A stretch of 48,000 nt of DNA from a virus, in the IMG/VR virus record IMGVR_UViG_3300035703_000139, positions 1 through 48,000 of that record, one strand, 5' to 3'. Of this stretch, positions 1 to 48,000 are shown in pieces. Under the pieces are notes generated by a model, which worked only from the letters and a program-made list of their open reading frames with translations, searched no databases and was not told the origin of the DNA. Made by a program: the position numbers and the translations under genes. Every line of letters starts with the position of its first letter. The first letter of the stretch is position 1.

Positions 1-1
1 G

Positions 2-133
2 GAGGGGTTGGCCTCTGGGTCCGCCCAATCTTTCGACGATTATTCAAAGCGGGTCGGTACTATTCTTGGACTCAAGCAGGCTATCAGTCTCCTTGAGGAC
101 TTAGTGAAGCGTAAACCAAAAGAGGAGCGGTAG
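2..133 (+). CDS. 3' end of an unidentified small phage protein (partial)
   Basis: An open frame runs in from the left edge and stops at TAG 131-133, giving about 43 residues. It contains DDYSKRVG and LKQAISLLEDLV, then a charged Lys/Glu/Arg tail. The helical, charged end resembles short proteins often found beside phage portal genes, but I cannot assign a function. Its stop overlaps the GTG start of the HNH gene by one base, and its last codons carry that gene's GAGGAG ribosome site. Confidence 0.6.
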   Translation, partial: EGLASGSAQSFDDYSKRVGTILGLKQAISLLEDLVKRKPKEER

Positions 134-651
134 TGCTTTTTTCTGAGTTGCCTAAAACAAGAGCCGAGGCTTTAGCCTCTAACGGTTCTAGGTATTTTAC
201 AGGAAAACCTTGCAAGGTGGGGCACCTAGCGCCTAGGCGTGCTTCTGATGCTATTTGCATTTTATGTAGCAAAGAAAAACACTTAAGAAACCGCGAAGCA
301 AAACTTGATTATGCTAAAAGGTATAGGAATGAAAACAAAGAAAAAGTTCAACAAAGTATGCACAAATACTATAAGAAAAATCGCGCCACCTTCTTTTCGT
401 ATAATCGTTTACGTAGAGCCCAAAAAAGAAAAGCGCAGCCTTCTTGGGTAAATATTAAAACTATTACTGAAATATACCAAGAAGCAATAAGACTAACTGC
501 GCTAACAGGGACTAAGTATCACGTAGATCATATTATACCTTTACGTGGTAAAAATGTTTGCGGGTTACACGTACCTTGGAATTTACGGGTAATTCCTGCA
601 AAAGAGAATCTTTCTAAGGGTAACAAATATTCAGAAGGAGATGCAGAGTAA
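133..651 (+). CDS. HNH homing endonuclease
   Basis: A 172-aa protein with a GTG start overlapping the upstream stop, preceded by GAGGAG. A zinc-knuckle-like C27...CxxC(42-45) segment and a very basic middle lead to the HNH core: HVDH at 130-133, then PWN at 148-150 and ENLSKGN at 158-164. Free-standing HNH enzymes of this kind nick DNA to spread their own gene. The gene is markedly AT-rich beside its GC-rich neighbours, which suggests recent arrival. It ends in TAATG, so it supplies the ribosome site and coupling for the GroES-like gene. It sits inside the head-gene cluster and does not interrupt any recognisable gene. Confidence 0.85.
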   Translation: MLFSELPKTRAEALASNGSRYFTGKPCKVGHLAPRRASDAICILCSKEKHLRNREAKLDYAKRYRNENKEKVQQSMHKYYKKNRATFFSYNRLRRAQKRKAQPSWVNIKTITEIYQEAIRLTALTGTKYHVDHIIPLRGKNVCGLHVPWNLRVIPAKENLSKGNKYSEGDAE

Positions 652-1067
652 TGCTAACAACTAAAGTCGCCGTAGACGGGGCTATCGCTAACGATCAGTG
701 GATGACTGGTGAAGATGTTCCAGACCCTTCGCCACTTCCTCGAGTTCCGGGTGTCGGTGTCCTAGTGCGACCAGTACCAACACGCCGCAAAAGTGCGGGT
801 GGTATCCTTATTCCTGACTCAGTTCGTTCTGACATGGAATATCTTTCGACGGTTGGTCGGGTGCTTGCGCTTGGCGAATTGGCGTTCAAGGACGAAGACA
901 TCTATCGGAATGGTCCGTGGGTTAAGCCCGGCGATTTTGTTGTGTATACGAAATATGCTGGTTCTAAGATTTGGTGGAAGGGCGTCAAGTTGCTGCTTGT
1001 CAAGGCCGCGTCCATCGAACTTGTTGTAGATAAGCCTGAATGGCTTGACTCTAATTTTAAGGACTGA
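651..1067 (+). CDS. GroES-like co-chaperonin
   Basis: A 138-aa protein with Cpn10 hallmarks: VGVLVRPVPTRRKSAGGILI near residues 35-54 (core beta strands and the mobile-loop GGI), a GRVLALG strand, and KPGDFVVYTKYAG toward the end. It is longer than bacterial GroES (about 97 aa) because of an N-terminal extension. Phage GroES homologues such as T4 gp31 replace the host co-chaperonin so that GroEL can fold the capsid protein. Placement just ahead of scaffold and capsid genes fits that role. No GroEL partner is seen here, so it probably works with host GroEL. The ATG overlaps the HNH stop and AGAAGGAG lies upstream. Confidence 0.85.
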   Translation: MLTTKVAVDGAIANDQWMTGEDVPDPSPLPRVPGVGVLVRPVPTRRKSAGGILIPDSVRSDMEYLSTVGRVLALGELAFKDEDIYRNGPWVKPGDFVVYTKYAGSKIWWKGVKLLLVKAASIELVVDKPEWLDSNFKD

Positions 1068-1070
1068 TAG

Positions 1071-2066
1071 ATGAGCGATTCAACATTCCAAGAACTTGAT
1101 CTGGACAACCTGCCGACCAACGCAACTCTTGAGCCTGTTGCCGATGATTTCGAAATTGTTGACGAAGCGGCCCCAGCCCCAGAGCCAGTTGCCGCGCCGG
1201 AAGCCCCCGCCCGAAACACGACAGCAGAAGTTGCAGACGATTCGGAAGATGGCGATGAAACGCCAGCAGAACGAAAGCGCCTGACCCGCTCACAGCGGCT
1301 TAAGGCCCAGCGTGATCTGTATGCCCAGCAACTCAACGAAGCCAGGCAAGAACTGGAAGTTCTGCGTGCCCGCGCCAACAAGTTCGAATCTGATTCTGTC
1401 GAGGCTGCGAACATCGGCCTAGACTTCTATATTCAGACTATTGATTCGAATATGAAGGCGCTGCGCTCCGAATTTGACGCGGCCTTCGATGCAGGTGACC
1501 GCGCCAAAATCTTTGAGGTGCAGCAGCGTATGGCCGAACTGGCGGCCGAAAAGAAGCAGGCCGAGCGGGAGAAGCGGGCGGTCCCTACGAAGGCGGCAAG
1601 GAGTTCCGATACTACTGGACAGGCTCCCCCGCCGCCGACCAATACTGAGACGCAGCCGGTCCAGAAGCCTAATCCTGCTGCTGTCGAATGGGCCGCGCGC
1701 AACGCCGACTGGTTCAACAAAGACCGCGTGATGACGGCGGCAGCCTTCGCCATCGATCAAGCCATGGTTGCGGATGGCTTCCAGCCGAGTGACCCCGACT
1801 ACTTTGAGGAACTGGACAAGCGTATTCGCAGCGAGTTCCCGCATAAGTTCCAAGCCTCCACGCCCACGCCTAAGCCGGCGGCGTCGCCTACCATTCAGAA
1901 TCGCTCGTCTGTAGCGCCGACGAACGGGAAGGTCAAGGTGGTAATCACGGCTGACGACCGGCGCATGGCCGACCAGTTGGGCCTCGACATCCAGACCTAC
2001 GCGCGTGAGAAGGCGCGGCGCGAACGGGCACTGCAAACGACCAGCCAATATACGGAGATTCTGTAA
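1071..2066 (+). CDS. Capsid scaffolding protein
   Basis: A 331-aa protein, very acidic and Pro/Ala-rich over the first 60 residues. A long predicted coiled coil follows at about 75-175 (LTRSQRLKAQRDLYAQQLNE onward, then repeated Ala/Glu/Lys/Arg heptads), with Pro/Thr-rich linkers and a basic C-terminus. This composition, and the place between the chaperonin and the capsid genes, is typical of phage scaffolds that template procapsid assembly and then leave or are cleaved. The call rests on architecture and synteny, not on a recognised signature. It starts three bases after the GroES-like stop, so the two are probably co-translated. Confidence 0.7.
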   Translation: MSDSTFQELDLDNLPTNATLEPVADDFEIVDEAAPAPEPVAAPEAPARNTTAEVADDSEDGDETPAERKRLTRSQRLKAQRDLYAQQLNEARQELEVLRARANKFESDSVEAANIGLDFYIQTIDSNMKALRSEFDAAFDAGDRAKIFEVQQRMAELAAEKKQAEREKRAVPTKAARSSDTTGQAPPPPTNTETQPVQKPNPAAVEWAARNADWFNKDRVMTAAAFAIDQAMVADGFQPSDPDYFEELDKRIRSEFPHKFQASTPTPKPAASPTIQNRSSVAPTNGKVKVVITADDRRMADQLGLDIQTYAREKARRERALQTTSQYTEIL

Positions 2067-2555
2067 ATGCGTAATAAACTTTTTAAGGCACCAGATAATG
2101 CTGCCGAGGAAACACTTGAAATTTCTCTAGAAGAAGAGTATAATCCTCCGAACGCCCTAGAAATTCCGCCTATGCCTGACACGGATGCTTACGTGTATCG
2201 CTGGATTAGGTTTCGGAATGGCAGTGAAGAAGACTACAACAATGTGTCTTCACGAATGCGAGAGGGTTGGGTTTTCGTTTCGCGGGATGACGTTCCCGCA
2301 GGATACGTTTTCCCCTCGCTCGACAACAAGATTTCCGCGCTTGAAGGCACGGCAGTCAATGGCGATCTGGTCCTGGCCAAGTTGCCTCGTCGTAAGGCGG
2401 AAGCCATCCAACGCTGGTCCGAAGATCGGGCCAACCTTGCAGAGCAGGCTTTCGATACAAAGACGATCAACTATGAAGATGGTGGTCGCACTGTCCGCTT
2501 CAGCAACGATGGTTCTAAACGAGTTTCACGGGGGCGACGTCCCTCATTTGGATAA
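2067..2555 (+). CDS. Head-cluster protein, unknown function
   Basis: A 162-aa soluble protein starting directly after the scaffold stop (TAAATG). Recognisable stretches are [20 protein letters not shown] (about 44-63) and a central [20 protein letters not shown]. The C-terminus is basic. Small proteins of this kind precede the major capsid gene in several marine and freshwater podoviruses, where they are usually annotated hypothetical. By position it may be a minor capsid or assembly protein. No membrane segment or catalytic motif is visible. The first 100 bases are more AT-rich than the genes around them. Confidence 0.65.
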
Positions 2556-2567
2556 GGAGCAAACAAG

Positions 2568-3161
2568 GTGGCACAGTCTTTTGCCCCATTTGGTCTCCGC
2601 GCTGTAGCAGCCCTCGGCACGCACGGCAACGAGATTCGCGCCTATCCGCTTCCTAACGGCTCTGCCTGCCCCGACCTCGGTAAGGGCAGCCCGGTCAAGA
2701 TGAGCGGTGGCGTTATTACTTCTGCTGGCACGGGCGGTGGCCCGCTGCTTGGCGCGGCTGTAGGCTTTGCGTGGGTCGATCCGACCACGAAGCAGCCTCA
2801 GATGCGTAACAGCATTCCTGCTGACACGTCTTCGGCTGGCGACATCGAGGGCCTGGGCACCAGCCCAATCGCCTACGTCATCGACAACCCGGATACGCTG
2901 TTCATGATCCAGGCCGATGCCTCCGTTACGGCGGGCGACCTGGGCCTGAACTTCGACGTGACTGTTGCGTCCACGGACGTGAACACTGCTTACGGCACGT
3001 CGCAGTATGCACTGGATGCTTCGACCCGCACGTCTGCTGTCGGTACGGCTCTGAAGCTGGTCGGTCTTGCACGCATCACTGACAACGCATGGGGCGATCC
3101 GTACCCCGTCGTGGTCGTGAAGCTGAACGGCCCGATCCTCGATCAGGTCAGCGCGGCCTAA
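2568..3161 (+). CDS. Capsid-associated structural protein (possible decoration protein)
   Basis: A 197-aa protein with a GTG start after the strong ribosome site AAGGAG at 2554-2559. It is rich in Gly, Ala, Thr, Ser and Val with few charges, as in beta-rich virion proteins. The N-terminus FAPFGLRAVAALG and the pattern of short beta strands broken by Gly/Asp turns resemble phage head decoration or minor head proteins. It lies directly upstream of the major capsid gene. The function is inferred from composition and position. Confidence 0.65.
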   Translation: MAQSFAPFGLRAVAALGTHGNEIRAYPLPNGSACPDLGKGSPVKMSGGVITSAGTGGGPLLGAAVGFAWVDPTTKQPQMRNSIPADTSSAGDIEGLGTSPIAYVIDNPDTLFMIQADASVTAGDLGLNFDVTVASTDVNTAYGTSQYALDASTRTSAVGTALKLVGLARITDNAWGDPYPVVVVKLNGPILDQVSAA

Positions 3162-3177
3162 TAGGGAGGATATATAA

Positions 3178-4092
3178 ATGGCTGTTCTAACTCGCGCTCA
3201 ATTTGCCAAGCAGCTTGTACCTGGCCTCAATGCTATCTTTGGCGTGGCGTACAAGGCTGTTGACAATGAGCATACGCCGCTCTATGACATCGAGCGGTCG
3301 GATCGGTCCTTCGAAGAGGAAGTCCTACAGACCGGCTTCGGCACGGCGCCTGTAAAGGCTGAAGGTGAGCAGGTCTTCTTTGACACTGCCTCGGAAGCCT
3401 GGACTTCGCGCTGGACGCACGAGACCATTGCTATGGCCTTCGCCATCACCGAAGAGGCTATCGAGGACAACCTCTATGGCACGACCGGCAAGATGAAGGC
3501 TGCGGCTATGGGTCGCGCGATGGGTAACGCGAAGCAGGTGAAGGCGGCTAACACCTTCAACAACGGCTTCTCGACCAACGCGATCTATGCGGGTGGCGAC
3601 GGTAAGCCCCTGTTTGCGACTGACCACCCGACCCTAGCGGCCGGCACGCAGTCCAACAAGGTTTCCGCCGACCTTTCCGAAACCGCGCTTGAGAATGCGC
3701 TCATCAACATCTCGCTCTTCAAGGATGATCGTGGCATTCTCATTGGTGCGCAGGCCGTCTCTCTGCACCTGCCGCCCCAGCTTAAGTTCGTCGCGCACCG
3801 CATTCTGAAGTCGGAAGGCCGCGTGGCAACTGCTGACAACGATACCAACGCGATGAAGGACATGGGCCTGTTCTCGCGCGGGTACACGGTGAACCACCGC
3901 TTCACTGATCCGAACGCTTGGTTCATCCGCACTGACGTTCCGAACGGCACCAAGATGTTCGTGCGTGCGCCGCTTGCTACGAAGGATGACGTTGACTTCC
4001 TTACGGGCAACATGCGCTACAAGGCGCGCGAGCGTTACAGCTTCGGCTGGTCCGACTGGCGTCAGTGGTACGGTTCGTCTGGCTCCACCTAA
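3178..4092 (+). CDS. Major capsid protein
   Basis: A 304-aa protein behind an excellent ribosome site (AGGGAGGA at 3162-3169). It resembles the Mu gpT-like major head subunit group. FAITEEAIEDNLYG at about 84-97 is followed by a helical KAAAMGRAMGNAKQV segment, then GDGKPLFATDHPTL and a C-terminal half with SLHLPPQLKFVAHRIL, features common to HK97-fold capsid subunits of this family. Length fits. A strong terminator follows immediately, consistent with the high, separately tuned expression typical of capsid genes. Confidence 0.85.
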   Translation: MAVLTRAQFAKQLVPGLNAIFGVAYKAVDNEHTPLYDIERSDRSFEEEVLQTGFGTAPVKAEGEQVFFDTASEAWTSRWTHETIAMAFAITEEAIEDNLYGTTGKMKAAAMGRAMGNAKQVKAANTFNNGFSTNAIYAGGDGKPLFATDHPTLAAGTQSNKVSADLSETALENALINISLFKDDRGILIGAQAVSLHLPPQLKFVAHRILKSEGRVATADNDTNAMKDMGLFSRGYTVNHRFTDPNAWFIRTDVPNGTKMFVRAPLATKDDVDFLTGNMRYKARERYSFGWSDWRQWYGSSGST

Positions 4093-4098
4093 TCGGTT

Positions 4099-4120
4099 AG
4101 GGGGACTTCGGTCCCCCTTT
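4099..4120 (+). terminator. Rho-independent terminator after the capsid gene
   Basis: AGGGGGAC pairs with GTCCCCCT around a TTCG tetraloop and is followed by TTT, seven bases after the capsid stop. The C(UUCG)G loop is exceptionally stable. It would partly insulate the capsid transcript from the tail genes. Confidence 0.85.
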
Positions 4121-4143
4121 CCTTCATTGCATAGGAGAATCAG

Positions 4144-4587
4144 ATGACAACTTTCAGTTACCCCGTCAACATCAAGCGGCCAGAAATGGCCGAGTCTGGT
4201 GCCGGCGCAGTTACCGCCCGCATCCCAGCGCGCTACTCCGTTCGCGTTGGTACGGCTCAGACCGGCACGGCAGTTGGCACGACCACGATCCCGCTCTTCG
4301 TGGCACCGGCTGGCTCCACCTTCTACGAGTGCGTGCTGGACATTACGACCGGCTTCGACAACACGGCCGGCGTCAACATGGCCATCGGCGTGCCCACTTC
4401 GACGGGCATCCTCTACGCCGCCACCACGGTCAACACGGCAGGCCGGCGCGCTTACGCTGGCACGGGCGCTCAGGTATCCGCTAACAGCATTGCGCTGACG
4501 GCTGATACGACTGTGCAGGCTGTCGTGTCGATTACGACTTCGGCCGTCACGGCTGGCGAAGTTATTGTCCACGTTGTGCTAGGCTAA
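4144..4587 (+). CDS. Virion structural protein, decoration-like
   Basis: A 147-aa protein of mostly Thr, Ala, Val and Gly in alternating beta-strand patterns (TAQTGTAVGTTTIPLFVAPA, then TVQAVVSITTSAVTAGEVIV), starting after ATAGGAG. There is no signal peptide or catalytic motif. The all-beta character and position between the capsid terminator and adaptor genes suggest a capsid decoration or head-fibre protein. No specific family was recognised. Confidence 0.6.
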   Translation: MTTFSYPVNIKRPEMAESGAGAVTARIPARYSVRVGTAQTGTAVGTTTIPLFVAPAGSTFYECVLDITTGFDNTAGVNMAIGVPTSTGILYAATTVNTAGRRAYAGTGAQVSANSIALTADTTVQAVVSITTSAVTAGEVIVHVVLG

Positions 4588-4633
4588 CCGGGCTTGGGGG
4601 TCGTGGCAATGCTTCGGCCCCCACCCAGCCGGG
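4588..4633 (+). other. Long imperfect stem-loop between structural genes
   Basis: Directly after the preceding stop, CCGGGCT and TGGGGG pair with CCCCCA and AGCCGG to form a long stem with small bulges. No T-run follows, so it is a poor classical terminator. It may be a pause or mRNA-stability element, or a terminator needing other factors. Confidence 0.45.
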
Positions 4634-4644
4634 AGTCCTGATCC

Positions 4645-5313
4645 GTGGCAACTAGCGGAACATCCAACTTCAATCCTTCGTTCGATGACATTCTGCAAGA
4701 CGCTGCCGGCATGGTCGGTGGTGGGCCTATTCTTGCCGAAGAACTTCAGTCCGCCATGCGGGGCATGGACTACCTGCTCACGCAAATTCAGAATCGCAAC
4801 GTACTTCTGCACAAAATTGAAACCTCCGTAGTGCCCGTATCCGCTGGCAACTTTCAAGTTACGCTTGGAAGTTCTGTTCTTGACGCACTGACTATTGCTG
4901 TCCGCGACTCCGACAACACTGACATTACGATGGAGCGCATTGGCTTCGAAGCCTGGGCGCAAATCCCCGCGAAGACGCAGACTGGCCGCCCCATCCAATA
5001 CTGGTTTGATCGCCGCCTTTCCGGCAACACTCTGAATCTGTGGCCCGTAGCCGACGACACCTACAATCTAGTCATCACACTTCAGAAGACTACCGAAGAT
5101 ACTATCCGCGCGTTCAACAATATCGACGTTCCACGCCGCTTCCTGCCTGCCATTCTATATGGCCTTGCCTACTACGTCGGTCTGCGCCGCTCTGGTCGCG
5201 TTCCTGCCGAGCGCCTGCAACTCCTGCGTGCCGAATACGAAGCCGCGCTGAAGGAAGCCATGCGCGAAGACCGTGAACGCGGTTCCTTCTACGTCAAGAC
5301 ATCTAGGCTGTAA
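4645..5313 (+). CDS. Head-to-tail adaptor / DNA-stabilisation-like protein
   Basis: A 222-aa protein with a GTG start. It has a helix-rich N-terminus (FDDILQDAAGMVGGG, then MRGMDYLLTQIQNRNVLLHK), a central beta region ending WFDRRLSGNTLNLWPVADD, and a long amphipathic C-terminal helix, LQLLRAEYEAALKEAMRED. The W/Y-rich 'LNLWPVPD' strand plus terminal helix is typical of P22 gp4/T7 gp11-type head completion proteins. It is followed by a second adaptor-like gene with a two-base gap. The call is by architecture and synteny. Confidence 0.65.
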   Translation: MATSGTSNFNPSFDDILQDAAGMVGGGPILAEELQSAMRGMDYLLTQIQNRNVLLHKIETSVVPVSAGNFQVTLGSSVLDALTIAVRDSDNTDITMERIGFEAWAQIPAKTQTGRPIQYWFDRRLSGNTLNLWPVADDTYNLVITLQKTTEDTIRAFNNIDVPRRFLPAILYGLAYYVGLRRSGRVPAERLQLLRAEYEAALKEAMREDRERGSFYVKTSRL

Positions 5314-5315
5314 GC

Positions 5316-5972
5316 ATGCCATATACCTATGACACCCTGACATCCGACATTATTGCGAACATGGAAGAAGATTCTGCCGAGTTCGTATCAGCGTTGCCTG
5401 AAATTCTTTCGCGTGCCCAGACTTATTTGCAGCGGCGCGTCGATCCTGTTGCAATCATCAAGTTCACTGAAATCCCGGTTAGTGCCAGCACGCGCACCGT
5501 TACGCTGCCGACAGACCTGCTAGTCCTGAAGTCCATTCAAGTCAGCACAACAACCGGCAACGTCAATCTGTTGCAGCAGACCAACGAATATCTTACCGCC
5601 TACTGGCCTGTATATACAAGTGTCGATACGCCCAAATACTTTGCACCCAAGGACAACGTAGAAATCTTTGTGGCTCCGACGCCAGCCACCAATTCATCTG
5701 CCCTCGTCGAATACATTCCCCGCGTTTCAATTCTTTCGTCTGCCACGCCCACTAATTGGTTCAGCACATACGCCGACACTGCGTTCTTCGCGGCTGCTAT
5801 GATGTATGCCAATGCATGGACCAAGAACGCCAATGCCATAGCAGTCTGGAAGGCGCAGGCCGACGAAGAACTAGCCGCCATCAATAACGAAGCGCGCCGG
5901 GCACGCCGTTCCGACACCGTCGATAGGTCTGGTGGCACGCCTGAAAATAATATCGCGGAAGGCCAGCGATGA
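5316..5972 (+). CDS. Phage adaptor protein (SU10-adaptor-like)
   Basis: A 218-aa protein. The N-terminal helix with LPEILSRAQTYLQRRVDP (about 28-45), the strand TRTVTLPTDLLVLKSIQV and the later VEIFVAP match the pattern of the SU10-type adaptor family that joins portal to nozzle. An Ala-rich helix (FFAAAMMYANAW) and a basic tail follow. Being next to another adaptor-like gene and upstream of the nozzle fits a two-tier neck. The stop overlaps the next start by four bases. Confidence 0.7.
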   Translation: MPYTYDTLTSDIIANMEEDSAEFVSALPEILSRAQTYLQRRVDPVAIIKFTEIPVSASTRTVTLPTDLLVLKSIQVSTTTGNVNLLQQTNEYLTAYWPVYTSVDTPKYFAPKDNVEIFVAPTPATNSSALVEYIPRVSILSSATPTNWFSTYADTAFFAAAMMYANAWTKNANAIAVWKAQADEELAAINNEARRARRSDTVDRSGGTPENNIAEGQR

Positions 5973-6181
5973 GCGTCTATGATATGTGGACAGTTTGCGA
6001 CCGCTGCTCTTTCGAGTATCGGCGCAAATATATGCAGCGCGAAGCCTCTGGCGTAATTGTCTGCGAGACTTGCTACGATGGCCGCTACGACCGCTTGCGC
6101 CACCCGCAGAACAAGCCGCCCCGTCCACGCCGTGAGCAGCAACTCGTGCCGGATGCCCGGCCCCAGCAGACTGTGACGTGA
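5969..6181 (+). CDS. Small zinc-ribbon protein, copy 1
   Basis: A 70-aa protein with CDRCSFEYRR near residue 10 and CETCYDGRYDRLRHPQNKPP near residue 32: two CxxC pairs in a treble-clef or ribbon spacing. Small proteins with CDRCG...R.D.RHPQ are common in phage tail clusters, but their role is unproven. The next gene is a diverged copy. The start overlaps the adaptor stop (ATGA). Confidence 0.75.
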   Translation: MSVYDMWTVCDRCSFEYRRKYMQREASGVIVCETCYDGRYDRLRHPQNKPPRPRREQQLVPDARPQQTVT

Positions 6182-6182
6182 T

Positions 6183-6497
6183 ATGCGGTTGCCGGTCTGG
6201 TCAGTCTGCGACCGCTGTGGCTTCAACTTTCATCGCAAAACGATGCGGAAGGAAGCCTACGGAGTTGTGGTCTGCCGCCGCTGCTACGACGGTGCCTACG
6301 ACAAGTTACGCCATCCGCAGAACCGGCCACCCCGCAATCGCCTAAATCCTTCCGTAGTTCCGGGTGGTCGCGCACCTCTCGATGATAACACGTATTTGCT
6401 GACTGAAGATGCACAATACATTTTGCAAGAAGATAATGGACGTATTCTCATAGAAGTGCCTTCGTGGTCGCCGGCTATGAGTACGTTCGGTGGATAG
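6183..6497 (+). CDS. Small zinc-ribbon protein, copy 2, with C-terminal tail-like repeat
   Basis: A 104-aa paralogue of the preceding protein. VCDRCGFNFHRKTMRKEAYG and CRRCYDGAYDKLRHPQNRPP align almost position for position with it. A C-terminal extension, YLLTEDAQYILQEDNGRILI, belongs to the LLTED...LLxED repeats that cap many phage tail-associated proteins. The tandem pair is a clear duplication in which one copy gained a probable virion-contact tail. Confidence 0.75.
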   Translation: MRLPVWSVCDRCGFNFHRKTMRKEAYGVVVCRRCYDGAYDKLRHPQNRPPRNRLNPSVVPGGRAPLDDNTYLLTEDAQYILQEDNGRILIEVPSWSPAMSTFGG

Positions 6498-6508
6498 GAC
6501 ACTCGGCC

Positions 6509-6775
6509 ATGAACATCGAAGCCTATTGGGAGTTCTTCACGAAGTTCTTGTGGCCAATAGCCGTCCTGTATGCTGGCTACCTGCATCGTGAGTTGATGGT
6601 CATGTTGAAGAAATTAGACGACCTTAACACAAAGCACTATGACTTCAAGGCCCAGGTCAGCAAAGACTACGCCACGCATACAACTGTGCGCGATCTTGAA
6701 AATCGCCTTACAGATGTGCTAAATAGAATCGATGACAAAGTAACTCGCATTTTGGAGCGTGACCGCCATGGCTAG
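6509..6775 (+). CDS. Small membrane-anchored coiled-coil protein
   Basis: An 88-aa protein. A hydrophobic segment, FLWPIAVLYAGYLH (about 9-22), is followed by a long charged helix with regular hydrophobic heptads (VRDLENRLTDVLNRIDDKVT). I chose ATG 6509 over an upstream GTG that lies inside the previous gene, because GGATAGGA precedes it and the protein then begins with the membrane helix. It could be a holin-like or spanin-like protein, or a fibre-associated one. Neighbours are tail genes, so its role is open. Confidence 0.6.
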   Translation: MNIEAYWEFFTKFLWPIAVLYAGYLHRELMVMLKKLDDLNTKHYDFKAQVSKDYATHTTVRDLENRLTDVLNRIDDKVTRILERDRHG

Positions 6776-7823
6776 TACATTTGACTCACTGTTGCGTCTT
6801 GAACTTCAGGCCACCGGCGAGAACGCCAATACCTGGGGCGACAAGACCAACAACAACATTGAACTTGTAGCAGACGCCATCGCCGGCTCCACATCTATCA
6901 GCATTGCCGGCTCCGGCAACTACACGCTCACGACCGCCAACGCGGCGACGGACCAGGCCCGCAAAGCCTTCATCACGCTGACGGGCACCTTGACCGGCAA
7001 CCGCACTATCATCGTGCCTTCTTCGTCCAAAATCTATTACGTTCGCAACAACACATCTGGTGCTTTCACCGTCACTTTCAAGACGGCCAGTGGCGTCGGC
7101 GCCCTCGTCCCGCAAGGCTACGTCCTCGCCATTGCCTGCGACGGCACAGACTGCTTCGATGCTTCCGAAGTTGCGCGCGTTGCCAAGGCCGGCGACACTA
7201 TGACCGGCGCTCTGCTAATACCCTCTGGTCTTGCTTCCAACGCTGCCCGCGCGTTGCGTTCTGACGAAGTCGATACCAAAGTTGCTGCGGCCGTACCTAC
7301 TGGTGTTATTACCATGTGGTCTGGCAGCATTGCCAGCATTCCGTCTGGATGGAATCTTTGCGACGGCACTAACGGCACGCCCGACCTCCGTGATCGCTTT
7401 GTTGTTGGTGCTGGCTCTACCTACGCTGTCGGCGCAACGGGCGGCGCAACTACGGACTCCATTACAACGTCCAGCAACGGCGCCCACACGCACACCGGGG
7501 CCACCGGCAGCACAACCCTCACCGAGTCTCAAATCCCTGCCCATACGCATACCGGTACCACAAATACAACCGGCAGCCATACGCACACACTGCCTGGACA
7601 AACAGTAACAAGCGCCACAGGCTTTCAAGGCGGTACTGCTTTTGGTTACGCCGGTTCTACTACAAATGCTGCTGGCGATCACAGTCACACATTCACAACA
7701 GATAGCACAGGTGGTGGCACCGGCCACACGCACACTATTGATTCTGACGGGGCGCACACGCATACCGCTACAGTCGATACTGTGCCGCCATACTACGCGC
7801 TCGCTTATATTATGAAACTGTAA
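6768..7823 (+). CDS. Tail fibre with phage-collar domain and His-rich tip
   Basis: A 351-aa protein. The N-terminus LLRLELQATGENANTWGDK is the usual short virion-anchoring start of phage fibres. A beta-rich shaft follows, then the collar-type segment GVITMWSGSIASIPSGWNLC and GTPDLRDRFVVGAG. The last 110 residues carry about seven HxH motifs (AHTHTG, HSHTFT, GHTHTI and similar) and end PPYYALAYIMKL. In T4 gp37, HxH pairs bind iron and stabilise the needle tip, so a similar metal-binding receptor tip is likely here. ATG 6768 is preferred because TTGGAG lies upstream. Confidence 0.8.
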   Translation: MASTFDSLLRLELQATGENANTWGDKTNNNIELVADAIAGSTSISIAGSGNYTLTTANAATDQARKAFITLTGTLTGNRTIIVPSSSKIYYVRNNTSGAFTVTFKTASGVGALVPQGYVLAIACDGTDCFDASEVARVAKAGDTMTGALLIPSGLASNAARALRSDEVDTKVAAAVPTGVITMWSGSIASIPSGWNLCDGTNGTPDLRDRFVVGAGSTYAVGATGGATTDSITTSSNGAHTHTGATGSTTLTESQIPAHTHTGTTNTTGSHTHTLPGQTVTSATGFQGGTAFGYAGSTTNAAGDHSHTFTTDSTGGGTGHTHTIDSDGAHTHTATVDTVPPYYALAYIMKL

Positions 7824-9676
7824 TGTCCCAGACGCTACAAGACCAGAACCTCACTACTATCTCTTTTAATGCGGGCGTCGTTAAAGAGCAGACCCGCAAG
7901 ACGGCCGAAAGTTTTTGGACCGATGCCGACAAGGTGCGCTTCCGCCTAGGCAAACCCGAACTGCTAGGCGGCTGGCAAAACGTAACAACACCGGAACAGA
8001 CCTTCGATCTGCTTGGCACACCCCGTGCCCTTGAAACTGTTCGCTCCATCGATGGTCAGCGCGTCGCAGTCATTGGTACCAACATTGGTCTCTTTGCTTC
8101 CAACCTGTCCCGCTATTACGACATCAGCCCGCGCGTCACAACGGTTGCCACGTCCAGCGCCTTCTCGACTTCTGCCGGCTCCACCGAAGTCGTCGTATCT
8201 GTGTCCGCCCACGGCCTTGAAACTAATACAGTCGTAGGCTTTACATCAGCAACTACAACTATCGGCGGCAACATCGTTATCAACGTATCTGCTGCTGTCA
8301 CAGTCGCATACCAGATCAGCGTCATCGACAACAACAGTTTTGCAATTGACGTAGGCACCACGGCCGCAGCCACATCCGCGCAGACCGGCGGAGACTTCAC
8401 CGCCTACTTGCACTACCCAGCCGGCCCAGATGCCAACGAAATCGTTAATGGCTGGGGCACTGGCGTTTGGAACGGCAACTTCGGTTGGGGTTCTCCTGCC
8501 AGCGGCAGTTCTTTCGTGCTGCCTTTGCGCCTATGGTCACTGGACTTGTGGGGCACCGAAGTCATGGCCGTGCCGACCAGCGGACCGCTCATGCTCTATC
8601 AGCCGCAGAATGGTCTCGACACACCGGCTGTCGTCGTAACTGCCGCACCCTCCGTCAATCAGATTGTCCGCGTAGCGCCGGAAGCCCGGCACGTCGTTCT
8701 CTATGGCACCCACGACCTAAGCGGCAACTACGATCCCCTCCTTATCCGTTGGTGCAGTTCCGAAGACTACACTGACTGGACGCCCACACTCACGAACACG
8801 GCGGGTGACTACAGGCTTCCATCGCGTGGCTCCGAAATTCGTAACGTCACGCGAATGACAGACAAGACCATTATTCTAACAGACTCGGACTTGTTCTCGC
8901 AAAACTACATTGGCTCCAACGACGTATTCGGCTTTGTGCGCGGCTCTGAAAACTGTGGCGTTATTTCACAAAACGCAGCCGTAGAATATAACGGCGTTCT
9001 GTACTGGATGTCAAACAACGGCCAGTTCTTTAAATTCGATGGCCGCGTCCAACCACTTGACTGCCAAGTTCTGCGCTTCATCTTCGACAATCTGAATACA
9101 TTCCAGACAGACAAAATCTGTGCCGGCGTCAACTCACGCTTCAACGAAATCATATGGTTCTACCCGGAAGCCGGCAACTCCGAAAACAACCGCTACGCAA
9201 TCTACAACACAGCAGAAAACCACTGGACTGTCGGCACTCTAGTCCGCACAGCCTGGAAGGACTCTAGCACGTTCAGTGATCCGCTGGCAACCGGCTCGGC
9301 TGGCATGGGCACCTACTATCATGAAGTGGGTTACGCCGACGACACACAACCTATGGTTGCATACCTTGAGTCCGGCTACTTCGACCTGCAATCCGGCAAT
9401 GACATTCTGTTCGCCAACAAAGTCGTGCCAGACTTTTCGAACATCTCCAACAACGACCCGTTCACGGGCACGCTGACGCTGACGCTGAATGCGCGCAAAT
9501 ATCCTGATGCGCCCGAAATTACCAAAGGCCCCTACCTAATTCAGTCCAACACGCAAAAGATTTCTACGCGCCTGCGTGGCCGCGAGTTTGCAATCCGCTT
9601 TGACTCCAACGTCATCAACGTGCCCTGGCGCCTCGGTGAATTCCGCATGGCCATAGAGCCTGACGGTAACCGATGA
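7823..9676 (+). CDS. Tail nozzle protein (P22 gp10 / SU10 nozzle-like)
   Basis: A 617-aa beta-rich protein whose ATG overlaps the fibre stop. The start, with FNAGVVKEQTRKTAESFWTD, and repeated propeller-like segments (WSLDLWGTEVMAVPTSGPLM; LYWMSNNGQFFKFDG; RYAIYNTAENHWTVGT) are typical of the P22 gp10-like tail-needle hub or nozzle family. In such phages six copies form the narrow exit tube below the adaptor. Placement after the adaptors and fibre, and before the ejection proteins, agrees. Confidence 0.75.
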   Translation: MSQTLQDQNLTTISFNAGVVKEQTRKTAESFWTDADKVRFRLGKPELLGGWQNVTTPEQTFDLLGTPRALETVRSIDGQRVAVIGTNIGLFASNLSRYYDISPRVTTVATSSAFSTSAGSTEVVVSVSAHGLETNTVVGFTSATTTIGGNIVINVSAAVTVAYQISVIDNNSFAIDVGTTAAATSAQTGGDFTAYLHYPAGPDANEIVNGWGTGVWNGNFGWGSPASGSSFVLPLRLWSLDLWGTEVMAVPTSGPLMLYQPQNGLDTPAVVVTAAPSVNQIVRVAPEARHVVLYGTHDLSGNYDPLLIRWCSSEDYTDWTPTLTNTAGDYRLPSRGSEIRNVTRMTDKTIILTDSDLFSQNYIGSNDVFGFVRGSENCGVISQNAAVEYNGVLYWMSNNGQFFKFDGRVQPLDCQVLRFIFDNLNTFQTDKICAGVNSRFNEIIWFYPEAGNSENNRYAIYNTAENHWTVGTLVRTAWKDSSTFSDPLATGSAGMGTYYHEVGYADDTQPMVAYLESGYFDLQSGNDILFANKVVPDFSNISNNDPFTGTLTLTLNARKYPDAPEITKGPYLIQSNTQKISTRLRGREFAIRFDSNVINVPWRLGEFRMAIEPDGNR

Positions 9677-9954
9677 CCCGGCGCCTCACATCGCGCACCT
9701 TTCCAGACCCACCCGCATCGTGGGACTCCTCTTCGCAGGAAGTCTGGAACAGGCTAGTCCGCACGCTAGAAGCCTCCGACCTCTTCGATAGGGGCCGGCG
9801 CACACGCCCGCAATTCATTGTGAAGGGCACCGTCTCTGCGCCAACAACGCTAGACTTAAGTGCCCCGAACGTATCGGTCCTCACGCAACTTGTAGGCAAA
9901 CTTCTCGTAGCCTTGCAGTCCAGCAACTTCGTAGATGTCCGTGAAGACCTTTAA
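9673..9954 (+). CDS. Small tail-cluster protein, unknown
   Basis: A 93-aa protein beginning MTRRLTSRTFPDPPASW with an amphipathic helix (EVWNRLVRTLEASDLFD) and a short beta C-terminus. It overlaps the nozzle stop by four bases, so it is translationally coupled. Small proteins often follow nozzle genes in this phage type. I recognise no function. Confidence 0.65.
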   Translation: MTRRLTSRTFPDPPASWDSSSQEVWNRLVRTLEASDLFDRGRRTRPQFIVKGTVSAPTTLDLSAPNVSVLTQLVGKLLVALQSSNFVDVREDL

Positions 9955-9980
9955 TATCTTAGCATTTTGTGCTAAAATGC
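9950..9980 (+). promoter_or_regulatory. Promoter with overlapping dyad before the ejection genes
   Basis: A TTTAAT (9950-9955) / TAAAAT (9973-9978) pair with 17-bp spacing and an upstream TG forms an extended -10. The dyad TAGCA-N5-TGCTA overlaps the -10, and GCATTTT/AAAATGC forms a hairpin. Very similar elements lie before 19040 and 21994. AAAGGA then leads to the ATG at 9997. Confidence 0.55.
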
Positions 9981-9996
9981 CAAAGGAATCACGACG

Positions 9997-11106
9997 ATGA
10001 GCGGCTCTTTCGTTCCCTCCTACCTTGCCAACGCCTACCTAACTGGTGCGATGCCTTCGCAGCAACCCGTCGTCATGCCCAACACTGGCTTCCTTCAGAC
10101 GCTGCTTGGCAAGCCAACGGTCTCTCCTCTCGAATCCCGCGAAACCGCCAACCGCTCCGCCCTCGAAGTCCTCACCAATTTAGCCGGCAACCAAGAATCC
10201 GGCACGCCTGCTGGCGCCCCCGCCCCTCCCGGCTCGCCTCTCGACGCAACGGCTGGCATGGGCCGCATCGGCGGCATGATGGGTTCTCTAGCCGGTGGTA
10301 GGCTTGGCGGCATTGCTGGTCGCTCTCTTGGTAGTGCCATTGGTAGCGCAGTAGCAGCAAATCGCGCACAAGAAATTGCCGACATGTATGGCCTTACCAA
10401 CATGACTTCACCAGCGGCAGCCGCCGGGCGCAGCGCGCTTAATGCTGGCTTGACCGGACTAGTTGGGTCGCTTGCAGATAGTATTGCCCCCGGCTACAAT
10501 GCGCGCTCTGAATTAGCAGATCGCTTTAATGAAATGACTGCGCGCACAGAAATGGACCCATACATGCAGATGGAAATGCATCGGCAAATGTATTCTTCCA
10601 TGGAAGAAGCACCGCCTGAAACCCATTTTGCAATGGACCCTACTTGGGGCGGGCCGGCTCCCGGCGAACCAACTGACAACAGCGCGCAAGATATGTCTGG
10701 CTTCGGTGAAGCCACAGCAGAATCCAGCCCCGGCTCTACTGAAGGTGGTGACAAGGCGCGGCGGGGCGGACTTGCTACTGACAATGGATTCCTAGGCCCT
10801 GAGAAGTTCGCGCAAGGTGGCGCGGTAGTGGAACTTCAGGGCGGTGGCAAGATTGCTGTTGGTCCTGGTGGCGGTCTCGATGATCTTATTCCGACTTCCA
10901 TCAATGGTAAGCGGGCAGCCGCTCTCAGCGACGGCGAGTTCGTAATTCCGGCCGACGTGGTCAGCATGATGGGTGATGGTTCGTCCAATGCTGGTGCGCG
11001 CCGACTTTATGATTTGGTGCGGCAGATTAGGCAATCCAAGACAGGCACGTCGCGTCAAGCCGGGCCGTTGCCGGTAGGCGAGATTCTGAAAAGGACTATG
11101 CGATGA
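9997..11106 (+). CDS. Internal virion (ejection) protein A
   Basis: A 369-aa protein. The N-terminal half is Gly/Ala-rich with small-residue helices (GGRLGGIAGRSLGSAIGSAV, about 106-125), suited to membrane insertion during DNA ejection. The C-terminal half contains FAQGGAVVELQGGGKI and the widely shared phage motif AALSDGEFVIPADVVSMMGD with ARRLYDLVRQIR. The SDGEFVIP domain recurs in phage internal and tail proteins. It probably belongs to the ejectosome encoded by this and the next three genes. The stop overlaps the next start (ATGCGATGA). Confidence 0.65.
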   Translation: MSGSFVPSYLANAYLTGAMPSQQPVVMPNTGFLQTLLGKPTVSPLESRETANRSALEVLTNLAGNQESGTPAGAPAPPGSPLDATAGMGRIGGMMGSLAGGRLGGIAGRSLGSAIGSAVAANRAQEIADMYGLTNMTSPAAAAGRSALNAGLTGLVGSLADSIAPGYNARSELADRFNEMTARTEMDPYMQMEMHRQMYSSMEEAPPETHFAMDPTWGGPAPGEPTDNSAQDMSGFGEATAESSPGSTEGGDKARRGGLATDNGFLGPEKFAQGGAVVELQGGGKIAVGPGGGLDDLIPTSINGKRAAALSDGEFVIPADVVSMMGDGSSNAGARRLYDLVRQIRQSKTGTSRQAGPLPVGEILKRTMR

Positions 11107-12392
11107 GCGGATTTCTAGGCGGCCTTCTCGGCAGCAACGACCAGACAGTCACCACGACTTCCAGCACGCTGCGTCCGCAGGCCGAAGCCCTCGCCTCCAA
11201 CTTTTTTACGCGCACGCAACAGTTTGCCGACCAGCCTTACGCCGCCTACAAAGGCTCCCGTGAAGCTGGCTTTACGCCGGATCAACTAGCCGCCTTCGAA
11301 TCTGCGCGTGGTATCGGCGGCCGGGCCGGCGACATCTACGGTCAGATGGCTACCGAACTTGGTGCCAGCCGCGTCCCCGCCAACATCGCCGAAATCCAGC
11401 AACTTGCCGGCGGCGTCGGCGGAATCGTGCCCGGCTCCCAGGCCCTCCTGCCCGGCATGACTAGCGCCGTCCAACAGACAGGCGCACTTGCTGGCATGGC
11501 TCCCGACATTCTGCAACAGTCGGTGCCGGGCACTATGGCTTTGGCGCAGACGCTGCCGAACGTCAATCTGCAAGCCTACATGAATCCATATACGGAAGCA
11601 GTGTTGGCCCCCGCTCTCGAAGACGTGGCACGCCGATCCGCTCTAGAGCGCAACGCACTCCGCGCACAGCAGGCACGCACCGGAGCCTTCGGTGGATCGC
11701 GTGGCGCCGTTGCCGAACAGGAACTTGAGCGTAACGTAATGGGCGAGATTGGCCGCCTGTCAGCAAACGAACGTGCCCGCGCCTTCAACGAAGCCGCCTC
11801 TCAGTTCCGCCAAGACCAACAGAACATTCCGCAACTGTATTCTGCCGCCCTCGGGCAACTTGGTGCCGGCCAGCAACTTCAGCGCGGCGCACTCGACGCA
11901 GCCAACCAAGCACTTGCCGGCCGCGCTGCCGTGCAGCAGCAGGGTCTCGTCGGACAGCAGGCCCTCGGCAACGTGGCACAGGCCGAAGCCCAGCGTCAAG
12001 CCATGCTTCAGGGCCTTTCTGCGCAGAACCTCGGCCTCATGCAAACCCAGGTCAATCCGCTACTTGCAACCGGCGGCCTCCAGCAGGCCCTCTCGCAATC
12101 GCAACTCGACCGCGCATACCAAGACTACATCGAGCAACGCGATTGGGCAACTCGCGGCCTAGCCGCACAGCAGCGCGCTCTCGGCATCTCCGCTGCCACG
12201 CAACCTATCGGCACCACCAGCACTGTCAATCCGCCAAACGCCAACCCCTATGGCCAAGTCATCGGCGGCACGCTCGGCATCCTTTCCGCCCTCGGCTCCC
12301 CCACCGTCCAATCCGGCCTCTCCAGTCTTGGCAGTGGCCTCTCCAGTGTTGGCAATTGGATTGGCGGCGGGCTAAGTTCTTTGTTTGGTTAA
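11103..12392 (+). CDS. Internal virion (ejection) protein B
   Basis: A 429-aa protein, strongly helical and Gln/Ala-rich. A conserved-looking block, AYMNPYTEAVLAPALEDVAR with ARTGAFGGSRGAVAEQELER (about 158-208), is common in podovirus internal virion proteins. Long Gln/Ala helices follow, and the C-terminus is a Gly/Ser/Leu glycine-zipper-like segment (SGLSSLGSGLSSVGNWIGGG). It probably lodges in the capsid core and passes into the cell envelope with the DNA. Confidence 0.7.
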   Translation: MSGFLGGLLGSNDQTVTTTSSTLRPQAEALASNFFTRTQQFADQPYAAYKGSREAGFTPDQLAAFESARGIGGRAGDIYGQMATELGASRVPANIAEIQQLAGGVGGIVPGSQALLPGMTSAVQQTGALAGMAPDILQQSVPGTMALAQTLPNVNLQAYMNPYTEAVLAPALEDVARRSALERNALRAQQARTGAFGGSRGAVAEQELERNVMGEIGRLSANERARAFNEAASQFRQDQQNIPQLYSAALGQLGAGQQLQRGALDAANQALAGRAAVQQQGLVGQQALGNVAQAEAQRQAMLQGLSAQNLGLMQTQVNPLLATGGLQQALSQSQLDRAYQDYIEQRDWATRGLAAQQRALGISAATQPIGTTSTVNPPNANPYGQVIGGTLGILSALGSPTVQSGLSSLGSGLSSVGNWIGGGLSSLFG

Positions 12393-12407
12393 CGCAGGAA
12401 TCATAGC

Positions 12408-13418
12408 ATGTCCCAAAGCCTCTATGATATGATGACGCCGGAACAGGCACGCATGATGCTCGCAGCATTCAAGGAGCGCCTGCCGACTGGCGGCGTTGCT
12501 GACGAAGCCCTTCTTGCCGGCGGCCTTCCAATGGATTTGCTGTCCTCCGTCGCACCCGCCGAAACGTTGCCGACGCCGCCCATTCCGCCCGAAGGTGGTG
12601 CGTCCGCTGCGCCTGTCGTAACAGATGGTGCCGCCGCCGCCACTTCGCCTACTACGCCGCAGGCCCAGGCCGATTCGCTGGCCCGCCTGCGCGATCTGAT
12701 TGGTGGTGGCGACCGCCCCACGCTAGAAGATCGTGGCCGCGAAAACCTGATGAACTTCTTTTTCAGCATGGCTGCCTCGCGCAATCCGTCCTTCTTCGGC
12801 CAACTTGGTGAAGCCGGCCAGCAACTTGCCCGCGCCGATGCCGCTGCCCGCGCCGAAGCCCTGCAAGAACGCCGCCTCGACATCGAAGCCGGCTACCGCG
12901 CCTCGCAAGAAGAACGTCAACTTCGCGAACTACTCCGCGACGAAGACCCCAACTCTCCGCGCGCCCGCCTCATCGAAGCGCAAATTGCCAACCTTCGCGC
13001 TTCCGCTGCCCGCGCTGGCCGTGAAGGCACATCTAGTCGCCTGACTGGACAATACACTGGTGACGATGGTATTGTGCGCGGCATGAATCGTCAAGGGCGA
13101 CTTGAACCGTACAGAACAGAAACAAACGAACCTTTTAGGCGCAGAGAAACTGATCCTGCCACAAGTGCTAACTGGATGCAAGCATATAACGAATCTATGC
13201 GAAACAGCGCACCACTTCGCGGGATTCCGGAAACGGCTCAAGAAAGAGAGGCTAGGCAACAGCAAGCAATCGCTGATGCTAATGCGGCCGTCGCTGCTTT
13301 GCGTGGAACTTTGCGCCCTAACCTCCCCGGTTCGCAGCAGCAGCAGCAGCAGCAGGCGCCTACACGCCCTAGCGGGGTAACACGCTATGATGAATTTGGA
13401 CGTCCCATAACACAATGA
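12408..13418 (+). CDS. Internal virion (ejection) protein C
   Basis: A 336-aa protein. A Pro/Ala-rich linker (about 50-90) leads to NLMNFFFSMAASRNPSFFGQ (about 112-131), followed by a long charged helix of Ala/Arg/Glu heptads. A poly-Gln run lies near the C-terminus. The block before the long helix resembles other podovirus core proteins. The last third is more AT-rich than the rest. The stop overlaps the start of the giant ejection protein (ATGA), so the two are coupled. Confidence 0.65.
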   Translation: MSQSLYDMMTPEQARMMLAAFKERLPTGGVADEALLAGGLPMDLLSSVAPAETLPTPPIPPEGGASAAPVVTDGAAAATSPTTPQAQADSLARLRDLIGGGDRPTLEDRGRENLMNFFFSMAASRNPSFFGQLGEAGQQLARADAAARAEALQERRLDIEAGYRASQEERQLRELLRDEDPNSPRARLIEAQIANLRASAARAGREGTSSRLTGQYTGDDGIVRGMNRQGRLEPYRTETNEPFRRRETDPATSANWMQAYNESMRNSAPLRGIPETAQEREARQQQAIADANAAVAALRGTLRPNLPGSQQQQQQQAPTRPSGVTRYDEFGRPITQ

Positions 13419-16400
13419 CAATAATCGTTTTGCCCAATGGGCGCGAAATTGACGTCGATACCCCCGATCCCCAGCGCGCCGCAGCCGTAGCCCGCTTAGT
13501 ATTTCAACGCGAACACCCAAATGAATACAACGCTTGGGCAGCGCAGCAGCCTGCCGGCGGCTCTGTAGAACGTGCCTCGCGTGGCATAGACGAATTTCAG
13601 GGCCGCGTATACGGTACGATCGAAGCCATTGGTGCCGCCACAGGCATCGAGTCTCTTGAACAGTTTGGTCGGCGCGGCGCACAACGCAACGTTGTTGAAG
13701 CGGAAGCCGCAATGCCGGCCGCGCGTTTGCGTTCCTTTGGTGAAGCCGAAGGTGTCGGTGGCATTCTGCGTGCTGGCCAACAGGCCATTGCTGGCTCCCT
13801 TCCAGAACTTCCTGGCCCCATTGCCGGCGCGGTCGCAGGCAGTCGCTTTGGTATTCCCGGCGCAATTATCGGCGCAGCAATCGGCTCACTTCCCTCACTT
13901 CCAGGCGGCAACGTACAAGCGCAGCGTCAAGAGGCTGCCCGGCAAGCAGGTGGCGTAGAACCGGAGCAGATTCCTTCGCCCGGCCTTGCACTTGCCGCAG
14001 CAGTTCCGCAGGCCCTTGTCGGTGGCGCCCTCGATGTTCTGACGCTGCGCCTCGCGCGTGTCATTGGCGTTCCGGCCGAAGAAGTTGGGCGCACTCTACT
14101 GCCCCGCATTGCTCGTGGTATCGGTGCCGGCGCGGTAACCGAAGTTCCCGAAGAAGTTATACAGACCGCCATCCAGCGCGCGCAGGCCGGGCAGTCGCTT
14201 CTCGACAACGACGCAATGAGCGACTACTATGAAGCCGCTCTCGGTGGTGCCTTCGCTGGCGGCGCATTCGGTGGTGCTGTTGCTGGCGTAGCCGGCCGCC
14301 GCCCCCAAGCCGCACAGGCCGCACAGCCGCCAACGGAAGAACAGCCGCCCGAAGCCGCTGCCACCCCGCCGGAACCACCGCCCGGCCCCGTCCTGCCCGA
14401 CGCGCCACTGCCCGTCGAATCCGCAGAGCAAGCAAACGAAATCATTGCTGCGCGCGGCCTGCGGCTGCCTGAAGGAATTGACGACACCGGCCGCATTGCC
14501 GCCGCCAACATTGCACTCAATAACGAATACCGCGCTGAAGTAGATCGTATTCGTAACAACGAACTCGACTCCTTTCTGGGCCGCACCCAACTCCAGCCTG
14601 CCGCCGAGGGTGCGCCGCAAGACCTTGCCCCCGCTGCCGACGCGCTGACGCGCAACGTGCTGACCGCTATTGGCGAAGGCAGACTGTCTGAGCCACGCTT
14701 CACGTCCCGCCAGATCACCGACCTCGCGCTTGAAAACCTTGGCGACGCTGGCCCCGTTCCCGTTCGCACACGCACACAAGTCAAAAAATATCTTGACGCA
14801 CTGCAAGAAGCCGGCTACCTACAGCCTGCTGGTAAGATTGGCAAAGATACTGCCTACACTCTGCCGCTCCGTCAAGCCGAGGCTGTCGCCGCTACTCCCG
14901 CGCCGGTTGTGTCCGCCACCGCGCCAGTTGCACCGCCTACCGTAAACGTGGAGCCGGAAGTTCCAGCCGCGCCTCCGGTTGCCCAAGCTATCACGCTTAC
15001 GGACCTTGCAACCAATCCCCAATCCGCGTCTCAATTTTTAGACCGCGCTTTCGCACAGAACCCCGGCGCCATCAACAGCGTGCAGAGCCTACAGGCCGCC
15101 GCACGCAACGAAGGTCTCGTGCTTCCGCCCGATCTTGCCACCGGCCTCTTTGCACAAGCCAAGCAATCCGGCATCCTGTCGCCCACCAATCTGTATGTGC
15201 CGCCCGCCAAGCGCGCCCAGCGTCAGCAGGCCCCGGCAGCAGCCGCCGCAACCCAGGCTCTCAACCAGATTGCACAGACCGGCACGTTTGCCACAATTTC
15301 GCCACAAGCCGCCCAGCAAACTGCTGCCGCACAGCAAGCCTCCGAAGACCTACAAGAAGCCGTCCGGTCTGCGCCCGCCCCCACGCAGCCGCGTGGTGCT
15401 ACTCCCGCACAGCAGCCAAGTGCGCCCGCCCCCACCGCAGCACCGCAGCCGCCGCCGCTTCCGCCCGGCTTTACGCCCAGCACTGAGCCGCCGCCGGCCG
15501 GCTTTACGCGGGCTGGTAGCCTGGGCACAGCACAGCAGCCACTGGACGCAGCAACGGCGCGGCAAGAAGGCGAGCGTGCGTTCCGGCGCGTGCTTGGCCA
15601 GAACGGTCGTATTGAAATTGAAGACCGTATCTTCTTGGAAGACCTGGATGCTGCGGTGCAACAAGCTGCTGCCGACGCGGGCATCACGAACATTGACGGC
15701 GCCGCCATCGGTGACCTTGCAATTCTTGCGCTGCGCGATGGCGCCACACCGATTACGGACGTGGCAATTCACGAAGGCTTCCACGTCGCTGAGAATATGG
15801 GGCTGTTCACGCCAAACGAACAAGTCATCCTCAACGCCAATCTGGATCGCATCCGCGAAGTAATCCGTCAACGCATTCCGTCTGTCTCCGAACAAGACCT
15901 TGCCAACCCGTCGGAAGTGCGGGCCTACGGTCTGAATGCTCGCGTATTCCAGCGCGCTGACTTCGGCTCCACCGTCAACAGAATCTTTGACAAACTTACA
16001 AACTTTGTTGACAGGCTTGGTAGTTTCGTGCGTGGCCGTGGCTTCCAGTCTTGGCGCGATGTTTACGATTCGTTCTATGCCGGCGAAATGGCAAACCGTC
16101 AGGGCGCGGCTGCCCGCTACCCAGGCGACAACGCTAACGTAAACTTTGCTGCCAGCGGCGCACTTAGGGGCGACCCCAAAGATCAGCCCCGCGTTCAGAG
16201 AGTTGCTAAAGACGAACTCAGTTATTTTTTGCGTTGGTTTGGCAGTCCCATTATGACTATCGGCAAGGTCCGTCCTAATATGCGGGCAGTTGCCGACACT
16301 CAAAAGACTCTGTATACCCGTGCCAACGAAGCCGTCGATGCTACCGAAAATCTGATTACCGGCCTGTATAGGTTGCCGCCAGAATCCGTAACAAAAGTTA

Positions 16401-19000
16401 CGCGCGCGTGGCAAGAAGCAAGCCGCACACGCAAAGCACCAAATACTGCCGGCATGTCGCAGCAAGAAATCGACGCCCTGCAAAGTGCTATGCAGTCTGT
16501 GCAACAGGCACTGAACTTCACTATCGAGTCGATGGTCATTGACAACTATCTACCGACCGCTAACAAGCCGCCGGCCGTTCGTCAGCGTCTCGAAAAATTC
16601 TGGGAGCGCCACACCGACAAACACCTCTGGCAAATCCCGCCAGCCGAGTTGCGCGCGGCCAGCCCCGAAGGCTACGCCGAAATGCAGCGCCTTGAAAAGT
16701 TGCGTAATCCGTCCTATATGCCTATGGTCGCGCAAGGCTCCCACTTTGTTGCCGCCTATAAGCGCAAGCCCGACGGCAGCCGTGGCGAAATCGTGGGCCT
16801 CGTAGCCTACTCTCCGCGCAGCATACCTCAACGTCTGCGCGGTTCGCCCGATCAAGAAGCCGCCGCAATCCAGCAACTACGCTCGGAGTTTGGCGACACT
16901 CGCAAATTCATTGTGATGGACCAGGGCGTCCAATTCACCAACGATTCGCAGGCGCAACAAATTCGCAACAGTGCCGACTTCATCGCACAATACATGGAGC
17001 GCATTCGCTCCGAAGCATCCGCGTCCGGTAACAAGCGCGTGCTTCAAGCCGTGCGCGAAATGACTAACCAGATGAACAAGGCTACTATCGACCGTATCTT
17101 CCGGCCGAACAACGATATTCTGCGCGCCATTACGCCACAAAACGAAAGCAGTTATCTGCTTGACGTGCTGCCCCAATACCTGCTATCTATTGCCAAAGTC
17201 CAAGCCCGCAGTTATACGCAGACAGCATACAAAGATGCGACCAAGAACTTGTCGCAAAATGACAAAGCCTATTGGGACGAACTGCGCGACTACGCTACCA
17301 GCCCCTCCGAAGCCTTCGGCAACCTACGCGCCCTAGCCTTCTATCAGTATCTCGGCGGTGCGCTCGACACCGCGTTCATCAACTTGTTCCAGAACTTTGC
17401 TACGAACGCCATGCTTACGCGCGACGGCGGCGCCGAAGGAACAAAAATCTTTGGGCAAGTTGCTGCGCGCATGGGCTACAACAAGAAACTCGGCGCTAAA
17501 AAACTTGTCGATCCCGCAGGCTTTATTAACGCCTACATCGACGCGCACGCCAATCCCCAAGAGCGCGCCGCCATTCAGCGTGCTATGAAGCAGGGCATCT
17601 TTGCGCCAGTCTTTACGAACGAAAGCCGCAGCCAGTTCACCGTCGAAGGCTTGCGCCGCGCCGGCTTTAAGAATCCACAGCGCGCCTTCAAGTTCTTCAA
17701 CACGACTACCCGTTGGCTTGGCATGCCGATGCAGGTCGTGGAATCCTACAACCGCGCCGTCGCATTCACATCCGCTTACAAGTTGGCGCAACAGAAGCCA
17801 GAAGTCATTGCGTTTGCAAACCGAGTTGATGGCACCAACTACACCAACGCCTACGACTACGCTGTCGGCAAAGTTATTGACACGCAGTTTTTAACAACTA
17901 AAGAAGACCGCGCCCTATTCCAACGCTTCCATCCGGTAGCAGAACTTGCTACGCAGTTTCTGTCCTACCCATTCAAAGCAATCGAGCAATACTTCCGTGC
18001 CGGTGCCCAAGCAATCAAGGGTGCGGCCGGCGGCGACATCGCTCTTCTTCGCGCAGGCACCATATCGCTGCTGCTAACCATCGGCCCCATCGTAGGGTTG
18101 GCCGGTATCTTCGCACTACCCTTTGTTGACTTTGCCAAGGAACTTGCCGAAGATCTTATTGCGGCTGCGTGGGGTACCCCACAAAACTTCGAAGCCGACA
18201 TTCAGGAGTGGGCTGGCGGCGGTCGCTTCGGCGAGTTTCTCGTCGGTGGTGCTGCACAAGCCTACGACATTGCTACTCTGCGGCGCCGTCTAGCATTGGA
18301 CCCCGTGCCCTATAACGACCTTATCAATTTGTCGGTCTCCACGTTGTTTGGTCCGGTCGGCTCCATGATCCAAATTCCCCAGAACATGTACGCCTACTAT
18401 CAGAATGGCGACTACTGGCAGATGGCCGCAAGCATTATGCCCCGCTTTGCGGGCAACGTAGTGAAGGGTGCCCAGGTTGCTGTCGCCGAAGAGCAATTCA
18501 CTAGGCGCGGCAACCGCATCATCACACCAGAAATTGTCGAGCGTACCGGAGAAGTTGCCGGTCTGTCGGCCCCGGTTGCTGCCGGTGTCCGCACTGCTCT
18601 TGGTTTTGCGCCGCCCGAGTTTGCCCGCCAGCGCGAAATTGTTGCTATTGAGCAGGAACTTCAGTCGGCCACACGTTCTCGTTCTGAACGCAACAGCAAA
18701 GAACTGTCCCGCATGCTTCTCCGTATGCTTGAATATCGGCAGGCAAACGAAATGGAGCGGGCCAGCGCCGAAATTCGCCGTTACTCCGAACGCCTGCGTG
18801 AAATCCAACAAGAAGAATTGGCGCGGCCTGACTACGCTCGCGCACTTCCGAACCACGAAGCCAACCTGCGCCGCGCCATCCGCGACTTCTACGGCATTGC
18901 ATCCGAAGAAGCAATTCAGCGCAGCGGTCGCACAGCCGCCCGGCCTGAAGTTCTTCGCCAGCGCGCAATTGTTGACTGGCGTAACCAACCACCTAACTAA
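13415..19000 (+). CDS. Giant internal virion protein with metallopeptidase-like motif
   Basis: An 1861-aa protein, the largest in the window and of the size class of podovirus ejection proteins. Gly/Ala-rich helices near 115-160 and 270-295 could insert in membranes. Pro/Gln/Ala-rich linkers lie around 295-335 and 490-710. VAIHEGFHVAEN carries HEGFH at 786-790, a zinc-metallopeptidase HExxH, with a candidate third ligand E834 in NPSEVRAYG. A hydrophobic stretch lies at about 1548-1575, followed by a charged helical C-terminus. The later part resembles large polyvalent, LPD-type regions. It probably enters the host with the DNA, where the peptidase could open the envelope or cleave host proteins. 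It could instead be a structural relic. Confidence 0.75.
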   Translation: MTIIVLPNGREIDVDTPDPQRAAAVARLVFQREHPNEYNAWAAQQPAGGSVERASRGIDEFQGRVYGTIEAIGAATGIESLEQFGRRGAQRNVVEAEAAMPAARLRSFGEAEGVGGILRAGQQAIAGSLPELPGPIAGAVAGSRFGIPGAIIGAAIGSLPSLPGGNVQAQRQEAARQAGGVEPEQIPSPGLALAAAVPQALVGGALDVLTLRLARVIGVPAEEVGRTLLPRIARGIGAGAVTEVPEEVIQTAIQRAQAGQSLLDNDAMSDYYEAALGGAFAGGAFGGAVAGVAGRRPQAAQAAQPPTEEQPPEAAATPPEPPPGPVLPDAPLPVESAEQANEIIAARGLRLPEGIDDTGRIAAANIALNNEYRAEVDRIRNNELDSFLGRTQLQPAAEGAPQDLAPAADALTRNVLTAIGEGRLSEPRFTSRQITDLALENLGDAGPVPVRTRTQVKKYLDALQEAGYLQPAGKIGKDTAYTLPLRQAEAVAATPAPVVSATAPVAPPTVNVEPEVPAAPPVAQAITLTDLATNPQSASQFLDRAFAQNPGAINSVQSLQAAARNEGLVLPPDLATGLFAQAKQSGILSPTNLYVPPAKRAQRQQAPAAAAATQALNQIAQTGTFATISPQAAQQTAAAQQASEDLQEAVRSAPAPTQPRGATPAQQPSAPAPTAAPQPPPLPPGFTPSTEPPPAGFTRAGSLGTAQQPLDAATARQEGERAFRRVLGQNGRIEIEDRIFLEDLDAAVQQAAADAGITNIDGAAIGDLAILALRDGATPITDVAIHEGFHVAENMGLFTPNEQVILNANLDRIREVIRQRIPSVSEQDLANPSEVRAYGLNARVFQRADFGSTVNRIFDKLTNFVDRLGSFVRGRGFQSWRDVYDSFYAGEMANRQGAAARYPGDNANVNFAASGALRGDPKDQPRVQRVAKDELSYFLRWFGSPIMTIGKVRPNMRAVADTQKTLYTRANEAVDATENLITGLYRLPPESVTKVTRAWQEASRTRKAPNTAGMSQQEIDALQSAMQSVQQALNFTIESMVIDNYLPTANKPPAVRQRLEKFWERHTDKHLWQIPPAELRAASPEGYAEMQRLEKLRNPSYMPMVAQGSHFVAAYKRKPDGSRGEIVGLVAYSPRSIPQRLRGSPDQEAAAIQQLRSEFGDTRKFIVMDQGVQFTNDSQAQQIRNSADFIAQYMERIRSEASASGNKRVLQAVREMTNQMNKATIDRIFRPNNDILRAITPQNESSYLLDVLPQYLLSIAKVQARSYTQTAYKDATKNLSQNDKAYWDELRDYATSPSEAFGNLRALAFYQYLGGALDTAFINLFQNFATNAMLTRDGGAEGTKIFGQVAARMGYNKKLGAKKLVDPAGFINAYIDAHANPQERAAIQRAMKQGIFAPVFTNESRSQFTVEGLRRAGFKNPQRAFKFFNTTTRWLGMPMQVVESYNRAVAFTSAYKLAQQKPEVIAFANRVDGTNYTNAYDYAVGKVIDTQFLTTKEDRALFQRFHPVAELATQFLSYPFKAIEQYFRAGAQAIKGAAGGDIALLRAGTISLLLTIGPIVGLAGIFALPFVDFAKELAEDLIAAAWGTPQNFEADIQEWAGGGRFGEFLVGGAAQAYDIATLRRRLALDPVPYNDLINLSVSTLFGPVGSMIQIPQNMYAYYQNGDYWQMAASIMPRFAGNVVKGAQVAVAEEQFTRRGNRIITPEIVERTGEVAGLSAPVAAGVRTALGFAPPEFARQREIVAIEQELQSATRSRSERNSKELSRMLLRMLEYRQANEMERASAEIRRYSERLREIQQEELARPDYARALPNHEANLRRAIRDFYGIASEEAIQRSGRTAARPEVLRQRAIVDWRNQPPN

Positions 19001-19004
19001 GTAG

Positions 19005-19039
19005 TTGAAGTCTTGTAGGCAATTTTGTAAACTGCCTAC
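19005..19039 (+). promoter_or_regulatory. Sigma70-type promoter with dyad; probably leaderless transcript
   Basis: TTGAAG (19005-19010), a 17-bp spacer and TAAACT (19028-19033) form a good promoter. The inverted repeat TAGGCA-N11-TGCCTA covers the spacer and -10. The ATG is at 19040, only six bases past the -10, so transcription should begin at or next to the start codon. No ribosome site is present. Confidence 0.65.
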
Positions 19040-19816
19040 ATGACCGAACCCCTCGTTTATTGTATTGGCGTGGATCACCGCGAGCCGGATACCCTCGCCG
19101 TCACCGAACATTCAGCGTATGGCTATGCTTCGCAGTCGCTGCCAATTCTGCATCTCGAACATCTCGACCTGCGGAAGCGCCAACTCTTTGACAGGCCGTG
19201 GCGCATTGACGAGAATGGCACCTACCGCGACGAACGCGATGGCAAGCCCTTCAGCGTGCAGTTCAGCCACTCGCGCTTCCTCGCACCTATCGTTGCCAAA
19301 GAAGCAGGCTACTCTGAGTGGGCACTCTTCACAGATTGCGATTGGCTCTGGCTGAACGATCCCTACAAGATTCTTGAAGAGGCCGATCCTTCTAAGACCG
19401 TAATGGTCGTACCACATAACTTCCAGCCAACCGCCACCGTCAAGATGGACGGCCAACCGCAGTCCCGCTACCACCGCAAACTGTGGTCCGCGCTTGTGCT
19501 TTGGAACCTGCGCTCTAAGAAACTGCCCACAATCGAAATGGTCAACAGCGCAGAAGGCGGCTTCCTGCATCGCTTCGGCTGGCTCGACGACTCCGACATC
19601 GGCTACCTTTCCGAGTCGTGGCATTGGGTGCCCGGCCATAGCCCCACCACCGCCGCCGCCAAAGACCTCCTGCACACCCACAACAAGCACACCCCTATCC
19701 ACGCTGTCCACTTCACCTTTGGGCCGCCCGTGCCAGGCATGACTGACCGTGAGCCTACGGCCTTCGACACGCTATGGACCAACGAACTTATTGACGCAAC
19801 GAGGAACCGCTTCTAA
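19040..19816 (+). CDS. Glycosyltransferase, GT-A type
   Basis: A 258-aa protein. WALFTDCDWLWLNDPYKIL (about 94-112) carries a DxD metal/nucleotide-sugar motif (D99-C-D101) in the context usual for GT-A enzymes with a following 'N.P..' loop. Later HxH/HAVHFTFGPP (about 225-236) could supply the C-terminal metal-binding His. It is cytoplasmic, with no membrane segment. The acceptor is unknown. It overlaps the next gene by one base (TAATG), and that protein has its own glycosyltransferase domain, so the two probably act in one pathway. Confidence 0.75.
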   Translation: MTEPLVYCIGVDHREPDTLAVTEHSAYGYASQSLPILHLEHLDLRKRQLFDRPWRIDENGTYRDERDGKPFSVQFSHSRFLAPIVAKEAGYSEWALFTDCDWLWLNDPYKILEEADPSKTVMVVPHNFQPTATVKMDGQPQSRYHRKLWSALVLWNLRSKKLPTIEMVNSAEGGFLHRFGWLDDSDIGYLSESWHWVPGHSPTTAAAKDLLHTHNKHTPIHAVHFTFGPPVPGMTDREPTAFDTLWTNELIDATRNRF

Positions 19817-21960
19817 TGCGCCGCAAAATTGTAACCACGCTTGGTCCCGGCGGCTGGGAACTCTACGGCAAACGCTTTGCTGACTCCTTCGAAAAGTATT
19901 GGCCCGCCGACATCCCCCTAGAAATCTGGTGCCACCACCTTGACGCCCCGCCCTCGCACCCCCGCGCGCAATTTTATTGCTTAGACAGCCTGCCAAGTTT
20001 TCAGAAAATTACTTCGATGCTAGGCCCCGACGCCAAGGACGGCCCCTCGCTAGGCTACGCTTTCAAGGCCGTCGCACTCGCCAACGCCGTGTCACCAGAA
20101 CTTGATTGGCTCGCATTCATCGACGCTGACACCGAAACGATGCGGCCTGTTGACGACGAACTTCTTGACCGCCTCTTCGACGAGCGGTGCGACCTGACGT
20201 ATCTGTGGCGCAAAGGCATTGCCGAATCCGAAGGCTCGTGGTTCGCGTTCAACGTCAAGACCAAAGAAGGTGCGGGCCTGCTCGCAGACTACTACGGCCT
20301 ATACGCATCTGGCCAAGCCTACAAACTCAAGAAGCCGCACGACAACGCCGTCCTCGATCACATCTCAATGATCCACCAAGCCCACGGTCTCCGCGTTGGC
20401 AACTTGAGCAACGGCGCACTTGGCCTTGACGCCTTCCACCAGTCGCCGCTGGGCGCCTACATGCTGCACTACAAAGGCCCCAACAAAGACACAATCGCCA
20501 ATCCTGGCATCGGCGTGCCGTCCCGCTACGAAACCCTGTGCAAGGTCGCAGTCCACGCCTACCAACAGACCGGCCGCGCCGACCTCGTAGAAGTGGGCAC
20601 ATGGAATGGCAGCCGCGCCGTGCATCTTGCCGAATCGCTGTTCGCTGCCGGCGCTACCCGCGTCTCTTATACTGGCTTCGACACCTTCGAATCTGGCAAT
20701 GACCGTTTGCACGAAGGCGACACCAAGCCCGACGCTACACAAGAGTTTGTGCGTTGCCGCCTCGACAACTACAAGACTTTGTGTTCCCGGCAGGGCCGCA
20801 CCTTTGACTACACCTTGATCCAAGGCAACACCCTTACTACACTACCAGCACTTGCCGACGATCTAAAGGCTGCCACGTTCGCATATATCGACGGCGGGCA
20901 TTCTTACGAAACGACGCTCAGCGATTACAACTGCCTGAAGCACGTCCCCTACATTGTCTTCGATGACCTGATTGCAGAGCCAGAAGAAGGCGCGCCAGAA
21001 GGCCCGCGCGAAGTCATGCGTAAGCACGCCACAGGCCAGAAGACAATCTGGAATTCGGGCGACTACTACGCTGGCCTCAAGCAAACCATCTGTTTCGGCC
21101 TCGTCACAGCGCCCGGCTTCAAGCCTTACGAACTGAAGCAAGCCTTGCAAGTGAAGCCTGTAGACTCCGTTGACAAGTCCTACCAAGCAGACTACATTGC
21201 ACAAAATGCCAAAGCCCTGACCGAGTGGCTGCCCACCTATCAGGCGCACAACCGGAGCGCAATTCTAGTATCTGCCGGCCCCACGCTGCCACAACATCTT
21301 GACGAAATTCGCGCGAAGCAGGCGGCTGGTGGCGTCGTATTTGCTGTGAAGCACGCCCTGCCGGCCCTTGCATCCGGTGGCATCACGCCTGACTACATTG
21401 TAATCCTCGACCCGCGCCCGGCCGACGGCCAATCCACGCACGGTATCATGCGCCGCGACTTGTTCGCAAGCGTGCAGCCCGGCGACAAAGTCCTCTTTGC
21501 AACCATGACGCATCCATCCGTCCGCGAACTGCTTGAAGCCAAGCAGGCCCGGCTCATCGGCTGGCACGCCCTGACCGACGCGCTTAAGGCCGTCAACGCA
21601 AACGACATCACCAGCGGCTTGCGCGTAGGCGGCGGCACCTGCTCTGCTACCCGAATGCCAACCCTCGCTTTCGTCATGGGTTTCCGGCGCCTAGACTTCT
21701 ATGGCTTCGACTTCTTCTACCCAAGCGACACAACACAAGACACCATCAAGCAGCAACTCATGACCGTCGAACTGGGCAAGCCTTCCAAGAAGTTCTTGAC
21801 GACGGGCGAACTCGTAGCAGCAATGCAAGACCTGGGCGTCTGGGCCAAGTGGATGGTTGACAACAACTTAGACATTCAGTTCTTTGGCGACGGCGCCGGC
21901 CCGCACATTTGGTCCAGTGTAGCACCCAACTACAAGCCGCCCCTTGAATATCCAAACTAG
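19816..21960 (+). CDS. Three-domain glycosyltransferase-methyltransferase-DUF115 (Maf-like) protein
   Basis: A 714-aa protein with three enzyme-like domains in order. (1) Residues 1 to about 230: GT-A-like, with WLAFIDADTE placing DAD at 103-105. (2) About 235-430: class I SAM methyltransferase, with glycine loop VEVGTWNGS at 258-266 and AYIDGGHSYE at 356-365, as in the Methyltransf_24 type. (3) About 480-710: DUF115/MptE-like, with SAILVSAGPTLPQHLDEI at 481-498 and GGITPDYIVILDP at 521-533. DUF115 is the core of Maf motility-associated factors, which put nonulosonic acids on flagellin. Together they suggest making, capping or methylating a glycan on a virion or host-surface protein. The fusion is unusual; the target is unknown. 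Confidence 0.8.
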   Translation: MRRKIVTTLGPGGWELYGKRFADSFEKYWPADIPLEIWCHHLDAPPSHPRAQFYCLDSLPSFQKITSMLGPDAKDGPSLGYAFKAVALANAVSPELDWLAFIDADTETMRPVDDELLDRLFDERCDLTYLWRKGIAESEGSWFAFNVKTKEGAGLLADYYGLYASGQAYKLKKPHDNAVLDHISMIHQAHGLRVGNLSNGALGLDAFHQSPLGAYMLHYKGPNKDTIANPGIGVPSRYETLCKVAVHAYQQTGRADLVEVGTWNGSRAVHLAESLFAAGATRVSYTGFDTFESGNDRLHEGDTKPDATQEFVRCRLDNYKTLCSRQGRTFDYTLIQGNTLTTLPALADDLKAATFAYIDGGHSYETTLSDYNCLKHVPYIVFDDLIAEPEEGAPEGPREVMRKHATGQKTIWNSGDYYAGLKQTICFGLVTAPGFKPYELKQALQVKPVDSVDKSYQADYIAQNAKALTEWLPTYQAHNRSAILVSAGPTLPQHLDEIRAKQAAGGVVFAVKHALPALASGGITPDYIVILDPRPADGQSTHGIMRRDLFASVQPGDKVLFATMTHPSVRELLEAKQARLIGWHALTDALKAVNANDITSGLRVGGGTCSATRMPTLAFVMGFRRLDFYGFDFFYPSDTTQDTIKQQLMTVELGKPSKKFLTTGELVAAMQDLGVWAKWMVDNNLDIQFFGDGAGPHIWSSVAPNYKPPLEYPN

Positions 21961-21965
21961 ATTTT

Positions 21966-21987
21966 CTAGCAATTCTGTGCTATGCTA
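21966..21987 (+). promoter_or_regulatory. Extended -10 promoter with dyad; probably leaderless transcript
   Basis: TGTGCTATGCT contains an extended -10 (TGC then TATGCT at 21981-21986) inside the dyad CTAGCA...TGCTAG. The TAGCA-N6-TGCTA core matches the element before 9997. The -35 (around 21958) is poor. The ATG at 21994 lies seven bases past the -10 with no ribosome site. Confidence 0.5.
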
Positions 21988-21993
21988 GACCGC

Positions 21994-22242
21994 ATGGCCA
22001 AGCGTCCGAAATTTAATTTCAAAGCCGAACATAAGAATCCTTCCGGTGGTTTGTCGGAGGCTGGGCGTCGCGCATACAACCGTGCGACCGGCGCCAATCT
22101 AAAGCCTCCGCAGCCGGAAGGTGGCTCTCGCCGCGACTCTTTCTGTGCGCGCTCTGCCGGCCAAATGAAGATGTGGCCCAAGGCTGCTAAAGATCCTAAC
22201 AGCCGCCTACGCAAAGCCCGGCGCGCCTGGAATTGCAAGTAA
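21994..22242 (+). CDS. Small basic phage protein (DUF6321-like)
   Basis: An 82-aa protein of a recognisable phage family: HKNPSGGLSEAGRRAYNRAT (about 11-30), then GANLKPPQPEGGSRRDSFCA and a basic Trp-containing end (WPKAAKDPNSRLRKARRAW). The function is unknown; basicity suggests nucleic-acid binding or packaging with DNA. I chose ATG 21994 rather than 21982 because the family begins at about this point and the promoter -10 overlaps the upstream ATG. Confidence 0.75.
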   Translation: MAKRPKFNFKAEHKNPSGGLSEAGRRAYNRATGANLKPPQPEGGSRRDSFCARSAGQMKMWPKAAKDPNSRLRKARRAWNCK

Positions 22243-22257
22243 CACAGGAACACAAGC

Positions 22258-22539
22258 ATGAAACAAAAGATGCAAAAGCCAAAAAAATTTCAAGCCGGGG
22301 GTATTGCTTCTTTGCCGGCTCTGCGTGGTGTGCGGGCACGTCCGTCGCGTATGCAGTCTGGCGCTAATCAGTATAACTTTGACCCCAATGAAGATCCGAC
22401 CATAGAGGCTATTCAGCGTATTGTGTCTGGTCAACCACCAAAGAATAGTTTTCAACGTGATATCGCTTCAAGTCTTGGTGTTCGCTACAAATCTGGTGGT
22501 ATTATTAAAAACAAAACTAATAAAGTAAAGAAAAAATAA
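22258..22539 (+). CDS. Small basic protein with GG motif
   Basis: A 93-aa protein after [30 protein letters not shown] near the start and [18 protein letters not shown] at the end show the [FY]xxGG[IV] motif shared by several neighbours. The middle is predicted helical ([15 protein letters not shown]). It is lysine-rich, with no known domain. More AT-rich than its neighbours. Confidence 0.6.
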
Positions 22540-22540
22540 C

Positions 22541-22681
22541 ATGCCCCTAAAGTCTGGTAAGTCCAACAAAGTTATTTCACAAAACATTCGCACTGAGATG
22601 GCCGCCGGCCGCCCACAGAAACAAGCCATCGCTATTGCGCTCAGCAAGGCTGGCAAGTCCAAGAAGTCGAAAGGCAAATAA
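22541..22681 (+). CDS. 46-aa basic phage microprotein
   Basis: A short frame starting at ATG 22541, right after the preceding stop, and ending TAA 22679-22681. It reads [20 protein letters not shown], then [20 protein letters not shown] and a Lys/Ser-rich tail. This MPLKSGKS...KQA.AIAL.KAGKS type is a very common phage microprotein, often beside structural genes; its function is unknown. The helix plus basic tail suggests DNA or RNA contact. The next ATG starts one base after its stop. Confidence 0.75.
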
Positions 22682-22682
22682 C

Positions 22683-23828
22683 ATGAAGCGCAAACCACCC
22701 ATGAAGAAGTATCAAGAAGGCGGCCCCGTCAGCGGCACAACTTTCCGCGAACGCGAGGAAATCCGTAACCGCGAGCGTGACCGCGCATCCGCGCAGCGCG
22801 ACTACGAATCTCGGCGCTCTGCCGGTGTAGCCGAACGCGCCCGCCAACGGCAGGCAGCAGCCGACGAAGACCGCCGTCAGCGCATGGAATCCGAGCGCGA
22901 AACGCGGCGCCAGCGCCTTGCTACTTCTCGCGCACAGGCTGACGTTGAACGCTTCAATCGCCCGCCCCGCGTCGTCCCTTATCAGGAGCGCCTGCCCGCA
23001 GCGCCGCCTGCCAGCGAATCCCCCAGCGGTCGCGCGGCTGCTCCCCAGCCAGCAGCAGGTGGTGGCGGTGCAGGCGGTGGTGGTGGTGGTGGCGGTCGTG
23101 CCACGGTTGCTGCTCCGGGCAGTTCGCCAATGCCTCGCGGCGGCGACGTAATTACGGGTGGTCGTGGCCTCGTGCCGCAGCGCGGCATCCCGCTGACTAC
23201 TCCGCGTATGCCTAACATTGGCGCCGCTGCCGGTCTTACCGCTATGCTTGGCCCTGAAATTGCCTCGCGCACGAGCGACTATGTGGCTAGGCGGCAGGCC
23301 GATTCCGACGCTCTGTACAATGCCGCTGAACTGCGTCGTGCCGCATCCCGCGCCGAACCAATTCAGCAAGACCCTGAGAGCATGGATCTCGTCGCCAACA
23401 CAGAAACGGCGGCTGCGGCTGCCCGTGAAGCCAGTTCGTTGCCAACGCCTCCGCGACCGCCGGCCAATCCGCCCCGCCGCCGCGCCGCCGCGCCGCGCCA
23501 GTCGGAATCCGACCGCCTCAACGATATCTCGCTGGCACTCATTCGCGGTCAGCGTCCAAGCGGTGAAGAAGCCACTAATTTTGCTAAGCGCATGGGCATC
23601 GAAGGCTACAAGAAAGGCGGCATGATTGGCAAGAAGCCTGTCAAGAAGGCAGCCGGCGGCACTGTGCCGAAGCCCAAGGTTCCTGGCCGCTCCGCTGGTC
23701 GCCCGGCCACTACCGTCAAGCCGATGGGCACACGCAGCATGGCCAAGGCCGCCGCACCAAAGAAGCCCGTAGCCATGCCCGCCTTCAAGAAGGGCGGCAA
23801 AGTAGCCATGAAGGGGAAGCGTAAGTAA
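22683..23828 (+). CDS. Arg/Pro/Gly-rich protein with repeated GG motifs
   Basis: A 381-aa protein from ATG 22683 (an earlier in-frame start lies inside the preceding microprotein). KKYQEGGPVSGTTF is at the N-terminus. A long Arg/Glu/Ala charged helix (about 20-90), a Pro/Ala and poly-Gly linker (about 105-140), an Ala-rich helical part and a basic C-terminus with YKKGGMIGKKPVKKAAGG and FKKGGKVAMKGKRK follow. Low complexity prevents family assignment. The ending nearly matches that of the next protein, so they probably share a targeting or DNA-binding tail. Confidence 0.65.
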   Translation: MKRKPPMKKYQEGGPVSGTTFREREEIRNRERDRASAQRDYESRRSAGVAERARQRQAAADEDRRQRMESERETRRQRLATSRAQADVERFNRPPRVVPYQERLPAAPPASESPSGRAAAPQPAAGGGGAGGGGGGGGRATVAAPGSSPMPRGGDVITGGRGLVPQRGIPLTTPRMPNIGAAAGLTAMLGPEIASRTSDYVARRQADSDALYNAAELRRAASRAEPIQQDPESMDLVANTETAAAAAREASSLPTPPRPPANPPRRRAAAPRQSESDRLNDISLALIRGQRPSGEEATNFAKRMGIEGYKKGGMIGKKPVKKAAGGTVPKPKVPGRSAGRPATTVKPMGTRSMAKAAAPKKPVAMPAFKKGGKVAMKGKRK

Positions 23829-23829
23829 T

Positions 23830-24129
23830 ATGGCACAAGCGCCACGCCGTCGCCGTAGGCCGGCACTTACTCCAGAAGATCGTCTAGATATGGAACGCCT
23901 GCGTGCGATGGAACGCGGCCTTGAAATGCGGGGTGGTGGGCGCAGCGGTGTCGATGAATATTGGCAGGCGCCCGTAAACAATTTGTCGCCAGGCATACCC
24001 GATTTAAGTGATCCCGGCTATAGCATACAGCGCCCCAATTCCTTCCGTCTGAAGAAGGGCGGCAAAGTTCCAGCAACTAAGAAGTATCAAAAAGGCGGCA
24101 AGGTCGCCATGAAGAAAGGTAGGAAGTGA
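23830..24129 (+). CDS. Small basic protein with duplicated GGKV tail
   Basis: A 99-aa protein. An Arg-rich N-terminus (APRRRRRPALTPEDRLDMER) leads to the C-terminal tandem LKKGGKVPATKKYQKGGKVA followed by MKKGRK. The tail nearly equals the C-terminus of the upstream 381-aa protein. It may be a virion DNA-binding protein. The stop overlaps the next ATG by one base. Confidence 0.65.
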   Translation: MAQAPRRRRRPALTPEDRLDMERLRAMERGLEMRGGGRSGVDEYWQAPVNNLSPGIPDLSDPGYSIQRPNSFRLKKGGKVPATKKYQKGGKVAMKKGRK

Positions 24130-24290
24130 TGCCCATGATGCGCTCCAATATGAGCAAGCAGGTTAGCAGCGCGCCCTCTAAGAAGAAGCCGGCTGTCAAA
24201 ATGCAGAAGGGCGGCATGGTCGCCTGCAAGGGCTGCCCCAACCCGGCCGCTTGCCGCAAGGCTGGCCGCTGCATGATGGCCCGTGGCTAA
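24129..24290 (+). CDS. 53-aa Cys-containing basic microprotein
   Basis: A short frame from ATG 24129 (TGATG overlap) to TAA 24288-24290. KMQKGGMVACKGCPNPAACR and GRCMMARG hold four Cys in a C-x2-C-x5-C-x5-C pattern, suggesting a small zinc knuckle. The KMQKGGMV segment is another copy of the GG motif seen in the neighbours. It overlaps the next GTG start by eight bases. Confidence 0.65.
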   Translation: MPMMRSNMSKQVSSAPSKKKPAVKMQKGGMVACKGCPNPAACRKAGRCMMARG

Positions 24291-24468
24291 GCAACCAGAG
24301 TCTCGCGTTAACGAAGCCGGCAACTACACCAAGCCCACGCTTCGCAAACGCCTATTCGAAAGCATCAAGGCTGGCGGCAAAGGCGGCAAGCCGGGGCTCT
24401 GGTCCGCGAGGAAGGCGGGTATGCTAGCCAAAGAATATAAGGCTCGTGGCGGCGGTTATCGTGACTAA
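24283..24468 (+). CDS. Small basic phage protein (KGGKxGxWSARKA type)
   Basis: A 61-aa protein with a GTG start overlapping the previous stop. RKRLFESIKAGGKGGKPGLW and SARKAGMLAKEYKARGGGY form a motif very frequent in phage and virus small basic proteins. The function is unproven; DNA binding is likely from charge. The end overlaps the endonuclease VII-like gene. Confidence 0.75.
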   Translation: MAKQPESRVNEAGNYTKPTLRKRLFESIKAGGKGGKPGLWSARKAGMLAKEYKARGGGYRD

Positions 24469-24943
24469 TGTAGAAAAGCGTTGCACTAGGTGTGACACTG
24501 TTAAACCACTTTCCGAGTTTAGGGCTAGGGGCGGCACTCAAAAACATTTGCTAAAATCGTGGTGCAAAACTTGCCATTTTGCTGAACACAAAAACTGGTG
24601 CATAAAAAATCCTGATCGGATCAAAGAATATCGTGGGCGCGATCCGTGGTCACTTATTAAACGGTGCAGTAGACACGGTATTACACCAGAGCAATTTGCG
24701 GAAGCATATGAAAATCAAGATGGCAAATGTTTAATCTGTTGTGTGATAATTTCACAAATGGGTAGCGCGATAGACCATAACCACAATACCGGAGAATTTC
24801 GCGGAATACTTTGCAAGACATGCAACCGCGCGCTAGGTTTGTTTCGTGACAGTCCCGCCATTTTGCGTAGAGCAACAGACTATCTAGAGACAAGAGGACA
24901 TTACGGGGATGGCTCTGAAGGCTCCGCAGAAATCACTAGTTAA
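24461..24943 (+). CDS. Endonuclease VII-type HNH nuclease
   Basis: A 160-aa protein from GTG 24461, inside the end of the previous gene; a GTG at 24446 is also possible. The N-terminal zinc ribbon is CTRC (8-11) plus CKTC (35-38). The nuclease core is CLIC (90-93), AIDHNHNTGEFRGILC (103-118), CNRALGLFRDSP and ATDYL, the recombination endonuclease VII pattern with zinc Cys pairs and catalytic DHNH (105-108). It may resolve branched DNA, or be a homing nuclease of this fold. The gene is clearly AT-rich inside a row of GC-rich small basic genes, so it looks inserted. Confidence 0.85.
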   Translation: MTNVEKRCTRCDTVKPLSEFRARGGTQKHLLKSWCKTCHFAEHKNWCIKNPDRIKEYRGRDPWSLIKRCSRHGITPEQFAEAYENQDGKCLICCVIISQMGSAIDHNHNTGEFRGILCKTCNRALGLFRDSPAILRRATDYLETRGHYGDGSEGSAEITS

Positions 24944-25160
24944 ATGGCATCGCGAAGACTGGCAAACAAAGTCTGGCAAGCCTTCAACGCAAGGCCCCGA
25001 CGCCACCGGAGAACGCTACTTGCCAGCCGCCGCAATCCGTGCTATGAGTCCCGCAACATACGCTGCCAGTAGTGCGGCCAAACGCAAAGCCACTCGCGCC
25101 GGCAAGCAATTCAGCAAGCAGCCAGAAGCCGCTGCCAAAATCTCAAAACGCTTTCGATAG
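24909..25160 (+). CDS. Small basic phage protein (DUF5872-like)
   Basis: An 83-aa protein overlapping the endonuclease end by 35 bases. KWHREDWQTKSGKPS, GERYLPAAAIRAMSPATYAA and a Lys/Ala-rich end (AGKQFSKQPEAAAKISKRF) are the signature of a small basic family shared by phages and giant viruses. The function is unknown. It is GC-rich like the other genes of this row, so the endonuclease probably arrived next to it. Confidence 0.75.
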   Translation: MALKAPQKSLVKWHREDWQTKSGKPSTQGPDATGERYLPAAAIRAMSPATYAASSAAKRKATRAGKQFSKQPEAAAKISKRFR

Positions 25161-25169
25161 GAGTTTGTT

Positions 25170-25487
25170 ATGCGTCTCGTAACAGTAAACGTCAGTACCA
25201 CTGGCACCCGCGTCATCCCGCTCGACGTCCACCTTGGCGACGGCGTCGCTATCGGTATCGTGCCTGTTAGCGGTAGCCCGAATCCCACAATTCAGCACTC
25301 GTTCCAGAACCCACTGACGAATGACTGGACGGAAGCCGGCGCCTACTGGTTCAACCACGCCACGCTGGTCTCCGTCTCGGCAACCTCTGACGGCTACTAC
25401 GCCTATGCGGTCCACGCTCTCCGCATCGTCAATGATGCGCCCGGCGACTTCGTGGTCTTTATTCAGCAGACCGGGCTGACCGTCTAA
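25170..25487 (+). CDS. Small beta-rich structural protein
   Basis: A 105-aa protein after ATAGGAG. It has alternating beta strands (RLVTVNVSTTGTRVIPLDVH; GYYAYAVHALRIVND; FVVFIQQTG), few charged residues and no signal or membrane helix. It is like short virion or decoration proteins that close phage structural operons. The stop overlaps the next ATG (TAATG). Confidence 0.6.
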   Translation: MRLVTVNVSTTGTRVIPLDVHLGDGVAIGIVPVSGSPNPTIQHSFQNPLTNDWTEAGAYWFNHATLVSVSATSDGYYAYAVHALRIVNDAPGDFVVFIQQTGLTV

Positions 25488-25579
25488 TGTCATTCAGCGG
25501 CAGCGGCATCGGCGGCGGGGCATTCTATGGGGGCGCCTATTACGGCGCCGGCCTATCCACCCTCAAGCCGCCAGCCTAA
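25487..25579 (+). CDS. 30-aa glycine/tyrosine-rich microprotein
   Basis: ATG 25487 overlaps the preceding stop and the frame ends TAA 25577-25579. It begins MSFSGSGIGGGAFYGGAYYG, a GGxFYGGxYYG pattern seen in tiny proteins at the ends of phage structural operons. Its stop codon overlaps that of the convergent metallophosphatase gene, leaving no intergenic space. Confidence 0.6.
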   Translation: MSFSGSGIGGGAFYGGAYYGAGLSTLKPPA

Positions 25580-26355
25580 CCTTGCATTCTTGGCAGGCTT
25601 ACTGACTCCACGTCAAAGTCGCCGGGCGCCGTGAAGTGCAGCAGATGCACACCGTTCCACCACAACTTGCGTGCCGCGCCCGCGAACTTGAACGGATCGC
25701 TAGGGTTCACAAAGCACCCACCAACCAGCGTCTTGATCTTGCTGCCATCCGCCCGCGTGCGTTCCGCAAAATCATACGTATGGCTGTGGCACGCGACTGC
25801 TGACATCATCTGGCTGCGTATCAAATTGGCAGCCGGGCGCTCCCCGCCAACAGGCCGACCCATCAGCCCGCTCACAAAGTAATGTGAGAAGGCCACCCCC
25901 TCCACAACCAGCGGTTGAAGAAACTCCACATAATTCACTTTGCTGGTTGGCCTATAAAACTTTAGCAGTTCCTTCACAGTCTTCGGAAACGGCGAAGTCC
26001 GCAGCCTGTTGTCAGAAGCCATCCACTTATTGTATCTGTTTTCGTGGTTGCCTTCCGTCATAAAATACTCGCAACCCCTGTTGCCGAAGCGTTTCAGGTA
26101 GGACTCCAGAATATCGAAAGCCTTGAGGCCCACCTGAAACTCGTCGTAGAAGTGCCGCTCATAATATTCTGGCGACCCCTCATCATATGAACACAGCGCC
26201 TCCATATCCCAAAGGTCGCCGCCCTGCACCACCGCATCCAATTTGATGCGCCGATCCACCAGCCACGCTGTCAGCGCATTGAACCGCTCTAAGCTGTCGC
26301 CAGCCTTGGCATGTACATCAGGCACATACAATATTGTCTGCGGCTTGAAAGTCAT
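25576..26355 (-). CDS. Metallophosphoesterase
   Basis: A 259-aa calcineurin-like phosphoesterase with the full metal-site series: DVH 13-15, GGD 45-47, GNHEN 102-106, SHYF with H158, and HSH 190-192. Phage members include the lambda-type Ser/Thr phosphatase, 2',3'-cyclic phosphodiesterase and DNA or nucleotide phosphatase types; the substrate cannot be told here. It is the last gene of the long leftward operon. The start overlaps the upstream stop (ATGA). Confidence 0.85.
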   Translation of the reverse strand: MTFKPQTILYVPDVHAKAGDSLERFNALTAWLVDRRIKLDAVVQGGDLWDMEALCSYDEGSPEYYERHFYDEFQVGLKAFDILESYLKRFGNRGCEYFMTEGNHENRYNKWMASDNRLRTSPFPKTVKELLKFYRPTSKVNYVEFLQPLVVEGVAFSHYFVSGLMGRPVGGERPAANLIRSQMMSAVACHSHTYDFAERTRADGSKIKTLVGGCFVNPSDPFKFAGAARKLWWNGVHLLHFTAPGDFDVESVSLPRMQG

Positions 26356-26597
26356 GCCACCTTCACCTTGAAGCGGACTGGCGGTGCATATGCCGTATAT
26401 TCAGGAACTTCAAACTCTACTAGATACTGTTCAAAGGCTCCCTCTAAGTTGTAGTTATCGTCTAGGTGTCCTTGAATTTCATCCATGGTAGCATGGCCTG
26501 TGCTGCTGCCCCAGCCAGTCACATCGTAGTCACCTTCTTGATTGACTCGAACAAGAACTTGCAGCGTAATCATTTTGGCAGGCTTAGGCGTTGCCAT
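26352..26597 (-). CDS. Small protein, unknown
   Basis: An 81-aa protein with alternating strands (MITLQVLVRVNQEGDYDVTG; EQYLVEFEVPEYTAY; VRFKVKV) and a short acidic helix. The compact alpha/beta pattern has no recognised motif. It overlaps the MazZ-like gene by 14 bases and the phosphatase by four, so it is firmly inside the operon. Confidence 0.6.
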   Translation of the reverse strand: MATPKPAKMITLQVLVRVNQEGDYDVTGWGSSTGHATMDEIQGHLDDNYNLEGAFEQYLVEFEVPEYTAYAPPVRFKVKVA

Positions 26598-26970
26598 TTG
26601 CGATTCCTTTGGTGTGTTGCCTTATGAAGGCATTAAGCATCCCCACTGTGGGCCGGTCATCCTGTAGCATACCTTGCGCTTCAGCATCAAGTAAAATCAG
26701 CAGGCACGCAGCCGCGTGCGCCAGATGCGGCAGGTGCGTTTCTTCATCCAAGTCCTGCCCGTCCCAATACGTCAGCAGATGCCGCAGCGCCGCATTAACA
26801 TAGACGCTTGCCGTGATCTTGTCGTCGCGCCAATTCATGGGGCCATACTTCTCGGCCCCGCACGCCATCACCTGCCCAACGCGAAACATCCCGACCGGCG
26901 GCACATTCGTCAGGTTCGGTTTCGCCACACCATATTGCGTCTTCGGATTCCCGTCCGGAAATTTATTCAT
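26584..26970 (-). CDS. dATP/dGTP diphosphohydrolase-like (MazZ/DUF5664 family)
   Basis: A 128-aa all-helical protein of the DUF5664 / dATP-dGTP diphosphohydrolase family: QYGVAKPNLTNVPPVGMFRV (12-31), AEKYGPMNWR (39-48), then AALRHLLTYWDGQDLDEETH (60-79) and LPHLAHAAACLLILLDAE. These MazG-like enzymes remove pyrophosphate from dATP/dGTP. In phages with 2-aminoadenine DNA, MazZ feeds dGMP to PurZ, but relatives also occur in ordinary phages. No PurZ or DatZ lies in this window. It is co-transcribed with dUTPase and overlaps both neighbours by a few bases. Confidence 0.75.
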   Translation of the reverse strand: MNKFPDGNPKTQYGVAKPNLTNVPPVGMFRVGQVMACGAEKYGPMNWRDDKITASVYVNAALRHLLTYWDGQDLDEETHLPHLAHAAACLLILLDAEAQGMLQDDRPTVGMLNAFIRQHTKGIANGNA

Positions 26971-27184
26971 TGTCTAGGCCCAGCCTCTTTGTTTCTGCCA
27001 TCAAGAACAGCAGACTAACTTCATTTGCGGTCGGCTCTGGCAAATGTATTGTCAGGCTATCTTCGGTGGGTGCATAGTCAATAGCGCCGCGCATATATCC
27101 AATTCGATACGCATATCGAACAGCATACATTGCTGCCGTAATCTGCTCACCCGCACTAAACATCTCTTTGGGTTCTTCGCTCAT
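26963..27184 (-). CDS. Small acidic helical protein, unknown
   Basis: A 73-aa protein from ATG 27184, which overlaps the upstream stop (TCATGA) and has AAGGGA eight bases ahead. An upstream GTG would lie inside the previous gene. SAGEQITAAMYAVRYAYRIG is a helix, and PTANEVSLLFLMAETKRLG another. No family is recognised. Placed between a Cys-rich protein and the MazZ-like enzyme. Confidence 0.6.
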   Translation of the reverse strand: MSEEPKEMFSAGEQITAAMYAVRYAYRIGYMRGAIDYAPTEDSLTIHLPEPTANEVSLLFLMAETKRLGLDNE

Positions 27185-27459
27185 GAACAGAATTCCCTTG
27201 TCATCTTCCAGCAGTTGCACTTGTCACACATAATGTTAGGGTCTTTCGACCAGCAACCCAGACTATCTGTCTTGTAGGCTGCCGGCTCTGGCCCAAACTC
27301 TACAGGCTTCGACACCTTCAGCATTCGCTGCGCGTCGGCCCAGCCCTTCCACAAATTGCTGGCCGTAACGTAGCCATGCCAGAATCCAGCATCATAGGCC
27401 GCTGCCTCTTCGATAGTATAGGACTTATGCTCCTTCTTGTCAGACCCCGGTGCTGCCAA
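27181..27459 (-). CDS. Small Cys-rich protein, unknown
   Basis: A 92-aa protein with a likely TTG start at 27459: GGAGG lies six bases upstream and no in-frame ATG is available outside the dUTPase gene, which it overlaps by 20 bases. It begins MAAPGSDKKEHKSYTIEEAA, has an aromatic helix (FWHGYVTASNLWKGWADAQR) and ends with MCDKCNCWKMTREFC, a possible metal-binding cluster. Function unknown. Confidence 0.6.
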   Translation of the reverse strand: MAAPGSDKKEHKSYTIEEAAAYDAGFWHGYVTASNLWKGWADAQRMLKVSKPVEFGPEPAAYKTDSLGCWSKDPNIMCDKCNCWKMTREFCS

Positions 27460-27907
27460 GTCCAGCCTCCCCGCGAATCGTCTTGGTTGCAAAGGCGCTG
27501 ACTTCTTCAACTTGCAGTTGAGGCACGGGCATAACCAGCAGTTGCGCGATGCGGTTGCCCTTCGGATACACAAGCGGACTCATGTTGGGCCACGCATGAT
27601 CGTCGGGCAGATACCCGAGAATCACTTTCAGTTCGCCTTGATAGTCTTCGTCGATGACGCCCGGCGCATTCAGTACGAACACGCGATCCTTGGCTGCCAG
27701 CCCGCTCCGTGAACACACTAGACCGACATGCCCAGGCGGCAACTGCACAGCCACGCCAGTCTTCGCTACAGTGACAGGCCGGTAGTGCTTCAGCACTACG
27801 TCCTCGACCGCATACAGATCGAAGCAGGCCGCGCCGTCCGTTGCCCTCTTAGGCAACACCGCTTCCGGGTCCAACTTCTTGAACTGTACTACAGCACCGC
27901 ATGACAT
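27440..27907 (-). CDS. dut: dUTP diphosphatase
   Basis: A 155-aa trimeric-type dUTPase with all five motifs: ATDGAACFDLYA (22-33), CSRSGLA (65-71), NAPGVIDEDYQGEL (80-93, catalytic Asp and uracil-binding loop), GNRIAQL (117-123) and RGEAGLGSTG (145-154; usually RGxGGFGSTG, so the stacking Phe is Leu here). It turns dUTP into dUMP and pyrophosphate, keeping uracil out of DNA and feeding thymidylate synthesis. ThyX at the window edge and the deaminase-like gene complete that route. Confidence 0.9.
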   Translation of the reverse strand: MSCGAVVQFKKLDPEAVLPKRATDGAACFDLYAVEDVVLKHYRPVTVAKTGVAVQLPPGHVGLVCSRSGLAAKDRVFVLNAPGVIDEDYQGELKVILGYLPDDHAWPNMSPLVYPKGNRIAQLLVMPVPQLQVEEVSAFATKTIRGEAGLGSTGV

Positions 27908-28338
27908 TCTTTGTAGGCTCCTATCTTGAGTTCCGTTTCAAGTTCATACAGCGAGACAGTCTTTTTGTGGCAGCCCCGCCTAGGATTCTTATAGACCTGC
28001 AAGTAACTTAGTTGCGCGCCCTGGTGAATTGCTTGCACGACTGGCCCATAAAATTTTAGTAACTTTTCACGGGCCGCGCGCACCCAAGTCAACTTGCACT
28101 CCACAATACATAGCCTGTTGTCTGGCAGCCATACAAGCGCATCGGGCTGGCAGATACCAGACGCCCCGCGCCCCGCGTTATAGTATAACCAAGGCCCGGC
28201 TTCTACCTTTTCGTACAGGCTTTTCAGCCTAGTGACAACTGCTTTCTCGAAGTTCAGGCCGGCTTGCTGCGCGGACGTGCGCTCACGCTTTTCGAACTCG
28301 GGAACTTTGTCCGCGTATTGTGCAACAAGCCGGCGCAC
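27889..28338 (-). CDS. PD-(D/E)XK nuclease
   Basis: A 149-aa protein with a GTG start. GICQPDALVWLPDNRLCIVE followed by CKLTW gives the catalytic D66 ... E80-x-K82 of the PD-(D/E)XK fold, with a candidate helix Glu at 31 (GLNFEKAV). Small single-domain phage enzymes of this sort act as Holliday-junction or structure-specific nucleases, or as VRR-type repair nucleases. Position between dUTPase and the polymerase genes fits DNA processing. The specific substrate is not readable. Confidence 0.75.
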   Translation of the reverse strand: MRRLVAQYADKVPEFEKRERTSAQQAGLNFEKAVVTRLKSLYEKVEAGPWLYYNAGRGASGICQPDALVWLPDNRLCIVECKLTWVRAAREKLLKFYGPVVQAIHQGAQLSYLQVYKNPRRGCHKKTVSLYELETELKIGAYKECHAVL

Positions 28339-28340
28339 TG

Positions 28341-28625
28341 TTACAGGTGTCGATTCAGAGACTTGTTCATCATGGCAATCACCAACGCAAAGTCGCTGAC
28401 GTTTAGCCGCGATGTCATCAAATTGAAATCACCGTGGCCTTCAGCGCCAGGCTCCTTAGTCACTACGGCCAGAACAAAGTGCTGCAACTTATCCATGCTG
28501 TCGGCCAGAAAACTAATCGCGTTGGCCGCGCACTCTTCAAGTTCCCGCTGCGCCCCATCATCAACGTCAGGCTTCGGCGGGTCCACAGCAAACGGCTTAG
28601 TGAAACTAACGACGTTATCCGACAC
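28341..28625 (-). CDS. Small protein, unknown
   Basis: A 94-aa protein from GTG 28625, with AAGGAG upstream. The same frame is open further back, but that part overlaps the 67-aa gene. An acidic N-terminus is followed by a helix, AQRELEECAANAISFLADSM, and a motif GHGDFNLMTSRLNVSDFALV near the end. No recognised domain or membrane span. Overlaps the upstream gene by 11 bases. Confidence 0.6.
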   Translation of the reverse strand: MSDNVVSFTKPFAVDPPKPDVDDGAQRELEECAANAISFLADSMDKLQHFVLAVVTKEPGAEGHGDFNLMTSRLNVSDFALVIAMMNKSLNRHL

Positions 28626-28818
28626 AATACTTCTCCTTAGCGTTCTTAACGTCTTGCACAATGTTAGTCCTGATGACCCAAATCTTCGTGCCGTTCGTAG
28701 GGTCGGTACCCTTCTCCAGCCACACATGCACCGAGTGCCCGCGCCTAGACCACCATGTCCTGATGTCTTGCATAAGCCTAAAGTTTGCGGCTCTATCACT
28801 TAGGTAGTCGTGCTTCAC
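28615..28818 (-). CDS. Small basic protein, unknown
   Basis: A 67-aa protein whose GTG start is the codon right after the polymerase stop (TAGGTG), so it is translated by re-initiation. WWSRRGHSVHVWLEKGTDPT and KIWVIRTNIVQDV show an alpha-beta-beta layout like small nucleic-acid-binding proteins. Possibly a polymerase accessory factor, judged only from linkage. Confidence 0.6.
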   Translation of the reverse strand: MKHDYLSDRAANFRLMQDIRTWWSRRGHSVHVWLEKGTDPTNGTKIWVIRTNIVQDVKNAKEKYCVG

Positions 28819-30252
28819 CTAACTTCCCTTCCACTTCTTCAGACCCTTTGGATTTGTTTCGGCGTCGTATTTATCCCACGAGTAGCCCGTCTCCAGGTCG
28901 TACGGGATAGTGATAGTCCGCCGCTTGCCATGAATATCTTCTACCTCAAATGGAATGGTAATGCAATCCAAAATTTCTGGCCACAACTTCTCTGCCATGT
29001 CTTCGCGCACCTGCCCAACAATTCCGTCATGCACATTAAGCATGATCTGCACAGGCGCACCAGGCTGTCCCTCATAGCGATGCCACAGATTGTATATACT
29101 TAGATTGGTCAGCATGCCAACAGTGGATTGTGGGCCATATGCTACCGCCTCGCGCAGCGTCGCGTTGTCCCAGCGCCTACCCCAGAACATACGCCGCACA
29201 CCAAAAGGATTCTCTAACCAACCCTTCTCGGCAATCTGCTTGGCTATGTGCGAATGCCATCTGGCAATGCTAGGAAACTTCTTGTAGTAGATAGCCTGAA
29301 ACTGCTCGGCACTCTCGTGGTCAATGCCAAGGCTCTTGGCCAAAGTAGTTGGCCCTACCATGTAGTTGCACGAGTGTGAGCCGACCTTAGCGAATTGCCT
29401 ATAAGACTTGCCACGCTTGTATTCACGCTCGGCAAGATCGCGCTTAGGCTCGAAGCCAAACACCATGGAAGCCACCATAGTGTGCGCGTCTCCACCTTCA
29501 CACGCCTTGATGTAGTTCTCGTCACCAGTCAGGTATGACACAAGCCGCGCCTCGGCGCCCTGCTGGTCAGCCTGAAACATAATGTAACCGGGGTCCGGCA
29601 CAAACGCCCTGCGTGAAAGCGGATTAACATTCTGGCCGTTGCCGCCCAGCCGAAGCGGATGCTCCGACGACGACAACCTAAACGTGGACGTGCCCGCAAT
29701 GTTGAATGCCGTATGAAATCTATTATCTGGGGACAACGTCTTCGTAAGGAACTCGATCTGCTTCTCCAGTTCACGCAGACGCAGAATCAGATTTGCAAAC
29801 ACGGCGCCGCGCGGATAGTCCTTCGCAATACGCTCCAAGACTTCACGATCCGCCGCAACCTTGACTTCGCCCTTCTTGCTTTTGGTCTGCTCTGGAATAC
29901 CCAAGAACTGGTAGAACAGAACTTGCAACTGCGTGAACGACGCAGAATTGATAATGGTGCCGAACAGCCGCTCACAGATTGTGTCATAAGTGTGGCGCAC
30001 CTTGGCAACCCGCGCCTGCAACCCGCTGACAATCTCGTCACGCTTCTGCATGTCGATGGCCACACCGCGCCGCATCATCGTCATGATCGGCCCAAGCATC
30101 AGTTCCGAATAGCGATACGTTGGCTTGGCCCAATCCGGTATCAGCCCGCCATCGAACAACTCCTTGAGCGCCATCGTCTGCAAGTTGTCAGTGGAGTTAT
30201 AAATGATATCCTGATTTTCAGGCGTTGGCGTAAAGTCCGTTATGATCTTCAT
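28819..30252 (-). CDS. Family A DNA polymerase, polymerase half of a split enzyme
   Basis: A 477-aa protein from ATG 30252 (GGAGAAGGCAGC upstream). Polymerase motifs: A, FQADQQGAEARLVSYL with D229; B, YRQFAKVGSHSCNYMVGP with K289; C, LNVHDGIVGQV with D409, where the usual HDE reads HDG. It has thumb and palm/finger regions but no complete exonuclease domain. The N-terminus keeps IIYNSTDNLQTMALKEL at about 16-32, which matches the exonuclease III motif (YNxxD) of uncut phage Pol A proteins. Exo motifs I and II lie on the separate protein at 30700-31650. The functional polymerase is therefore probably a two-chain complex. Confidence 0.85.
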   Translation of the reverse strand: MKIITDFTPTPENQDIIYNSTDNLQTMALKELFDGGLIPDWAKPTYRYSELMLGPIMTMMRRGVAIDMQKRDEIVSGLQARVAKVRHTYDTICERLFGTIINSASFTQLQVLFYQFLGIPEQTKSKKGEVKVAADREVLERIAKDYPRGAVFANLILRLRELEKQIEFLTKTLSPDNRFHTAFNIAGTSTFRLSSSEHPLRLGGNGQNVNPLSRRAFVPDPGYIMFQADQQGAEARLVSYLTGDENYIKACEGGDAHTMVASMVFGFEPKRDLAEREYKRGKSYRQFAKVGSHSCNYMVGPTTLAKSLGIDHESAEQFQAIYYKKFPSIARWHSHIAKQIAEKGWLENPFGVRRMFWGRRWDNATLREAVAYGPQSTVGMLTNLSIYNLWHRYEGQPGAPVQIMLNVHDGIVGQVREDMAEKLWPEILDCITIPFEVEDIHGKRRTITIPYDLETGYSWDKYDAETNPKGLKKWKGS

Positions 30253-30398
30253 GCTGCCTTCTCCGCAACATAGGATATTGCTGCAAACGGCACGCATAGC
30301 AGCAACCACCACAACGAATGTGGCATCAAACCAACAATAATTCCGATGCCAAGAATATCTATACAGTTGAAACGCCTACGACTAAAGAACCTAAGCAT
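30249..30398 (-). CDS. 49-aa two-helix membrane microprotein
   Basis: A short frame: ATG 30398 with AAGGA upstream, stop TGA overlapping the polymerase start (ATGA). Basic MLRFFSRRRFN precedes a hydrophobic stretch, CIDILGIGIIVGLM, and a second, SLWWLLLCVPFAAISYV, then a charged end. Two membrane spans joined by a short turn, with a basic N-terminus, resemble small phage membrane proteins, including some holins. Its place between the two halves of the DNA polymerase is odd. Confidence 0.6.
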   Translation of the reverse strand: MLRFFSRRRFNCIDILGIGIIVGLMPHSLWWLLLCVPFAAISYVAEKAA

Positions 30399-30402
30399 CT
30401 GC

Positions 30403-30699
30403 TTATTCCTTTCCAAGCATTTCGTTTCGCAGCCTAGACAAGATGTGCAAGTTCAGCGGCGGGCCTTCGTAGTTCTGTATGAATTCACGGACGCGCGAAG
30501 GCTGTATGTCAGCGGCCAAACAGACCGCCTCGAAATCCTGCGCGGTCACGCCAGCCTCCGCGAATATCCAGTCCCGCGCCCGCTTTCTGTCGGCCTGCAC
30601 CTGTAATGCCGGCGCCTCCGCAGTCGCATCAATAAGTGACTGAATGATCACGGAACTCCACAAACGCCGCATCCTTGCTTCATCGTCTATCTCAGGCAA
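30403..30699 (-). CDS. Small helical protein inside the split polymerase locus
   Basis: A 98-aa protein, probable TTG start at 30699 with GGTGGGAG about ten bases upstream; ATG 30672 is the alternative. It is helical and charged: RMRRLWSSVIIQSLIDATAE, KRARDWIFAEAGVTAQDF, AADIQPSRVREFIQNYEG. Similar small proteins with an Arg/Trp helix and 'DF..VC..A...P..VR' occur in alphaproteobacterial phages and prophages. DNA-binding is possible. It lies between the exonuclease and polymerase halves. Confidence 0.65.
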   Translation of the reverse strand: MPEIDDEARMRRLWSSVIIQSLIDATAEAPALQVQADRKRARDWIFAEAGVTAQDFEAVCLAADIQPSRVREFIQNYEGPPLNLHILSRLRNEMLGKE

Positions 30700-31650
30700 T
30701 CATATTGCTCCCACCTTGTTGAAGTCCTTGAGCGCCTTAGTTCGAAGATGCTTCCACGCCCGCGTTGGAATGTGCATCGAGGCCAGGAAGCCAAGCGACT
30801 TTTCCATCTCTGGTTGCCAGGCATGATGCCGAAGCATCGTATCGAAGATGTGTCCTCGCGGGCGTATACCGTATTTGTCAAGGTAAGTCAAGTCGAAAGC
30901 CGCATTATGGAAGCCCCACGAAAGACTTGTGTTGACTGCCATCTTATGTAGCCACACGAAGATAGCCAGTTCGTCTTGCTCAGACCACGCTGACTTGTGA
31001 TCCCGCGTCTCTAGTTGCACATACAAGCAGACCTTCGACGTAGGTGCCAGCCCGAACTCCGTAATGCGGCACGCCTTATTAGTCTCCACGTCGAACACAA
31101 TCTCATCACGAATGTGCTGCGCCTGAAAGTCATACAAGTCCTGCACGCACTCGGGCACATAGATAGCGCGCTCGGCATCCTCATATCGCTGGCACGCCTT
31201 ACGCATAGCAGACAGAACGACCGGCCGCTCCGACCAATTCAGCCGGGCATAAATGTGCGGCGCATAAGTCGGCACCACCTGCAACCCCTCGACGAATGGC
31301 GAGTCAATATGCGTGCCCCTGTAAGTGTCGATCTTGGTCTCGCCTGTCAGGCAGAACATAGCGTGCTGCCCCATCGTCAACACAATGTCGTAACCTTTTA
31401 GTGCGGCCCACAACTTCTGCCGGTCATCTTCTGCCAACTGCTTCAGTGGACCATACGGCTTATTGCTCACAAACAGCGTACCCCAATCCCTGAAGTGCGC
31501 TCGATGCGCCGTCAGTATCTTGGCCGGCTTGAAGCCCGCTGTCTTCAACAACTCCTGCGTCGTATCATATTCCCACTTCGACAACGGATTGCCGTCCATC
31601 GCATCCACCGACGGACAATCCACCACCAGCGCCGCTTTCAGTTCAGCCAT
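30700..31650 (-). CDS. UDG-like domain fused to 3'-5' exonuclease (N-terminal half of split DNA polymerase)
   Basis: A 316-aa protein. Residues 1 to about 155 look like the uracil-DNA glycosylase superfamily: NPLSKWEYDTTQELLKTAGF (21-40) and VVPTYAPHIYARL (125-137), a form of the UDG H-P loop. Residues 180-316 are a DnaQ/Pol A exonuclease: Exo I FDVET (186-190), Exo II WGFHNAAFD (245-253) and HIFDTMLRHH (267-276). The chain stops before the Exo III YxxxD, which is found instead at the start of the polymerase protein. UDG-exo-pol fusions are known in phages, so this looks like the front half of one. A good ribosome site (GGAGGAACAGG) precedes it. Confidence 0.8.
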   Translation of the reverse strand: MAELKAALVVDCPSVDAMDGNPLSKWEYDTTQELLKTAGFKPAKILTAHRAHFRDWGTLFVSNKPYGPLKQLAEDDRQKLWAALKGYDIVLTMGQHAMFCLTGETKIDTYRGTHIDSPFVEGLQVVPTYAPHIYARLNWSERPVVLSAMRKACQRYEDAERAIYVPECVQDLYDFQAQHIRDEIVFDVETNKACRITEFGLAPTSKVCLYVQLETRDHKSAWSEQDELAIFVWLHKMAVNTSLSWGFHNAAFDLTYLDKYGIRPRGHIFDTMLRHHAWQPEMEKSLGFLASMHIPTRAWKHLRTKALKDFNKVGAI

Positions 31651-31662
31651 CCTGTTCCTCCA

Positions 31663-31839
31663 TCACTTCGTTTCATGACACTTTGGCTTCGTTGTAAACA
31701 CAGCAATGGGCGCGCCGTCTCTGCCCCACCATGCACGGGCAGCGTGCAGAACCTCATCTGTGAGCGGGCGATGACAACCAGGCGCGTGCTTGCAGTCCTG
31801 CCAATAGTCACAGAATGTCATGTCACGAAAGCAAATCAT
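31663..31839 (-). CDS. 58-aa Cys-containing phage microprotein
   Basis: ATG 31839 overlaps the previous stop (ATGA); stop TGA 31663-31665. MICFRDMTFCDYWQDCKHAP then GCHRPLTDEVLHAARAWWGR and PIAVFTTKPKCHE. The Cys pattern plus AR.WWG and PI..F is a familiar small phage protein, probably zinc-binding; function unknown. It is followed by GATGGAGGAAC, the ribosome site for the UDG-exonuclease gene. Confidence 0.7.
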   Translation of the reverse strand: MICFRDMTFCDYWQDCKHAPGCHRPLTDEVLHAARAWWGRDGAPIAVFTTKPKCHETK

Positions 31840-32111
31840 TCATCATCCTTCGGCTTGATGAACTGGCTGGGAAGCACAAGTGCTTCTCCGTAATAACCAA
31901 GCACCATGTTGATGTGTGCCAGATCAGTCAGATAACTAAGCACATCTTCCCAAATATATGCTGATCCTTCGTCAAGCAAGTCTCCCCGATCTTGTAATGT
32001 CTTGATCAGCAATTCACAGATTGTCTCAGCCTGCTCCTTGAGACCAACCTTTGTGATGCTATCGACGAGTTCGCCGGGCAGATACACCACCCCATCTTCT
32101 TCAGTCTGCAT
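31836..32111 (-). CDS. Small acidic protein, unknown
   Basis: A 91-aa protein, helical and acidic: DSITKVGLKEQAETICELLI, EDVLSYLTDLAHINMVLGYY. It overlaps the lysin stop by 11 bases and ends ...KPKDDE. No domain is recognised. Coupled to both neighbours. Confidence 0.6.
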   Translation of the reverse strand: MQTEEDGVVYLPGELVDSITKVGLKEQAETICELLIKTLQDRGDLLDEGSAYIWEDVLSYLTDLAHINMVLGYYGEALVLPSQFIKPKDDE

Positions 32112-32619
32112 AGAACGTATGTCCTCCTATCTCTGCAACTTCGAATAGCCCGCGCCACCACCTGTCTGCTTGCACACGGCGCGCCCTGAAATACAGAACG
32201 CCCGGCTCACGTCCTTGGTTCTGACGCACAGCAATCCTAGCAACTTCGCGCGCCTGCTGCCAAGCGGCATTTTTGCCGACCTTCACATGACGCCTATGGG
32301 TGCAGGCCCAAGCAAACTGGCAGGCACCTTGCAGCCGTTGCTGCACCACAGCGCAGGCCGTATTTGGAAACCGCTCATCACGCACCCTGTTCAGCACCAC
32401 ATGCGCCACTTCCAGTTGCCCCTCGATAGGCTCGCCGCGTGCTTCCCAATACACAGCCTGCGTCAGACAATCCATCTGTCGGGGCGGCAACTCCCGCGCC
32501 TGCACGCCCTGCGATATGGCCGCAAAGATAAGCAGCCACAACCAGACAACAATCGTCAGCAGAAAGAAAAGCATCGCCAAATTCACGGCAACTTCAGTTA
32601 TCTTTTCGAGCAGCCTCAT
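32101..32619 (-). CDS. Membrane-anchored SleB-like cell-wall hydrolase (endolysin)
   Basis: A 172-aa protein. An N-terminal hydrophobic segment at about 9-35 (AMLFFLLTIVVWLWLLIFAA) acts as signal anchor. The catalytic region LTQAVYWEARGEPIEGQLEV (52-71, Glu59) with VVLNRV and ACQFAW (99-104) is the SleB / Hydrolase_2 fold, which cuts the glycan strand of peptidoglycan. A signal-anchored lysin can reach the periplasm by host Sec without a classical holin. ATG 32619 is chosen because GAGAAGGA lies ahead; ATG 32655 is also in frame. No spanin is recognised near it. Confidence 0.8.
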   Translation of the reverse strand: MRLLEKITEVAVNLAMLFFLLTIVVWLWLLIFAAISQGVQARELPPRQMDCLTQAVYWEARGEPIEGQLEVAHVVLNRVRDERFPNTACAVVQQRLQGACQFAWACTHRRHVKVGKNAAWQQAREVARIAVRQNQGREPGVLYFRARRVQADRWWRGLFEVAEIGGHTFYAD

Positions 32620-32719
32620 CTGTTGGTTGTTCCTTCTCAGCATCTGCGAGCGCATCCAGTGCCCGCTTCAAGACCTCATGTTCCGGCGTCGTATGCGTCG
32701 CCTTCGGCTCAATGACCAC
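32594..32719 (-). CDS. Possible 41-aa acidic microprotein
   Basis: GTG 32719 to TGA 32594-32596, overlapping the lysin start by 26 bases. It reads MVIEPKATHTTPEHEVLKRA then LDALADAEKEQPTDEAARKD, a single charged helix. A GGGG precedes the GTG but is part of a hairpin. It lies just downstream of the terminator at 32724-32756. It may be real and couple to the lysin, or be chance. Confidence 0.35.
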   Translation of the reverse strand: MVIEPKATHTTPEHEVLKRALDALADAEKEQPTDEAARKDN

Positions 32720-32723
32720 CCCG

Positions 32724-32756
32724 CAAACAAAACGGGGACCAGTTACCCAGCCCCCG
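32724..32756 (-). terminator. Rho-independent terminator after the ssDNA-binding-like gene
   Basis: On the - strand, CGGGGGCT pairs with GGTCCCCG (8 bp with two wobbles) around a short loop and is followed at once by TTTTGTTT. It lies 28 bases past the stop at 32784. With the promoter at 33287-33315 it makes the gene a separate transcription unit. Confidence 0.75.
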
Positions 32757-32783
32757 CTCCCTTTCGCTAATGGTTGACGAAAC

Positions 32784-33242
32784 TCAGGCCGCCTTCATGC
32801 GGTTGTTGAAGAACCAGTCCTTGGAGTAGTAGCCCTTCACTTCCAGATACGGAATGTCCAGCACCTTGCCGTTACGATCCTCGGTAAGATGCGTCACGTT
32901 GACAACCGCCTCGGCGCCCGGCAGAATGTCCAGGGCATCCGTAAACGTCTGGCCCACAGTCTCGGGTGCGATCCGCGACAGCGTGCGCCGAACAATGTCG
33001 ATGCTCTTTTCGCTGACCCAGATCGTATTGCGGAGACGGCAACGCGCCAGATCGACGCCTTCCATATCTGCATCATCGAGATTTTCCTGCATCGTGAACT
33101 GAAGTTCGATGCCCTCGGTCCCCGAGTTCGCCTTGACCTTCCGCGCCTGCCGCACAGTAACCAGATAATGACCTTCTGGCGCCTGACGGAACGGGGGCTT
33201 GTCGGACTCGGTGTTCTCGATGACGCTATCAAACAGAGACAT
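32784..33242 (-). CDS. ssDNA-binding-like protein (DUF669-like)
   Basis: A 152-aa protein. FRQAPEGHYLVTVRQARKVK then GTEGIELQFTMQE, a middle with TIWVSEKSIDIVRRTLSRIA, and AEAVVNVTHLTEDRNGKVLD. This layout matches phage DUF669-like proteins, which sit beside recombinases and are thought to be ssDNA-binding OB-fold proteins. Here it accompanies a Sak4-like ATPase and a Cas4-like exonuclease. It has its own promoter and terminator, as expected for a protein needed in large amount. GAGGAT precedes the ATG. Confidence 0.65.
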   Translation of the reverse strand: MSLFDSVIENTESDKPPFRQAPEGHYLVTVRQARKVKANSGTEGIELQFTMQENLDDADMEGVDLARCRLRNTIWVSEKSIDIVRRTLSRIAPETVGQTFTDALDILPGAEAVVNVTHLTEDRNGKVLDIPYLEVKGYYSKDWFFNNRMKAA

Positions 33243-33286
33243 TGTGTATCCTCATTAGGGTTGTGTTGGTTACATCCAACGAGCGG

Positions 33287-33315
33287 ACCATACTCCGGGG
33301 CAGCCCGCCCGTCAA
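33287..33315 (-). promoter_or_regulatory. Strong sigma70-type promoter, leftward
   Basis: On the - strand TTGACG (33315-33310), a 17-bp spacer and TATGGT (33292-33287). The start of transcription should be near 33280, giving a leader of about 38 bases with GAGGAT before the ATG at 33242. A weak hairpin with ATTTTT (TTGC-CGGG-GCAA, about 33322-33340) lies just upstream and may stop transcription from the deaminase-like gene. Confidence 0.75.
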
Positions 33316-33345
33316 CAAAAATCTTTGCCCCGGCAATCTCAATTT

Positions 33346-33726
33346 TTAGACAAGCACCAGGCTAACAGGATGCCCTTGCTCATCGAAGCATACCAATCGC
33401 CGCGCGCCTGCCTTCATTAGCAACTCGTGGCAATGCTCGCATGGATACGAACAGCGCCAATCGTTCTTCTTGCCAAGCCTAGCGACCGCAACAGTCTGCC
33501 CCACAGTGCATTCCACCTGCGTTGCACACCGCGACACCAAACTTTCTTCGGCATGTACCAGCCGACTGTTGTAGCCCACCGCCGTAGAACTAGAGGCCCC
33601 GACCCGGAACCGCTGGTCACTTTGTGCTGCCGCAGCCAGCGCCTTATTCAGAAGCACAGTATCCTCTGGTGTCGGCACGAACTTGGGCCTGGCTGCCAGC
33701 GCCTTGTTCAGTTTTGTGAAGACCAC
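33346..33726 (-). CDS. Zinc-dependent deaminase (dCMP/cytidine deaminase-like)
   Basis: A 126-aa protein from GTG 33726 (GAGGA eight bases ahead), overlapping the glutaredoxin stop. RLVHAEESLV places HAE at 58-60 and SYPCEHCHELLMKAG places PCxxC at 95-99, the zinc and proton-shuttle signature of the cytidine deaminase superfamily. With dUTPase and ThyX, a dCMP or cytidine deaminase would supply dUMP. The sequence between the motifs is not typical enough to tell dCMP deaminase from cytidine or other base deaminases. Confidence 0.75.
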   Translation of the reverse strand: MVFTKLNKALAARPKFVPTPEDTVLLNKALAAAAQSDQRFRVGASSSTAVGYNSRLVHAEESLVSRCATQVECTVGQTVAVARLGKKNDWRCSYPCEHCHELLMKAGARRLVCFDEQGHPVSLVLV

Positions 33727-33929
33727 TTGAGCAGATCCTCGTAGCCGCCGATGTGCTGCGTGCCCCGCCATATCTGCGGCACCGTATCTAGGCCCATAGA
33801 CTCAAGCAGCGCCGCCAACGTCGGGTTCACCTCCAGATATTCGTATTCCAACTTGGCATTCTTGAGCAGCGCCTCGGCCTTGACACACCACTTGCATCCT
33901 TCGTGGCGCCCGATGACAGTGAACTTCAT
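33708..33929 (-). CDS. Glutaredoxin
   Basis: A 73-aa protein from ATG 33929. MKFTVIGRHEGCKWCVKAEA has the redox CKWC at 12-15; DTVPQIW (cis-Pro loop, 48-54) and GGYEDLL (61-67) complete the glutaredoxin fold. Phage glutaredoxins reduce ribonucleotide reductase, though none is seen in this window. CKWC differs from the usual CPYC; T4 glutaredoxin is also variable. Overlaps both neighbours by a few bases. Confidence 0.85.
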   Translation of the reverse strand: MKFTVIGRHEGCKWCVKAEALLKNAKLEYEYLEVNPTLAALLESMGLDTVPQIWRGTQHIGGYEDLLKWSSQN

Positions 33930-34120
33930 GCCTTCACTCCCTTCACGAATTCGCGGGCTTCCCATATCAGCGACCCCTCATGAATGTGCCTCTCATAATC
34001 AGGATTGTCCGCCTTCATACGCGACAGCACCACATGCAGCAAGCCCTTGCAAAGCATCCGCGCCCTGTGAATTTCCAGTTCCAGCGCCTCGAACCTATCA
34101 AGCATGTCGTCGTTGCTCAT
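33926..34120 (-). CDS. Small helical protein, unknown
   Basis: A 64-aa charged helical protein: MLDRFEALELEIHRARMLCK, GLLHVVLSRMKADNPDYE, then a short end, WEAREFVKGVKA. Likely a coiled-coil dimer. It overlaps the Sak4-like stop and the glutaredoxin start (ATGA), so it is in a tight operon. Not recognised. Confidence 0.6.
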   Translation of the reverse strand: MSNDDMLDRFEALELEIHRARMLCKGLLHVVLSRMKADNPDYERHIHEGSLIWEAREFVKGVKA

Positions 34121-34917
34121 GCTCCCACCAGCCTGTCAAACATTGATGCCAGATCGAAAGGCTCGGTCGCCTTGATGACTGCCGGATTGCTGGTCCGCAG
34201 CGCCTCGTATGCCGTGGCCGCAGTCCTGAACACCCTGTTGCCCGAACGATCCACTTCAAGGCGCCAGATATCAGAGAAGTATGTGGGCATACGCTTCGAC
34301 ATCTTCTCACCAATGGCGACCGGAATATCCTTTGGCTTGCTGATGAACTTGCCCTGGTCGTCCTTCTCGCCAGTCTGCATGACGTGCGTCAGCATAACAA
34401 CCGAGGCACCAATCTTGTTGCTGGTCAGGTAGTCCAGCACAGCAGCATAGTAGTTGCCGGCGATCCTGTATTGCGTCGGCGCGTGCTTGTTCGCCTCGGG
34501 GTCAGCCTTGGCCGCCATGAAAAGCAACTCACCAAGGAACGTTCCGCTATCAATAACGATCACGTCCTTTGCCGTCAGTTTGCTGGAAGGTCCGAGGTCT
34601 TCGGTCTCAGTCTTCCAATGCTCAAGCATCTGGCAGAACTTACGCATCTCTTTCAGCGCGGCCTGCGCTGCGTCGCCCCGCCCACCGGCAAACAAATTCG
34701 TATCGGTAATCTTAGCAACTGCGAACGTATTTATAAATATGTCCGCATGCCCTGGCTTAAGAAATGATCCTATAACACGGGCGTTAGCATCCAGATCAAA
34801 AAATATAATACGATACCCTGCATTAGCTAGCTGAGAAATAGCGCCAGTCTTTCCGGCGGCGGGTTCGCCATAAATTAAAACGCGCGGGGGCATCTTCTCA
34901 GCATTAAACTTAGCCAT
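34117..34917 (-). CDS. RecA-like ATPase, Sak4-type recombinase
   Basis: A 266-aa protein from ATG 34917 (AGGAG seven bases ahead). Walker A GEPAAGKT at 17-24, Walker B-like DVIVIDS at 118-124, and GASVVMLTHVM in sensor position. It has the size and layout of phage Sak4/AAA_24 single-strand annealing ATPases, which pair ssDNA with the help of an ssDNA-binding protein. The ssDNA-binding-like gene (32784) and the exonuclease (35492) make the expected trio. An HNH gene has come between it and the exonuclease. Confidence 0.8.
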   Translation of the reverse strand: MAKFNAEKMPPRVLIYGEPAAGKTGAISQLANAGYRIIFFDLDANARVIGSFLKPGHADIFINTFAVAKITDTNLFAGGRGDAAQAALKEMRKFCQMLEHWKTETEDLGPSSKLTAKDVIVIDSGTFLGELLFMAAKADPEANKHAPTQYRIAGNYYAAVLDYLTSNKIGASVVMLTHVMQTGEKDDQGKFISKPKDIPVAIGEKMSKRMPTYFSDIWRLEVDRSGNRVFRTAATAYEALRTSNPAVIKATEPFDLASMFDRLVGA

Positions 34918-35423
34918 CACAATTCTCCTTTCATGTATGCTATCAGGCGCTCAAAAAACGCAATGTCATGTGAGCCCTTAATAGCGTTGACTTCTCTTGA
35001 GATTACTCTAACGTTACCTTTTACATATCCTTTTGCGTTGTCGAGCCTATCCAGTGAGTATGACTTCCTAGAGTCAGGCCCTTGCACAGATACTTGCAAG
35101 ACTACCCCAGATACAGGGCACGTTTTTGGCAACTGTATGTCGGCAGCAACCAAGTTAAACTCTAAGCCGTTTTTCTTTGCTCTATGTTTTGCTGCGCGAA
35201 GCATTCTACCTTTTACAAACTTTTCTATTTCATTAGACGTATCTTCTATTTCGCCCCGCTGAATTGCTTGCAATCTAGCGATACGCCTATGATAACTTTT
35301 ACGATTTTCTTCATTAACTTTGTCTGCGCCTATGTTTTTACGGCGCCGAGCAAAGGCTTCTCGACGGTAATCTTTCGTAAGATACCTAGAACCGTCGGCC
35401 CTAAAGTTTCGTTTGGGGTTTGC
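34917..35423 (-). CDS. HNH homing endonuclease
   Basis: A 168-aa protein from GTG 35423 with AAGGAG six bases ahead; an upstream TTG lacks a ribosome site. It has a basic N-terminus and CPVSGVVLQ, SYSLDRLDNAKGYVKGNVRV and ISREVNAIKGS. The xSxDRxDNxxGYxxxNVxxxS block is shared with the nucleases at 46217 and 47277, so the three are one family. AT-rich beside GC-rich neighbours. It lies between the Cas4-like and Sak4-like genes and ends TGATG, passing translation on to the latter. Confidence 0.85.
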   Translation of the reverse strand, partial: ANPKRNFRADGSRYLTKDYRREAFARRRKNIGADKVNEENRKSYHRRIARLQAIQRGEIEDTSNEIEKFVKGRMLRAAKHRAKKNGLEFNLVAADIQLPKTCPVSGVVLQVSVQGPDSRKSYSLDRLDNAKGYVKGNVRVISREVNAIKGSHDIAFFERLIAYMKGEL

Positions 35424-35491
35424 CACCAACAACTCCTTATAGTTGTTTCTGGTAAAATCATAGCAAACCCCGGAACGAAATTCAAGGTAAA

Positions 35492-36397
35492 TCAAAGCGC
35501 ATTGAACATTCCTTTCACAACGTTGTCACTGTCAGACTTCGCTTTGTTGCGGGGATCGTTGGCCCACTGAGGACACCATTGCGCCACCGCGCAATACGAT
35601 TCGCACCTAGTTGCCACGCCCGGCCGATACTGCACCGACGCACCCACCAGCCGTTCCCTAGCAATGTATGCCTCGGCTTCCTCCTTACTGTCAAGCAGGC
35701 GCACGGCAGTCTTACGACCGCGCTGCATGACTGCCCACTTACTGGCCCGCGCCCATATTTCTTCGTCGCTACAGCCCGGCAAATCCTTTTGCTTGTGCAG
35801 GTCCAGCCGGCTCCGAACGAAAGCCTCGGTAACTTCAAGGGGCCAGATAGGAATCTCAAGGCGCACAACTTGGGCCTGCGGATAGTCTTGATCCCGTTCC
35901 GCCTCGCGCTTAGACCAGTCCCGCAGGATCGCAATGATCGCCATGGAATTGATCGTCACGCCCCGCTCACGATGCAGCATCCACCTATAAATATTGGTTT
36001 GCTGCACCCATTCTTCAGGCAACTTGCCACCCGTCAACTTATAGACGGTCGTCACCTTGAAGTCGCACAGTTCTGCCGTGCTGATAGTCACATGGTCGAA
36101 CGTGCCCTTTAGTTTGGTGCCTTCGAACTCCGTAACCAACGTTACTTCGGTCAGCGTATCTTCTGGGTCCGCCGCCCGCTCAATGATAGTATGCACCGCC
36201 TGCCCAAGCAGCGACCAAATCCGATCGCTCACATCTTCCACAATCTGCTCGGCATACTGGTTCCGCAGCCGCACCATGTGGGGCGGGCTAAGAATTTCCG
36301 TGACGCTGAAGTCCGCGCCCGACTTAGTATAGGAATCGTTGCTGACCGCCCGGACCATAGCCTCGGGCAGCCGCATCCTGTTGGTCAGCATAACCAT
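35492..36397 (-). CDS. Cas4/RecB-like PD-(D/E)XK exonuclease
   Basis: A 301-aa protein from ATG 36397 (GGAGG six bases ahead). Nuclease residues: H69 (LLGQAVHTIIE), D101 (KGTFDHVTIS), D112-F-K114 (LCDFKVTTVYK), then QQTNIYRWM. Asp replaces the usual Glu in the ExK. C-terminal C265, C269 and C275 (TRCESYCAVAQWC), perhaps with C209, look like a Cas4/AddB-type iron-sulfur cluster. It probably resects DNA ends for the Sak4-like recombinase. Confidence 0.8.
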   Translation of the reverse strand: MVMLTNRMRLPEAMVRAVSNDSYTKSGADFSVTEILSPPHMVRLRNQYAEQIVEDVSDRIWSLLGQAVHTIIERAADPEDTLTEVTLVTEFEGTKLKGTFDHVTISTAELCDFKVTTVYKLTGGKLPEEWVQQTNIYRWMLHRERGVTINSMAIIAILRDWSKREAERDQDYPQAQVVRLEIPIWPLEVTEAFVRSRLDLHKQKDLPGCSDEEIWARASKWAVMQRGRKTAVRLLDSKEEAEAYIARERLVGASVQYRPGVATRCESYCAVAQWCPQWANDPRNKAKSDSDNVVKGMFNAL

Positions 36398-36398
36398 C

Positions 36399-36644
36399 TC
36401 AGCCCTCCATGTAGGCGCGGTCCCGCACCTCTTCGAGTTCTTCACGCACGCGGGCCTCGGCCTCAGTTTCAGACCGCCACCGCTGCACATAAATAACTGG
36501 ATCGCAATCTTCGTTAATAGCCACGGCAATGCCGGAGTAGCCGAGGCCCTTGTAGAAAGCAAGTTGCTTCATCACATCATTGATGCTGCCACTATCAAAG
36601 ATGTCAGTTATATCAACTGCTTCGTCCAGAATGCGCCGTGTCAT
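36399..36644 (-). CDS. Small acidic protein, unknown
   Basis: An 81-aa protein: MTRRILDEAVDITDIFDSGS, INDVMKQLAFYKGLGYSGIA, then an acidic helix ending the chain. Alpha/beta with a negative C-terminus. Its end carries the ribosome site of the exonuclease gene. No family recognised. Confidence 0.6.
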   Translation of the reverse strand: MTRRILDEAVDITDIFDSGSINDVMKQLAFYKGLGYSGIAVAINEDCDPVIYVQRWRSETEAEARVREELEEVRDRAYMEG

Positions 36645-36946
36645 ATCGGTTGCTCCATCAGGTTGCCTACAGGCTTTGACTTCTTGGCCTTCGCTTTGCT
36701 CGCAGTTGCATTAGCCTTCTTGATCTTGGCTGTCAACTCTGCAATCTCAGCGTCATCCTGCCGTGCTTTGCGTTGCCGTGCCACAATCTTTTGCAGCCGC
36801 GCAATCGTATCCTCGATTGCCTCCTGCGTATAGTCCTCCGCATCCCGGCTAAAGACTTGTGCGTCAGGCAGTTTACTTAAAGCAGAAACAGCAGGGACAG
36901 CAGCAGTAGCAGCATCGTTGCCGGCGACATCATCTTTATTAGGCAC
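36641..36946 (-). CDS. Small coiled-coil protein, unknown
   Basis: A 101-aa protein with GTG start. An acidic, disordered N-terminus is followed by a helix, YTQEAIEDTIARLQKIVARQ, and a Lys/Ala-rich segment (AELTAKIKKANATASKAKAK). Perhaps DNA-associated. It overlaps the HTH gene end by eight bases. Confidence 0.6.
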   Translation of the reverse strand: MPNKDDVAGNDAATAAVPAVSALSKLPDAQVFSRDAEDYTQEAIEDTIARLQKIVARQRKARQDDAEIAELTAKIKKANATASKAKAKKSKPVGNLMEQPI

Positions 36947-37238
36947 TCTTTTCCTCGCTTGTTACTTGGTCAATCAATTCTTTTAGACGGTCGGCGCCCA
37001 CACTGTCAACTAGGGCACGCACCTTACGCAGCGTTGCCTTATCAGTTCGCTTTGCTGCACCAGCAGCCCGCGCCTCTGCCGTAAGATTACCTGCGCCGCG
37101 CCGCACCTTGACACCCTGCAAGGCTAGAATTGCACTGACATGCGCCGGCTTGATTCCAAAATGATTGGCGACATCAGGGATCTTTACGTCGTTTGCCAGG
37201 TAGAACTTCACAATTTCGTTGGCGTTGCTAAGGCTCAT
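36939..37238 (-). CDS. Helix-turn-helix DNA-binding protein
   Basis: A 99-aa protein. FYLANDVKIPDVANHFGIKP followed by AHVSAILALQGVKVRR (about 12-47) reads as a helix-turn-helix of the resolvase/sigma-4 kind, followed by a basic linker and a C-terminal helix (LRKVRALVDSVGADRLKELI) suited to dimerisation. It could regulate phage genes; any of the dyads in the 43-47 kb region may be its site. First gene after the terminator that follows rIIB. Confidence 0.65.
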   Translation of the reverse strand: MSLSNANEIVKFYLANDVKIPDVANHFGIKPAHVSAILALQGVKVRRGAGNLTAEARAAGAAKRTDKATLRKVRALVDSVGADRLKELIDQVTSEEKSA

Positions 37239-37254
37239 TGCTTTTCTCCATGAT

Positions 37255-37282
37255 AAAGGGGGCAGCCATTATGACCGCCCCC
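37255..37282 (-). terminator. Probable terminator after rIIB
   Basis: On the - strand GGGGGC and GCCCCC pair around a 13-base loop (37282-37258) followed by TTTATC. It separates the rII genes from the HTH and recombination genes. The T-run is short, so read-through is likely. Confidence 0.6.
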
Positions 37283-37309
37283 ACACTATGCCTCTGCGTC
37301 TAACAGTTA

Positions 37310-38173
37310 TTACTCAGCGTCAACACCGTCGGCATAGCCATGATAGTAGTCGGCTGTCATATCATTCTTAGACGGGTGCCCACGCACCGCATCATCGTAG
37401 CCCATTTCGTAGTCGGAGTACTCTGGATCGTCGCTGCTCGTATCCACAAAGACTTGGCCGGTCAGCGTATCGGCGGCACCCTCGATCTCATACATAACTT
37501 GATAGCGGCAGGTCCGCAACTTTTGGTTCTGATAGTCAGACGGCACGCTAACAACGTCGGCTGGATTGATCTTCACGGCAACCATCTTGTCACCAGCCGA
37601 CATGAAGTTCTTAGCATAGTTGTAGGCCGCAGCATGGAAGCCGTAACTGCAAGTCACATTGCGATCATCGTTGACGTTGCGGCGCGGCATCTCAAGGATT
37701 GCGCCAGGGTTGTTATCAAACTTGCCGCTGTGCTTGTCCTTGAAGTCAGAACGCACGGCCTTGTATGCAAGGAAGCAACCATCCTCAGTGATGGGAAGAT
37801 TGGCCGCTTCCAGAAACAGATACAGTTCGTTGCGGCTAGTCATCGATGGGTTGTCCATCAGGTTCTCAAGGAACTTGCAGTAATGTTGGAACGGCAGACC
37901 GCCCCGCATGAAGTCAAGCATACGCTGCGTCAGGCAGTTATGCAGCGGCTCCCCGTCAAAGAGAACGCCGGCATCGGTAATCTGCACGCGGCCTGCCGCC
38001 ACCTTGGTAACAAAGGCAGGGACATCCGCAAGTTCGACAGCCCTATCGAAGTCGTTGTCAGCGATAGCCTGCTGCACATCCTTGAAGTTGATGTGGCTGT
38101 CGTCAATGGTGATGGCCGCGCGGGCCGGCGGAAACAGAGTGATGCTGCTGGACTTTGCGATGAACGGAATCAT
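37310..38173 (-). CDS. rIIB: RIIB-like protein
   Basis: A 287-aa protein resembling T4 rIIB: ITIDDSHINFKDVQQAIADN at about 21-40, PFQHYCKFLENLMDNPS and NELYLFLEAANLPITEDGCF in the middle, then KAVRSDFKDKHSGKFDNNPG and CSYGFHAAAYNYAKNF. The C-terminus is acidic (DTSSDDPEYSDYEMGYDDA). In T4, rIIA and rIIB act together at the membrane, protect against RexAB exclusion and other abortive systems, and affect lysis timing. Adjacent to rIIA with a 25-base gap and good ribosome site AGGAG. Confidence 0.85.
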   Translation of the reverse strand: MIPFIAKSSSITLFPPARAAITIDDSHINFKDVQQAIADNDFDRAVELADVPAFVTKVAAGRVQITDAGVLFDGEPLHNCLTQRMLDFMRGGLPFQHYCKFLENLMDNPSMTSRNELYLFLEAANLPITEDGCFLAYKAVRSDFKDKHSGKFDNNPGAILEMPRRNVNDDRNVTCSYGFHAAAYNYAKNFMSAGDKMVAVKINPADVVSVPSDYQNQKLRTCRYQVMYEIEGAADTLTGQVFVDTSSDDPEYSDYEMGYDDAVRGHPSKNDMTADYYHGYADGVDAE

Positions 38174-38184
38174 TTGGCTTCTCC

Positions 38185-38198
38185 TGTGTGTGTGTGTG
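38185..38198. repeat. (TG)7 dinucleotide repeat at the rIIA-rIIB junction
   Basis: Seven TG units (CA on the coding strand) lie between the rIIA stop and the AGGAG ribosome site of rIIB. Dinucleotide runs can change length by slippage; here that would move the distance from rIIA stop to rIIB ribosome site without breaking a frame. Confidence 0.8.
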
Positions 38199-40331
38199 TT
38201 AGCGGTTCAGGTAGTCGGCAATGTCGCTCAGACTAAGGTCGTTGATATTGAACGTATGCTTTAGAAGCGGGTGCTTGAGATTATAGTCGGCCCACTCCTG
38301 ATACAAGCCTTTGGCTTCGGCTTCGGCCTTACGCGCAACCTTTTGCTGCTCCTCGCTGTAATGCTCGCAGTGGCCGTGAGGATACGCCTTGCTGTAAGTC
38401 TTTGCAACCCACTTTTTAGCGAGCCTTTCCACAATATTAGAGAGGGCTTTGTCTTTAACATAACCCTGCAAAACCTCAAGTCTTTGGGAGGTATGCTTAG
38501 ACCAACTATCACCAAGCATAGTCCGCAGAGTAGCCTCATAGTGATCGTTGTATATCAAGGTAAGCGGGATCTGCTCAATGAGTTTGCCACTCAGTTTGAT
38601 CCAGCCATACTTAGCAAAGGCTTCTTGCATAGACTTGCTGACAAACTTCTTACCCGTGAAGCCAACAATGGCTTGCGTAGAATCAACAACTCCCAACTTA
38701 ATGTAGCGGGACAACTTGCCGCTATGAAAAGAATCTGCCGGCTCACCTTCAAAGAAGTTGATGCAGTATCCGCCAGTTGTCAGATCAATGTCGGCGATAG
38801 TGCGGGACCATTCGTTCTTTGTCGGGTTGTAGATGTAACCCTTTGTAACAGCCCCGCGCTTCGTGTTGCTGGCAATCTTGGGCGGATCGGCCAGATCAGA
38901 AATCTTTTGAAGCGGTGGCAAACCCTTCTTCAAAAAGAATGCGGCTGCTTCATCAAACGGAATGCCGGACAGAATGTAAAGAGAACAACTACAGTTGCGC
39001 TCATTACCATACGTGTCCTTCCAGGTTGGCTTGATGCTTTCAATTGCATACTGCGCCTTCCTATATGACTTAGCCGTAACGTTGTCATCCCAGAACCAAC
39101 GCTCATAATAGCCCAGCGTGGATGCATGGTTGGACCATTCCCGCCCTTCCGTCAAGGTCACATCCCAAGTCTTACGATGAGCAGCCTTCTTGCGCCACGA
39201 AATCGTTGCCTCTGCGCTGAAATCTTTACGCAAGTCGAAGTCAACACGCCGCGTAACTGGCAACCCATTCCAATACAAAGTTTTTGACGCGCCTGACACT
39301 TGCTTGATGACACCAGAAATTGAGGCATTGCTTCTAGGCTGGGTGTCACCATAAACCAGTTGGCGGGCATCCCAAAGTGTCGGCGCCGACGCAACAACCT
39401 TTTCAGCCTCAGTCACAACCTGCTGCACAACGTTTGCCAGCCGGGTAGTAATAGCGGCACAAGTCTCCGGGTCATAGGACAAAGCCTCGCGCGATGGGCT
39501 GATATTAAGTTCACCAACCCCGAACACAAGGACCAGACCAAGGCTGGCAAATGCCTGAATAAGTTTGGCATCAAGCCCGACAATAGCCGTGAAGTTGAGG
39601 CTATAGGGCACACCACCCATCAGGACTACCGGATAAGTCGTATAGCCGCTGATAGCCCAAGACGGATAGCCGTCTATCATAATGGTGGACTTGGCCAGCA
39701 GATACTTCTCTGCTAGCGCATAGTCAACGGACTTGATGCCTGCCGGCTGGACTGGCCACCACTTGAAAAGATTGGCGGCCTCAATGTCCCACTGCGACAG
39801 CGTCTTTGTATTGACAGCCACGCGGACTTCAACACCATCGGGCTGATCGCTAGGACCAGTCGCAATGTGATTGATATTCGGCACACTGTTCTTCTTGTAG
39901 CACACATATGAACGCTCGATGCCACGCTGCCAAACAGTAACAGTGAACTGGTCGGCCACGGCAAAAGGACTTTTAGAACCAAGCCCAAAGCCACCAATCA
40001 GATCGTTGCTGGCATCCTTTGTGGACCGAAAGTAAGTCGTATAAAGGGCCAGCACATCCTCATGGCTCATGCCTGGACCGTAGTCCCGCACTGCAAAGTA
40101 AGGCGCCAACAAAGTTGGCATCGTAATTTTGATGTCACTGATGGGCTTGCCCACCATCTTGTGAGCATCGACCGCATTGCAAGTAATCTCGCGGATTACA
40201 GCAAGCACCTTGTTCTGATACAGATTGCTGCTCAGAATCTCAAAAGCCTTGGGTGACGCCGCAATGCTGAACGCATTACCAGCACCGAGGCCGCCGCTCT
40301 GTATGGTCTCGTTGATCTGCGTCATAAGCAT
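38199..40331 (-). CDS. rIIA: RIIA-like protein with GHKL ATPase domain
   Basis: A 710-aa protein. GHKL/HATPase motifs: REITCNAVDAH at 47-57 (N box), VRDYGPGMS at 81-89 (G1) and GGFGLGSKSPF at 113-123 (G2), as in T4 rIIA. The long C-terminal part has no known domain. RIIA-RIIB form a membrane-associated complex that counters host exclusion systems. Length is close to T4 RIIA (725 aa). GGGGAG precedes ATG 40331 at eight bases. Confidence 0.85.
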   Translation of the reverse strand: MLMTQINETIQSGGLGAGNAFSIAASPKAFEILSSNLYQNKVLAVIREITCNAVDAHKMVGKPISDIKITMPTLLAPYFAVRDYGPGMSHEDVLALYTTYFRSTKDASNDLIGGFGLGSKSPFAVADQFTVTVWQRGIERSYVCYKKNSVPNINHIATGPSDQPDGVEVRVAVNTKTLSQWDIEAANLFKWWPVQPAGIKSVDYALAEKYLLAKSTIMIDGYPSWAISGYTTYPVVLMGGVPYSLNFTAIVGLDAKLIQAFASLGLVLVFGVGELNISPSREALSYDPETCAAITTRLANVVQQVVTEAEKVVASAPTLWDARQLVYGDTQPRSNASISGVIKQVSGASKTLYWNGLPVTRRVDFDLRKDFSAEATISWRKKAAHRKTWDVTLTEGREWSNHASTLGYYERWFWDDNVTAKSYRKAQYAIESIKPTWKDTYGNERNCSCSLYILSGIPFDEAAAFFLKKGLPPLQKISDLADPPKIASNTKRGAVTKGYIYNPTKNEWSRTIADIDLTTGGYCINFFEGEPADSFHSGKLSRYIKLGVVDSTQAIVGFTGKKFVSKSMQEAFAKYGWIKLSGKLIEQIPLTLIYNDHYEATLRTMLGDSWSKHTSQRLEVLQGYVKDKALSNIVERLAKKWVAKTYSKAYPHGHCEHYSEEQQKVARKAEAEAKGLYQEWADYNLKHPLLKHTFNINDLSLSDIADYLNR

Positions 40332-40332
40332 G

Positions 40333-40581
40333 TTACTTGCTCCCCTTGCGAGCAGTCACAACCTTATGCACCCAATCATGGGCGCTGCGGAAATTGTCGG
40401 CCACATGCACAAGCACCCAGCCTTTAGCGCGCCAGCCTTGCGTCTGTTGCAGCCACTTACGATTTGCTTCCGGGTCCGCATCCAAATACTCATCGGGATA
40501 CCAGCAATAATCCCACACGGCATAGGAGCCGTCAATACGCTTGCTGATATCGTAGCCGTGAAAGTTAATGGACTTAGACAT
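40333..40581 (-). CDS. Small protein, unknown
   Basis: An 82-aa protein from ATG 40581 (GGAGA upstream). Trp/Tyr-rich: NFHGYDISKRIDGSYAVWDY, WLQQTQGWRAKGWVLVHVAD, then a basic tail, WVHKVVTARKGSK. The alternating strands and helix suggest a compact domain. Unrecognised. Its end provides the rIIA ribosome site. Confidence 0.6.
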   Translation of the reverse strand: MSKSINFHGYDISKRIDGSYAVWDYCWYPDEYLDADPEANRKWLQQTQGWRAKGWVLVHVADNFRSAHDWVHKVVTARKGSK

Positions 40582-41287
40582 CGTGGTTGTCTCCAAGAAA
40601 CACACTGGTAGGATCATTGCGGAGGCGACCCTTCGCCTTCAACGCAACAATGCAGGGACCATCCCCAAGGAAACGCAGATCATCCGCATCTCCATCAACA
40701 ACTTTATGACCAAGCCACACGGCAGGCGGCTTATTAAGAAACGGCACGGCCACAGACATGCCATTATCCAAAGCCTGCTCGCAGTCTCCAAAGTTATAGC
40801 CGCTGAACGAGAACGTCAGATGATAGTTGGCAGGAATGTTCTTGCGATTACACAACTTTGTGTAATCATAGAACTGAATATCGGGCCACTTGTCAATGAC
40901 GCCCAGCAGTTCCCACCTAATATCTGACGTGCCATTTAGCCGGATGACAGGAATATATCCGGCAGCAATAGCAGCAGCCACAAAAATTCTTATGTCCTCA
41001 AGCAGCAGCGCAATAAATTCTTCACGCTGCTCATAGAACATAAGCGTCCGCTTGATGCGCGCCTGCTGCACCTTAGACGTGGCGCCGCGCCCAGCAAAAA
41101 ACAAGCAGCCTTCGGCACACTCTTGCGTATGCCCAGCGCAAGTATTGTAGAGGCCGGAAGTCCAGGCCGGCGCCAAATGCAGGATGGCCGTCATGTAACC
41201 TTTGGTCATACCCTTCTGAACTTTTGGGTTACATATAGTCAGGAGCCGCAGTCTGTGTGCGCCTCTAAGACCGACCGAACCAACCAT
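40574..41287 (-). CDS. DUF7227-like Cys-containing phage protein
   Basis: A 237-aa protein. The family core begins LLTICNPKVQKGMTKGYMTA then ILHLAPAW, a three-Cys segment NTCAGHTQECAEGCLFFAGR, and IPVIRLNGTSDIRWE with a C-terminal beta-rich part. Such proteins are common in phages; the biochemical role is unknown. The Cys cluster may bind metal or an iron-sulfur centre. No ATG lies just ahead of the core. ATG 41287 with AGGGG upstream is used here and overlaps the next gene by 49 bases; a CTG near 41242 is possible. Confidence 0.65.
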   Translation of the reverse strand: MVGSVGLRGAHRLRLLTICNPKVQKGMTKGYMTAILHLAPAWTSGLYNTCAGHTQECAEGCLFFAGRGATSKVQQARIKRTLMFYEQREEFIALLLEDIRIFVAAAIAAGYIPVIRLNGTSDIRWELLGVIDKWPDIQFYDYTKLCNRKNIPANYHLTFSFSGYNFGDCEQALDNGMSVAVPFLNKPPAVWLGHKVVDGDADDLRFLGDGPCIVALKAKGRLRNDPTSVFLGDNHDV

Positions 41288-41526
41288 TCTAGGTGACCCC
41301 TGTAATCTTCGAAATACTGGTTCTGCCACTCGATCATATCACTTCTACATGGCTGGTCTCCATTGATAGTTGTGTCCTCCGTAAAGACTACGGACACGAT
41401 TGTCGGATACATCACATCGCACACATGTATCGGAAACCATTCAGTCACGACGCTGCCTTCAACGTCGTAATCTATGCCATCGTATCCGAATACACGCATG
41501 GATACCGGGAAAGTATCCCTATACAT
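41239..41526 (-). CDS. Small protein, unknown
   Basis: A 95-aa protein from ATG 41526 (eight-base overlap with the preceding stop); ATG 41499 is possible. Acidic beta strands (GYDGIDYDVEGSVVTEWFPI; TIVSVVFTEDTTI) lead to a helical end, YRGHLEWLVRSVLE. No recognised motif. Confidence 0.55.
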   Translation of the reverse strand: MYRDTFPVSMRVFGYDGIDYDVEGSVVTEWFPIHVCDVMYPTIVSVVFTEDTTINGDQPCRSDMIEWQNQYFEDYRGHLEWLVRSVLEAHTDCGS

Positions 41527-41773
41527 TTGGCGTGTCCAGCAGCCCTGACTTGTCAAGTTCTGCCACAAGTTGCATCAACTCATGGTGCAAACGCTCCACC
41601 TCCTGCAACATTTCTGGCTTCCATTCCTCCGGACACTTGTTAAAAGTATCCGCAATCTGCTCTGCCATGGCCAAACATTCCTCCGCCAACTTGATAATCC
41701 ATGCAACAACTTGCTGTTGCGCGTCGTCATCTTCGCTGCCCCACAAAGGCACATCCAGATATGGCTCAGGCAT
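41519..41773 (-). CDS. Small acidic helical protein, unknown
   Basis: An 84-aa protein from ATG 41773 (GGAG seven bases ahead). Mostly two helices: QQVVAWIIKLAEECLAMAEQ and EMLQEVERLHHELMQLVAEL, a likely antiparallel coiled coil. Overlaps both neighbours by eight bases. No recognised function. Confidence 0.6.
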   Translation of the reverse strand: MPEPYLDVPLWGSEDDDAQQQVVAWIIKLAEECLAMAEQIADTFNKCPEEWKPEMLQEVERLHHELMQLVAELDKSGLLDTPNV

Positions 41774-42185
41774 CTGTGTTCTCCTGTGTTGGCCACCAAT
41801 ACGGCGCGGCCGGATCATCTGTCCATTTAAATTGGACGTAGTAATCCGGCATCTTGCGTAGCAGATTGCTGCGATGTGAAGAATGCAATCTGTTGTCTCC
41901 AAGCCACCAAGGATATCCTTTGGCGCGGCGCGGCGGGACTGGCAAGACTATCGTATTCTTGTAGCCCCGCTGCGTCCACTCATTGATGCAGGCTGTGACG
42001 TAGGCATACAACTCACGCTCATGCCCACGCCACATTTTGGTAGCCGGATGATTGCTCCAACCATCCGAAATACCAAGCAGGGTCCGCAAAATCTGATAGC
42101 CTTCGACCCTCTGTTTACCGAGGCGCAGGCGGTCAAGAACCTGCGCGCTCTTTTTGTAATCTGCGTGTGGCAGAAACGTTTGCAC
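41766..42185 (-). CDS. MSMEG_6728-like / pyrimidine-dimer glycosylase-family protein
   Basis: A 139-aa protein with the recognisable start MQTFLPHADYKKSAQVLDRL then RLGKQRVEGYQILRTLLG, followed by NHPATKMWRGHERELYAYVT, NEWTQRGYK, and NRLHSSHRSNLLRK. This family is usually named MSMEG_6728 and is distantly related to the T4 endonuclease V type. A DNA repair role (UV lesions) is therefore possible but not proven; the catalytic N-terminus of true T4 DenV (Thr2) is not matched. Confidence 0.7.
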   Translation of the reverse strand: MQTFLPHADYKKSAQVLDRLRLGKQRVEGYQILRTLLGISDGWSNHPATKMWRGHERELYAYVTACINEWTQRGYKNTIVLPVPPRRAKGYPWWLGDNRLHSSHRSNLLRKMPDYYVQFKWTDDPAAPYWWPTQENTDA

Positions 42186-42376
42186 TAGACACGCATCTCC
42201 TGCACGAGATCGTACTGCGACATAACCGCCTTGCCCTTCATCTGCTGATTGAAAATGAACTTATCAGCGATCTTGCGAACCTCATTGACCTTGAGGCTCG
42301 GCCCATAGATACGCTCCCGTTCGATGGTGTTGCCAAAACGGGTTGTCTCAAAATATGTCACTACCCAGCACTTCAT
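42185..42376 (-). CDS. Small basic protein, unknown
   Basis: A 63-aa protein from ATG 42376, with GGAGG eight bases ahead. MKCWVVTYFETTRFGNTIER, ERIYGPSLKVNEVRKIADKF, then a short basic end. A beta-alpha small domain with no known family. Its ATG overlaps no neighbour but its stop shares a base with the next start. Confidence 0.6.
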   Translation of the reverse strand: MKCWVVTYFETTRFGNTIERERIYGPSLKVNEVRKIADKFIFNQQMKGKAVMSQYDLVQEMRV

Positions 42377-42381
42377 GGCAC

Positions 42382-42615
42382 TTACCTCCACCGCTCAATG
42401 AAAAAGCCTTCAGGACGCACATGCGTCTTGAACAACTTGGTGCCCCGATACGCCCTGTTGGTGGCGTAAATGCGCTGCCTGAAGTTAGCAACTTCATTGC
42501 GCTTGGGCACATCCGGCAGACAAACCACGCTGCCCACCTTCATACGCAGCAGAATGGGAGGAATATCCCATGAATACAACTTGCGCGAAGGGGTCTTGAT
42601 CTGTGCTTTCAGCAT
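42382..42615 (-). CDS. Small basic protein, unknown
   Basis: A 77-aa protein from ATG 42615 (GGAGG seven bases ahead). KTPSRKLYSWDIPPILLRMK, VGSVVCLPDVPKRNEVANFR, then a basic end with two aromatic pairs. It resembles early phage proteins in size and charge. A 34-nt hairpin lies 60 bases upstream of its start. Confidence 0.6.
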   Translation of the reverse strand: MLKAQIKTPSRKLYSWDIPPILLRMKVGSVVCLPDVPKRNEVANFRQRIYATNRAYRGTKLFKTHVRPEGFFIERWR

Positions 42616-42674
42616 AATAGCCTCCACGAAGGATTGCTGAAATGAAGATAGGGCCAATCCCTACCTTCGCGTCA

Positions 42675-42708
42675 GCAAGGGGCTGAGCAATAAAGCCCAA
42701 CCCCAAGC
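42675..42708 (-). promoter_or_regulatory. 34-nt conserved RNA hairpin, copy 1
   Basis: On the - strand GGGGTTGGGC pairs with GCTCAGCCCC (10 bp with two wobbles) around TTTATT, flanked by GCTT and TTGC. Same length, flanks and stem position as copy 2 at 43021-43054; base changes in the stem are compensated. It lies 60 bases upstream of the ATG at 42615. Confidence 0.7.
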
Positions 42709-42713
42709 AAAGA

Positions 42714-42965
42714 CTAAAAGTTCAGGCCGGTAGCATCCTGCGGGCCAGCATCTCGATACGGGCGGCACTGAAACGTAACCTGATCGGACCCGAGATAAGA
42801 CTGCAAAGCAAGCATGAAGCGCCGCATGTTTCCAAGATCATCGAAAATCATACCGTTTTCGACGGCTTCCTTGGCTTCATACAGGCCCCAACTGGTCAAC
42901 GAGCGCACCTGCCTGATTGCGTCGATGCGCCGGATTGCCACAATGATCAGCAGGATCTTGTCCAT
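42714..42965 (-). CDS. Ribosomal L7/L12 C-terminal-domain-like protein
   Basis: An 83-aa protein from ATG 42965 with AGGAG upstream. KILLIIVAIRRIDAIRQVRS then LTSWGLYEAKEAVENGMIF resembles the L7/L12 C-terminal domain (consensus K..VIK.VR..T.LGLKEAK.LVE). The first strand, alpha1 and alpha2 match in order; the remainder (NMRRFMLALQSYLG) is a further helix. It could bind translation factors as L7/L12 does, or merely share the fold with ClpS-like adaptors. First gene of the leftward operon. Confidence 0.6.
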   Translation of the reverse strand: MDKILLIIVAIRRIDAIRQVRSLTSWGLYEAKEAVENGMIFDDLGNMRRFMLALQSYLGSDQVTFQCRPYRDAGPQDATGLNF

Positions 42966-43020
42966 ATGATTGCTCCTATTGCTAATAGACCGCTGGCAAC
43001 TATTACCAACGTTCATGGTA

Positions 43021-43054
43021 GCAAGGGACTAAGCATTTACGCGAAGTCCCAAGC
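43021..43054 (-). promoter_or_regulatory. 34-nt conserved RNA hairpin, copy 2
   Basis: On the - strand GGGACT pairs with AGTCCC, flanked by GCTT and TTGC, 56 bases before the ATG at 42965. Relative to copy 1 an A-T pair is replaced by G-C, so the stem is preserved. Downstream context CCCTTGCT is also shared. Confidence 0.7.
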
Positions 43055-43278
43055 AATCATTTGCCTTTGTTTTGATCTGTTATTGCGCAGATTATTGTCT
43101 GCGTAAAGATATCACTTACGGCAACTGGTAACTGCCAGTCGCACACGGCTGCTTTCCAACAAAGTTGGTAGCACACTCTTCCCAAAACTAAATTTTGGGG
43201 CTTGCACCGCGCTGATATCTACAGTTCGGCTTATGTGATTTTATAATCACTGGGTTCGTTGAACCGGCCGACCCCGCA

Positions 43279-43307
43279 ACCATGCCGCCCCAGCCCGGCG
43301 CCGTCAA
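43279..43307 (-). promoter_or_regulatory. Candidate leftward operon promoter
   Basis: On the - strand TTGACG (43307-43302), a 17-bp spacer and CATGGT (43284-43279). Same -35 and spacing as the stronger promoter at 33287-33315, but a weaker -10. It would give a leader of about 300 bases containing several hairpins. Confidence 0.45.
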
Positions 43308-43360
43308 CCGGCGAATTGTAACGAAGTGTAACTTCACGATTCGCTGCCGGAACGTCGGCC

Positions 43361-43387
43361 AAGCCGCTGAAATCGCTGGATTTCCGG
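43361..43387 (+). repeat. 27-nt dyad element, copy 1
   Basis: Begins AAGCCGCTGAAATCGCTGGA and ends TTTCCGG. GAAATC and GATTTC pair around GCTG, with outer CCG/CGG. Found again at 43609 and 44755 with 27-nt length. This copy has no + strand gene until 43724. Confidence 0.75.
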
Positions 43388-43442
43388 GGTCGGAACGTTC
43401 CGCCCCTGGTCGCCAAATACTTTGTGCGCCCGCAATTAACAC

Positions 43443-43471
43443 TTGATTTCCGCGCTACCCGATGCTACTAT
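43443..43471 (+). promoter_or_regulatory. Rightward sigma70-type promoter
   Basis: TTGATT (43443-43448), 17-bp spacer, TACTAT (43466-43471). It would start transcription near 43478, giving a leader of about 245 bases that includes dyad copy 2 and the ribosome-site hairpin before the gene at 43724. Confidence 0.6.
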
Positions 43472-43608
43472 TTGCTACCCTGCCACAAGTGCAGGCTTTT
43501 TATACATGCGTGGATTGCTAAATAACTCGCCCGGATTTCATATCCATAGTGCGGCAACTAACAATTTGCAAATACTTGTGTGCGTGTTTTTAAGGGCGGC
43601 GGGGCGGT

Positions 43609-43635
43609 AAGCCGCTGGAATCGCTCGATTTTCCG
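43609..43635 (+). repeat. 27-nt dyad element, copy 2
   Basis: Begins AAGCCGCTGGAATCGCTCGA and ends TTTTCCG. AATC pairs with GATT around GCTC. Lies 89 bases upstream of the ATG at 43724, behind a GC-rich run as in copy 3. Confidence 0.75.
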
Positions 43636-43702
43636 CCGAGGCTTGACACCCCGGTCGATCCCTGCCAGCGTGCCGCCGTGGCCGGGACATTCCGGTAGCA
43701 AA

Positions 43703-43720
43703 AGAATCCGAAAGGATTTT
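43703..43720 (+). promoter_or_regulatory. Hairpin enclosing the ribosome-binding site
   Basis: AATCC (43705-43709) and GGATT (43714-43718) pair around a GAAA tetraloop; A-T and G-T extend the stem to 7 bp. The AAAGGA ribosome site for ATG 43724 lies within loop and stem, so translation may need the hairpin to open. Confidence 0.6.
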
Positions 43721-43723
43721 ACT

Positions 43724-44149
43724 ATGAGCAATTCAGGCACCTCTTTCGGGCGTCATGCAAAGCGCGGCGACCCTCGTGTCATTGCGTCTTTTGAAGGCTG
43801 GCACCATGCTTTATGGGGCGCACCGCCGGCCCTATTTTGGGTCGATCATCCCAACCGAATACTGGCGGCAGCCTACCATAATGGCCGCTTGCTGGCCTTA
43901 GAGGCCAAGACACTAGGAATACAAGTTCCCGGCTGGAATTCCCCTAACGAAATTCCGCCGCGCATCAAAGCCTTGCGGACAGCCCTAGCAATTAGGGCAG
44001 TCGAAGAAGATAAGCCTACGGCAACAATGCTTTCGGGCTTTATGACAGAGCGGCGCCCGGCCCATCTTATTGAAGCCGACTTACGCAATGATTTAATTGC
44101 CAAGGGTCTCGGCGCACTAGCCCAAGAACCAAAGCACGAAGTCTACTAA
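43724..44149 (+). CDS. Protein of unknown function, control-region gene
   Basis: A 141-aa protein from ATG 43724; earlier starts lie in the leader. GTSFGRHAKRGDPRVIASFE, GWHHALWGAPPALFWVDHPN, a helix ILAAAYHNGRLLALEAKTLG, then two more helices with PPRIKALRTALAIRAVEEDK. Soluble, mildly basic, no recognised domain. Expressed behind a promoter, a 27-nt dyad and a ribosome-site hairpin, so it is probably a regulated early gene. Confidence 0.65.
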   Translation: MSNSGTSFGRHAKRGDPRVIASFEGWHHALWGAPPALFWVDHPNRILAAAYHNGRLLALEAKTLGIQVPGWNSPNEIPPRIKALRTALAIRAVEEDKPTATMLSGFMTERRPAHLIEADLRNDLIAKGLGALAQEPKHEVY

Positions 44150-44171
44150 AAAACTACTGCCGCCTGCTAGT

Positions 44172-44189
44172 GGGGGAGTAACATCCCCC
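44172..44189 (+). terminator. Terminator-like hairpin without T-run
   Basis: GGGGGA (44172-44177) and TCCCCC (44184-44189) pair around GTAACA, 23 bases past the stop of the preceding gene. Only GCGCG follows, so termination would be weak or need Rho. Confidence 0.5.
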
Positions 44190-44200
44190 GCGCGAGCATT

Positions 44201-44354
44201 CTCACCTTGCTCACCAACCCTCACCAAAAGCCTAGCAAAATCAACGCTTTGCAAAAGGTGACTTTGGTGAGCGTCCTCCTTCCTTATAAGGAAAGAAGGC
44301 GTATAGTATATAGAAGTTACGGCGAACGCGCTCACCTCACTCACCACGCTCACC
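44201..44354. repeat. CTCACC iteron array 1 with AT-rich core
   Basis: CTCACC at 44201, 44210 and 44220; inverted GGTGA(C/G) at 44257 and 44266; then CTCACC at 44331, 44340 and 44349. Spacing is nine bases with one ten. Between the inverted pair and right cluster is an AT-rich core with the palindrome CCTTATAAGG (44282-44291) and GTATAGTATATAG. The same layout recurs at 46826-46975. Such iterons around an AT-rich core suggest a replication origin or a multi-site operator. Confidence 0.75.
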
Positions 44355-44569
44355 CAAATATTTTTGCAACGTAATTGCCTGATCTGAATGGATTTGCGGC
44401 AGCGTGAAGGTTTTTAGCGCGCGGCGCCACGGGATGCAAGAATTTTTGGGCGCGGAATTTCTGTCCACAGTCGTAACAGGCAGGCGCGCCCGCGTTCTGT
44501 CGCGCACCTCATGTGCCCGCGTTTTATTTATTTGGCGTGTGCGCGCGTTCTTTTTAGCGCGGCCGGGTA

Positions 44570-44689
44570 GGCGCTTGCGCTCGCGTGGGCGCGCGTGGGC
44601 GCGTGTGCGCGTGTGCGCGGGCGGGCGCGTGGGCGTGGGCGCGTGGGCGCGTGGGCGCGTGGGCGCGGGCGGGCTTTTGGGCGCGCGGG
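44570..44689. repeat. 120-nt A-free GC tract with GTGGGCGC repeats
   Basis: The + strand has no A from 44570 to 44689 and is built of GTGGGCGC, GTGTGCGC and GGGCGGGC units, several in direct tandem (44631-44666). Long alternating purine-pyrimidine stretches (GCGCGTGTGCGCGTGTGCGC) favour Z-DNA. No coding potential. Confidence 0.8.
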
Positions 44690-44754
44690 ACTAGGACTAG
44701 GCGGCGCGGAATAGGGCAGCATGGTTGACCTATCGGCGGCCGGGGGCGGGGGCT

Positions 44755-44781
44755 AAGCCGTTGAAATCGTTGGATTTTCGG
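44755..44781 (+). repeat. 27-nt dyad element, copy 3
   Basis: Begins AAGCCGTTGAAATCGTTGGA and ends TTTTCGG. AAATC pairs with GATTT around GTTG. Lies 121 bases upstream of the gene at 44902, again behind a GC-rich run. Confidence 0.75.
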
Positions 44782-44890
44782 CTGTTACAATTCGTCTACT
44801 TGCGGCCGGCCGGGGTTTCGGGCCTGATCCTCCCATCGACGTCACGGGACGCCGAGACGGGACCAAGGGTTCCGGGTTCTTTGAAAAGAC

Positions 44891-44901
44891 GGAACGATTC
44901 C
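44891..44901 (+). promoter_or_regulatory. Short hairpin over the ribosome-binding site
   Basis: GGAA and TTCC pair around CGA directly before ATG 44902. The GGAA is the only ribosome site, so it is sequestered in the same way as before 43724. Confidence 0.5.
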
Positions 44902-45294
44902 ATGTCTATCAAGAAGCACGAATATACCACTGCCAATGGTGTGAAGCATGTGGTTGTGACGCTGGCCGATCTGGCCAAGGCGGCGGGGCTCGACCCCGAA
45001 ACAATCAAGGCGTGCTTTAGGGCCGGGGCCGGGACCGAACTGGCGGGCCAGTTTATTGTTTCCTTGGAACGAGAAGCCCCCGTGAAGGTTACCAAGGCAA
45101 CTAAAAGCGGGGGGCCGGCTTACATCTATGCCGATGGCCCGAACGGCGCGAAGTATCGGTGGCGCGAAGGCATGACTGACTGGGAGGCGGTGCCGATGCC
45201 GCCGCCGCTGCCGGGGGGCGAGGTGGTGCCACCCCCTATTCCGCAGGGTGCCGAGAAGGTGCCGGGCAAGATCACTGGCCGGCGTGGCAAGTAA
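44902..45294 (+). CDS. Protein of unknown function, control-region gene
   Basis: A 130-aa protein from ATG 44902. A helical start with DNA-binding flavour (VVVTLADLAKAAGLDPETIK then ACFRAGAG), a short beta part (YIYADGPNGAKYRWREGMTD), and a Pro-rich end (PMPPPLPGGEVVPPPIPQG) with basic tail GKITGRRGK. LADLAKAAGLDPETIKACFR could be a helix-turn-helix. It may be a regulator. A strong terminator follows. Confidence 0.65.
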   Translation: MSIKKHEYTTANGVKHVVVTLADLAKAAGLDPETIKACFRAGAGTELAGQFIVSLEREAPVKVTKATKSGGPAYIYADGPNGAKYRWREGMTDWEAVPMPPPLPGGEVVPPPIPQGAEKVPGKITGRRGK

Positions 45295-45313
45295 GGGGAG
45301 CGTTACCTTGTGA

Positions 45314-45339
45314 GGGGGCTTCGGCCCCCGCCTTTTCTT
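45314..45339 (+). terminator. Rho-independent terminator
   Basis: GGGGGC and GCCCCC around TTCG, followed by GCCTTTTCTT, 19 bases after the preceding stop. Same GC stem and UUCG loop as after the capsid gene. Confidence 0.85.
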
Positions 45340-45353
45340 GGAAAGGAACGGAT

Positions 45354-45572
45354 ATGGAACGGATTGTTTCGGCCAATACTTACAATGCTTGTTTGGCCAT
45401 TGGCCAAACGCGCGGCGGCAAGGAAATCCGGCGCGGGCTTTACTTGGTCCCGACGCTTGCGGGCTGGATTGGATTACGTTGCGTGGCGGACTACGGGGAG
45501 GACAGCCCGCCCGAACACTACAGCGCTATCAAGGCGCAAACCATTCAAGACATCCTAGACTGGATGGACTAA
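45354..45572 (+). CDS. Small protein, unknown
   Basis: A 72-aa protein with GGAAAGGAACGGAT ahead of its ATG. It reads as strands (MERIVSANTYNACLAIGQTR; KEIRRGLYLVPTLAGW) and an acidic helix (HYSAIKAQTIQDILDWMD). Compact alpha/beta, no known family. It sits between two terminators, so it may have its own regulated transcript or depend on read-through. Confidence 0.65.
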   Translation: MERIVSANTYNACLAIGQTRGGKEIRRGLYLVPTLAGWIGLRCVADYGEDSPPEHYSAIKAQTIQDILDWMD

Positions 45573-45573
45573 T

Positions 45574-45600
45574 AAGGGGGCTGAAGCCCCCTTACTTTTT
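45574..45600 (+). terminator. Rho-independent terminator
   Basis: AAGGGGGC and GCCCCCTT pair around TGAA, followed by ACTTTTTTG. Starts one base after the preceding stop. A stem of 8 bp plus T-run makes this one of the strongest in the window. Confidence 0.9.
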
Positions 45601-45610
45601 TGCCTATGGA

Positions 45611-45706
45611 TAGGAAGATTTTCCTACGTCAAGGCCGCCTTGCAGGAATATTTCCCCAACGACTGCCCGTTTCGGCCTGGATTTCCAGGAATATTTGCCT
45701 ACATCT
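45611..45706. repeat. Three helically phased palindromic repeats
   Basis: TAGGAAGATTTTCCTACGTC at 45611-45630 is near-palindromic; related AGGAATATTTCCCCAACGAC begins at 45644 and AGGAATATTTGCCTACATC at 45687. Centres are 32 and 43 bases apart, close to three and four helical turns. This is the arrangement of a regulator binding repeatedly on one face of DNA. Confidence 0.6.
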
Positions 45707-45736
45707 TATTACGCTTCCGGACCAATTTCGTGCAAC

Positions 45737-45751
45737 TGCGAATCATTCGCA
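45737..45751. promoter_or_regulatory. Perfect 15-nt palindrome
   Basis: TGCGAAT-C-ATTCGCA, a perfect inverted repeat with a one-base centre, within the non-coding stretch 45602-45869. Likely a dimeric regulator site. Around it is nothing else but G-rich runs. Confidence 0.5.
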
Positions 45752-45869
45752 TCTCCGGCGCGGGGGTAGGGGTCGGGGGCCTGGCAAAAATCGGGCGGGT
45801 GGCGTCAGGGTCAGGAATGGCGCGGCTGAATTGCGCGCAATTTTTAGACCCAACTTGTTGAAAGCCCCA

Positions 45870-46238
45870 CTACAACAATTTCGGCCCGGCGTCAGGCTTA
45901 AAGAACTCGCCGCGCGGCCCACAGTTTCCCCGCTCCTCTCGTTGGTGAGCACAAGTCAACATTTGCAACTGCCAGCCAGTGACCGGATTAAACACTTTTT
46001 TATTGATCTCGGGATTTCTGCACCTCAGTTGGTCTGCATACGTATGCTGCCAAAAGCAATCCACACAAAGACCCTTAACTCCAGGCGGCAAATCACGCTC
46101 CAATTCAAAGTCCTCCTTTACACGTCTGCGGGGCACCATAGCAGGTTGCCGGCGCGGGCGCAAGCACTGCCGGCAGACATTCGGGGCGGGGTCTTTACAC
46201 GTATGCGGAGGGTGTCTCAAAAAAGAGACTCGGCCCAT
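45870..46238 (-). CDS. Cys-rich phage protein, unknown
   Basis: Up to 122 aa with uncertain start (ATG 46238 lies inside the HNH gene; ATG 46139 and a TTG at 46220 are alternatives). Cys positions: CKDPAPNVCRQC near the start; then DLPPGVKGLCVDCFWQ, RCRNPEIN, FNPVTGWQLQMLTCAHQRE and NCGPRGEFFKPDAG. The C..DC...C...PVTG...C..QRE...CGP.G..F pattern is typical of small phage zinc-binding proteins. The opposite strand has a long frame with no familiar content. Confidence 0.65.
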   Translation of the reverse strand: MGRVSFLRHPPHTCKDPAPNVCRQCLRPRRQPAMVPRRRVKEDFELERDLPPGVKGLCVDCFWQHTYADQLRCRNPEINKKVFNPVTGWQLQMLTCAHQREERGNCGPRGEFFKPDAGPKLL

Positions 46239-46777
46239 TTACCGAGCAGGCGCAGTTCTTTAAGGGTTGCATCGTTCTTCAACCTGTTTGCGCGCCAAGA
46301 AATAATCTGCACGTTGTCTTTGGTGTAGCCGCGAGCATTATTAATACGGTCTAAACTGGGTTTGTTATTTTTTATTTTATTTTTCTGGGCATTATCAGAA
46401 GTGTAGTCTAACGGAATGTTTAAAATGGGACACATTGTTGGTAGTGGAAATAGATGTTTTATCTCTAAAGAAAATTCCAACGACTTATTGCGGGCATTTG
46501 TTTTTGCCGCTTTAAGCAGGTTTTTAATGGTGTCCCATTGCCAAGGAAAGAAATGTTTCCTAAAGTTCTTTTCAAACTCACGTTTAAACTTGCTTTTGGC
46601 TTTCCATTGCGCGTGGCCAACAATGCCGCGCTCAGCACACAAACGCACAAACAACGCATCAAAAGTTTCTATTGGACCATAGAAATTATTTGGAATGGCT
46701 TCAAAGGTCATAGCTGCCTTTATGCGGGCATATCGCTTCTGCTGGTATTCGCGCCAGTACGCTTTGCGGTCTCTCAT
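46217..46777 (-). CDS. HNH homing endonuclease
   Basis: A 186-aa protein from ATG 46777. A basic N-terminus (RDRKAYWREYQQKRYARIKA), CPILNIPLDY, then PSLDRINNARGYTKDNVQII and SWRANRLKNDATLKELRLLG. Same family as 34917 and 47277: the ending ATLKELRLLGKWAESLF matches ATLEELVMVGKWA of the latter. AT-rich. It lies between the two CTCACC arrays. Confidence 0.85.
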   Translation of the reverse strand: MRDRKAYWREYQQKRYARIKAAMTFEAIPNNFYGPIETFDALFVRLCAERGIVGHAQWKAKSKFKREFEKNFRKHFFPWQWDTIKNLLKAAKTNARNKSLEFSLEIKHLFPLPTMCPILNIPLDYTSDNAQKNKIKNNKPSLDRINNARGYTKDNVQIISWRANRLKNDATLKELRLLGKWAESLF

Positions 46778-46825
46778 GTGAGGCAGAATAGCACAAGCAG
46801 CACATAAAATCAAGATCACAGGAAA

Positions 46826-47091
46826 CTCACGACGCTCACCGACTCTCACTTAAAAACGCCGGTTTTCTGCGGGTTTGCAAAAGGTGAGTTTAGTGAGGGT
46901 CCATCTCTTATAAAGAAGAAAGAAAAGCATATATAGTATATAAAAGTATGGGCGCAGACGCTCACCAAACTCACCCCCCTTGATTTTCCTGGATTTTTTA
47001 AAATCCACGCTCACCGGACCCTCACCCCGTTTTTGCTAAGTGCTTGATTTTATTGGGTTTTGTTTCGCCGGGGAAGTTCACCTTCCTCACC
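46826..47091. repeat. CTCACC iteron array 2 with AT-rich core
   Basis: CTCAC(G/C/T) at 46826, 46835 and 46845; inverted (G/A)GTGAG at 46883 and 46892; AT-rich core with CATATATAGTATATAAAAG; CTCACC at 46961, 46970, 47010 and 47021; then TTCACC 47077 and CTCACC 47086. The spacing series 9-10, 9, 9 copies array 1, and the stretch around TTTGCAAAAGGTGA is nearly identical in both. Extra copies extend this array to the right. Confidence 0.75.
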
Positions 47092-47166
47092 CGGCGCTAA
47101 CTTGTTATTAGGCGCACTTTAACAATTTGAAGCCGGGCTTCTGCGCTGCAACTACGGTCTGAAAAA

Positions 47167-47245
47167 AGCATGCACTTTTGGCAGCATAGCATGAGTGTGC
47201 ATATGCTTTTCTAATCTAAGCATGCTTTTTGGCCAGCGTAGCAGT
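47167..47245. repeat. Pair of about 27-base direct repeats, 52 bases apart
   Basis: AGCATGCACTTTTGGC with AGCATAGCA (from 47167) and AGCATGCTTTTTGGCC with AGCGTAGCA (from 47219). The offset is 52 bases, five helical turns. GTGCATATGC lies between. Probably a regulator site; no gene in the stretch. Confidence 0.6.
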
Positions 47246-47276
47246 TATACCACGCCGACCAAAAAAATTCAAGCGC

Positions 47277-47699
47277 TTATTCTGGTATGGGCCTCCCAAT
47301 CTTTTTTAGCTCTTCTGTTGCCCATTTTCCTACCATTACCAATTCTTCTAGGGTTGCATTTGATTTAATTCTATTAGCCTTTAATGACATTATACAAACA
47401 TTGTCATTATCATACCCCCGTGTGTTATCTATTCGATCCACGCTATAAGAATTATCGTCTGCATTTACAGTATGAAATTGCAAAGGTATTTTTAATACGG
47501 GACAAATTTCGGGTAGAGCAAAATACGCTGGGTTAAGGTTAAAAGATATTTTACGATTTTTGGCTTGATGTTTTACTCTAGCAAAAAGTTTTGCTAGTTG
47601 ATTAGATAAGTAAATTTCCTTATATATTTCTGGGTGGGTTTTTGCTATCTCTTCAACTGATTTTTGATGCCGCTCAGCATCAGTTGTTTCTTTTTTCAT
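47277..47699 (-). CDS. HNH homing endonuclease
   Basis: A 140-aa protein, ATG 47699 with TAGGAG ahead. CPVLKIPLQF, YSVDRIDNTRGYDNDNVCIM and SLKANRIKSNATLEELVMVG make the nuclease core. Strongly AT-rich. It has its own strong promoter (47735-47763) and no neighbour in its direction for 500 bases, so it is an independent mobile cassette beside thyX. Confidence 0.85.
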   Translation of the reverse strand: MKKETTDAERHQKSVEEIAKTHPEIYKEIYLSNQLAKLFARVKHQAKNRKISFNLNPAYFALPEICPVLKIPLQFHTVNADDNSYSVDRIDNTRGYDNDNVCIMSLKANRIKSNATLEELVMVGKWATEELKKIGRPIPE

Positions 47700-47734
47700 A
47701 GAAAACTCCTATATAAAAAATTTTGCCTAAAAAT

Positions 47735-47763
47735 ATATTACTATGTGTCAAGCGAAAAGTCAA
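47735..47763 (-). promoter_or_regulatory. Leftward sigma70-type promoter for the HNH gene
   Basis: On the - strand TTGACT (47763-47758), 17-bp spacer, TAATAT (47740-47735). The best -10/-35 match in the region; leader about 28 bases to ATG 47699. Confidence 0.75.
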
Positions 47764-47824
47764 GTGCCTTTTCGGGCGCTCGCGCGGCGCCTAAGTTTTT
47801 CCCCACCATTCAGTCAGTAATCCC

Positions 47825-47853
47825 TTGAAGGCCGCACGCGCGTCGCGTATATT
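47825..47853 (+). promoter_or_regulatory. Rightward sigma70-type promoter for thyX
   Basis: TTGAAG (47825-47830), 17-bp spacer, TATATT (47848-47853). Same TTGAAG -35 as the promoter before 19040. The expected start near 47860 gives a leader of about 19 bases with GGAGGG before ATG 47879. Confidence 0.75.
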
Positions 47854-47878
47854 CCACTTCCCAGCACGGAGGGCTTAT

Positions 47879-48000
47879 ATGGAAGTCGCCTACTTAGATC
47901 ACATGGGTTCCGACCTTTCGGTCGTGAATGCCGCCCGCGTATCCTTCGGTAAACGTAAAGAAGTCTTTGATGGCAGAGATGCGCGGCTTATCAAGTACCT
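47879..48000 (+). CDS. thyX: Flavin-dependent thymidylate synthase ThyX (5' part)
   Basis: The first 40 residues, cut by the window edge. MEVAYLDHMGSDLSVVNAAR then VSFGKRKEVFDGRDARLIKY is the ThyX N-terminus (D..G.DL.VVNAARVSFGK). ThyX methylates dUMP to dTMP using FADH2, NADPH and methylenetetrahydrofolate. It would consume the dUMP made by the dUTPase and deaminase-like proteins encoded leftward. GGAGGG lies nine bases ahead of the ATG. Confidence 0.85.
   Translation, partial: MEVAYLDHMGSDLSVVNAARVSFGKRKEVFDGRDARLIKY

Follow-up and report, generated by a model that had tools for sequence, protein, structure and literature searches.

How can a DNA polymerase proofread when the motifs of its exonuclease domain are carried by two different genes? 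The question is raised by a 48,000-nucleotide stretch of viral DNA (IMG/VR record IMGVR_UViG_3300035703_000139, positions 1 to 48,000), referred to here as the window. The initial annotation of this stretch placed motifs Exo I (FDVET) and Exo II (HNAAFD) on a UDG-exonuclease protein that ends before motif III, and proposed that the polymerase protein beyond the next two genes starts with the missing motif, YNSTD.

Gene layout at the locus

All of the described parts lie on the minus strand, in the order exo chain, 98-aa gene, 49-aa microprotein and polymerase chain (Table 1). We found both Exo I and Exo II in the 316-aa exo chain and no Exo III-like motif in it, and the two ORFs described as lying between the chains are indeed there. 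The claim about the polymerase protein holds for the identity of the motif, which aligns as Exo III (see below), but not for its place. The longest polymerase ORF opens with a GTG at 30312 and the conserved start is the ATG at 30252 (MKIITDF...), so that YNSTD begins at residue 18 and not at residue 1. The TTG of the 98-aa gene directly abuts the TGA of the exo chain, and the acidic N-terminus of its product is common to its relatives. The microprotein stop and the polymerase ATG overlap as ATGA. The spacing is as in a tightly coupled operon.

Table 1. Features of the split polymerase locus and other frames in the window.
Feature	Position	Strand	Description
Exo chain, 316 aa	31650-30700	-	UDG-like N-terminal domain (apparently degenerate) and 3'-5' exonuclease; PF01612, E 1.2e-6; phrog_17 549-782
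Exo chain motifs			Exo I FDVET (D187, E189); Exo II HNAAFD (N249, D253)
Exo chain C-terminus			16 aa beyond conserved W299-K300
98-aa gene	30699-30403	-	TTG start; predicted all-helical; candidate accessory subunit
49-aa microprotein	30398-30249	-	Hydrophobic, membrane; stop overlaps polymerase start codon
Polymerase chain, 477 aa from ATG	30252-28819	-	PF00476, E 3.1e-40; phrog_17 805-1239; stop at 28819
Polymerase chain motifs			N-terminal Exo III Y18xxxD22, then complete family A polymerase (D229, R285, K289, H408, D409)
YNSTD (Exo III)	30187-30201	-	On the far side of the gene split from Exo I/II; Y and D in 104/104
Inter-chain gap	30253-30699		Two genes; contents differ between relatives; no gene in L078, L147
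Endonuclease VII and two more HNH-like frames (by eye)	24446-24943; 133-651; 34917-35495	+; +; -	
Replication module	26584-36562	-	dATP/dGTP diphosphohydrolase N-terminal domain, dUTPase, AAA_24 ATPase, PD-(D/E)XK nuclease

Profile searches assign the exo chain to DNA_pol_A_exo1 and the polymerase chain to DNA_pol_A. PHROG 17, a family of fused polymerases, covers the two consecutively, with about 22 profile positions between the two matches. Because they match successive stretches of PHROG 17, both chains are parts of one ancestral protein.

Family 4 UDGs carry two catalytic motifs, GEAPG...GxPFxG and HPS. In the alignment, the window has VDCPSVDAMDGNPLSK and YAPH where a group of relatives (L011-L017) retains GEAWGEKEEE..PFVG-like and YHP sequences. 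The N-terminal domain of the window (residues 1-165 of the exo chain) lacks the family 4 motifs, its kinship to UDG being read from the alignment, and both motifs are lost in the subclade of the window, itself on a long branch. The UDG part looks degenerate in this lineage.

Relatives, origin of the cut and genes in the gap

IMG/VR was scanned with alignments of the exo and polymerase chains, giving a set that includes the window and Caulobacter phage Kuura. The two genes are cut at the same place in all 149 loci that have both on separate frames, of which 104 are distinct. The best-scoring relatives were sampled, and 104 of 104 therefore describes this clade and not all PolA. The split, with the inserted genes reported between Exo II and Exo III, is not an artefact, nor is it a local break or the product of chance. 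Of the 39 representatives in a joint tree, 21 are split, and a single branch (100/100 support) divides them from the rest; the label split or uncut changes once on the joint tree, once on the exo-only tree and once on the polymerase-only tree. On these trees the split has a single origin, and it appears as one old event in a large phage clade. The uncut gene that was to be sought in related phages does exist: neighbouring UDG-exo-pol enzymes, those of Microcystis phage Mel-JY34 and of IMG/VR relatives, are uncut at this site, and the two adjacent genes of the split clade correspond to one intact gene of these relatives.

Kuura is the sole named isolate that we found in the split clade. In its annotation the exo gene appears as 'hypothetical protein' and the polymerase chain as 'DNA polymerase', and the gap holds two unrelated genes. 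The paper describing Kuura reports the DNA polymerase and leaves the exonuclease unmentioned (PMC9959647). A search of a genome collection for a prophage or host context yielded a single match, on a short Phycisphaerae MAG contig, and the IMG/VR record carries no host.

The 98-aa family is present in the gap of 95 of the 104 distinct loci. The nine loci without a relative of it lie outside the subclade of that gene, and it is also absent from the uncut loci. When the 98-aa alignment was used by itself in a separate scan, it found 80 loci; in 77 the exo chain comes before this gene and the polymerase chain after it, and the other 3 are cut by contig ends. The second gap genes vary and include DUF3310, DUF6378, MazG, DUF1937, HNH-type endonucleases and membrane microproteins; the 49-aa microprotein of the window has no clustering relative in the gaps of the other loci. 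Two loci (L147 and L078) have the cut with a gap of 0-27 bases and no gene. Hence the cargo is secondary: the cut does not depend on it, and the gap serves as a place where cargo can dock. The 98-aa protein itself has no match in Pfam or NCBIfam and no convincing one in PHROG; its predicted helical fold has no counterpart in the PDB, and its good BFVD matches are uncharacterised phage proteins only. A remote homologue is gp19 of Pelagibacter phage HTVC023P (L275, 4480-4920, E 5e-5), near the small terminase gene. Since this homologue is outside any polymerase gap, the 98-aa family is not exclusively polymerase-linked.

The split may owe its origin to a mobile gene, such as a homing endonuclease, that inserted between Exo II and Exo III, which is compatible with the two chains working together. 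Some gaps do hold HNH-type endonuclease genes (gap-gene clusters 10 and 14; L016), with an HNH_3 match slightly under the curated cut-off, and there is precedent in the nrdA of Aeromonas phage Aeh1, which was split by a homing endonuclease, a route also discussed for gene 43 (PMC2988022). The gap endonucleases are, however, rare and scattered, the commonest gap gene is instead the 98-aa helical family, which is itself missing from the nine regions outside its subclade, and L078 and L147 have no insert. We regard a mobile-gene origin as conceivable but somewhat doubtful.

The cut and the proofreading site

When the family profile is aligned with E. coli Klenow, the stretches around FDVET and HNAAFD fall on those of Klenow Exo I and Exo II, and the Y-x-x-x-D of the polymerase chain aligns with Klenow YAAED at chain positions 174-178, which we take to be Y497-D501 (+323 offset, standard Klenow numbering). 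In the alignment YNSTD thus occupies the Exo III site and does not lie far from the exonuclease. The conserved WK and the Exo III Tyr of the uncut relatives are separated by 16-23 residues (mostly 17-18). In the split relatives, the exo chain stops 6-17 residues past WK, and the nearest upstream Met of the polymerase is mostly 11-23 residues before the Tyr. The short spacing and these tail lengths indicate that the cut fell in a loop, that no catalytic residue was lost, and that both chains gained short tails.

The catalytic residues are invariant on both sides of the cut. The distinct split relatives all have the Exo I Asp and Glu (103 of 103) and the Exo II Asp (104 of 104), and their Exo III Tyr and Asp are just as constant (104 of 104), while most of the positions neighbouring Exo III in the polymerase N-terminus are variable. 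The polymerase residues D229, R285, K289, H408 and D409 are invariant wherever the sequence is complete. The median pairwise dN/dS, for which many of the pairs are related, is 0.16 for the exo chain and 0.09 for the polymerase chain; by this measure both chains are under purifying selection. Measured against a Klenow-like family A enzyme, the polymerase motifs (A Asp, B Arg/Lys, C His-Asp) are all present, the Exo I, II and III acids are complete only when both chains are counted (D187/E189/D253 with Y18/D22), and the single chain is missing, a stop and a new start lying between Exo II and Exo III in all 104. The sequences strongly imply that the two chains form one site, and we take the invariant residues across the chains, with the purifying selection on both, as the strongest evidence for it.

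Polymerase residue 293, the equivalent of E. coli F762 and T7 Y526, is four positions beyond the O-helix Lys; all complete split relatives and most uncut ones have His there.

The same residues speak to a reading in which the exonuclease is dead or unused for proofreading, the exo chain being kept for some other reason while the polymerase works alone. The loss of conserved UDG residues in this lineage does mean that decay of one domain has occurred. But disuse would let the Exo III Tyr and Asp drift, and instead every catalytic exonuclease residue is invariant on both chains, within a polymerase N-terminus that is otherwise mostly variable, and the exo chain is under purifying selection. A dead exonuclease is therefore very improbable.

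Slightly less credible still is that the frames are joined after transcription or translation (by a group I or II intron, a split intein, a frameshift, hopping or read-through) into an ordinary UDG-exo-pol chain: phage polymerase genes often contain introns, an intron was raised for another split PolA in the OM43 phage paper (PMC10580990), and the exo, 98-aa and polymerase frames share one phase in the window by chance, but no splicing element was found in the gap, where Rfam models gave no intron family match, the gaps hold unrelated genes of differing length down to 27 or 0 bases, the tails of 6-17 and about 11-23 residues are far below the size of a split-intein half, and the 98-aa gene is conserved as a protein in its own right. 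The lack of an Rfam match and the variable gaps make an intron in the gap very unlikely. Stop read-through is very unlikely as well, as it would need to pass five in-frame stops in the window and the exo and 98-aa frames are out of phase in one relative (L005).

Because the frames of the window are in phase, a single read-through chain could be used as a stand-in for the complex. AlphaFold2 was run on this one artificial chain, with the stops as Gly and the untranslated linker included, and with an alignment that contained fused relatives. The exo and polymerase parts are predicted mostly at pLDDT >90 and the linker at about 29-55, much of it <50, with a pTM of 0.81. A long helix (480-503) in the model has Exo III (484-488 of the read-through chain) close to its beginning, and the KII that is conserved at the N-terminus of the polymerase forms a short strand (468-470). 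In a PDB search with the model the top matches were Klenow and phage G20c PolI, in alignments long enough to span both parts. Against Klenow, the whole-fold TM-scores are moderate (0.69-0.73 by target length) and the rmsd is large (9-13 Angstrom). As a single artificial chain predicted from an alignment with fused relatives, the model shows that the pieces fit, which is a separate matter from the binding of separate chains.

Taken together, we propose that the locus encodes an obligate two-chain PolA, to which we give a probability of roughly 0.86; the complex, the shared site and its activity are what we infer. The first chain would comprise the UDG-like domain and the greater part of the DEDD exonuclease fold, including Exo I and Exo II, and the second would open with the Exo III helix (Y18, D22) and run on into the polymerase. 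On binding, the polymerase chain would contribute the helix that ends the exonuclease fold, and with it the third catalytic Asp, so that proofreading would be possible only with the exo chain docked. The split happened a single time, in a surface loop of an ancestral UDG-exo-pol enzyme that was still fused, and was kept in a large phage clade, where small genes exploit the gap as an insertion site. It is possible that the 98-aa protein is a third subunit. That it binds at the split and controls the seating of the Exo III helix, thereby switching proofreading within a three-subunit holoenzyme, is a speculative and unlikely extension.

If the two-chain PolA is real, DNA copying throughout a phage clade relies on a proofreading site built of two proteins. 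It would offer a natural test of DEDD exonuclease completion by helix donation, and of how closely proofreading must be coupled to synthesis. It would also account for 'hypothetical' exo genes adjoining polymerases, and would offer a site for cutting PolA enzymes in the laboratory.

Comparison with known systems

Gene-in-pieces polymerases are already known. The split gene 43 of Aeromonas phage 25 encodes 43A and 43B, which co-purify and have polymerase activity (PMC2988022). Gene 43 of phages 25 and 44RR is likewise a two-piece phage replicative polymerase, but it belongs to family B and is found in few related phages, and its gap is untranslated sequence or a seg endonuclease. The NrdA of Aeromonas phage Aeh1, split by a mobE insertion, is functional without splicing (PMC2988022; PMC3653736); this too is a gene in pieces, but it encodes a ribonucleotide reductase, in one phage, and was interrupted by an endonuclease. 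In the OM43 phages MEP401 and MEP402 the DNAP is split into two ORFs, for which the authors propose an intron (PMC10580990). These polymerases are also of family A, with a small unknown ORF between the pieces and the split common in the group, but the cut is within the polymerase domain (PF00476 on both ORFs) and the exonuclease domain is on one chain. A literature search, with most subscription journals outside it, returned no report of a PolA divided between Exo II and Exo III, nor of such a cut being fixed across a clade.

Breaks at other places were also seen. A second break recurs among the uncut neighbours, just past the polymerase NLQNxxKG motif, with unrelated small ORFs in the gap (L175, which is Vibrio phage VS-ABTNL-3, and L196, L200, L201 and L207), and is possibly of the same kind as the OM43 phage cut. 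A third break, in L173 (MW202554, 2983-3123), follows Exo III and has an NrdR-like zinc-ribbon ORF between the polymerase pieces. In L199 and L205 an HNH-like endonuclease frame interrupts the exo-pol gene near Exo I (exo profile positions 194-205). A near relative of the window (L004) has another HNH-like frame at 2361-2852.

A close comparison is with the fused UDG-exo-pol enzymes of the neighbouring clade (PHROG 17; Mel-JY34 PP438425, MW202489), which share the domains, their order, Exo I-III and the polymerase motifs. They differ in being one continuous chain, in which 16-23 residues lead from WK to the Exo III Tyr, at the point at which the split clade ends one chain and starts the next. 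Separate exonuclease subunits, such as bacterial DnaQ/epsilon and the 'DNA polymerase exonuclease subunit' of PHROG 192, carry a whole exonuclease site; the match of the window to PHROG 192 is not significant (E 0.22). In those systems, too, proofreading has a gene of its own, whereas in the split clade it is the polymerase chain that would complete the site.
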